Shown: positions 1 to 64,000 of the stretch, piece after piece | Layout of the letters: every line of letters begins with the position of its first letter | Position numbering within the stretch: position 1 is the stretch's first letter | Origin: Siphlonurus alternatus | Lineage: Eukaryota; Arthropoda; Insecta; Ephemeroptera; Siphlonuridae | DNA: 64,000 bases | Direction of reading: 5' to 3' | NCBI GenBank assembly: GCA_949825025.1 | Contig: OX463778.1 | Coordinates: 45,610,646 to 45,674,645, forward strand | Notes under the pieces: generated by a model | Seen by the model: the letters and a program-made list of their open reading frames with translations, nothing else | What the model was told of the DNA's origin: nothing | Databases searched by the model: none | Translations under genes and position numbers: made by a program

Positions 1-2702
1 GAACGCGTACGTTCACCTCCACGGACCTGTCTTCGATCCCTGCTATCTCTGCGTAAGTTTGAGAAACTCACATTCTTGCTGGCCTTCCTGTCCTCGCTGG
101 TTGTCCGGTCAGCAGCTGCAGTCCCAGATGTATCTCGCCTCCTGACACGCAGTGGGTCCAATGCTAACATGCTCACGCGGTGACGAGAGCCTGCTTCGTA
201 GTCAGACCTTGAGTCGTCGCTGCGGTCGCGTCTATCTCTCTGCCGTGAGGCCCTGTTGAACGCGAGGGTAGGTTCCACGCTCTCGGATGCATCAGGGGGT
301 GGTTTGTAGTCTCTTCGTGCGAGTACGATCCTTTGCACTGCATAAGAGGCATTTTGCATATCATGCATTGTAGTGAAATTCCTTTCGTACATATAGTCGA
401 TGTACTCTGGGTGCAACCCTCTCTTAACTCTTGCGATACGCTCTTGCTGCGATGCCTCGTTTCCAAGCAGCAGATAATACCCGTCGATGGCCTCTATATT
501 CTCCGGTAGTGGCTCGTCAGCGTGTTGTGATCTGGTCATCAGTTCCATCCTGAGGTCCTCTTCGAAATTGGGCCTCTTGTACCGGTCCATAAACGCAGTT
601 CGAAACTCGTCCAACGTCGTGAAGCTTTGTGTCCGGTCTCTGAAATCGTACCAGGTCTTGGCCTTTCCTTCCAAGACGGTAGGCATAATCCGCAGCATCA
701 GTTTGTCGATGTCACAGTGTGGTCTTGCTTTTGCGTACGCCGTAAATTCCTTGATAAATTCGTGAGGAGGGCGATCCGGTGTGGGTTGAGACCATTTTTT
801 CATTTTCACCTCCTTGGCCACGAGAGTGTCGTATACATCTTGCTGCCGTAGGGCCTGGTAACGCTGACGGTCGTCGTACTCTTGGTCTCGTATGCGATCA
901 CGGTCCTGAGCAAGTTGTCTCTCGAAGATTCTGGACTCTTCTCTGGTCCGTCGGTCGACGATAGACTCAACCAGTGTCTGCAACTCTGCCCTACTGCAAG
1001 TTATGTTACCGGTTGTACTTGCCTGCGATGTATATGGTGTGTAGGTCAGGTCGTTCGCTCGTAATGCTGGTTGGTCTCTTTGGTGGCGGGCGCTTGGTCG
1101 CTCCGCTTGGGAAATCGCTACCTGTTCAGCATACTTCTCTGCTGCAAGGTCGCGGTACCCCTCGCGGTGCGCGCTGTCCTCGAACGCGACTCGGCTATTA
1201 GTGGAGGTCCACCTTGGTGCTCCTCCGCTCATAGCCTCGCGGTGAGTGTCGGTGTCCAGGGCCGCTTGACTGGCGGCGGAGGTCCACTTGTACGGTTCTC
1301 CGCTCGCAGTCTCGTGGTTCACTGTTCTGGTAGCCTGAGCTGAGCTCCACTCCTGGCGCTCCGTTCGACTGTTGGTGGGGATCCACTCCTGTGGTCCTAT
1401 ACCAGCAGTTTTACGGTGCTCTGCGTCGACGGTTTGGTATGAGCTCGTACCTTGGAGCATCTCTGGTCCGTCAGCAGGAGTCTCTTGGGTTGACTGGCTG
1501 CTCACAGACTCTCGATGCTCACCTGGCGTCGATTGAGGGAAACGTAGAAGGTCTTCGGTTGTTTCCGTCTCGTTGTTCTTGGCTTGACGCTGAAGTCTGG
1601 CCTTTTCTTCCTGTGCCGCCATGACGGAAAGTTGTCTCTCGTAGACTTCCGCGTCCCAGTGTGTCCCTATCTTCCGGGGTTTACCCTCTGAGGTCTCAGA
1701 CCTTGCTGAAGAATATTCGCTCACCACTCTGGCTTCGTCTTGGCGTCGGGCTTCCCTCCTGCTCTCCTCGAGCTGGATCTGCATTTGGATTGCCTCGATT
1801 TGCTTTGCTTCTGCCTGACGTCTCTCCAATTCTGCCCTTTCGAACAGTAGCAGGTCGTCAGTTGGCAGTACCATTGAGTTCTGCTGCATGTACTGCATCT
1901 CTTCCTGTTGTCGACGCTTCTCCTCTAGCTTCTTGCGGCGTAATCTATCATACCATGCCTTAAGAGGGTCGACATCTCCCTCTGCTCGTTGTTGGGGAAG
2001 TTTGGTTATGCCTGGAGGGGGTGTCTTCTGTCGGGGCGGGGTCCCCGAGACATTGGTTAGTGGCTGTTTGTCGACGGAGCTCCGCTGGGTATCCTCGGGG
2101 CCCAGCGGAGTTCTCGCCTTCCTGACAGCCTCGTTACGACGTTCCAGTTCCTGCTGGTAGTTACTCTGCTCTCTGCATAGAAAGGTGAGTTGATCTATCT
2201 GTTGCTGCATCTCATCTAGCTTGCGTTCCTGCTCTTCTGAGGAATATCTTTCGTCCCTTTTCTGCCTATCTAGTTCCTTCTGCATCCTCTTTTGTTGTGC
2301 CCTCCAAGCCTGCTGTATTTCTTGCATGCGTAGCTTCTCCGCGATGAGGAGCTGCTGTTCCCTGCTCTCGCGCATGGGGTCATGTGACCTGCTTCGGTAT
2401 TTAAATACCTTGCTAGTTGCTAGGACCCTTAGTGGGCGGCGGGGAATGGCCCCTGAGCTGACCTGACGTGTTGTTTCTAACTCCCTTGGGGTTAGTGTGA
2501 CAAGTTCATGCTGTCGCTGCTGTTGTTGGCCTGGCGTCGCTGAAATCGTGGTAAGAGTCGGTCCAAAACTTGCTTGGTCGTGACCTGTGTGTAGCGGGGT
2601 TGAGCTGACAATTGGACCTTGCGGGTGGCCGCCGACTGCGACATTACGTTCTGAGCTCGTATTGCTGGAGCTTAGGCCCTTGTCTGAATCCTGCTTCTCC
2701 AT
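1..2702 (-). CDS. Gag-like polyprotein of an LTR-type retrotransposon, 3' end outside the window
   Basis: I read every in-frame triplet from the ATG at 2702-2700 down to base 1 and found no stop, so the frame is open for 900 codons and runs off the left edge. An in-frame TAA lies a few codons upstream of the ATG. The first ~600 residues are rich in Q, E, R and K and look like long charged coiled coil. Around residues 630-780 is a pattern typical of the Ty3/Gypsy-type Gag core: a W followed by an F..F..YA helix, then LEGKAKTWYDF, FRTAFMDRYK and a helix ending RVKRGLHPEY. An R/S/D-rich stretch follows. No zinc knuckle, protease or RT is visible because the right part lies beyond the edge. The GC content and codon use differ from the AT-rich surroundings, which suggests a young copy. 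The family assignment is by pattern only. The long N-terminal coiled coil is unusual for a Gag. Confidence 0.75.
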   Translation of the reverse strand, partial: MEKQDSDKGLSSSNTSSERNVAVGGHPQGPIVSSTPLHTGHDQASFGPTLTTISATPGQQQQRQHELVTLTPRELETTRQVSSGAIPRRPLRVLATSKVFKYRSRSHDPMRESREQQLLIAEKLRMQEIQQAWRAQQKRMQKELDRQKRDERYSSEEQERKLDEMQQQIDQLTFLCREQSNYQQELERRNEAVRKARTPLGPEDTQRSSVDKQPLTNVSGTPPRQKTPPPGITKLPQQRAEGDVDPLKAWYDRLRRKKLEEKRRQQEEMQYMQQNSMVLPTDDLLLFERAELERRQAEAKQIEAIQMQIQLEESRREARRQDEARVVSEYSSARSETSEGKPRKIGTHWDAEVYERQLSVMAAQEEKARLQRQAKNNETETTEDLLRFPQSTPGEHRESVSSQSTQETPADGPEMLQGTSSYQTVDAEHRKTAGIGPQEWIPTNSRTERQEWSSAQATRTVNHETASGEPYKWTSAASQAALDTDTHREAMSGGAPRWTSTNSRVAFEDSAHREGYRDLAAEKYAEQVAISQAERPSARHQRDQPALRANDLTYTPYTSQASTTGNITCSRAELQTLVESIVDRRTREESRIFERQLAQDRDRIRDQEYDDRQRYQALRQQDVYDTLVAKEVKMKKWSQPTPDRPPHEFIKEFTAYAKARPHCDIDKLMLRIMPTVLEGKAKTWYDFRDRTQSFTTLDEFRTAFMDRYKRPNFEEDLRMELMTRSQHADEPLPENIEAIDGYYLLLGNEASQQERIARVKRGLHPEYIDYMYERNFTTMHDMQNASYAVQRIVLARRDYKPPPDASESVEPTLAFNRASRQRDRRDRSDDSRSDYEAGSRHRVSMLALDPLRVRRRDTSGTAAADRTTSEDRKASKNVSFSNLRRDSRDRRQVRGGERTR

Positions 2703-5200
2703 TCTGTGCTTCAATTATTTACTCGCAAGTAAATGATAACCCTATCTTACTTGCCTTGTACCCGAAACAATTCCACGCGGGTTTGTATAAGCTTAAAGTA
2801 CATATAACATCCTCTCAACGCGTATAAATTTATACCGAAATATGTGTGTTACTTATAGTACAATAATCCCGGATGACAGGCCCCCACTTACTGTAACGCA
2901 CCTCGTACCCTGCCCTCCATGACTGCAGCTGCTGGCCTGTGTTGGTGCTGCTGGGCGTACTCGGCGTATTACTAGTACTTATTCTGTTAGCAATTCCTAT
3001 CACTTAGGCTAATTGGCTATCTTAGAATGAATAAAAGGTTCTTATGTAAGAGAAATTAAAAACAAACGTCTAGGGTTGATATTATTTAATTGATCGAATG
3101 ATTTAGAAAAATACAAAATATAATTTCACGATAACCCTTACATAATATTATTGTACTGGATGTAATTCAGTAACACACACAAAAATCAATATAAAATTAA
3201 TACTAATATTAACGGATGAGAGGTTGGATATATAACGCAAATGAAACTATGTTAATCAAACCTATGGGCACGGCACCCAGCTGCCCTATCTTTAGCTAAG
3301 ATGGCGGTTAGCGATCAACCCAGAAATCTGATGCGTGGCTACATGCACGGCTAGAAAGCGGCTCAGCCCTGCGTTATACCGAAGTTAAACGCCTGGTGAA
3401 CTACTCGATAACCGACATGAACTGCGTCATAGAGTTATGGATTGATATTATTTAACAAGAATGATTTCTGAATTCTGCTGGTATATGGCACTAAAATTGT
3501 AGCGTGAAAGTTTCGAGTTAAAATAAGATAATTGACTTCACTTGAAATATTAAGTGATTAGATACAATGATGCAAGCACAATTTGTTGCACCAAGGGACT
3601 GAAGCAAAACCAGAATTCTATTGCTTTGATTACGTTAAGTAAATTGCAGGTTAGAATAGCTTTAACCGAAAGAAATATATACCAGATATTTAAATCAACA
3701 CAAGGAAGCAGCAATGAGCTATGGCTTATACTTGCGAGTAATAATTTCTCAGGTCTTGACTTTATGCTCGAAGAGTCTTGCGCAGCTAGCGGGACACGTT
3801 CATCACATGAAGAGCGTTGGTTTGCGAGTGCTGTAATGGACGCTTTGGGAAGCTTTGCTAGCTTGGCTTGGGTGGTGAGCGCCGCTTGCGGCGCTACCGG
3901 GAAGCTCCATGAGAAAATAGTACCCTAAGCATACTACTGTATTTTTACTTTAAGAAAATAAAAAGATGCAAAAAATAATTTAATTGGCTAAAAATATTAT
4001 ATTATAATTTTTTATAATATAATATTGCTTACAAAACATCAAACCTACTCATCCAAACATGAAACAATTTTACAAAAAATAGTTCCGTGCACGCAGATTC
4101 ATGCGCGGCAAAAACTACAGTCAGGCAGCCATGTTGTAACATTGAGATATTTTTTATTTAATTATGACCATTAAATTTTAGATTTTGCATTTATTAAAAT
4201 ATGTTAGAAACCAAGGCGGGGACATTTATTTAGTTAAACAATAATTTAAAAATAATTATTTAGGCCATATGAATACTATTTAACCCATAGTTACTTCAGA
4301 AATTAATTAAATATATTTACTATATTATATGGTATGGATAACGCCGCCATCACATACATAAAATGGCGCTATCCTTGAGAATCTGACTTGGTAACATATA
4401 AAAATCACATATGCCCTTTTGCCCAATTTTCCACTGTCTAAAACTTTTATTTCATGATGGAAAAATTAAAACAATAATTATGAGTCGAGTACTGAAGTTA
4501 GAATTTACTTAAAACAATTTATGAACCTTAAACTGGCCTTGGTTGGACTTTCCCGCCATTTTGAATCTCTAACTGTACATGGTATTTTTTCCTACACAAG
4601 CCGCCATCGTACCTCCGCCGTATATAAATATACGGTGGTGGCTACGCTGACCTATTTGCATTTTTGCCTCGTAGTCCGGATTTCCGCGGTCCGTATTTAA
4701 AACTAAAAAAACAAAACGCAGTCCTATATGTTACATTTGAATATCAAAACGCACTCTTCTGAATTTTGTTGCCTATAATTTTGCAACAAGATAGAACATC
4801 GCGGCATAAAATACCACGGTGTTCATATCATGTTAGCTCTGTCTAGCCAGGGAATGGACACAGGGGAATGGTTGCTGCTTGTTGCCTGCATCACAAAAAC
4901 CCATCCAAAATCACATCCTACCTTTTCCTGTATGGCTGCACTGACCTACACTAATACATAAAACACACAAATGAACTCATTACTAACTAATTGGACTTAC
5001 CTTGAGATGATTTTCCGTACAGGATTTGGTCAAACACAAGGTTTAATTATTTTGGCGTCCCCACATGCGTCCTCTGCCCAGCTGTGTCTTGGCGTCGCTG
5101 CTAAAGTTACGCCGCGCCGTCAGAAAAATGACGATCGAAAAACACAACACAGCTGGGCCGACAACTCGTATGAGTATTTTTACAGTGAGAATACTGCAGG
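2703..5200. other. AT-rich spacer upstream of the Gag-like frame; no gene recognised
   Basis: This stretch should contain the untranslated leader and the LTR of the element at 1-2702 if that copy is complete. I could not find a convincing LTR pair or primer-binding site. Small GC-rich islands occur at 2880-2960, 3260-3420 and 3770-3910. A 124-codon open frame covers 3554-3928 but resembles nothing I know. A short imperfect direct repeat (tgatattattta) lies at about 3076 and 3442. Confidence 0.4.
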
Positions 5201-5204
5201 GTTC

Positions 5205-5395
5205 TTACAGTATAGGTATTGTATAGGCACGAAATTTTTGATAAAAATATGGTGTGGTCAGAAGTATAGGCACCCCTTTATTTTATTTTGTGAGAACTGT
5301 GACCACACTTTTACCTATACTATAAAATTATCAAAACTGTGCCTACACTTTTGCCTATACCATTGGATGGTGAAAAATTTTAAAGTCCAATATTG
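5205..5395. repeat. Cluster of the GTATAGGCA / TGCCTATAC motif, left copy
   Basis: The motif AAGTATAGGCAC and its inverse CTTTTGCCTATAC, with one-base variants, occur about four times in 190 bp in both orientations. They form overlapping inverted repeats. A second cluster with the same motifs lies at 10723-10975, so the two clusters bracket the transcription unit and satellite at 5823-10275. Confidence 0.55.
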
Positions 5396-5739
5396 GACTT
5401 AGAATAATTTTCTCTAGTATACACGGTACTTAATTAATGTTTAATTAGTATAATTTTTTTGAATTAGTAAATAAAACATAATTTAATATCCCATGCCTTT
5501 TGCAACTAATTTAATTATATATTTAATTGCGAGAACAATAAAATCGTATGTTTATTTATCATTTGTTATGTCAAATTTTTATATATAGTTTTCTGTAATT
5601 ATAATTGTTATTTTTTTTTTTTTTTTTTTTATTTTAATATAATTTCGATCGATTTAATGAATAGTCCGCAACTCAAAATCTTTCTTATTTTTTAGTTGTT
5701 TTCTACCACTTCATATATTCCGCGCCACGCGAGTTGAAT

Positions 5740-5822
5740 TTTTTTTCCCTGTCTTGTGATTGGCTACAGATGCGTCAGCTGTTTATTTGTTATTGTAACG
5801 CTCTCAAAGAGAAAGTTTTGAG
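5740..5822 (+). promoter_or_regulatory. Candidate promoter of the transcription unit at 5823-10520
   Basis: GATTGGCT (inverted CCAAT box) at about 5757 and TGCGTCAGC (CRE/AP-1-like) at about 5770 lie just before the first ATG at 5823 and its splice donor. The location is inferred from these motifs and the downstream exon. No initiator can be proven. Confidence 0.3.
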
Positions 5823-6424
5823 ATGGCGTCTGTTCTTCAATTTGTCGTGGATTTCTGTCTATTTATGAGAAAAGAAATGCTAAAAATTGCATTCTGGCTC
5901 GTTATATCGGTAAGTTACTAATTCATACTTCATATTATATTGTTTTGAGTATTCATGGGACACATTATAATTGGATTTTTTCAATCACTTCAGGTGTCTC
6001 CTGGATGATGATGTCAACTACGGCCAAACTGCATGGTATGCATGCAGCTTCAGCGAGTGGAGCTTTGCTCACATAAACGGTAAGTCTATATGCATATAGG
6101 ATCTTGTTCTTTGTTATTAATGTATGCATATCAAAGACGATTATGTGCTTGTTGTATATTGACTCGCATGTTTACTGTATGCATATTATAACACATTGCA
6201 TCATACATTACATAATTTGTACTGTACAGTGCACAGCCCAGTTTTGGATTTTAGCTCTCTTTTGGTTCCGAACTGCTTTTAGGCTCTTTATAGGCAAAAA
6301 AAGTTAAAAAAGAAAATTGTTTCTTATTTTTTTTTCATGTCCCACCACACAAATTTTTTTTTTTACTCAAGAGATGCTCTGATATGGAACTAAAATTATG
6401 GATAAACTCAATTGCTACATTCTA

Positions 6425-6597
6425 CAGTATAACAGATCTTAGTTTACCTCTAGACAGTTCAGTAGACTAGACGGCGCCAGCTATATCAGCCAATGAAAAG
6501 GCGGCCAGCAGTCATTCTAGCCTTTTCATTGGCTTATATAGCTGGCGCCGTCTAGTCTACTGAACTGTCTAGAGGTAAACTAAGATCTGTTATACTG
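6425..6597. mobile_element. Foldback MITE with TA duplication, mariner-like
   Basis: The element is nearly palindromic over 173 bp. Its ends are CAGTATAACAGATCTTAG and the inverse, each next to TA, which fits Tc1/mariner-type insertion. It lies inside the transcription unit starting at 5823. A shorter related piece (AACAGATCTTAG) occurs near 32480. Confidence 0.75.
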
Positions 6598-6909
6598 TAT
6601 TGAACATGTTAATATTTTTTCAAAATTTTAAGAACCCTAAATATGGCAGATAAAAATTGTTAAAAGGGCGAAATGTCTTAAGGGGATCCGTTACCGGGCT
6701 ACGTGGTGTACGTGCAGACAAATTTAACATTTCTACTGGTTTGATACATTATTGTAATTACAATAACCCTATCCAATCTTGCAGGTTGCACCTTGGCGTG
6801 AGGGTGGTGAAGCGGATGTTGCAGCTGGAAGAGAGGCGAGAGATGCGGGGTGAGATCAGAGAGGGCAGCTACGCCTCCTTGCAGGACCTCATCGTAGTCA
6901 TAAAGAATG

Positions 6910-9900
6910 GTGAGTACCAGACACAAACGTTTGTTTTCACTATTTACTGTAAGTTATTATGGCAGTGTTTCTCGGAGGGTGTTCCTTGATCAAGTAGTAC
7001 TGACTCCTCGCTACATTATAAAACCAACATGGTTGCCATTTAACGTAAACTGCTACCAGACACAAATTATTTTGCATTTCAGTACGTTATTATGGCAAAA
7101 TATCTCGGAGGCTGTTTCTTTGTTACATACTGACTAGTCGCTACTAAATTCAGACAAGATGGCTGCCATTTAGCGGAACTTCCAACTAGACACAAACACA
7201 CTTGCATTTCAGTACGTTATTATGGCAAAATATCTCAGAGGCTGTTTCTTTGTTACATACTGACTAGTCGCTACTAAATTCAGACAAGATGGCTGCCATT
7301 TAGCGGAACTTCCAACTAAACACAAACACACTTGCATTTCAGTACGTTATGATGGCAAAGTGTCTCGGAGGCTCTTCCTCGGTTAAGTACTGACTTGTCG
7401 CTACTAAATTCAGACAAGATGGCTGCCATTTAGCGGAACTTTCAACAAGACACAAACTCACTTCCATTTCAGTACGTTATCATGGCAAAGTGTCTCGGAG
7501 GCTCTTCCTTTGTTAAGTAGTGACTTGTCTCTACTAAATTTAACAAGATGGCTGCCATTTAGCGGAACTTTCCATTAGACACAAACTCACTTCCATTTCA
7601 GTACGTTATGATGGCAAAGCGTCTCGGAGGCAGTTTCTTTGTTACGTACTGACTAATCGCTACTAAATTTAGACAAGATGGCTGCCATTTAGCGGAACCT
7701 TCAACTTGACACAAACTCACTTCCATTTCAGTACGTTATGATGGCAAAATGTCTCGGAGGCAGTTTCTTTGTTACGTACTGACTTGTCGCTACTAAATTT
7801 AACAAGATGGCTGCCATTTAGCGGAACTTTCAACTAGACACAAACTCACTTCCATTTCAGTACGTTATGATGGCAAAGTGTCTCGGAGGCAGTTTCTTTG
7901 TTACGTACTGACTTGTCGCTACTAAATTTAACAAGATGGCTGCCATTTAGCGGAACTTTCAACTAGACACAAACTCACTTCCATTTCAGTACGTTATGAT
8001 GGCAAAGTGTCTCGGAGGCAGTTTCTTTGTTACTTACTGACTTGTCGCTACTAAATTTAACAAGATGGCTGCCATTTAGCTCAACCTTCATCTAGACATC
8101 TAGACACAAACTAACTTGCATTTCAGTACGTTATGATGGCAAAGTGTCTCGGAGGCAGTTTCTTTGTTACGTACTGACTTGTCGCTACTAAATTTAACAA
8201 GATGGCTGCCATTTAGCGAAACTTTCAACTAGACACAAACTCACTTCCATTTCAGTACGTTATGATGGCAAAGTGTCTCGGAGGCAGTTTCTTTGTTACT
8301 TACTGACTTGTCGCTACTAAATTTAACAAGATGGCTGCCATTTAGCGGAACTTTCAACTAGACACAAACTCACTTCCATTTCAGTACGTTATGATGGCAA
8401 AGCGTCTCGGAGGCAGTTTCTTTGTTACGTACTGACTAATCGCTACTAAATTTAGACAAGATGGCTGCCATTTAGCGGAACCTTCAACTTGACACAAACT
8501 CACTTCCATTTCAGTACGTTATGATGGCAAAATGTCTCGGAGGCAGTTTCTTTGTTACGTACTGACTTGTCGCTACTAAATTTAACAAGATGGCTGCCAT
8601 TTAGCGGAACTTTCAACTAGACACAAACTCACTTCCATTTCAGTACGTTATGATGGCAAAGTGTCTCGGAGGCAGTTTCTTTGTTACGTACTGACTTGTC
8701 GCTACTAAATTTAACAAGATGGCTGCCATTTAGCGGAACTTTCAACTAGGCACAAACTCACTTCCATTTCAGTACGTTATGATGGCAAAGTGTCTCGGAG
8801 GCAGTTTCTTTGTTACTTACTGACTTGTCGCTACTAAATTTAACAAGATGGCTGCCATTTAGCTCAACCTTCATCTAGACACAAACTAACTTGCATTTCA
8901 GTACGTTATGATGGCAAAGTGTCTCGGAGGCAGTTTCTTTGTTACGTACTGACTAATCGCTACTAAATTTAGACAAGATGGCTGCAATTTAGCGGAACCT
9001 TCAACTTGACCCAAACTCACTTGCATTTCAGTACGTTTTGATGGCAAAATGTCTCGGAGGCAGTTTCTTTGTTACGTACTGACTTGTCGCTACTAAATTT
9101 AACAAGATGGCTGCCATTTAGCGGAACTTTCACCTAGACACAAACTCACTTCCATTTCAGTACGTTATGATGGCAAAGTGTCTCGGAGGCAGTTTCTTTG
9201 TTACGTACTGACTTGTCGCTACTAAATTTAACAAGATGGCTGCCATTTAGCGAAACTTTCAACTAGACACAAACTCACTTCCATTTCAGTACGTTATGAT
9301 GGCAAAGTGTCTCGGAGGCAGTTTCTTTGTTACTTACTGACTTGTCGCTACTAAATTTAACAAGATGGCTGCCATTTAGCGGAACTTTCAACTAGACACA
9401 AACTCACTTCCATTTCAGTACGTTATGATGGCAAAGTGTCTCGAAGGCAGTTTCTTTGTTACGTACTGACTTTTCGCTACTAAATTTAACAAGATGGCTG
9501 CCATTTAGCTCAACCTTCATCTAGACACAAACTAACTTGCATTTCAGTACGTTATGATGGCAAAGTGTCTCGGAGGCAGTTTCTTTGTTACGTACTGACT
9601 AGTCGCTATTAAATTTAGACAAGATGGCTGCCACTTGGTGGAACCTTCAACTTGACACAAACTCGCTTGCATTTCAGTACGTTATGATGGCAAAGTGTCT
9701 CAGAGGCAGTTTCTTTGTTACGTACTGACTAGTCGCTATTAAATTTAGACAAGATGGCTGCCATTCAGCTTAACCTTCAACTAGACACAAACTCACTTGC
9801 ATTTAATACGTTATGATGGCAAAGTGTCTCGGAGGCAGTTTCTTTGTTACGTACTGACTAGTCGCTACATTATAAAACCAACATGGCTGCCATTTAAAGT

Positions 9901-10275
9901 AAACTGCTACCAGACACAAACTTGCTTGTATTTTTAGTACATTATCATGGCAATGTATCTCTGAATTTGTTAGTTGGTCAAGTATTGACTCATCGTTGAA
10001 TTTTGTAAACAAAATGGCTGCCATTTAAAGTAACCTGCTACCAGACACAAACTGACTTGCATTTTCAGCACGTTATCATGGCAATGTCTCCCGGAGACTG
10101 TTTTTTGGTCAACTTCTGACTCGGGAGTCGTCGCTACATCATGAACCAAGATGGCTGCCTTGTAACAAATACGATTACCGCACAAAACTAAATTGTGTCC
10201 TCAGTTTGTTATGGTAGAAATGTGTCCCTGAGGCTAATTCTTGGTCAAGTACTGACTCGTAGCTGCATTATAGGA
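6910..10275 (+). repeat. 129-bp tandem repeat (satellite) of about 25 units in an intron
   Basis: The unit runs from GACACAAACTCACTTCC through TTTCAGTACG, ATGATGGCAAAG, TCTCGGAGGCAG and TACTGACTTGTCGCTAC to AAGATGGCTGCCATTTAGCG. It recurs every 129-130 bp from the donor at 6910 to about 10275. Central units are almost identical and edge units are diverged, as expected from unequal exchange. Two diagnostic variants recur 783 bp apart (7620/8403 and 8081/8864), so a six-unit higher-order repeat exists. Each unit carries a 7-bp hairpin (AGTACGT...ACGTACT) with an inner CAAAG/CTTTG pairing, and a CCATCTT core (YY1-like) on the opposite strand. Confidence 0.95.
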
Positions 10276-12347
10276 CACATATGTTTATTGTTTGATTTAC
10301 GTCAAAATAAATTATCGGACGTAACTTTGTGTAATTTTATTTCATGTTTTTTAACGTAATGTTTGTCATTACAGATTGATTGTGGATATGGTATGGCAAA
10401 CCTCTTCCGTTGGAATCATCAGAGCCAAGCTGCCGGGAGTCTACCCAGAACCTGTAGTTTCTACCAATTATTGTATTATGCTTAGAAGGAAATATAAGAA
10501 ATAAATTGTTTATTAAAAATAATGTTTTTCTTCATAATATAATAAATTATAATATTTTTTTTTACTGACAATTTTATTTCTATATTGGAATTATGTTGAT
10601 TAATTTTACTATGTTATCTGTTTTGTTTATATGTTGTTTAATTGTACCTTTTTGATGAACCAATAAATTTTAATTAATAAAAATAAAACAATTGTGCAAT
10701 TTTTATTTAATTACAGTACAGGATAGTGGAAATAAGTTTTCTCCCCATACTTTTGCCTATACCATTATTTGGTGTGGGCAGAAGTATGGGTACCATTATA
10801 GTACAATGGTGTGTGCAAAAGTATAGGCACAAGTGTAGGAGAAGAGTGTAGGCATAAGTATAGGAAAATCGGTCATTTTCCCCATACTTTATGCACATAC
10901 TTTTGGTATAAGAACAGTGTGGGTATGCCCATACAATATCCCATATTATTTCACATACTATTCCTATACAATTTTTTTACTTGAGAGAGGACTTCACTTT
11001 GGTCGCGGTTTACGACAATTACGCTGTATGCTTGAGTTTTCAAAATGAAACAAGTTTAACTCTAATATAGTTTAATCTTACTGGACAACCTTTTTTTTCA
11101 CGCAAAAACAATATTAATACACTTAAATTAAACTTTTATGAACCCGACTTCTGCTACTTCTGTTACATCTGCGCATGCGCCGGCATGCGCGAAGTAATAA
11201 AAGTCAGTTTACTGGCGATGACGTCATATGAACATTGAAAGCCTTTCTTCATAGCGAGTGACTTTCACTTTACTTAATTGCATTTTCTATACTTTGTATA
11301 TATCAAGTAAAGTTATTTACTACAGCGAAAATAATGTATGAAAGTTGATTCAAGTACTTTTGTAATTTCAATATTTCGTGACGTCATGATACATTACTAA
11401 AGCTTGGAAGATAGAACCAAGTTCCCGCCCTAACTTTACCGTCTTATATCTCAAGAAGTATGATATTTATGAACTAAATAAAATAATTAGCAAACGGGAG
11501 ACTACATTGAAGTATTATTGCACTACAAGACACCTTCATTAATATCAAGTAAATATTTAAAAAAAAATATTTTCTCCCGATTACATTGCATGTTATTTTT
11601 TAAATTCCGGACGGCTAATGTCTCGACAGATGACGATCGCGCCGGCTGGGTTTTGGCCTCCTACTCAAGTACGCTCTGGGCTGCGCCAAGTCTTTTCAGC
11701 CTGCATGGCTTCGCCAAGCCGAAGCCTCTTTGCGACTTTGCTTTTAGGCGCAAGTTCGGTTTAAGCCAATCAGAGAGCCGTATAATTGAAACAAGCCAAA
11801 AATGAAAAGCTCGTAGTTTAGGCTTTAGGGGTGTATCCTTTTTGTAAAAAAAAAAAATAGGATTACTTCATTATATCGACTTTGTTTTGATTGTTATATA
11901 ATCAATTTCAGACATTTTTTCATCACCTATATAGTTATAGATCTTATTATTTTTGTTAATGATGGCATACTTTTAATCATTATCGTAAGTTTTGTATTAT
12001 TAATTAACTCAAAAATTAATTCTCTACAGTCTAGACATTGCATGATTGCATAATATACACTCGCTGCTGTGTCTCTGGAAGAAACGAAGAAACGCGATTT
12101 ATCAAAAATATGTTTAAAACTCACGCGCGGTTCACGTGGGAAAGAAGAAAATCGCGCATGCGCAGAAGCTTCTGTCGAGGTGAAGCGGTGGATTGGCTTT
12201 TGTTCTGTCCTGACTCCTGACTCTAACTACCAAGTTAAAGTGAATCGCGTGGGAACCAATAGGAACTTCGGAAGGGTAAGAACGACTCCTCCCTATCCAC
12301 TGCAACGTGCCTAACGTGCCTGCACACAGGAATCACATGCAAAGAAC
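10276..12347. other. Last exon of the left unit, then AT-rich spacer
   Basis: The exon after 10374 and its poly(A) signal are followed by the motif cluster listed separately. From 10980 to 12347 I see no gene. The stretch at 11640-11810 is GC-richer and contains TACTCAAGTACGCTCTG, whose exact reverse complement lies near 38760, so it is probably part of a dispersed repeat. Confidence 0.4.
10723..10975. repeat. Cluster of the GTATAGGCA / TGCCTATAC motif, right copy
   Basis: At least six copies of CATACTTTTGCCTATAC, AAGTATAGGCA and close variants occur in both orientations, including GGTGTGGGCAGAAGTATGGG. The vocabulary matches the cluster at 5205-5395, about 5.5 kb upstream. Confidence 0.55.
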
Positions 12348-12779
12348 CAAGGATTTTCTATACTATGGATAGGTGGGGCACTATCGTCAGTGAGGCAAGG
12401 TCGTGAGGAGGAAGGGGGTGGTGGTTACAATAGAATGTAGTAAAACATAGACACAACAACAAAGAAAAATTCCAGCCCTAAAAAAGGCTGAACTGAGGCG
12501 ACCCGCATACGGCATACATGACCAAAATGTGTCAATTGCCCCAAAATATAAACCAATCAATCAATACAATAGAATGTCCGCCATTTTACCATGGCCTGTG
12601 AAGCCAAAACAATACAAATTATTGCGCTCGGCGGCCATGATACCATGGTCTTTTGCCTCAGTACCTAGGATCATGTATAAAATAAAATATTTAAAAAAAA
12701 TTAAATCGCTCACTCTACTTTAAAAGAAATTATTATCGGCATCAGGCCTGATGTATTATTATCGTAGGGGTACTTATTT

Positions 12780-12945
12780 AAAAAAACAACAAAGATGTGA
12801 CTGGACGCAATACTATAATAGACAGCTAGCTAGCAGTTTAATCTATTACATAAAAAGTCTGGAGGACATTCATGAGCAATTAAACTTAGAGAGACTATGT
12901 TTTTATCTTAGCTCATGCCATGCGGTGTTGTATAAACTTCCAGAT

Positions 12946-12977
<32 letters not shown>

Positions 12978-13150
12978 TGAAAGTATACCTGCATGTGTTT
13001 AAGAAACAATTGTTTGACTACCTAATTAAAAAGAAAATATTACTCCATTAAGCTCATGCAAGGCAAAGAATGTCAATAATTTTATTTGTATAATTTTGTA
13101 TTGTAATAATTGAATATTGTTATTTTGTATGTTTGTCTATGTCTATTATT
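12780..13150 (+). mobile_element. 3' fragment of a LINE (RT C-terminal tail)
   Basis: The segment reads as QQRCDWTQ, then CFYLSSCHAVLYKLPDY. The same words occur at 30625-30780 and 57753-57960, where they form the C-terminus of a LINE polyprotein. A poly(A)/T tract at 12951-12977 interrupts it. Confidence 0.65.
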
Positions 13151-13549
13151 TTTAGAACCACAAGCAGGGATAAAAATTGAGGCCAAAGTGGGGGTTAAAG
13201 TGTTTGTGAATGCTCCCCATTATATATGTTTTAGATTAAAATTATTAACAAACATGGAATAAAAAGAGGTGAAGAATTATAATAATTAACAATATATACA
13301 GTATCATATAATTTATTGATGTCATTATAAAATCTTTCCACAAAATCTTTTTATGTGCATATGCCAACAGTCAGCATGCACTATATATATTCTTGATCAA
13401 AATCTTTTATTTTTTTCCAAATGGCTTTTAATTCTTTTAAAAATTGGCTTGCACGCAGGACTCCCCGGCAAAGTTTAGTGACTCAATATTGTTAAATTTA
13501 TCTGCCCAGGCCATATGTATATATATACTGCATGAAAAATTCATTTTAA

Positions 13550-13691
13550 GCCGGTATTACACGATACAATTTTTCTAGTTATTGTATACAATTTCTCCTT
13601 ACAAGAAAACTTCCACTCCATTTGTTTGTATGGAGATGAAATTTTCTTGCAAGGAAAAAATTGTATTATCATCGTGTATTATAATACCGGC
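13550..13691. mobile_element. Foldback MITE with TTAA duplication
   Basis: Its ends are GCCGGTATTACACGATACAA and the inverse, bounded by TTAA at 13546-13549 and 13692-13695. The middle also folds back (CTCCAT.../ATGGAG). Length 142 bp. Confidence 0.8.
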
Positions 13692-14162
13692 TTAAAGTGA
13701 AGTCCATGAAGACACTTTTTAATGTTTAATCATTGTCTACCCTTGCTGGCAACTATATTGTAAAAAAAACTTAGCTGCATCTTATATATTATGCAGTAAT
13801 GTATATATTATATATAAATTTATATTACATATATTTATTTATAATATATTTGCAAAATTTGCATATTATAGCCGTATAAAATATAAAAGAGAAAGCCAAA
13901 AAATGCTTATTTCTTGAGTAAAAAAATAGATAGTATTTTCTCTTTATTAAAATTCTTACTCATTACATAGAGTGCTGTACACCAAAAATGTGTCGTACTT
14001 GTTGACTGAAGCAACGGGTCCAAAGAAGGAACGTCAATAGAGTTTTGTCGGTGCGACAATGATGTGTTGGGCTTCCTCGCTTGCCTTTTCTGTGTAGAAA
14101 AGCATGATTAGTATTTAGGCAAAATTAAGCATAGACTTCCTGGTAGACTTAATTAAATAGTA

Positions 14163-14240
14163 CACTCCATTTGAATAAAAATATCCCATCCAGCTATGTT
14201 AAAGTATAGCCGGATCAGACATTTTTATCTGAATGGAGTG
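14163..14240. mobile_element. Short MITE with TA duplication
   Basis: The ends CACTCCATTTGA and TCTGAATGGAGTG are imperfect inverted repeats flanked by TA on both sides. Length 78 bp. Confidence 0.55.
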
Positions 14241-15133
14241 TACTTTAAGACAGGGACTGGATCCCGTATCCGGATCCGCTCATTATCCTGTTAAAAAAAT
14301 AAATGGACCAGATCCGGGTATCCCGATCACCTTAAAAATATAAATGGACCAAATCCGAATATCCCGATCCCCTAAAAAAAATAAAAGGATCTGGACACCC
14401 AGATACTTTTATATTTTTTAAAGAGGATCCAAAAAAGGGTTCAGGTATTTTAATTTTTTGATTTTCACTGTTTGAAGTTTGAATTTTATCTTCCCAACTT
14501 GCGCAATTTGCGGCTTCTTAAAAAATAAATATTTTCTCTTATTGACACAACATTGGGTGTTCATATATTATATATTTTCGTATTTCATTAATTTCAATTA
14601 AAAGTATTAAAACTAAATTTACACTTACGTACAGACCCCATGCTTATTTTTTTTTCTTTTTTTTTTTTTAAATTTGAAATGAAATTTGTGTTAATTTTTA
14701 TTCTTTTTATATGCATATTAAAATTAAATGATTAACTGTAAGAAAATTGTTCAAAATGTTTAAACAGTGCAATGAAATTCTTCGAATATTTAATCATATA
14801 ATTACCAATATTACCAATATATAATATAATTAACGTACAGTCGTATGGCATTTAATTAAACAATTAACAAACAACAGTTCTTATCATACATTATCAGTTA
14901 CAGTATCATATGCATAATATGTGTATGATACAGAGATACAGTACTGTACATACCCGTGTATCGAGACTGGCGTTTCTCCTTCATTTTGCAGGGATTTCCG
15001 CTTAGCAGCATTCTTGCAACCAGGTGCACAACATGTTCTTGTCATTAACGCTTATTTAGCTTCACATTTTCGTATAATATCACATAAAATATGGAGAAAA
15101 TAGTAAAAAATTGCAATTTTTTCTCCATCCCAA

Positions 15134-15185
15134 CATGGCGGACAACAATATCAAAACATTAGCGTCACGTGACTATCACGTGACC
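15134..15185. promoter_or_regulatory. Paired CACGTG E-boxes and a YY1-like site upstream of TBCA
   Basis: GTCACGTGAC at 15164-15173 and TCACGTGACC at 15176-15185 are two E-boxes 12 bp apart. AACATGGCGGAC, a YY1-like site, lies 30 bp before them. They sit about 280 bp upstream of the TBCA ATG but inside the right arm of the hAT-type element ending at 15262. A promoter role is inferred. Confidence 0.4.
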
Positions 15186-15455
15186 GTTACCACCCACTTC
15201 CTCCTCACGACCGAGCTTCACCGAGACAGCGCCATAGCCTATCCATACATACAAGATCCTTGCTCAGTACCAAGATCTTTACACGATCTTGGGACGTAGC
15301 GTATCCATCCTTAGTATAGAAAATCCTTGCAAAGAACACATGGACATCGTCGTCCCGTCGAGCAGTTTTCTTTAATTTGGAATCTAGGTTTGGTATTCTC
15401 CTAACAAGACTTGACAAGTATATAGGCATACATCAATAATCAAGAACTCATAATT

Positions 15456-18400
15456 ATGGCTGACCCTAGAGTTAAAAATTTGAGGATTAAATCTGGAATT
15501 GTCAAGAGAATCACGAAAGAAAAAATCATGTACATCAGTGAGGCAGAAAAACAAGTGGAAAAGGTGCAACAAATGAAAGAAAAAGGTATTAGAATTCTTT
15601 AGTTAATCGTTAATCCAGTTTTTTTATTGTATGCATACAGTATGCATATACGTAGTTGTACAGTAATTTGTTCTAATGCGAGTATGCATACATGTGAATA
15701 TACTTATGCATATGCATACATGTATGATATGCATACTGTATATATATGCATAATAATTTCATTATATCATATAATTATGTACATACATACTGTAATGCAT
15801 ACAGTATGCATGCAAGGTCCCTCTACATTTGTAGAGGGACCTTGGTATGCATGCATGATCTCTGTATACTGCAACATAGTATACATATACGTAATATTAT
15901 CAGGGACCGTAGCCACCTCCTAATATTATAGTATGCATATGTACCTCGCGTGCTTTGCTACAGCGCCACCTGACATCGTGTTTGTTCTCTGCTTTTCTCG
16001 CCTAGGGAGATCATTATCATGTCGATTGGAAACTTTGTTTTAATTTTTACTATAGGAAAGAAGTGTGTATACTATATGCATATTATGTAGGGCTAGAATG
16101 AGCTTGTGGTGACGGTGAAAATGACCGTTAACAATGAAGTTGAAACGGTTGCTTAGCGCCAACAATGCCATTACGTTCTCTGCTCTGGTGGCAAAATTAG
16201 GCACTACGTCGTCCCATGTTTAACAATGAAAAAAGCTTCATGCGACAGACATTGTAAACAATGGTTTGTTACCAAGGAGAACAGGAGCGTAACCTTAAGG
16301 TGCTTTCACATATTCGAAAATCGCAACAGAGTTCCGTAGCAATGCCGTAAGCCTTTCAGATATTCTCGTTCGTCTGCGGCAGCCCGGCGGAAAATCATGT
16401 AAATACCGTAGCAAAATCAAGATGAGTTTGATTTTGCTACGGCGTGCCGTAGAACGCCGCAGCAGCAGATCGCGATCTCTACGGCGTAATCAAAACATTT
16501 GCTACGGTGTAGTTACGGCGTGTATCCGTAGCGATTTTCGAATATGTAAAAGCACCTTTACAGGTGAAGCGTAAGTTAAGTTCGCTTTCGGTTCACAAAA
16601 CATGCCGGCGATTTTCCCATTTAAAAGCACCTTCATTGGTTTTCTGAAAGTGCGAACATTGAACGGTCACGTTGGGAAGATAGAAGTCTGCGCTCCTTTC
16701 TCTGTTTGTTACAACCATTGCAAGTAGAAGACTTTGATGTACAGTATTCCTTTTTAAATTGAACAATAAGGGAGTGAAATTTGTTGCCTGCTGGGATGGT
16801 GGGAGCAAAGAGTTTTGAGAAGTTAAAAAAAAAAAAAAAATGTTGAGTTCTTTGCATACCATTTGTAAAGTAAAAATGTGTAATCACATTTGTCGCCTAA
16901 TGGTATAATATAGGCAGCGTTTTTCTATTACAAAGCCGATCTCTGAGATTCTAGTCTGATATTAAATTTGCTCCCTGCCTCTCATAACGTCACACCATAT
17001 ACAGTATGAGAAATATCAAGCTCAATCTTTGACGTTGGGTAGCAATTTCTCTCCCCTTCTCTCCTCCCCACTGGCGCATGTGCAGTTATGCTTTTTCGAT
17101 ACAGTATCAGAGCTTGGTGGCTCGGTGAGAAATATTTAGGGGCATGAGGGGCAAGGCAGAATTAGCAGTCTGATATCTTAATGGGCTTAAAATAAATAAT
17201 GTACCGACGGGGAACTTAAAAGTGTCTATACACAGCCCTTATGGGTGACATCATAAATGTTTGGCATCAAGGTATTAGTGATAAAAAGAAATTAAAGCAG
17301 CGACTGACCTTCACTCCACAATTTCATTACACATACTGTATTTGCCAATAAGATGTAGACAACAAGACACTTTTAGGTCACCCGTCGGTACTCTTAATGT
17401 CTGTCTGTGACAATACCCACAGTCCCGGTATAAAATGATTTTATAGGTTGTGTGCCCCCAGAACTAGTGGTGAAAGTAGTTTCAATCTCTTACTAGTGTA
17501 CTGTACTTCAGATAGAAGCCTGAAGGGCCAAAAATCCCGCCGGAGTCGCAATTTTTTGGGAAAAAGGGGCGTGGCTTAATTTTTCGTACATTGAAAAGTT
17601 TTTTAATTTTTATTTATAATATTGGAATTTTGAATATATCTCCATTTTAAGTCAAATTAAATAATTATCCAAACTTTGAAAAAAAAAAAAAAAAAAATGT
17701 AATGAGTGATTGAAGTGATTCTCAGATTAAATTCATAAAAATAATATTAAAAAATATTCCTTACAAGTGCTATAATAAAAATTTTAATATAATATATGAA
17801 AGAAAATCACTAGTGATTAAATTTGTAAAGCACTTTGATCTTCATTGTCTATATAACAGCAGTATTATATATTATAATATAATAAAAATACTTTAGTCAA
17901 CTGTTACGATTTGGAATGCTATATATTTTAATCAAATATTACATTTTTAAATATTTAAATTAATGTTTTAAAATTCCTCAAAAAATTATGGACATGTTGA
18001 GAGAATGGGTGATGAACGAATTGCAAAACAGGTGTTTAAAGGCAGTGTACAAGGCATGACAGGATTAGGTACTGTACACCTAAAAAGGTATGGTTGGATG
18101 TGATTGCAGAATGTTTGAAGAGCAGGAGTGTTAAAAGTATGCAGTGTAATACAGAGTGTAGAAGGCAAAAGAGTGTTATGATTATTTCTGAAGCAAGTGG
18201 AGTATGCAAGAATCTAGTGATGTGGAGGGCAATTTGTAGACGGCCGAGGTAATAATGCTGCTGGCTTACCCTGTAAAGGGATATGGCGTCATGTTATGTA
18301 TGTATGTATTTATTTATACTGTACTGTATATTTATTTATTTACGGTGTATTTATTTATTATTTCCAGAGGAAGATGAGTATCACATCCGCAAACAAGAGG

Positions 18401-18576
18401 AGGTCCTTCAAGAAGCTCGTATGATGGTTCCTGAATGTCAAAGGCGTTTGGTCAAAGCTTATGAGGATTTAAAAAATTTAGTAGATGCAGAAACAGAACT
18501 CATGGGCACTCAAGAGTACACAGCAGCTAAAGATATTCTGCAAGCAGCTCAAGCTCAAATTGAGGCAGCCAACTAA
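15456..18576 (+). CDS. TBCA: Tubulin-specific chaperone A (TBCA), two exons
   Basis: TBCA holds beta-tubulin after release from the CCT chaperonin and passes it to the cofactor pathway that builds alpha/beta dimers in the cytosol. Exon 1, 15456-15585, begins MADPRVKNLRIKSGIVKR and has a GTATTA donor. Exon 2, 18368-18576, follows TTTCCAG and reads EEDEYHIRKQEE, then ARMMVPECQRRL, with stop TAA at 18574-18576. The phases join cleanly (G|AG = Glu). The product is 112 residues, close to the roughly 108 of vertebrate TBCA, and is predicted to be three long helices with no membrane segment. The RMM(V/I)P(E/D)CQRRL signature is diagnostic. The 2.8-kb intron carries MITEs and a 32-bp hairpin insertion. 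Exon 1 starts only 126 bp after a hAT-type element. PDCD7 follows 231 bp downstream on the same strand. Confidence 0.95.
15813..15844. mobile_element. 32-bp hairpin insertion with 9-bp direct repeats
   Basis: CAAGGTCCCTCTACA, four bases, and the perfect inverse form a hairpin of 14-bp arms. GTATGCATG stands on both sides (15804-15812 and 15845-15853). The CAAGG/CCTTG ends match the hAT-type elements of this window. The surrounding DNA is rich in TATGCAT, so the flanking repeat is weaker evidence than for the other short insertions. Confidence 0.55.
16299..16556. mobile_element. Foldback MITE with TTAA-like duplication, TBCA intron
   Basis: Its ends are GGTGCTTTCACATATTCGAA and the inverse with small differences. 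The flanks are TTAA on the left and TTTA on the right, presumably a decayed duplication. The interior repeats TACGGCGT and CTACGG in both orientations. Length 258 bp. Confidence 0.75.
16870..18282. other. Rest of the TBCA intron; nothing recognised
   Basis: Apart from poly(A) runs (16826-16841, 17680-17697) and AT-rich sequence, I see no gene, RNA or clear mobile element here. Confidence 0.4.
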
Positions 18577-18618
18577 GATAACAGTTTCATTCTCAATTTG
18601 CTAAAACAAAATAATAAT

Positions 18619-18624
18619 AATAAA
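18619..18624 (+). terminator. Poly(A) signal of TBCA
   Basis: AATAAA lies 43 bp after the TBCA stop codon and before the PDCD7 start codon at 18808. It argues for separate mRNAs or for processing of a shared precursor. Confidence 0.55.
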
Positions 18625-18807
18625 ACTTTAACATTTGCTTTTTACATTGATTTTTTTTTTAATTCTAACATTTATGATTCCAATTAATTTTTTATTTTTT
18701 TAAATATAACTAATTATTAGTGTATTTTTCTTTTTTACTTTATTATTATTTTTTTGCTATATTACTGTTAAAATTTGGCAAAAAATACATATAAGAAAAC
18801 ATTCCCA

Positions 18808-21800
18808 ATGATGAACAACTCATCAGAGCGTGGCCAGCATAGCTTTAATTATGAGAACTGGCAATCTCATGCACCACCAGCATTTTCTTCACCACCCCCT
18901 TTATGTTTAAACTATTCCTGCCCTCCTCCTCAAAATTTTACTAGCCCGCCACCTACCCAGCTCTCTTGCTTTGCTCCGCCTCGATTTTCGACACCACCTG
19001 GGCCATTCTCAATGTCTCCACAAGTCCCTGGGCCTAACACTTTGTACAACACTACTGGCCCTCCCTACCTTCCTGTTGGGCCCAGCCACTTCTCTTTGCT
19101 CGCTTGTAGTCCTACCAGGCATCCCAGCCCTTGGCAACAACAAGCCAGTGAAGACAAGGCATGGGTCAGACAATGGCTACTTAAGATGAACAAGATCTCA
19201 ACTGGCAAATGCAAAGAACGCTCCACAACTATCAAAGTAAGACTCCACTAAATGAGGTAGTCCTTTCACTAATGTACTAATGTTGTAATTACCATACCAT
19301 ATGTAGTAGTAATTCTTTAGCTTGATTGATTGGTTTGTATTTTGTGGAATTGACACATTTTGGTCATGTATGTCCCCAATTTTTTAGTTTGATTAATTAT
19401 GTAAAAAACATTAAAAGCTGAAAATATTAACACTACATACATCATTTAAGATAACAATGATTTTTAATTTTATGGCCTTTATTATCATTGAGGAATTTCT
19501 TTTTAGTCTGTCGAGAGATAGGCTTTGTTCTCTCTGCTCTTAAAATGACTTGTTCTGATAGACTGAGCGTGATGTTGTGCTTTTTCCTTACTTTCTATAA
19601 TCTCTAACCTGTATGAATATCTCTTTTGATAATATCCAGGGCAGTTTAATAAATTTAAACTAGCCTGTTAAATGGATACCAGGACAGCATACAATAATTT
19701 TCTCATGTTGATATGATGTTTCCTATTGACACAAAAACATTTAAAAAATGGTATTCCAGTTTTGAACAGTACCAATAATCTAGATTAATTTAATACAGTA
19801 TATGTAAACTGGTTAAGTCCTCAGGCATTAGGAACTAATAATAAGAACATTGCACAGAAAAAGCAGGTGGAGCAGTGAGAGGAGTAATTGGGAGACTAGA
19901 TATGCTGTGCAGTGTGGCCAAGTGACGGAACATGACGTAACATTCCTAGGCTTGGGCTCCATTGTATTAATTATTACACACTTACACTGGCGTACTTGGG
20001 ACAATGTAACATGTATTTGTACTCACAATCAGTAACTTTTGATTAGGTTAAGTGTCTGATTGCCATGTATAATTAGAATAATGTATATATATGATTATAA
20101 CAACTACATATACTGTATCAGTCTGGTTTGGTTTAGATCCACGAAGTGCGTCAACTGCTGGTGTCTACCTCCCGCTGCTTGCAAGAATTACGAGCGATGC
20201 AGGTTGAGATGCATCAAAACCAAGAATGTGAGCAGTCCAAGTGGGAAGAAATGGTCAACAGAACTAGTGAAATCAAGGTATACAAACTATTATTTACACT
20301 TATGCACACCTAGATACTTTCTAAAAGATATGGCTGTTAAAATAAACATGTAGTACTGATTCCTTTTCTCTATTTGTGATTTTATATTATGCTGAAGACT
20401 CTCTTGACAGTCAAAATGTGATTGCTTTTATAATAATAATAAGAATATTTACTTAAAGCCATGGCCATCATGGGTTCGAGGAACATTGTATCTGTCTGAA
20501 AAGGTGAAACTGTAACTACAATAGCATAGATAAATAGAGTATGCCTTTTCAAATAAATTGGTTGGTTGGTTACCAATGGCGGAACTTGTTTTTCAACATT
20601 GTTCACAGTGCTCTCTGAGGCTCCTAATACCCAGTCTGCACGCCAGACAGTTAATTACCGTTTCTAAGTGGGGCACGTATGTTGTTTGCACAACATTCCG
20701 CGGTTTCAATCACCCCAGCGGAGTATAGACAGCCGTAAGCTGCCTTCCTCCTACCAACTCTTTCATCTAGTAGCCAGTCACACCCATCCCAAATCGCGAA
20801 AAGTTTGCCGCATTCGGGATTTGAACCGGGGACCTCTTGGACGAGAGCCAAGTGTACTAACCACTACACCAAAGAGCTGGTTTTGTGAATGTATCAGGAA
20901 AAGTAAGGAGAGCACTAGTCTAGTTGTTCCTAAACAATTTATTTTCCTGAATACATACTGTACATGACAATATCCACAAATAGTAGTATTTAGTAACCAG
21001 GCTGCGGTATTGAGGCTAATATTTAACATTACAGAACAAACTCATGCTGCTGACTTCTCGCCTTGATGATGCCAAAAAAAACATGAAGACTCTACCACTG
21101 ATGCTAACACGGAGAGCAGCCAAGCGACGTGCTCAGCAAAGACGCAGGGCAGAGCTGAAGCGTGATCAGGAGGCACGGGAAGCCAGCAGGCAGGCAAAGC
21201 ACCTGTATATTGACGAGTGGAGGCGGCAGAGACAGGATGAAGTAGAAAGAGCCAAGCGGGTCAGTAATTAACCTACATTATTTCTACTGAATTAAGTATC
21301 TATAATGTTTATATTTAATTTACTAGTGCTTTAAGCATGTAAATTTTGTCAGGTTTAATGTCACTGTTATTCCAACCAATTACAATATTGTATTTTTCTA
21401 TAGGAAAATATAATATTCATGCACCCAGTTTATTGTGTTTAAAAATAAAAGGAAATATGTTTTTTTCTTTCTTACTTGCTGCCAATAATTTAAAGGACGA
21501 ATCCGTGGGTTTATCAATGTATTTTATATCTAAAATACTGTAATCGTAAAACTGAATAATTATTATTATTAGTCTTTTATTAAACACAGAAAGTGTACAT
21601 ATTATAGTGGCATTAAAATATTGATAAGTTTTTCGTAGCCTAGAAAAAAAATTGTTTATTTGTTAACTATATCAAAATAGTTAACAAACAAATGTGGCAA
21701 CTGCGCATTGTACTGGACGGATATAGCAGTTGCGCGCGCACTCTGTTAACTAATACATACAACAGGGTTGCCACATGCATATTAGTTAACAAGTTAACAA

Positions 21801-24800
21801 TTTTTTTTCTAGACTACGAAAAACCTATCAATATTTTAATTCCCCTATAATTATGCAGTTTTACGATTAGTTTAAATGGAAAATATGTTGTTAAGCCCAC
21901 GGATACGTCCTTTAAGGACAACTTAAAACAGTCTACCAAAAATTGCTTAAAGCAATTTAATGTTAGTGACGTTATTGGTTGCAGGAGGAAGACACTCGTC
22001 GCGAGGCAGACGCGGTTCTAGGGGAGGTTCACCGAAAGCAAGTTGAGGGTCGACGTTGGCAGCAACTTCTAGGAGGCCTCGCCAAGCTGCGTCAGCTCAG
22101 AGCGCAAGCAGCAGCAGACAGAGGATTGCGACCATCCCAGCACGAAGACGAGTGCTTTGAAAAAGTCACAGGTGAGCCACAAGATTCAGGGCATGGCTTA
22201 GCTCATTGAAGTTTCCTTGCTCTGATATTTTGGAAAATAAAAGAGACAAAAGAACTGAGTGGTGGGGGAGATGGAAAGCAAACCCACCCATAGACCATGT
22301 AACCTCCCTAAGCCACAGTGTTTGGGGGTCAGGATAAACTTTTCAAACTACCCCCTTATCTATGCCACTGGCTCAGATTCCACTTCATTAACAATTGACC
22401 TCAGGTACTATGCGAGTCAAAGGAAATTTCTGTCAGACGGAATCAAATGAAGATGAAAAATCAGATGAAAAATTTGATAATGCTCTAAAACTCGATTGCT
22501 TATGGTTTGAGCAGATTCAAGGGGGCGGTTTCCTCCCAACAGCTCCATTTCCGGTTCCCGTCCATAAGGCCAATGTTAAACTTTTACCTCAGTTTTCTCA
22601 AAATTGATTAGACGGATCCACTTCAAAATTTACATGCCACCTATTGATGGTGAGTTCTAAGTTCTCTGTAAAGTACAAATCTTGTAGCATTTAAGGGAGC
22701 CGATTCCGAGATCTCAATCAACTGAGGTCAATCCTTAATTAAATTTAATCAGCTTCATTTTAGTTATTGTTATGTTCATGTTTAGTTTAACTATTTTTAT
22801 TTATTTTTGTTTTTAATCAAACCCTATTGGGTACTTCTATTTACTAATTACATACTACTTTCAAACCCCGAACCTTCCGAAACCCTAACTTGAGCGTTTT
22901 TCGGGCTCTTCTGGAACGGGGGCGGCCACGGCCTTACAAATCCATCCCCGCATTTGCCTGCGGCTGAGGAAAACATGGAAACCTCAGCCAGGATGGACGC
23001 TACAGCTTTTGTCGATGAACCGGAAGTGCAATGGTCCAAAGCCAGGGGAATCACATAGTGGAAAAGCGCAACGTTTTACCCCTGGGTGGGAAACGTGGTT
23101 TTTGTTGAAAATGGTCACCCATCCAACTACTAACCACGCGCGGCGTTCCTTGACTTCGGTGATCTGACGAGACCCGGTCGAGCGCACTGCGCCACACCTC
23201 CCACATAATACCCATAAATTCCACTAAACTTTACTTCTTTTTCTTAAATTATGTAAAAAATACACATTCGTTATGTTAATCTCTAAGAGAGAGAGAGAGA
23301 GAGAGAGAGAGACACACACACACACACAAGGGGGGGGGGGGGGGCTAACCCCAACTCTTTAAAGGGGTACCAAAGTGAATACTTTTTTTACATATTCGGG
23401 GAGCTAAGAATTATTCCAACATCCCTGTGGCTCAATGTTTTCGTACAATGCCTAGTTATTTTACAATTAATTATTTAGTTTGAAAAGTGAGTTTTATGGC
23501 CGTTGATTGATTCACGCCGATGCGCTCCCGCAGCGGCCGGTGATACGACAAGAAGGGGGCGGGAGGAGGTTCCCCCGATTCGCGGGAGATTCTCGTCGTA
23601 TCAGCCCCTGCTGCGGGCGCGCACCGACTTGAATCAACCAACGGTTTTTGAACTCACTTTTCAAACTAAATGATTAATTTTAAAATAACTAGGCATCGTA
23701 CGAAAATATTGAGCCACAGGGATATCAGAATAATTCTTAGCTGCCCGAATATGTAAAAAAAGTATTCACTTTGGGTGTAGTCCGTATTAGGTTCTGAACG
23801 TTCAGAACATATGAGTGATTACGGACCGACTCTGAACAAAAACATTGACTTCAGAACATCAGATAACGGACCACTTTAAGAACATCTTTTTCGCGGTAAT
23901 ACGCATCAGTTTAAAAAAAATACGAAAAAGAGAGAACTGTTCACTGGCTTCAGAAATTTTAACATAAAACTCACGTAACAGTTATTGATCACCAATTAAG
24001 CAAAGATTTACCTCAAATCAAACAGTTATCACGTAGGTTGCACCAAGGATTTTGTATGATCCTTGGGTTGCACAGGTTTGTTAAGTACTTTTCAAATTTC
24101 CCCCAAAAAATTGTGATCAGCTGACTCTAGTTCCGATGGTTCGGAGGAAAAGTTCGCAACACTCGGAACCTCTTTTTTGAAGTCAGCTGACTCACTTCGG
24201 GTAACCTCGGAAATGGTTCTGAACATTCAGAACATAATTACGGGACGCCAAATCGAAGGTTCCGAACGTTCAGAACATAATACGGACTACACCCTTTGGT
24301 ACCCCTTTAACTTTCATAGAAACAAAACATCAGTCTAGACAGAAATTCAGTTTGACCACTTTCAGGTTTTCACAATAACTTGATTTAAGGAACAAAAAAA
24401 TAAAACAAACTTTACCGGTAATTGCAAATTAATTCTATGAAACTGTGATTACAGCTGAGCTGAGCATACTATGGCAATCCCAGCTGCAGGACTATGCTGG
24501 AGAAGAGCACACCCTTCAAGTTATGCTGGAGAAAGAGGGTGTGGCACGCCGGCAGCAAAGTAAGACTGCACAGAACATATCATCACTGGCACATTGGGAG
24601 AAGCTGCTGTTTGGACCAACTCCCAACACCAGCTCTCAGGAGTTCCAGTTGCAAAACGGAGCAAACTCGGATCTGCATTCTTTGATCAGCATCAGGTGAG
24701 AAATCTCAGACTTTGGATAACAAATCGTGATTACCTTGTTAGACGGAAAAAGGAAAACAAGAACTGCTGCATATTTAATATTTAATGTGCTATAGAAGCA

Positions 24801-24913
24801 TGATACACTTTGTAGCCTGCAGTGTTAAACTGATTAATGAAACATGGAATTGTTTTTTTTATGGCACTTTTTCTTACTTCAATTATTTATTTTCACTCCA
24901 TTGAAAACACAAA

Positions 24914-24950
<37 letters not shown>

Positions 24951-25789
24951 GCTTCTTTTCTTGATCTGCAATATTTATTTTACATTTGTTGGAACACTAA
25001 ATAAGATAAACATACATGATTAACTTTTAACTTCTCAGGTTGAAAGGTGCTCGAAATACCACCAAATTCGCCAATAAAACTTAAAATCCAAATGAATAAT
25101 GATATTGGCCTCACCCCCAAATTGGTGGCTAATGTAGTTATCTCAACAAGAATCATAGGCCAGCATGCTTTTCATATCTCGATTATTACAGCATTTTGGG
25201 GCATTGACAGCTACTAAATAAGTTAAATTTGAGATAAAAATTGTTAGTGAAAGGTAATACCATTAATTTTAAGCCTAAAAAATACTCTCGAGACCGAGAT
25301 ATAGTGATAGTGATTTACTTCATAAGAAATATCATTGCGAGGTATCAACATAAATAGTTCCAAGTTTCGCCACCAGGTGGCAGACCCCTTTCTCCGACCA
25401 AAGAATTGGTGCCTGCTCACTTGCTCATATTCACATTAGAATATAGTAACAAATAACAACCATGTGTCTGAATGACAGGTATTTATTTTCAAACATCATT
25501 CTCTCATTGAATTTCTGTTGTCTTTTACTCTCTTTACTCTCCTCTTTCAATTTTTCAATCTTTCATTCTTTTAATTTCATTGATCTGTTATGGTTCTTTT
25601 AAATATTTCTGCAGGAACGAGTGGGACAGCTTTGTTGTGGCTGCAGGAACTGTAATGTCCTCTTCGCCCCCAGTCGGCTGGGTAGTGCCTGTGGCTGCTT
25701 CCTCCCAACAGTGGGCAACCCTACTCTCAGAGCTCAAGACAGGAATGCCAACCAAACATAAGACTGTGGAGACAGTGTGTTTGAATTGA
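18808..25789 (+). CDS. PDCD7: PDCD7-like U11/U12 snRNP 59K protein, six exons
   Basis: The vertebrate family member is the 59K component of the U11/U12 di-snRNP, which recognises minor-class introns in the nucleus. Exons: 18808-19236, 20137-20277, 21035-21259, 21985-22171, 24455-24695 and 25615-25789. All have GT-AG borders and consistent phases, giving 465 residues (human about 485). The N-terminal ~110 residues are rich in P, S and F (PPPLCLNYSCPPP). A long charged coiled-coil centre follows (RRAAKRRAQQRRRAELKR, YIDEWRRQRQDEVER). The C-terminus WDSFVVAAGT...PPVGWVVPVAASSQQWA fits the conserved PDCD7 tail. I chose the first of two tandem ATGs at 18808, since nothing in frame precedes it. The assignment rests on architecture and remembered family features, so a search should confirm it. 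Introns hold a tRNA-type SINE, a 5S-derived repeat and several foldback elements. Confidence 0.8.
20640..20885 (-). mobile_element. tRNA-derived SINE in PDCD7 intron 2
   Basis: Read on the minus strand from 20880, the sequence has an A box (GTGTAGTGGTTAG), an anticodon-like arm (CTTGG, loop CTCTCGT, CCAAG; CTC as for Glu) and a B box (GGTTCAAATCC). The T stem and the acceptor ends do not pair, so it is not a functional tRNA gene. A tRNA-unrelated body follows to about 20640. The borders are approximate. Confidence 0.6.
21494..21911. mobile_element. 418-bp foldback MITE with TTAA duplication, PDCD7 intron 3
   Basis: Its ends AGGACGAATCCGTGGG and CCCACGGATACGTCCT are flanked by TTAA (21490-21493 and 21912-21915). 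The arms continue inward (GATAAGTTTTTCGTAGCCTAG and the inverse) to a GC-rich centre with GTTAACAAACAAATGTGGCA pieces in both orientations. Confidence 0.8.
22850..23205 (-). mobile_element. 5S-rRNA-derived SINE in PDCD7 intron 4
   Basis: On the minus strand from about 23170, CTCGTCAGATCACCGAAGTC, then GGTTAGTAGTTGGATGGGTG, then ACC reproduce the internal-promoter half of 5S rRNA. The 5' end (GGTGTGGCGCAGTGCG) looks tRNA-like. The remaining ~200 bp down to 22850 is an unrelated body. Flanking duplications were not resolved. Confidence 0.7.
23287..23343. repeat. Compound microsatellite (GA)n(CA)n(G)n
   Basis: Runs of GA, then CA, then about 15 G stand in direct succession just left of the foldback element starting at 23363. 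Confidence 0.9.
23773..24294. mobile_element. MITE with TTT duplication inserted in the arm of the TTAA element
   Basis: Its ends are GGGTGTAGTCCGTATTA and the inverse, flanked by TTT on both sides, a 3-bp duplication as in PIF/Harbinger-type insertions. The palindrome TTCTGAACGTTCAGAA recurs near both ends. It contains the 22-bp insertion at 24044-24065. Confidence 0.75.
24044..24065. mobile_element. 22-bp terminal-only hAT-type insertion
   Basis: The insert starts CAAGGATTTTGTAT and ends GATCCTTG, with 7-bp perfect terminal inverted repeats. A perfect 8-bp duplication, GGTTGCAC, stands on both sides (24036-24043 and 24066-24073). The left 14 bp match the end of the large hAT-type element at 12348 in 13 positions. 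Confidence 0.85.
25370..25383 (+). promoter_or_regulatory. CTCF-like motif in PDCD7 intron 5
   Basis: CCACCAGGTGGCAG fits the bilaterian CTCF core closely. Occupancy cannot be judged from sequence. Confidence 0.35.
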
Positions 25790-27245
25790 ACTGCAGTGAT
25801 TAAATTAAAACCAATGGTGATAATTATTTTGTGTCTTTGAGTGTTCTTATATTTATAAAATCATTCCTAATAACTGCAAATTCTTTGGTACATACTGTTA
25901 AGCGTTTATTTTGTTTTTATTAGGTGTGCTATATGTTTGTGCATCAACTTGATAATCACCACTGTATAATTATTTATGTAAATTAATTTGATATTTTTTT
26001 GGTTATGTTAGTATTTTAGCTTATTATTAAGAGGATATGGGTTTTGTGTTCAATAAACATCCTGACTTGCTGTATCATTATATGTTATATTAACTGAGCA
26101 AATTTGCATTGAAGCACAAAGTAGGTGTGGATCTGTGACGGGGAGGAGGAGGGGAAGAAGCTGCAGCCTAACCCTCGTATTTTTATTTTGGAATCACCGT
26201 GGGCAATATCATCACTCTTTTTTTTTTTTTTTTTACTTAAATTAGCCTTGGAGGGCCAACCTCCTCTTCCCCCCCCCCCCCCCCCCCCCCCCCATTATTC
26301 AGATGTTGATGTTATCTGGATCCGAGCCTTAGAGTAACATAATTTGGTACTCTCTATTCCTTTCTGCAATAAAAAAAAATTCACTCAAGTTGAAATTAAC
26401 TGCATTACATATCGTGCTTGTGCATTAACTTTTCCAATTTATTTATTTATTTTTTATATGTATTATATGCAAAATTAAGAGTTTTTAGTTTCACACTGAT
26501 GGAATTCACACAGTTCAATGTGTTCAATGCAAAAATCTAGCTGTAAAATCTGCATGCGAGTCATCAGTTTGTAATGATAGGTCACAAAGATCAATGCCTA
26601 ATTTGGAAACAGAGGCAGATGACAACAGTTGAATGAATTTTATTGTGTGACTTATTTGTCAGTGTTGTTACTTACTGGCTAAGTGCATGTGCTGAGTGCA
26701 TTGAAAAAAAAAAAAAAAAAAAAATGCCATCTGTTGGTGCTTTATAATCAATGTATGGCCATATAAATAAATTTAAATCGGAATTAAAAGATCAACACAA
26801 TAAAAATATTATAAAAATTTAATATCACCTACATTCTGGATTAACAATCATACATTATGTATTTTATATTTTTAAGACACAATCATGTTTGCTTTAAAAA
26901 TAATTTAACACACTGTAATTTGCAAAAATTAAATGCTTTCAGTAATACATTTCAGTATACATTATTTATACATACGTAACCCTCGATGAATACATATTAA
27001 TAATATATTTATTTACTTGTGTAAATAGGTTAAAAATTATATTCGTAAATATTTTTCTACAAAAATATTTATAGAAAATGCAGAATTTTTACTAAAGCTC
27101 TATGAAGCACCTTGCTGTGTACAGTAGTACTGCAAATTTTATTGTCTATTGAAGTTTTACCAAAAATTATATGCAGTAATTAGGGATTGATAGTTAATAA
27201 TTTCAATATTTTTTATAGAATATTGTAACAAAGCTTTATTTTTAA

Positions 27246-27592
27246 GGGTAAGGTAACGCCACCAATGTTAAAAAAAATCCCTCTCACAAAAATTCTGAAA
27301 AAAATTTAAAATGTTCTCCTCTACACCCCCTATCAGTAGCTAAAATATCAGGTATACAAATACGATCTAGTTTTTGAGTTATGAATTTTTAAAGTTGACT
27401 AATTTAACATGGGAGTTTCATTTCTCCATGTTAAAGTAGTCAAATTTAAAAATTTATAACTCAAAAACTAGATCGTATTTGTATACCTGATATTTTAGCT
27501 ACTGATAGGGGGTGTAGAGGAGAACATTTTAAATTTTTTTCAGAATTTTTGTGAGAGGGATTTTTTTTAACATTGGTGGCGTTACCTTACCC
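27246..27592. mobile_element. 347-bp near-perfect palindromic MITE, copy 1
   Basis: It starts GGGTAAGGTAACGCC, ends with the inverse and is flanked by TTAA. The two arms match almost base for base up to a short centre (GGGAGTTTCATTTCTCC). A second copy with a few differences is at 55756-56101. Confidence 0.9.
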
Positions 27593-28010
27593 TTAAGGAT
27601 TAAAATTAGGCATATTAACACCAGCATTTAGAACAATGAAATTCAGTATTGTTGAGGGATTTTTATTGTTGTCGTCATACAAAGCAAAGAAAAATTGAAA
27701 AAATACTTTGTCAAACCACTATACAGTAATATTGATACACAGTACTATGCATTTGACTGCCTATATTTTAGTTGCCATTAAAACCATAAATCATAGCATA
27801 ATAATATGGTTACAAAACTTCCCAAGTACACAGAATGTGAATTTTGTTCAATAAGGGTAGTGTATTGTAGGAGGGTGGGTACATTGGGGTTAGGCCCTCC
27901 CCCTCTCTAAGGCACCCCAACCTAGGAAAATATACAAATGGGTGGATTGACAAAACCACCTGCTAAATAACTAAATAATTTACATATTTATTTTATACTA
28001 CATATGTATA

Positions 28011-28014
<4 letters not shown>

Positions 28015-28083
<69 letters not shown>
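28015..28083. repeat. (TA)n microsatellite
   Basis: About 34 uninterrupted TA units lie downstream of the zinc transporter gene. Confidence 0.95.
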
Positions 28084-28089
<6 letters not shown>

Positions 28090-28342
28090 TGTCTTTTATT
28101 AAACAAAAGTGTAAATATAGAGTAATATTAGAAATACACATATTATTCAAAAGTAATTTAATATTTAAAGTTCATAAAAAATAAACAAAAAAATGTCCAA
28201 GGGTATTAGCGTTAGAAAAATATAGTACAGCATTTTTATAATTTAAATCTTACATAATAAGATAAACTCACGGTCAGTCAATTAAGTGAGGCTACATTGC
28301 AGTAAATGATTTACAGCAATTCTTTATTACTAAGATAGCAGC

Positions 28343-29133
28343 TCATCCCTGTCCCGGGTCAAGAAAAAGTACGCCACATACAACAGAGAAGCCAATGAGT
28401 ACTGCTAATACCTTGGGCAGACGATCACTACCAGAGCTAAGTTCTCTTGGCAGAACCTCAAAGAATGTGACGTATATGAAGGTACCACAGGCTAGTCCTT
28501 GCAGCAGTCCATTGACCAGAATAGAGTTTGCACTGTTTCCCATCTCATCAGCAAGCATGCCTAGGCCAATACCAATTGGTGCAGTGGCACAAAAAAGAAG
28601 GCAAGACTGCAGGATTGCACCCAGGCCAAGGGCACTTTGTACCAGATTCAGACCAAGGCTGAATGCTATTATAGCCTTGTGCAGCATCACTGCCACTGTG
28701 AGCTGAACCACACTGTTGACATCAGGCTGCAGACCAACTGCCACGCCTTCAAACACAGAGTGTAGTGACAGAGCAGCTACTAGCAGCACAGACCTGTTAC
28801 GCAAAACAATGTTAACTCCTCGGTCATCATAAAATTATTAAAACGTTAAAAAAAATTCACATTTTAGACTAGGAAAAAAATACTACATTTTTTTTCATAA
28901 AAAAAAATCTAGGTTTATCATTACGGTATGTTTATTCACCTTAGACTTGGGTGGACATCATCTGTTGCTGGGTCAGGTGGGATATCTGGGCATCTCTCAA
29001 CATCCTCAGTAGCCTCATTGGAGTCAGGCTCTAGTGAAAGACGCTCATGAGAAATTGGCTGATCACTGTGTTTGCAGTCTAGCACAATCTGAAATTGAAA
29101 TTAGTGTTTATATATTATTTTAATTACAGAGAT

Positions 29134-29184
<51 letters not shown>

Positions 29185-32100
29185 TTTCACCCAAAGTACA
29201 AATACAAAAAATATTACAAAAATTAGGGTGCGGATTGCAACAAAGCACCGATGGCACTATTTCACTAAAAAGTGGTTACAATCCTTTATATAACTACTGA
29301 AAAAAACAATCATTAGCTGTAAGCTTGAGCCAAAATAAATGTGTAATCATAAACTATTTTTACAAATATAGTGTTTCTTTAAAACACTAGGAAACTGTGT
29401 TTCAGAACAGTTCTTGATAGGACCCGGAAGCCGATTCCACTCATCCACGGATCTTATTACAAAGCCATTTTTGTAACAATCAATTCAATAGTCAAATACA
29501 ACTTAAGCTACAGTATTTTAAACATAGGAGGAGTGATTTAAAAATAATTTACAGTACGTATCACACTACAAAGGTTTCAACATTTGAAATTTTAAATGTT
29601 TATAGTATTATTACTATTATTAATTATTTTATGATAATTTTTGTGTAAAAAAAAATAATGAAATTATTGAACAACCTGTGTGATTTTGCCAACATTTGTA
29701 TATACATATTATTGTACATATTAAGGTAAGTTATATGGATATATGGAAATAAGGAGCTTGACAAATATTTAGTACAACCTTTAAAAAAAAAAAAAAAGAG
29801 AAAAAAAAAAAAAAAAACTCTTTGTCTGATAAATATTTGCATCACTTTAATACATTAATTATACTCTCATGGTTCTAAATTCAAATATGGAACAAAAATA
29901 TATACAGTAGCTATAGGTTCTCTTACAAGTCATGTGCTGTACTTTATAAAAAAAAAAAAAAAAAAAAAAAAGTGCAAGACACAAATAATTACCTGTTCCA
30001 AAACAACGACGAGTAGAAATCCAAAAACAATGATGAATTCTGGTACAGGGAATACCACTTTGGCATTCAGCATGTCAAGAGCCTGGAAGGAAATATTAAA
30101 AATACAAGAAAACGATTTTAATAAATATATTGTATTTGATAAAGTATTTGATTAAATTCTAAAAGATACTGTAATTTAATATGAGAGTTTTCCAATTATT
30201 AAATGGACAAAGAAAAATTATGATGCTCGATCCCTCTGTACGTGTAGTTTTCGTATATAGCTTATCTTTGAGTTGACGTCATGAAGCTTTTTCTTTGTCC
30301 TCCAATACAATACTAATGGGAGGGTTTTGTGACGTCAAACCAAAGATAAGCTATGAGAACTATAAATTTGCCTTGCATCCACTCCATGGCCTTGTACGGC
30401 ATACATTTGGGACATGGTACGAGTCCTAGTGTAAATCTTCTTGACCATATTCATAGTTATTTGATCTAAGTAGCCAATTTCATAAACCCTTCCCACGGTA
30501 TTGCTAGGGTCCTTGAGAATTATTCAATTTGCATACAGTGCTAACTGTGTGTAATATTTCACCAAATATAAAATATACTGTAAATGATTAATGTATGTTA
30601 AAAGAAATTATTACTTATTTCAAAGCAACAAAGATGTGACTGGACACAATACTAGACGGTCTAATCTATTGTACATAAAAAGTTTGGAGGATATGAGCAA
30701 ACTAAGAGAGACCATTTTTATCTGAGCTCAGTGTTGTACAATAAACTTCCAGATTATATAAAAAGAATTGAAAGTACATAAAGGACCAAGAGATGGCGCT
30801 GAGCGCTGAAATTTTGGCGAGGATACAGCAATACCTATAGCATTGGGAGAATCACAAAAACAACAAATTTTATATGAAATACATCTTTTACGAAGTTGAA
30901 ATATTTTTTTTTATATTTGTCCGAACGTATTTGACAACTAATTATGGTGTTGTCACTTCTGTAAAATTATGCTGTGACTGCTGAGAGAGCATTTACATGA
31001 TTTTACAATGTTAAACATATATACAATGGGCCTCGCTAGACGCACGTAGTTCAGCTGTTTCCCGTCAGTTTCCGCGAGGGGCGCTACTAACTTTATGACG
31101 TCAATACCTGGTAACATAATAATAATAATAATTATTATTATTATTATAATAAATTATTATTTATTATTTATTATTATTATTATTATTATTATAATAATAA
31201 TAATATTATTATTATAATATTATTATTATTATAATAAAATAATAATTTGTAACTTTATATATAAATATTGTAATAATTGAATATTGTTATTTTGAGTTAT
31301 TTTGTAATATTTTGAATGTTTGTCTATAATTGTATTTTACTAATATTTTTTTGTTTTTACAGCCATTTCTATTTTATTAAATGTTTAGTAAGTAGTCACA
31401 ATGTATAAACTGATATTTAATGTGAATAAATAAATAAAAATAAATAAACAGCACTCCACATTGTCGAGGTAGCGTAGAATCCAGTCCAACGGTCTCCAGA
31501 GAATTCACTTAAATTGCCTATGTCATTTTACGTAAATTAGTTGATATCAACAAACTAGACGCCACGACCATGGTAACTCTATTCACTATGGTGTGGGAAC
31601 CAATAGCGATTTTCAAATTTGGTGCATGGCATAAATAGTGATCTTCCAAATGCATGGAAACAAAAAGCAAAAAATTCTATCTCACATAGGTCCTCCAGAA
31701 AAAAAATTCAAAGTCAGAATTAAAGAGCTCGTCAGTTAACATGGTGTCTTATCTGAAAAACACTTTTGATTAACATGAAAAAATACAGCGTTAGGTCACC
31801 AGTATGAAAAAAATGTAGCAATTAATGATCCATGGCTCCATGGATCGAGCTTAACCAAAAAAATTCTTTGAAAAATATTTGTTGTTGAATCTTTTTTCCC
31901 ATAAAAATCAAGAATATTGGCTATGTTAATTTCTCATGAAAGATTTTCTTTTTTGTTTGTTTGTTTATTTATTTATTTTTTTATTTATTATTAATTATCA
32001 TTTTTTTTTTTTTTTTTTGAGACAATCTTTTCTTTTTTATTTTATTTTATTATATATCCCTCATTAGTACATAAATAACAATTCAAAGGCAGGAAATTCA

Positions 32101-35100
32101 CAAACAGTCCAATAAGAACACACTAGAATCAAATGGATTCAAGAACAAAATAAATATAATATATTTTTAACAATTTTTGGTTAAAAGCAAGAGCCATCCA
32201 ACATTGAAATATTTTTCTTGTACCAGCTATATAACAATGTATTTTTTGAGTTAATCAAAGATGTTTTCCAGATACGTAAGACCCCATGTAACTGATGAGT
32301 TCTTTCTGACTCGCTTGAAAGACTGCAGCTAGTAACAATATGATGTGCTGCTTATTATGTACACATGCATATACTGCAGTCTGCAATATATTATAATATG
32401 TACAGTACATGAATATGCATTTATTATACAGTATACTGTATTATGTAGCTAGTACACAGTACTGCGATGTGTACAGCCTAACAGATCTTAGATAACTTGT
32501 AGACTCTCTGGTGCCTAGCTTCGAGAAATGAAGTCTAGCCGTTTGTCTGGATGGGAAAAAGTAAAAGAAGATTGCCGAGCGCAGTCGAATCTACACGTAA
32601 ACAAGAACTATAATACTGTATGCATTACATTGAAGTATGTATTCTATGGTTAATAAATGAAAATGTATTAATTGAACAAATTTGCCATTATATTACAGAA
32701 TATTATTTAAGACTTACCTTGTTCACATTCGACTGCACCTCGGGAAAGAGATCTAGAAGTCCAGTGGCCATGAAGACTCCGCCAGCAAAGCAACTCAATA
32801 ATCCAATTAAACGAGAGAATCTGTCAATACAAATTAAGAACACAGTAAAAATTTAACATACATAATTACAGCTATATACTGTAGCTAGGGTACGTGCATA
32901 TAATTATGTATCATATCATAACTATTTTTTTTACTTATGTTCTATTGGTTACATATACTGTACAGTAGTTCTATTTTTTATTATATTTTATTTTAAATAT
33001 CACTTGATACATTTCTAATTTCCCATTTAGAATAATCTCTATTATAGGGAAAGAAATTGTGGAATTTATTACAGTACTGTTTATTATTTTCATACAAGAT
33101 ATACGTGTAGTGAATGGTTTGAGTCCAAACTTAGATTTTTTGCAGATGATAGTGTGCTGCACAGAACAATTAAGAGTAAGGAGGATGAAATAGTGCTACA
33201 AAGAGATCTTAATTGACAAAGTGGGAAAATGGGTGACGGCCGGTTAACAAAATGAGTCTTAATGTGGGAAAATGTAGCGTGATGGTGATGGTGAGGAAAA
33301 GAGAGAACACAGACAGGAGGTACATTATTCGAGAGGAGGTATATAGTTAAGGAAGAAGATAAGTACAATTGCGCACCTGGGAGTAGTTATTCACAATAGC
33401 CTAAGGTGGAATGAACATAATAAGGTATGTGATATAGCAATGAGCAGAAGAAACCTAGAATTTGTGATGAGAAATTGGTATGGCACGAGTAGAATGGTGA
33501 AAGAAAAAGCATATATACAGTAAATCACTAATAGAGGCTTCAAGTCAGCTGATTTTTCGGTGATCCCACCCGCTATACCAAAACTATGTAAAAAAAAACG
33601 TGAATTCGTTTTTTCACCAAGAAAAAGATTTTTCAGGGATAATTCCTTTACGGAACTTTGGTCCAAACTGAAAAATAAAGTAGATAATTAAAGATTTAGA
33701 TTTTTTACTTGATTTATAACCGAGAAAAGTTAAAAAACACTTTGCTTCATTTTCAAGTGCAAGATGGACCTTAGCGACAAACAGTTGCGCAGCGAAAGCG
33801 CATCACTTGAAGCCTCCATTAGGCCAATAATCATAGAGTATAATAGGTGTAGTTTTTGGGACCCATATAGGCAGGAAGAGATAAGGAAAATGAAGAGAGT
33901 ATAAAGAAGGTAGGGCAGCAAGAAGGGTGCTAGGAAGAACAGGGGTTAAATTCGTTGGTAAAGATAATACTGTAACATTATTATAGAAAGGGACAGTGTA
34001 AAGGAGATGATTAAGGAGCTGGCCGGTACATGGGAGGCGCTTGAGGACAGAAGGAAAGATATATGCATATCAGACTTACAACGATGTATATAGAATAACA
34101 AGAGGATAGAAACGGGATGAGAGATAATCATAATAAAATTTATGCCATTGCTAAACTTGACTATAATCTTTTTCTGAAAATTTGTAATGTCAAAAATAAT
34201 AAAATTTATGTCAAATATAGTAGATGTTCAGTATATGAGCATATACCAATTGTGAGATGCCACAAATGCTGTGGCTTCCACCATGTTGCAAAATACTGCA
34301 AAAATAGGCCAGTATGCAGCCATTGTGGAGGTGAACATAATTTCAAGGTTTGTGAGAATAAGCATGCAGCTACAGTATGCCGAAACTGTGAAAATGACAG
34401 ATACAGAGACAAAGAGAATTATGGTACCAACCATAGCTCCCTGGATTGGCAATGCCCTATCTATGAGGCTGAAGTTTGCAAGTATCGTAGAAAAGTTGTA
34501 GAGAACTCGTAGGACAACAGCCTACAGTTAACGTTGAATTTATATTATTCTAATATTCAGGGATTTCATATTGATAAAATTCAACCTGTTATTGAAAAAA
34601 GGCCATATGCTATCTGTTTATCAGAAACCCATGTAATTAAAGATTTTTTTAGCAATGAATTAAGAATATCTGGGTATAATTTAATAAACTGCGAGTCATA
34701 TAGTCGTCATACTGGAGGTTGTATGATTTATGTCAGAGAAGATTTTAAAATAAAGTGTATTTATAATCATGTAGTAGATAATTGTATATGGATTGCAGGA
34801 GCAACAATTATAAAAAATAAAAAAGAACCTGATTTATATGTTCTTTATAGATCTCCTACTGGTTCTGCTCAAGTTTTTTATGATTTTTTTGAACTATGGA
34901 TCGACAAATTGCTTATTTCCAAAAATAGATTTTTTTTGCTTGGTGATTTTAATTTTAATCTACTGGATGTAACTAAAAGCAGAGAAATAAGAGTTTTGTT
35001 AGACAGTTCTAGTCTATTTCAATTAGTTGAGTCTCCTAATAGAATTACAAACCATAGTGAAACTTTAATTGATTTTGCAATCTCCAATTCAAATCAATTT

Positions 35101-38100
35101 AAAGTTAATTTTATTAAAAGTGATAATGTAAGTGATCACGAGTGTTTTAATTTAAATTTAGAATCTTTGTTTTTTCCTGTAGTTGAAAAAAATAAAAAAA
35201 CAAAAAAAGAATTTGTGAATGTTGATAAAATCAACACAAAAAAATGTAATATTGATAAATTAAGACAAAATTTGGCCAATAGTGTGTTGTCTCAAGTTGA
35301 TGGTTTTCTGGACCAAGCAGCGGATGATTTTGTAGATAAAATGAAAAAAGAAATTAATTTATGTTCTCCTGTTATTAAAATAAGATGTTTCAACCATAAG
35401 CTATGGTTATTTAATAATAAAAAAATAAAGGCAGCACGGGTTCTTAAAAATAAAGCATATAAATTGTATATAAATGATAAAAATAATTTAAATTGGGAAA
35501 AATATAAATTAGCAAGGAATAGATACACAAAAATTTTAAGAATTGAGAAAAATAAATATTTTGAAAATAAAAGTGACAAAAATAAAAATAAAAGTAAAGA
35601 AATGTGGAGTACTCTTAAAGAACTGACTGATACTGAAAATAAAAAAGGGAATCAAGATCAAAGTTTGGATAATGTCATTTTTCCAGCTAATAAAATATTC
35701 AGAGTACAAATAATAGTACGGCCACAAATTTTAACAATTTTTTTATTGATAGCATTGACGAAATTATTTCTTCGATTCCGGATGTAAAAGATGAAGAAAT
35801 GTTGTATAAGTTTTCAAATGTATTTCTCAAAGTTGTAAATTTAGTAAATTTAAACTATTGAATATTCAAGATTTAAAAAATATAGTAAATGGCCTTAATA
35901 GTAATACAGCATCTTTTGATGAGGTTAGTATCGATATAATTAAAAAAACATTTGATATCGTTGGTATTCAACTATTGAATATAATTAATATGTCACTTAA
36001 TACGGGTAAATTTCCAAAAGGGTGGAAGAAATCATTAATTAAGTTGATTGCCAAAGTAAAAAATTCAATACATCCTGCTGATTATAGGCCAATCAATATG
36101 TTACCGGCTTATAAAAAAATACTTGAGCTTGTAGTAAAAAATCAGTTATATGATTATTTTGTATCAAATAATTTATTTTATAAGTATCAGTCAGGTTTTA
36201 TGAAAGATGTATCAACGGAATCATCATTACAGTTTCTTTTATCAAACTGGTGTGATGATTTAGATAATAATAATGCAATTATTTCTGTAATGATTGATCT
36301 CAAACGGGCGTTTGAAACTATTGATAGAAGTATCCTTATTAAAAAAATGAAGTGTTATGGAATCGATGGTATTGTTCTCAAATGGTTTGAAAGCTATCTA
36401 GAAGATAGGGAACAATGTACAGTTATTGGTAATGACTCGTCAGAATTTAGAGAAATTAATGTTGGAGTTCCGCAAGGATCAGTTTTAGGTCCTTTGCTCT
36501 TTATTATATAAATATATTAATGACATGTATTTGCATGTTGATAAATCATTAATTAATTTGTTCGCGGATGATACTCTGATCTCAATATCTGGTAAAGAAT
36601 TCAAAATTTTATGTGATGATTTGAACAAAGATTTAGTTAAATTGTCTTTTTGGTTTAATTTGAATAAGTTGAAACTGAATGTTAAAAAAACTACTTGCAT
36701 GCTACTTGCAAGTTCTAATCGTAAGATAAATAATATTGTAAATAGTAATCCCAACTCAACGATCAACCTTGATGGAGAGTTACTGAAGTTTGAAAAAAAT
36801 GTTAAATATCTTGGTGTAGTTCTTGATAGTACTTTGAATTTTAATGATCATATTGAGTCCATGTCAAAAAAAATTGGTAAAAAAATTGGGTATTTAAGTA
36901 GAATCTCGGGATTCCTCAGCGTTTGGTGTAAAAATTTGGTATATAAAACTATAATTGCTCCTCATTTTGAATACTGTGCATCTTTGTTTTTTAATACGAG
37001 CAAAAGAAATATCAAATTATTACAAAGACTTCAAAACAGAGCGATGAAAATTATATTGGGTTGTAATAAAAGAACTCATACTATATTGTTGTTGGAAACT
37101 CTGCAATGGTTGAGTGTAAAACAAAGATATGCATTAAAAGTAGTACTGTTATTTTTTTATGATATTATTCATGATAAATTTCCTAAGCATTTTAAAAGTG
37201 AAATTGTTAAAAATAGTGAGATGCATACTTATAATACAAGAGGATGTAACAATTTTTTCAGAAAATGTGTCAATAAACAAAGATCAGATGGATCAATTTA
37301 TAACTGTGGGAAAAAATTGTTCAATGAACTATACCAGATAATATAAAAATATGTCATAATAAAAAAATGTTTAAAAGGCTATGTATTATATATGTGAAGG
37401 AAAGATTTCCCTATAGCAGTTAATTATTTATTCATTGTGTAAGTAATTATTTGTAAAACTATCTTATATGTTAATTGGTATTTTGCTATTTCTGTTTTAA
37501 TATATTGGTTCGTTCTGTATAAATAGGCATAAAAAATTATGAAACAAATTTTTATGTGATATTGTAAAATCAATTAATTACAGTAATATGTAACCAACTA
37601 TTATGAATTTAAATAGCGAAAGCTAAAATAAAGATTATTTCATTTCATTTCAAAGCAGGAGATGAGTGAGGGGGCAGTTAAAGGCAGATATATAGAGGGG
37701 ATTGCGCTGACGTCATGAGAGGAGAGCCAGAATGCACGGACTAGCATCACACATAAACAAAGAGTGTACAATAATTTTGTTACTTCACGTAATAAAATAA
37801 ATCAAGTTTAAAAACTTTAATAATATTTTGACAGTACGTACACAATAGAAGTCATAAAAAAAAATATCACAGCCAAAAAACTGTTACTGTAAAAGTGTTT
37901 TTTATTTTTTTTATTTATTTTTTTTTTTTCATTTTGCCTATGCTCACTGTACAATCTGGCCTGCCAATACTTTCTCTTTTCCCTCCCTCCTGCGCCCCCT
38001 TCGCTTGAGCAGGTAATAAAGGGACTAACCCTCTCCCGCCTCACGTAAACATAACCAGAAATCAGCTCTGTATAGGATAGGGGAAAGAGGGACCACGAGT

Positions 38101-38487
38101 GGAAACTGGAGTATGAAGGCAGCAGGAACGACGAGGGGAAGTTTTCTTTTTACAGAAGAACGGTGAGAAAGTGGAAACTGGTGAGCCGTGAGGTGGTGGA
38201 GGCGGGCAGTTATGAGTACAGTCAGTACAGTAGTTTGAGTAGTTCAAGAGGAGGCTGAGAAGCAAAACCCTTGCTGAGGCCACTGAGGCGATCGAGCCAC
38301 CGTAGCCACAATTGCTGCCTAATATCAACTTTGATCTTTTATAAATTCGTTTAGCTTACCTAGCACGTTTAGTCACATCTGTGGTGTGCCTATAGCTGGA
38401 CATCAGTCTTAAGGGCAATAGGCTAAATATCAATGTTATTACTAGCAACGTTACTAAGACTATACATTTTGCTAAAATTAAATCCAT
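28343..38487 (-). CDS. ZIP-family zinc transporter, SLC39A1-like, five exons
   Basis: The ZIP1 subfamily brings zinc into the cytosol across the plasma membrane. Exons in transcript order: 38487-38360, 32820-32718, 30082-29993, 29088-28940 and 28793-28343. Phases agree throughout, giving 306 residues (human ZIP1 324). Exon 1 is a membrane segment (LAKCIVLVTLLVITLIFSLL). Exon 2 has the SCFAGGVFMATGLLDLFPEV signature. Exon 4 is the cytosolic loop, acidic and unusually poor in His. The last exon carries the metal-binding helices HSVFEGVAVGLQ and MLHKAIIAFSLGLNL and ends in a membrane helix. ZIP1, ZIP2 and ZIP3 cannot be separated by eye. Intron 1 (5.5 kb) holds an antisense LINE, an older LINE remnant and a small element. 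Confidence 0.92.
29134..29480 (-). mobile_element. LINE 3' fragment ending in (TTTA)n, zinc transporter intron 4
   Basis: On the minus strand NGFVIRSVDEWNRLP reads like the C-terminus of LINE RT proteins. It is followed by an untranslated stretch and a tail of about 14 AAATA-type units (29134-29188), the usual 3' simple-repeat tail. Confidence 0.65.
30245..30365. repeat. Inverted repeat with paired TGACGTCA sites
   Basis: ATAGCTTATCTTTG...TTGACGTCA and TGACGTCAAACCAAAGATAAGCTAT face each other about 40 bp apart. This is probably a small MITE. No flanking duplication was resolved. Confidence 0.45.
30625..31445 (+). mobile_element. LINE 3' fragments plus (ATT)n tract, zinc transporter intron 2
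   Basis: CAACAAAGATGTGACTGG and the LSSVLYNKLPDY coding word match the LINE tail at 57753-57960. A separate piece at 31390-31440 ends in AACTGATATTTAATGTGAAT plus AAATA units, matching 58205-58282. Between them stand unrelated DNA and a long ATT/AAT microsatellite (31117-31240). Confidence 0.6.
33080..34105 (+). mobile_element. Degenerate CR1/Rex-like LINE fragment, interrupted
   Basis: Pieces of RT can be read across stops and frameshifts: FADDSVLHRTIKSKEDEI, SLNVGKCSVMVM, LGVVIHNSLRWNEHN, then after a small insertion EYNRCSFWDPYRQEEI and LAGTWEALEDRRKD. These words fit the RT palm-to-thumb region and C-terminus of CR1-group LINEs. The insertion at 33531-33822 separates them. Confidence 0.7.
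33531..33822. mobile_element. 292-bp repeat with GAGGCTTCAAGT ends, copy 1
   Basis: It starts ATAGAGGCTTCAAGTCAGC and ends ACTTGAAGCCTCCATTAG. It matches 59527-59819 at well over 90 percent by eye with the same two borders. It interrupts a LINE frame, so it is a real insertion. Confidence 0.75.
34117..34512 (+). pseudogene. LINE ORF1 C-terminal part with CCHC knuckles
   Basis: The 131 codons show CHKCCGFHHVAKYC, CSHCGGEHNFKVC and a third CRNC...C spacing, typical of nucleic-acid-binding ORF1 proteins. The N-terminal part of a normal ORF1 is missing. ORF2 begins 21 bp downstream. Confidence 0.75.
34534..37346 (+). pseudogene. LINE ORF2: APE endonuclease and reverse transcriptase, frameshifted
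   Basis: The endonuclease spans 34534-35160, with the early N, LSETH, FLLGDFN and SDH motifs. RT follows in two frames: 35858-36511 (ADYRPINMLPAYKK, VMIDLKRAFETIDR, VPQGSVLGPLLF) and 36525-37346 (LFADDTLIS, VKYLGVVLDS). The 14-bp gap at 36511-36525 and the region 35690-35857 contain frame changes. Product function: target-primed reverse transcription. Confidence 0.85.
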
Positions 38488-38635
38488 TTTTTAATCCAAG
38501 ACGCTGATTTAAAGACGAATTTATAATCACTTTTTGGTAGCACTTAATTAACTCTAGTAGCTGAATGATTAAACCAAACAGAACCGACTATCTTCCGGAT
38601 AAAAACCCCACCACCTAGCTGTCACCAGTGTCACC

Positions 38636-38659
38636 CAAGGATTTTGTATGTGATCCTTG
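38636..38659. mobile_element. 24-bp terminal-only hAT-type insertion
   Basis: The insert begins CAAGGATTTTGTATG and ends TGATCCTTG. A perfect 8-bp duplication, GTGTCACC, flanks it (38628-38635 and 38660-38667). It differs from the 22-bp insert at 24044 only by two extra bases in the middle but has a different target. Confidence 0.88.
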
Positions 38660-38783
38660 GTGTCACCTGTAAGATCATGTGTTTCCTTGTCAACAAACAT
38701 GTCACGTGATCATCGCCCAATCAAAACATGAGGAACGATGAGCCGGAGAGGGGATGAACAGAGCGTACTTGAGTAGGCTAATC

Positions 38784-39029
38784 CAAGGTTTCTTTATACC
38801 TAGGATCATAAGATCCTTGCTTTATACAGGTTAAGACACGCACGCATTTCGTGCGTCAATTTTGTTAAATTTTCAGGCCCCATTGTACCGCGAAATTTCA
38901 AAAATAGCATTGCATGATGGGCGCATTCAAAGTTTCGCGGCACGATGTGGCCAAAAATAATTGAACGTGATTGGCTAAGACCTTTAACATTGGTCCAATC
39001 GGTGACTTAACCTGTATAAAGGAACGTTG
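38784..39029. mobile_element. 246-bp hAT-type MITE with 8-bp duplication
   Basis: Left end CAAGGTTTCTTTATAC, right end GTATAAAGGAACGTTG, flanked by GGCTAATC at 38776-38783 and 39030-39037. The left inverted repeat is interrupted after CTTTATAC by the 20-bp insertion at 38800-38819 and then continues AGGTTAAG. Confidence 0.85.
38800..38819. mobile_element. 20-bp terminal-only hAT-type insertion
   Basis: The insert is CTAGGATCATAAGATCCTTG, with CTTTATAC duplicated on both sides (38792-38799 and 38820-38827). Its first 10 bp equal the first 10 bp of the hAT-type element at 12665. Its last 10 bp equal the last 10 bp of that element. Confidence 0.9.
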
Positions 39030-39279
39030 GGCTAATCAAGTTCGCTCTGGCATGGAGAAATAATTTATCCATGGCTCTGGGATGAAGAAGCTGATCCACC
39101 AATCACATCAAACTGCGGGAAATTTTGGATAAAATAAAATGTTTAACTTCCAGGGTCTCTGTTTATAACTTTTGTTCTGCTTCTTCTGGAGAGCTAGGTT
39201 ACATATGGCATGATATGGCACTATAATAATATACTGTTTAATATATATGTAATAAAAATATAATATATTTATTTTATGT

Positions 39280-39285
<6 letters not shown>

Positions 39286-39351
<66 letters not shown>
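39286..39351. repeat. (TA)n microsatellite
   Basis: About 32 TA units just upstream of the 4.7-kb element. Confidence 0.95.
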
Positions 39352-39358
<7 letters not shown>

Positions 39359-39679
39359 GATTAATATGTCATTTTCAGAGTAAAGTGTCAACTATATAAA
39401 GGATATATATCACTATATATGTATATATATAATCATCATGGCAGTTGCAATTAATGGTGCACAATTAATATAAAAAAGAGGTGTTTAAATATTTACATAC
39501 TCAGAATTTTTATTCCATATATCCAAATCAAGCTAAAATGCTAAATCAGATAAAAATGTTTATATTAAAAATATATAGATTGAAATAAATGTATGAACTT
39601 AATATATATTTCTAATATATCGATCTATATAATTGTAATATACCCACGAGAAAATAAGAGTGAAAGCTCACAACAAATT

Positions 39680-40750
39680 CACTCGCACATATTGACTCCA
39701 ATTAACCTAAATTTCGCCCCTTTTTGGAGTCAATATGCGCGAGCGAATTAACGTGTATTGATGCACTTTGGCGATGTTTGGTACTTTATATTGACGCATT
39801 TTCACGTATATTGATGAATATTGACGAGTATTGACGTGAATGCCTGCCGAAATACTTCGCTCGACTTCACGCACTTTCAGGTATATTGGCTCGCGCATAT
39901 TGACTCCAATTCACCTAAATTTCGCCCCTTTTTAGAGTCAATATGCGCAAGTGAATTAACGTGTATTGATGCACTTTGGCGATGTTTGGTACTTTATATT
40001 GACGCATTTTCACGTATTTTGATTAGTATTGACGTAAATGCCTGCCGAAATACTTCGCTCGACTTCATGCACTTTCAGGTATATTGGCTCGCGCATATTG
40101 ACTCCAATTCACCTAAATTTCGCCCCTTTTCTGAGTCAATATGCGCGAGTGAATTTGATATCATATATTGGCACATTTTCATGTAATTTGATTAATATTA
40201 ACAAATATTGACGTAAATGCCTGCCACCAAAATACTTCGCTCGAATTCACACACTTTCAGGTATACTGGCTCGCACATTTTGACGCCTTTTCATGAACTT
40301 TCACACTTTCATTGATTAATTTTTTTCCTTAAGTCCATTCATTCAAATTCACTCATTTTGACGCTTTTTCAGGAACTTTCACGCTTTTATCAACCATAAT
40401 TTTTTTACAAAGTCCAGTCATTCAAATTCACTCATTTTGACGCTTTTTCACGAACTTTCACGCTTTTATCAACCATAATTTTTTACAATGTCCAGTCATT
40501 CAAATTCACTCATTTTGACGCTTTTTCATGAACTTTCACACTTTTATCAACCATTATTTTTTACAAAGTTCAGTCCTTCAAATTCACTCATTTTGACGCT
40601 TTTTCATGAACTTTCACGCTTTTATCAACCATATTATTTTACAAATTCCAGTCATTCAAATTTAATATTTTTCAAACCTTTTCACGAAATTTCATACATT
40701 TAACAAGTAATTTTTTCACAAAGTCTATACATGCAAAATTCATTCATTCC
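39680..40750. repeat. Left-arm tandem repeats of the 4.7-kb element
   Basis: Two and a half units of about 200 bp (starting near 39684, 39892 and 40092) share CGCGCATATTGACTCCAATT. They are followed by about five units of about 82 bp (near 40341-40660) sharing TTTTGACGCTTTTTCA and TTCACGCTTTTATCAACCAT. Confidence 0.8.
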
Positions 40751-41254
40751 CACGAATTTTCACACCATCATTTACCAAATTTTTACACATGGTCTCATGC
40801 ATTTTTCGTCGCAGGCTAGCTCACCAAACCATTGGAAGTGAATGCAGTCCCATGGCCTCAGTCCCCATGGATACCTGAAATGTACGAAAAATCCACAAAG
40901 AAACGCGCGCAAATTTTTACGTACAGTAATAAAGATTGTTCTCATTTGTCAAACATCGAAAGCAAAATAAAAACAATAATTTTTACAAACAGAAATATAG
41001 GCCGGTATACAGATATACAGCTAGTATAAAATGAGAGGCTTTTATAAAAAAAAAAACTTACTAGGCTGACTATAATATATAGCAGTATCCCCAGTAGCAC
41101 AGCAACGTGGCTGCCACGTGGTAGCCACGTTGCACAATGGTTGCCAATTGGTTGCCAGGCAACGTGGCTGCCACGTGGCGGATGTCCCATTCGGAGAACC
41201 TGAGGCAACGTGGAGGCGGGCAACGGTTTGGCAACCAATTTGTTTTATGGTCAA

Positions 41255-41365
41255 AAAATAACTATAGAAGTGGTCACCCATCTAACTACTTACCTTAATC
41301 TACGTTGCTGAACTTCGGTAATCACTGTTGATCATATACTTACCATTACACCGCTTCGTCTTTCT
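41255..41365 (-). repeat. 5S-rRNA-derived segment inside the nested transposon
   Basis: On the minus strand GTGATTACCGAAGTTCAGCA, then GTAAGTAGTTAGATGGGTGA, then CC resembles the 3' half of 5S rRNA, and GCGGTGTAATGGTAAG before it is tRNA-like. The same combination is found in the repeat at 22850-23205, so this is probably a diverged copy of that SINE. Confidence 0.6.
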
Positions 41366-41619
41366 TAATGAATTGAAGATTATTGAGGTATATAAAATCA
41401 ATAAAAGTTATGGGAAAATGACCAGGGTGCATTTCAATGTAATGTCATACAAATTTCGACCCTAGGGTAAAATTTGATGGCGGTTCAATTGGTGACCCTT
41501 AAATTTGCGACCCTTTGACCCTTAAGGGTCAAAAGACCCCTAAAAATTTTTTTTTCGGAAAGAATGCAAAATTGAAATTAGTAATGTCCTTAATTATTTT
41601 TAGAGCTTTAATTCACACA

Positions 41620-42135
41620 TTTTAAGGGTCGACCCTTGGGGTCTAGCAAGGGTCATTTTTAAAAGAATACAAAAAAATATATTTTATGAAATGTGACAAA
41701 AACTATGATGACTACAGGTTCAGCATTAAGTATTTTTGAGGAAGTAATCATAATGACCCCTTAAGGGTCGACCCCTAAAATATGATAGTAAAATTTAATT
41801 ATTTTTTAACTTTTTTTTTCATTTCAAAAAATTAGTATGCTTTGCTGACATTATTTTTAATTTCTTTTAATATGACCCTTTCAGGGGTCGACCCTTGATA
41901 TTTTTCAATTTAACATAAATTTTTAAATAAATTCTGGCAAAAACTACGAGGACTACAGTTTTATGGATCACTGTGTGTATTTGATGATGTAACCATTATA
42001 ATGACCCTTTAGGGGTCGACCCCTAATTTCTGAGAGTTAATAGAATTTTCGATTTTCTAATATTTTTTTCATATTTTTAATTTTAACATGCATTTCTGAC
42101 TTAAATTTTATTGTGACCCTTTCAGGGGTCGACCC
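41620..42135. repeat. Five spaced GGGTCGACCC palindromes
   Basis: GGGTCGACCC, usually within CCCTTTAGGGGTCGACCCCTAA-like context, occurs near 41628, 41767, 41886, 42010 and 42124. The spacing is about 115-140 bp, and the intervening sequence repeats weakly (AAAACTAYGAYGACTACAG). Confidence 0.75.
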
Positions 42136-42989
42136 TTTTTTTTTCGAAAGAAATGCTTTAAACTTAATTCTCCATGGCATATAATATGCCACAATGGTGG
42201 CTAAGGAGACGTTTTTGGGCGATTCGTTACCAATTTGTTGCAGCGTGCAACAATAATGCAACGGTTTCATGAAATGGTTGCAACAACGTTGCGTATGTAA
42301 CCACCACGCAACGTTGTCATAAAAAATCCTTGTTCATAATAAATTGTAAAAAATTGTAGTGAAAAATACCATTTAGGTATTCAAATTACATTTTAAGAGC
42401 AATTTTGGAAAAAAATATTGGTTGCCAAATCGTTGCCAATTGGTGGAGCGTCTCTAAAGCAACGGTTGGCAACTAATTTGCAACCATGTCTCCACCAATG
42501 TGCTACTGGGGATAAGGTTTTCACTACTTTTTATAATTAATGATTCCTTTGAATAATTTAACTATTAAAGGAATTATTTTTATACTTCGTCATAATTAAA
42601 TAAATTAATAAGAACTGTTTTTACTTATCTGATAGAACTTCTCGTCGTGGCTTAATCTTCGATATTTTATGCGACTCCAATTAAATCTGACATTTTGAAA
42701 ACTCGACCGGCAAAAATGCAACATTAAATTTTCTCTTTTTACATCATAAAAAGTGCGAAAAAATGGCAAATATTAACACTGGACAAACGAATGGTAACCT
42801 AACTTCATTGTAATTAACTATTTAATGTTCAGGAATAAGTAAAACTTCACTTAAACACCTCATAAATCACCATACACACACGAGGAGCTTTCTATAACCT
42901 CTCTGCGTCAGCCATCTTGTGTTACTACCAACCGCCAAGTCACATGACTTCCGGTCATGTGACCAGATTTGTAGAACATTTTTTTCATG

Positions 42990-43910
42990 AAGTCACCTCA
43001 TGCATATTCACGCATTTTCACACTTTTCCACGCACTTTCACCCATTTGTCGACCAACATTTTTCATTAAGTCCCTTCATGCATATCCACGCATTTTCACA
43101 CTTTTTCACGCACTTTCACTCATTTGTTGACCCTTTTTTTTTAATAAAGACCACTAATGTATTTTCACGCATTTTCACACATTTTTACGCACTTCGACCA
43201 TTTGTCGACTAATTTTTTTCCTAAGTCCCCTCACATGAATAAAATTTTTTCACGCCTTGTTCCATGACGTCACTTGCTGGTCATGGGACGTCAAATTTCC
43301 TACTGAGAGATGCTGAAAATATGTTAAAATACATTAATATGCACTAAAGGATGTTGTTAAAAAAAATTGTCGAACAAATAGTTCAAAGTGCGTGAAAATG
43401 TGTGAAAATGTGTGAAAATGCGTGAAAAAACATTAGGGGTCTTTACTAAAAAAAAATGGTCAACAAATGGGTGAAAGTGCGTCAAAATATGTCAAAATGT
43501 GTCAATTTGCATGAGGGGACTTTATAAAAAAAAAGGTCAGCAAATTGGTGAAAATGCGTCAAAATATGTCAAAATGTGTCAATTTGCATGAGGGGACTTT
43601 ATAAAAAAAAATGGTCAACAAATTGGTGAAAATGCGTCAAAATATGTCAAAATGTGCCAATTTGCATGAGGGGACTTTATGAAAAATAATGGTCAGCAAA
43701 TTGGTGAAAATGCGTCAAAATATGTCAAAATGTGTCAATTTGCATGAGGGGACTTTGTGAAAAAAAATGGTCAACAAATTGGTGAAAATGCGTCAAAATA
43801 TGTCAAAATGTGCCAATTTGCATGAGGGGACTTTCTGAAAAAAAATGGTCAGCAAATTGGTGGAAATGCGTCAAAATATGTCAATTTGCATGAGGGGACT
43901 TTATGAAAAA
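42990..43910. repeat. Right-arm tandem repeats of the 4.7-kb element
   Basis: From about 43430, six units of 78 bp carry GTGAAAATGCGTCAAAATATG and AATTTGCATGAGGGGACTTT (the latter at 43504, 43581, 43659, 43737, 43815 and 43883). The block 42990-43240 has the inverse words (CGCACTTTCACCCATTTGTC), so the two blocks face each other. Confidence 0.8.
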
Positions 43911-45261
43911 AATTGGTTGACAAATGGGTGAATGTTCATGAAAAAGTTTCAAAGTGAGTGAACGTACTTTGCATCAAACTGGCTGAAAGTGCGTCAGTAT
44001 ACATGAACTGACTTTATAAAAAATGTTGGATCATAATTGGATGAAACTGCGTGAAAATTCATGAAAATGGGCGAGTGGAATCAACTCAATTTGCATCAAT
44101 AGAGGTGAAGTTGATACTAAATTAATAATACGTCAATTTATGTGAAAATGCGTGGAGTTGCTCTAGTCAACTATGTGAATATTAATCAGTATATGTCAAT
44201 ATGGATGGGCGAAATTGCTTGAAATACACTTATTTTGTTAAATTATTAAAAATTTGTTAAAATGCGTGAATGACGCATCAATCTGCATGAGAGAGTCGTC
44301 AATCGGCTTCAACATGTGGGAAAATGTGTGAATTTTTCACTCGTATTCACAATTTATTCGCATTTATTTTCTCGTGGGTATATACTTAAGATTTTTTTTC
44401 CTATTTCTATTTTCAATTAATATATTGAAATTGTTCTGACTTTTGTTTTTGTATTGTGTGATCATGTATGTATGTGTGTTACTGTATGTTTTGACTTATT
44501 AATTCCACACAATTTGTATATATGTCAAAGGAATTAATCAATAAATTATTCTATTCTATATACCCACTGGTTTTAATGTGCAGAGTAAATACATAAATAG
44601 ACAATTATAAAAATAAATAAAATTTATAAAGCACAATTAGGGATTAATCTCACTGTCAGTTTTGGTCGAGATCTCGGAATGATCGGCCTTATTCATCCTC
44701 AATATATTCAACAAGAATTTTAATTTAAACTCACCATCAATAATATAGCTGTATGTATAGATAAAATGGCATACAAATTTTGGAGTGGGTCTGTCAGGTC
44801 ATGTTAAAAATTGGGGCAAAATTCATATGCATGGTCGCCGTCTCAACTGGACACAAAAACTGAAAAAATACCTGTTGTAAGAAAACCATACACGTGCATA
44901 CCCGCGGGCCCCTTGAATTTGCTCTCATTCTCTAATATTATCAAATATATATTTAAAATTTATTTCAATATTGATTCATTTCGACAGAAATATATATATC
45001 CTTTAACTCCAAAGCATATAAAGACTGCATGAGGTTAATCTTTAACTTGAGTTTTGTTAAATTCTAAAAGTTAAAAAAAGTACAAATTATTATTATATTA
45101 AATTAATATACAGTATATATAATACTGTATATATAATATATTATATTTTATAATTATATATATTTTCACCTTAATATATACCTTATTTGGAAGTCTTTAA
45201 TTTTAAATCTCATTAATAATTGACAGGAAATGGGTTTTATACAATTTTAAACATATTTTGG

Positions 45262-45319
<58 letters not shown>
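45262..45319. repeat. (TA)n microsatellite
   Basis: About 28 TA units directly left of a split foldback element. Confidence 0.95.
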
Positions 45320-45323
<4 letters not shown>

Positions 45324-45516
45324 TCCCTCGTCCGGAATAATGATTGAGCCGTCTCTAGCTACCACGATATTATTGTTGCAGTAATGAGCTGTATATATCA
45401 TCATTATAAAGGGAGTTATCATTATAACTAATGGAGGTAGTACTATATGCAATAAGCCTCACAGAAAATGATGCTAATGTAATTTTCACGGGCGATTTTA
45501 ACTGTAGAATTGACCT

Positions 45517-46753
45517 CCCTGACTCCACGGCACAGTTGGGCACAGTTAGGTGCCAAGTTCAATCTTGTGTTCTATTAACATTGTAATTTGAACTTGGCAG
45601 CCCGGTTGTTAATCCCCTTGTGCTTCGGCGCAATTGTGAAATTCACAGAGGTACCTAGTCAAAGACACTTGGCTGAACTGTGATTCTCACAAAATGGCCG
45701 AACTGTGAAAATCACAGTTCGACCAATGGTTTGGACTTGGTAGCTCTCTCCCGCCCCTTCTCCTTATTAATTTTTTATTTTTTCATTTCATTAAAGCTAA
45801 TTAAGTTAACGTATTACTAAAAAAATGTAGTTTTTTAAATATTTTTATTTTATCATGGTAATTAACAGAGTACTCTAGCATAAAAAATTAAAACATTGAT
45901 GCTAGCAGCTGCAACTCTTTTGTCTCTATCCCGCATATTGGCGGCCATGATGTCTGGTGATAGAATCCACTAATCAGCATTTCATGCAGCAGAGTTGAAT
46001 TCATTGCCTGTAAAATTATGAAAATGAGATTATAACACACATATGAAAAGATTTTGTAAATATTTAACTCACCACATAAGTAGCTAGCCTGGGCATAACT
46101 TCCTCAGTGTTGAAAGAAAAGAGAGAATTCAAGGGGGCGGGCTGGGCTGGAGAAAGAAAAGCTATGATAGGGCCTCTCATGATGTTAGAATTTGTAATAA
46201 TCACTGTAAAAAAGAAGCAATTTATTAGAAAAAAAAGAACTTTGCTATTTCAATATACTTTTTAATATATTTCTTACCTTCTTTAAAGACTGCAAAGCAG
46301 ACTTTTCCAATAAAAAAGAGACAGCATCTCTGTTTTTGTTGACAATGACACCCATATCATATGTTGTATGTTGCTTTTTTTTTCTTACTTCAATTTTTTA
46401 GAAACAGATGGCGCTACCATCCGGGTATAAATTTTTTCAAAGTCCAAAATTAATAAATAAATTTGATAATAATTAGATATATTGCCAATGTAGTTTATTT
46501 AATGAAAAAAAATATCAGTTGGATATTATATATATCAATTAAAGCATCATTTAAGCCCCTTCTAGTTCATAGTCGATACAACTTCAAAGAGTGTATTCAA
46601 TGTGCCAAGTTACGCCAAGTTTAGAAAGCTAGGATGATCTGGGGTACCTAATATAAACACTGTGCCCTACTGGATACTCATGGGCATTACAGCTTACCTA
46701 ACTGTGAACCTTAACTGTGCCCAATTGTGCCCTACTGTGCCGTGGAGTCAGGG
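45517..46753. mobile_element. 1.24-kb inverted-repeat element inside the LINE
   Basis: The ends CCCTGACTCCACGGCACAGT and the inverse interrupt the LINE endonuclease frame. Taking away the element and one CT restores the LINE reading frame across the junction, which supports a 2-bp CT duplication. Near both ends CACAGTT/AACTGTG words recur. No transposase frame is visible. Confidence 0.8.
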
Positions 46754-46860
46754 CTTTCAAATGTCCCGAAACATCTACGAAACAAGACAGATATTCTATT
46801 AGACATTTTAAATTCAAATGGCTACTTATTCTCTAATAGCCCGCGCCCCTAGAAAAAACT

Positions 46861-49203
46861 TTTGTAAACGCAAATGGTTCAAGTACAATCGACCTGCTTT
46901 TTTATAAACCTAAAAATTTTATATTAATAAAACATGTCATTATTTCTGAGACAAACTCGTCACTGTTAAAGAGTCATCTACCCGGTGAAATTATTTTAAA
47001 ATTTACCCCTAGCAATCCTCCCAATAAAAAATTTTTTTACAGATCAAATTATTCAAACAAAATTGATATTAGAAATTATAATGACCAAATTTATACTTAT
47101 GGTGATACCATAATTACTCATATCAATAATAAAGATGTAAATAGTCTAAATACTTTAATTACTAATGTCATTCTATATTCTACTATTGCAAAGAAAAATA
47201 ATAAAAGAGTATCTAAACCCTGGTTTAATAGCGAATGTTATCTATCAAGGCAAGATCTTCTATCAAAATTTTATGCCAGCAAATTATATTTATTCAAAAA
47301 CCCAAATTTGCATGAGCAATTTATTCAGGCAAGAAGCTGTTATAAGGCTTTATTGAAGCAGAAAGAATTAGAATTTAAAATTAAATCGGAAGATAAAATG
47401 ATTAAAGACGCAGAGCTAGAACCATACACATATCTTAGGAAAGATAGACCACCAACTAAGTCATGCCCAATTAACATAGACAAATGGGAAAACTATTTTA
47501 CAAATATCTTAAATACAAATAAATTACAATCCGACCAAACTCTCAATCTTTTATCATTAACAAGAGACTATAATTGTAACTCAAATTATATTCCTCTTAA
47601 TGAATTTGAAGTCTATAATTGTATGCAAAGCCTAAAAAACAATAAAGCTTCGGGCCCAGATTTTATTACGAATGAACATTTGAAGCTAGTAAGCAAGTCG
47701 TTAACCCCAACAATCACCAATATGTTTAACCTCTGTATTGAAACGGCTACAATTCCGGAATTGTGGCGGATCGCCTACCTAATGGTATTATACAAAGGGA
47801 AGGGTAACATTATGTCACCCGACTCATACAGAGGTATTATCCATGGTGATACCATGTACAAACTCTTCTCGAGATTAATTGCAAACAGGCTTTTTGATTC
47901 CACCCACTATCTTATTCCAAAAGAGCAATACGGCTTTATGCCAGGACGTTCCACAATACAAGCTGTATCCACAGTATATAATCAAATTAAACTAGCATTG
48001 GAGAAGCCAAAGGGTCATTTATATATTGCTTTTGTAGACTTCAGAAAAGCTTTTGATTCGGTCAATAGGAATTTGCTCATTGAAAAGCTGAAGTCATTTA
48101 AAGTAATTCCTTCTGAAATTTTGAATATCTTAGCTGTTATTCTAAATATCAATTATGTATGTGTTCAAGATCGCTTATCATGTTCTAGTAATATTATTCA
48201 ATCTAACGGAGTTTTGCAAGGAGACCCGAGCAGCTCTCTTCTTTTCAATCTTTTTACTGCAGATATAACTGAGATTACAAAAGATATAAACTGTGAAAAT
48301 GAAAATGATCAAGTCGTACTAAATTTATATGCAGATGATCTTGCTATTATTTCAAAGAGCAAAGTCAAGCTACAAAAAGCGCTAAATAATCTATCCATCT
48401 GGGCCAAAACAAATGGTCTAGAAATTAACACAGAGAAAACCAAGGTTGTTAAGTTTAGAAGAGGCGGACCGTTATGCAAAAACGATGAAATTTATTGTGA
48501 CGGTCAAAAGATTGAATTTCTAAATTCATTTAAATATCTTGGCATAATACTTCAAATGACAGGGCTTTCTTTTTCTAAACATATAACAGAAAGATGTAAG
48601 AACGCTATCACTGTTATGTACACTATCTCAGGGCTGTCTGGTCTATCCGTCAAAACAGGGCTCAAACTGTTCAATTTAAAAGTCGCCCCTGTGGCTACTT
48701 ATGGTATTGAAATTGTATGGCCTCATTTATCTGTATCCGATTTTGATAAATTAGAATCAGTAAAAGCCATGTTTGTTAAAAGATTACTGTGTCTGTCAAA
48801 ATTTACCGAAACTAGACTGGCCTATAAACTGATAGATTCCAATTATTTTATTACAGAAATCAAAGAAATGTTTAAACTTCCAACGACAGATCAATATTCC
48901 AATTTTATAGCTGTCAGGAATCAAAAAGCTCAGGATATTAATCCTGAGTTTTACAGCACTGATGCTATGACATGTAAATATTGGTGTCTGCCCCAATTGG
49001 ATAGATCCAATGTTAGAAATGTTTTAACTCGCCAGGCTGTTCACGGCTTCCACTATCTAATTTGTAAATCTTCTGGTTATCATAAAGCTGAACAATCTTG
49101 TGTATGTAAATTATGTAATGAATATTGTAGCCAATATCATTTAAATATCTGTAAATCTAGAATTAAGTCTATTAGCGATTATGCCAGGGGAGATTTCATA
49201 TAG
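46861..49203 (+). pseudogene. LINE ORF2, reverse transcriptase part, open for about 780 codons
   Basis: The frame has no stop from 46861 to TAG at 49201-49203. RT landmarks: NNKASGPDFITNEHLK, SYRGIIHGDTMYKLFSR, YIAFVDFRKAFDSVNR, GVLQGDPSSSLLFNL, LNLYADDLAII and FKYLGIILQ. The C-terminus has a CKLCNEYCSQYHLNIC zinc-knuckle-like motif. An in-frame TAG just upstream (46857-46859) and the 5' truncation make the copy inactive. It reads as an APE-type LINE; clade uncertain. Confidence 0.85.
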
Positions 49204-49706
49204 TCTATAGATTTTGAATAGCAATGAAGCAATAAGTTTTTTTATTCTATCTATTTTCTATGTCATATTTTGTCTTATATATATGTGATTATATATATGA
49301 TATATTATTATTATGATGTAACAGCCTGTTAGTATCATCTGTTATTTTATTTTATATTGTTTTATTATCATTTTCTATTGTTCTATTATTCTGTAACTAT
49401 TATATATGTTTTGTATGTATGTTTTATGTGTTCTATTGTAATGTTTTTCTATTATGTATGTTTCTAGTGCTGTTAATATGTACACTTTCTGTGTTTAATA
49501 AAAGACTAATAATAATATATCATCATTATTATTGCAATGAAATTGCTGTCTAGCTATAGCTACTATATATTTCAGGTGAGGGCAATAATAAGGAGCTGTA
49601 AATTAGTATGAAATAGTAAAGCTCACTGTGGCGCACACCTGAAAAAAAGCAGATAGCTCATTATTGGCAACAAGATAGCTCATAATTCCAGATGAGGGAC
49701 GATACA

Positions 49707-52115
49707 CCGTTCTTATAAAACGTAAATACCACCTATACAAACGAACTTCAAACAAATTGAGGGGTTTTGTCAAAGAATAAGGCCCCATGCATGTTAAACG
49801 GAACATTCGGTCTGACTTCGTGATTTTTTTCTGGGGAATTTATGTGCGATTTTTTAGGATTTCGATATATTCTATGGAGGATTCGAGCACTAGAATAATT
49901 TTTATAGCTAGATCGAGGATGCCATTTAATTGATCCCATGCACGCAGTCAGGCCAAGGATGGATCAGGGGGACATGTTGACACTTCATTGTTGAAATACT
50001 TTTTTATATTTGTTTTAAAAACAATAGATATTATATTGAAGAAAATATATTTAATTATAATGGACAATTTGCATGACATTTTTTTATTGCAGAAATGGAT
50101 AGAGGGTGCAAAGTTATGTTACTCTGAATTTTTCAGATTTTTTAGAGACCGGAAACTATTTTAAAAAAATTATTGAAAGTCGATTTTATGACGTCACGAA
50201 GAGTCTGTCCTTAAGGGCATTGGGTGTAGCACCGGTAGTTGGCAACACTGACCTATCTTCACCATGCTAATTTTTGGTCATTGCTCCTCGGAGTAATTTT
50301 TATGCTAGAGCTAAGCTGATTGCTGTAGTATCAAGATAATTAGTAGCCCAAGTGCACAATTTGGCTAAATAAAGCCTGATTTAAAGAAAAGTATTTTTTA
50401 GTAATTTTTTAAATTTACATGCATTTTTCTAAAATATAAAAAAAATACTTTTCTTTAAATCAGGCTTTATTTAGCCAAATTGTGCACTTGGGCTACTAAT
50501 TATCTTGATACTACAGCAATCAGCTTAGCTCTAGCATAAAAATTACTCCGAGGAGCAATGACCAAAAATTAGCATGGTGAAGATACGTCAGTGTTGCCAA
50601 CTACCGGTGCTACACCCAATGCCCTTAAGAAAAGGATAGGCGCTGATCGCCCGTGACGTCATAAAACTGACTTTCAATAATTTTTTAAAAATAGTTCCCG
50701 CTCTCAAAAAAATCTGAAAAAATTCAGAGTAGCATAATTTGGTACCTTCTATCCATTTCTGAAATAAAAAAAATGTCATGCAAATTGTCCATTGTATATA
50801 ACCGTTCTGTAGTTGTAATAAATAGTAGTAATAAATAATAAATCACTAAAAAGTAAGCAAAATAAGACATACGTAATATGCTTATAGTGTTATTTTCTTT
50901 ATTGACTGCATGGACATTTTCTACTAATATAAGGATGGTTACATTACAAATAATGCAAGGGAGCATAATTATACATATAGGGAACAGTGCAATTCACATT
51001 GCATGCCCAAATTAGCTTTCTCAGTATTTTTGTATATCATATTTAAGTTGAACTTGACATTAAAAATAAATAACAATGAGAATATTACAACAAGCAATAT
51101 AAATGTCTTAATTGTCTTTATTTATCTTATTCTTAAGATTTTTATTAGAAAAAATCTTATTTTTTTAAATAAATAAAAGAAAATAAATAAATAAATTGCA
51201 AGTGATCATGGATTATGGAAGTACAGGTTCCATTCAATACATGATCGAGCATTTCATAATATGATAATGTCGTCTGATTCATACATAGTCACAAATTTTA
51301 GTACAGATTTCTCTTTTGCCAATACTGCATGGAAGATAAAAATACAATGATAGAAAAGCTGATATTATATTGCAAAAAAAAAAATATGACTACCAAAATA
51401 CAATCATAATAAAACAATTTATATAAAAAATCTATAACTTATGTGATGTTCATTTCTATGCCATGAGATGCACACTATTACTTAGATAGACTAAATGTTA
51501 TAAATTTGTGTTTCATTGTTTCACCAATATTAACAAACTGTTGTTAATTCTGCTATTTTTTTTTTTTTTTTTTTTTTTTTTCAACCACATTATTATGCCA
51601 TGGTTTCTAGACTGCAAAGAGGCTTCTAGATCACAGTGACATAAATCTTTCTAACAACCACCTGAATCAGATCACAATAGGAGAGTGTTAAGCTAAGTTT
51701 CCCAAAGTTTGCATTTCTGTATCCAATATATTAATAACAACATACAGATAAAAAAAAAATAATACACACACCTATCAAACTGCAAATTATCAAAATTTAA
51801 CATCCAATGCACTGAAACACAATTTTTTGTAATAAAAAAGTCACAAAATATGAATTAAAACAGAAAAATTAAAACAAAGTTTAAGTATGTATAAAATTTC
51901 ACATGTAATTATAAATCATTCTTGCAAAACATCACATTTGTATATAGTCTTTCATTTGACTTTTTTTTTTTTTTTTTTTCAGTTATCACTCTAGCTATGT
52001 GTTTGTGTATAGTCATATATTATTTGACAAATAAAATAGAATATTTCCACAGTTTAGCAGGTACTCAAGTACAAAAAAAAAAAAATAAATAAACAATGTC
52101 AAGCATAGTTCTTCA
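49707..52115. other. Spacer between the LINE cluster and the CHD1 stop codon
   Basis: Apart from the foldback at 50061-50791 I see only AT-rich sequence, poly(T) runs (51551-51581, 51961-51980) and the 3' untranslated region of CHD1 (left of 52116). No gene recognised. Confidence 0.5.
50061..50791. mobile_element. 730-bp foldback element
   Basis: Starts TGGACAATTTGCATGACATT and ends with the inverse. The arms, about 330 bp each, match closely through AATTTTTGGTCATTGCTCCT and AAGCCTGATTTAAAGAAAAG to a short AT-rich centre. The outer 120 bp are related to the element at 52722-53051. Confidence 0.85.
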
Positions 52116-63998
<11,883 letters not shown>

Positions 63999-64000
63999 AT

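Follow-up and report, generated by a model that had tools for sequence, protein, structure and literature searches.

How does a piece of DNA made of two transposon tips, with nothing between them, come to lie inside a perfect target-site duplication? The question is raised by 20 bp within the 64,000-nucleotide stretch analysed here (the window), the features of which are collected in Table 1. Positions 38792-38827 read CTTTATAC, CTAGGATCAT-AAGATCCTTG, CTTTATAC, that is, two 10-bp tips enclosed by an 8-bp repeat, as the initial annotation had described. The tips had been traced to a 2.6-kb element in the same window, and that element indeed starts with CTAGGATCAT and finishes with AAGATCCTTG. 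The piece sits inside the left inverted repeat of a host MITE flanked by a duplication of its own, in agreement with the earlier claim that it was inserted into an older element. The right inverted repeat of the MITE is uninterrupted and holds a single CTTTATAC, so the duplication around the 20-mer most likely came with an insertion.

Table 1. Features of the window that bear on the origin of the 20-bp piece.
Position	Strand	Feature	Remarks
12348..15329	.	Related element of 376 bp, not counting the 2598-bp copy nested in it	Duplication CAAAGAAC
12665..15262	-	Internally deleted copy of the parent family, 2598 bp	Duplication CTCAGTAC
12665..12678	.	14 nt of the CTAGG end, fused straight to internal sequence (one-sided deletion)	L001 compared with L002-L008
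14953..15045	-	Probable 31-residue first exon of THAP type; a GTATGT splice donor comes next	Identical in 8 of 8 copies; THAP assignment weak
24044..24065	+	22-bp two-tip piece CAAGGATTTTGTATGATCCTTG	Duplication GGTTGCAC
38636..38659	+	24-bp two-tip piece CAAGGATTTTGTATGTGATCCTTG	Duplication GTGTCACC
38776-38783 and 39030-39037		Duplication of the host MITE, GGCTAATC	
38784..39029	.	Host MITE, 218 bp when insert and one duplication are not counted	
38792..38799	.	8-bp target duplication CTTTATAC, left copy	
38800..38819	+	20-bp two-tip piece CTAGGATCATAAGATCCTTG, a very probable excision footprint	10 nt of the CTAGG end and 10 nt of the CAAGG end
38820..38827	.	8-bp target duplication CTTTATAC, right copy	
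39006..39029	-	Partner inverted repeat of the host MITE, uninterrupted, with a single CTTTATAC	Empty site within the window

The 20-mer is not alone. Scanning the window for exact 8-bp duplications that flank C[AT]AGG...CCT[AT]G at 14-8000 bp returned five matches, three of them ultrashort (20, 22 and 24 bp). Matches of 14-60 bp numbered three in the window and zero in 60 sequences simulated from the dinucleotide transitions of the window. The window also includes a ZIP transporter exon, as well as two long plus-strand frames (34099-37346 and 46840-49203) whose translations look by eye like non-LTR retrotransposons, with endonuclease and reverse transcriptase.

The 2.6-kb element that shares the tips has many relatives in its own genome of 455.7 Mb. 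Among the 40 candidates scored, near-full-length relatives are 94-99% identical to it and mostly start at query position 12. Six of seven copies outside the window are 3.5-3.9 kb long, with exact duplications and the ends CAAGGATCTTGTATGTATGGATAGGC and CTAGGATCATGTATGTATGGATAGGC; for the seventh (L005), the second duplication was not found in the stretch examined. Since the related copies are 3.5-3.9 kb, the window copy represents an internal deletion and not a full element: about 0.9 kb is missing beside its CTAGG end. The 14 nt that it keeps of this end are what one-sided copying followed by joining is expected to leave, and their fusion to an internal point fits aborted gap repair. The copy resembles internally deleted P elements, which PMC2895639 attributes to template copying and then end joining. 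The parent tips are unequal, one being CAAGG and the other CTAGG, and the inverted ends match across 25 bp; both the 8-bp duplication and the CA-type inverted ends are features of the P superfamily. The 376-bp related element that is interrupted by the 2598-bp copy has the ends CAAGGATTTTCTATAC, and its family seems to leave scars of its own (L025, L035, L054).

The initial annotation had named an excess of such structures across the genome as the check on its observation, and the excess is there. We searched the genome with patterns requiring 7 nt of each end, so that scars trimmed further are left uncounted, and used the reversed pattern as control. The pattern CTAGGATN{0,26}ATCCTTG found 96 matches against 7 for its control. 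For pieces with CAAGGAT ends, CAAGGATN{4,16}ATCCTTG (18-30 bp) found 116 against 3, and CAAGGATN{17,46}ATCCTTG (31-60 bp) found 193 against 15. The 61-90 bp class showed 59 against 11, about half of this size class being something else, as a single 66-bp repeat makes up 18 of its 50 listed loci. This repeat (CAAGGATCTGGATCCCGGATCC...; G000:C1:1409243-1409308 and 17 more) is spread over many contigs and is by eye unrelated to the scars. Viral contigs scanned with CAAGGATTTTGTATN{0,12}ATCCTTG gave no match.

The CTAGGATN set was examined through the first 62 of its 96 matches. Fifty-five of the 62 read CTAGGATCAT...GATCCTTG and hence carry both unequal ends of one parent. This linkage had been forecast before the search result was available, as a CTAGG tip was expected to be paired with the CAAGGATCTT tip of its own parent. 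Perfect 8-bp duplications flank 48 of the 55 family-specific pieces, the window piece included, and duplications with at most one mismatch flank 50; the corresponding count for the other 7 pieces is 0. The family pieces form a ladder of 20-40 bp with different joins, in which one 32-mer accounts for 15 of the 55. From the CAAGGAT sets we examined 50 of the 116 loci of 18-30 bp and 50 of the 193 loci of 31-60 bp. The shorter loci had perfect 8-bp duplications in 30 of 50 cases and at most one mismatch in 33, with 17 having no duplication within one mismatch. When pooled, the CAAGGAT sets comprise 104 distinct matches, among which are some compounds that overlap; 58 of the 104 show perfect duplications and 65 show at most one mismatch. 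Both sets together (65 plus 50, minus a few compounds counted twice) provide more than 100 duplication-bearing pieces.

Analysis of the 50 family pieces with duplications divided them into 40 simple two-end joins and 10 with an insertion or change. The length of end that is kept has its mode at 17 nt on both sides, with exactly 17 nt in 17 of the 40 joins per side, and the window piece, which keeps 10 + 10 nt, lies within this limit. We compared the joins with nulls of independent uniform trimming, which are simple, so that the P values give direction and strength and not exact odds: in 36 of 40 joins neither kept end is longer than 17 nt (uniform null 0.395, P 4e-11), and an overlap of at least 2 bp is seen in 29 of 40 (null 0.34, P 8e-7). 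All but one of the 40 joins are of even length. Overlaps of 2 bp, TA or AT, are favoured and give products of 22, 24, 26, 28 and 32 bp, and TA/AT pairing predicts six products, to which 28 of the 50 family pieces correspond. In the CAAGGAT set, the common 28-mer is the product expected of two 17-nt 3' tails paired TA with TA; a CAAGGAT 32-mer was forecast from the first 50 pieces and later found with perfect duplications.

Join counts in the CAAGGAT set cover only pieces with at most one duplication mismatch (65 of 104). Simple joins account for 31 of the 65, and the other 34 are insertions, changes or compounds. The 62 ends of the simple joins include 20 of exactly 17 nt, none of 18, four of 19 and none above. 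Exceptions to the 17-nt limit are thus found in both sets, with 18-19 nt kept in 4 of the 40 family joins and two CAAGGAT 38-mers that join 19 + 19 nt. The loci L107, L094, L142 and L161 keep 19 nt of an end, as 38-mers (19 + 19) or 36-mers (19 + 17), and slippage of a GTAT repeat during fill-in may have caused the 36-mers. A size limit near 34 bp had been forecast and held only roughly: pieces with copied or other insertions reach 44 bp and more. The template test was further restricted to insertions of at least 4 nt in pieces of at most 45 bp: 7 of 23 such insertions resemble the tails or flanks more closely than shuffles do (p<=0.05), and the remaining 16 show no clear template in tails or flanks when compared with shuffles.

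We consider it very probable that the piece at 38800-38819 is the scar of an excision, in which a P-type transposase removed a transposon of the 3.5-kb family and the cell joined the leftover tails. In such an event the transposase would make staggered cuts, at the junction on one strand and 17 nt into the element on the other, and the donor chromosome would be left with a 17-nt 3' tail of each element end. End joining would pair short overlaps of the tails, with trimming and fill-in to follow, and a polymerase-theta-like route is probably among the routes used. At 38800-38819 a full element would formerly have been present and would then have been lost in place; both tails were probably cut back to 10 nt and joined without overlap, and the resulting scar would be expected to be dead, with no further movement. 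The bases of the 20-mer are best read as trimmed, uncut tails, for which no copying is required. The earlier proposal of aborted gap repair after excision therefore stands in part: an origin in post-excision repair is retained and the mechanism suits the 2.6-kb copy, but copying of 10 nt is unneeded for the 20-mer.

These features can be set beside excision in Drosophila, where the cut made by P transposase falls at the junction for the 3' ends and 17 nt within the element for the 5' ends (PMC7776569), and 17-nt 3' tails stay on the donor (PMC2895639). The P{wa} junctions described in PMC2895639 share with the pieces here the 8-bp duplication, kept ends of up to 17 nt, joins that are either blunt or overlap by 2 bp (AT/TA), and templated insertions, and include a 32-bp 17 + 17 product sharing TA (Table 1 of that paper). 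The same table gives 44 of 52 ends at 16-17 nt, a count taken over 26 of about 66 isolates, namely those with both tails retained and no insertion; isolates with long overlaps, a lost tail or insertions were left out (PMC2895639). In a further 20 isolates, joining at long overlaps removed most of the tails (PMC2895639); joins losing nearly all of the tails, frequent in the fly, are invisible to our patterns. The two data sets also differ in their setting, since P{wa} is a laboratory assay of one locus in repair-mutant flies, whereas here many natural loci, several families and other end sequences are represented. The commonest product with both tails is 30 bp (AT overlap) in the fly, according to the same table, and 32 bp (TA overlap) here. 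For human polymerase theta, two terminal base pairs are described as enough to prime synthesis (PMC11292364), a property compatible with the TA joins seen here.

The duplications themselves do not discriminate between superfamilies. The P target preference has the consensus GTCCGGAC. The 48 perfect pieces show G1 in 28, T2 in 24, A7 in 25 and C8 in 31, which suits P and also suits nTnnnnAn, the hAT pattern; the consensus thus decides nothing. The parent has a 31-residue open start, MTRTCCAPGCKNAAKRKSLQNEGETPVSIHG, 217 bp inward of the CAAGG end and followed by GTATGT, and the same start is present in 8 of 8 copies. The first intron of THAP genes commonly falls at this point. The start resembles a THAP first exon, but this reading is suggestive only, because a Pfam search of the exon gave no match and its best PDB match, THAP11, is weak (E 0.74).

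A search of the genome for the P-transposase RNase H domain gave 29 matches, all above the curated cut-off, against none in 14 control genomes of unspecified kind. One genomic ORF combines THAP, HTH, the N and C parts of RNase H and a GTP-binding domain. The CAAGGAT/CTAGGAT terminal pair was not found around the five P-transposase loci examined (L109-L113), and no intact transposase gene was linked to the parent ends CTAGGATCATGTATG and CAAGGATCTTGTATG at these five loci. Two P-transposase stretches, L110 (G000:C3:26965300-26970200) and L114 (C5:37923376-37928275), are 99.65% identical over 4.9 kb, suggesting recent duplication of a large P-like element or segment; since both are alike across the entire 4.9-kb stretch, the element edges were not reached. 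Together, the cut geometry, the duplications, the probable THAP exon and the genomic P transposases form a good but indirect case that the parent belongs to the P superfamily. In common with the superfamily (PMC7776569) and zebrafish THAP9/Pdre2 (PMC10983969) are the 8-bp duplication, the 17-nt stagger that we infer here, the P-transposase genes of the genome and the probable THAP exon of the parent; the difference is that the parent copies examined here are non-coding derivatives.

The initial annotation had labelled the piece and its parent hAT-type, and a hAT element might have shrunk in place, either by aborted gap repair copying about 10 nt per end or by an extreme internal deletion. CAAGG/CTAGG tips would satisfy loose hAT consensus rules, and hAT elements share the 8-bp duplication with the parent family, whose T2/A7 duplications suit hAT as well. 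The 2.6-kb copy in the window did arise by internal deletion, but arbitrary deletion explains neither the 17-nt peak nor why most ends stop there, and it offers no reason for the same few TA/AT products to recur from one family. The genome, moreover, encodes P transposases, the search having covered the P type. According to PMC3878927, hAT transposition closes the flanking donor ends as hairpins, and hAT scars should therefore be without element ends, whereas the scars here keep 10-17 nt of both. The peak of kept ends at 17 nt resembles P-element excision, and the hAT label is not supported; shrinkage of a hAT element in place appears very improbable.

A still smaller probability attaches to the view that the 20-32 bp pieces are mobile in their own right: they would form a family of ultrashort palindromic MITEs that a transposase moves as intact units and inserts with 8-bp duplications. 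Identical 28-mers and 32-mers do recur at many sites, flanked by perfect duplications that differ from site to site, and the window 20-mer CTAGGATCATAAGATCCTTG has an exact second copy in the genome (L134) within a different duplication, AACCGGAC. The repeated forms, however, are mostly those predicted from 2-bp pairing of 17-nt tails, and the remaining forms look more like a ladder of varied joins and insertions than like copies of a single master sequence. P transposition in Drosophila probably requires well over 100 bp of each end. Least probable of all is a transposase-free loss of the middles of old full-length elements, with the inverted ends as the site of replication slippage or of cruciform deletion: the ends can pair and many products are near-palindromic, but nothing in such a process causes a halt at 17 nt on both sides, ends matching over 25 bp should often be kept longer, and the tail-copied insertions in part of the cases point to end joining.

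Excision by a P-type transposase is thus the reading on which we proceed. The initial annotation had looked to a possible class of terminal-only elements; the pieces are instead read as excision footprints, of a kind already known from fly assays, and they are no new class of tiny mobile element. Of interest here is the genome-wide archive, with several source families and a readable repair spectrum. The genome assembly of a non-model species seems to have preserved P-type excision scars as an archive, which could reveal the cut geometry (17 nt) of an unisolated transposase without a cross or an assay, and could show how breaks are joined in germ cells, through 2-bp overlaps and copied insertions. 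Annotators should bear in mind that a short terminal-only "element" between perfect duplications may be a scar, and that scars of this kind can separate P from hAT where duplication length fails. No genome-wide catalogue of P-type scars was found among open-licence PMC papers, which is weak evidence of absence. A catalogue of excisions in rice (PMC4423477) likewise draws natural DNA-transposon scars, with filler segments, from assemblies; it compares two genomes and reports 94 putative excisions, and the passages concerned do not describe a 17-nt tail signature.

Two further groups of pieces differ from the simple scars. Near-palindromes of about 42-52 bp with CAAGGAT ends, several of them centred on AACCTCGAGGTT, were seen at L060, L078, L089, L090 and G000:C6:28518968-28519034. 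The four that were examined have 8-bp duplications, three perfect and one with a single mismatch. Exceeding 17 + 17 nt, these palindromes would be scars of a differently cut family or a very short true MITE. There is a slight chance that some palindromes, above all the recurrent forms of 28 and 32 bp and the class of about 48 bp centred on AACCTCGAGGTT, have been re-mobilised by a P-type transposase; if so, they would be the smallest known transposons, and tips alone would suffice for transposition. Compound pieces (G000:C1:3829756-3829825, L012, L030) consist of two or three tip-tip units in tandem or nested, which would fit repeated rounds of excision and of insertion or repair at one site.
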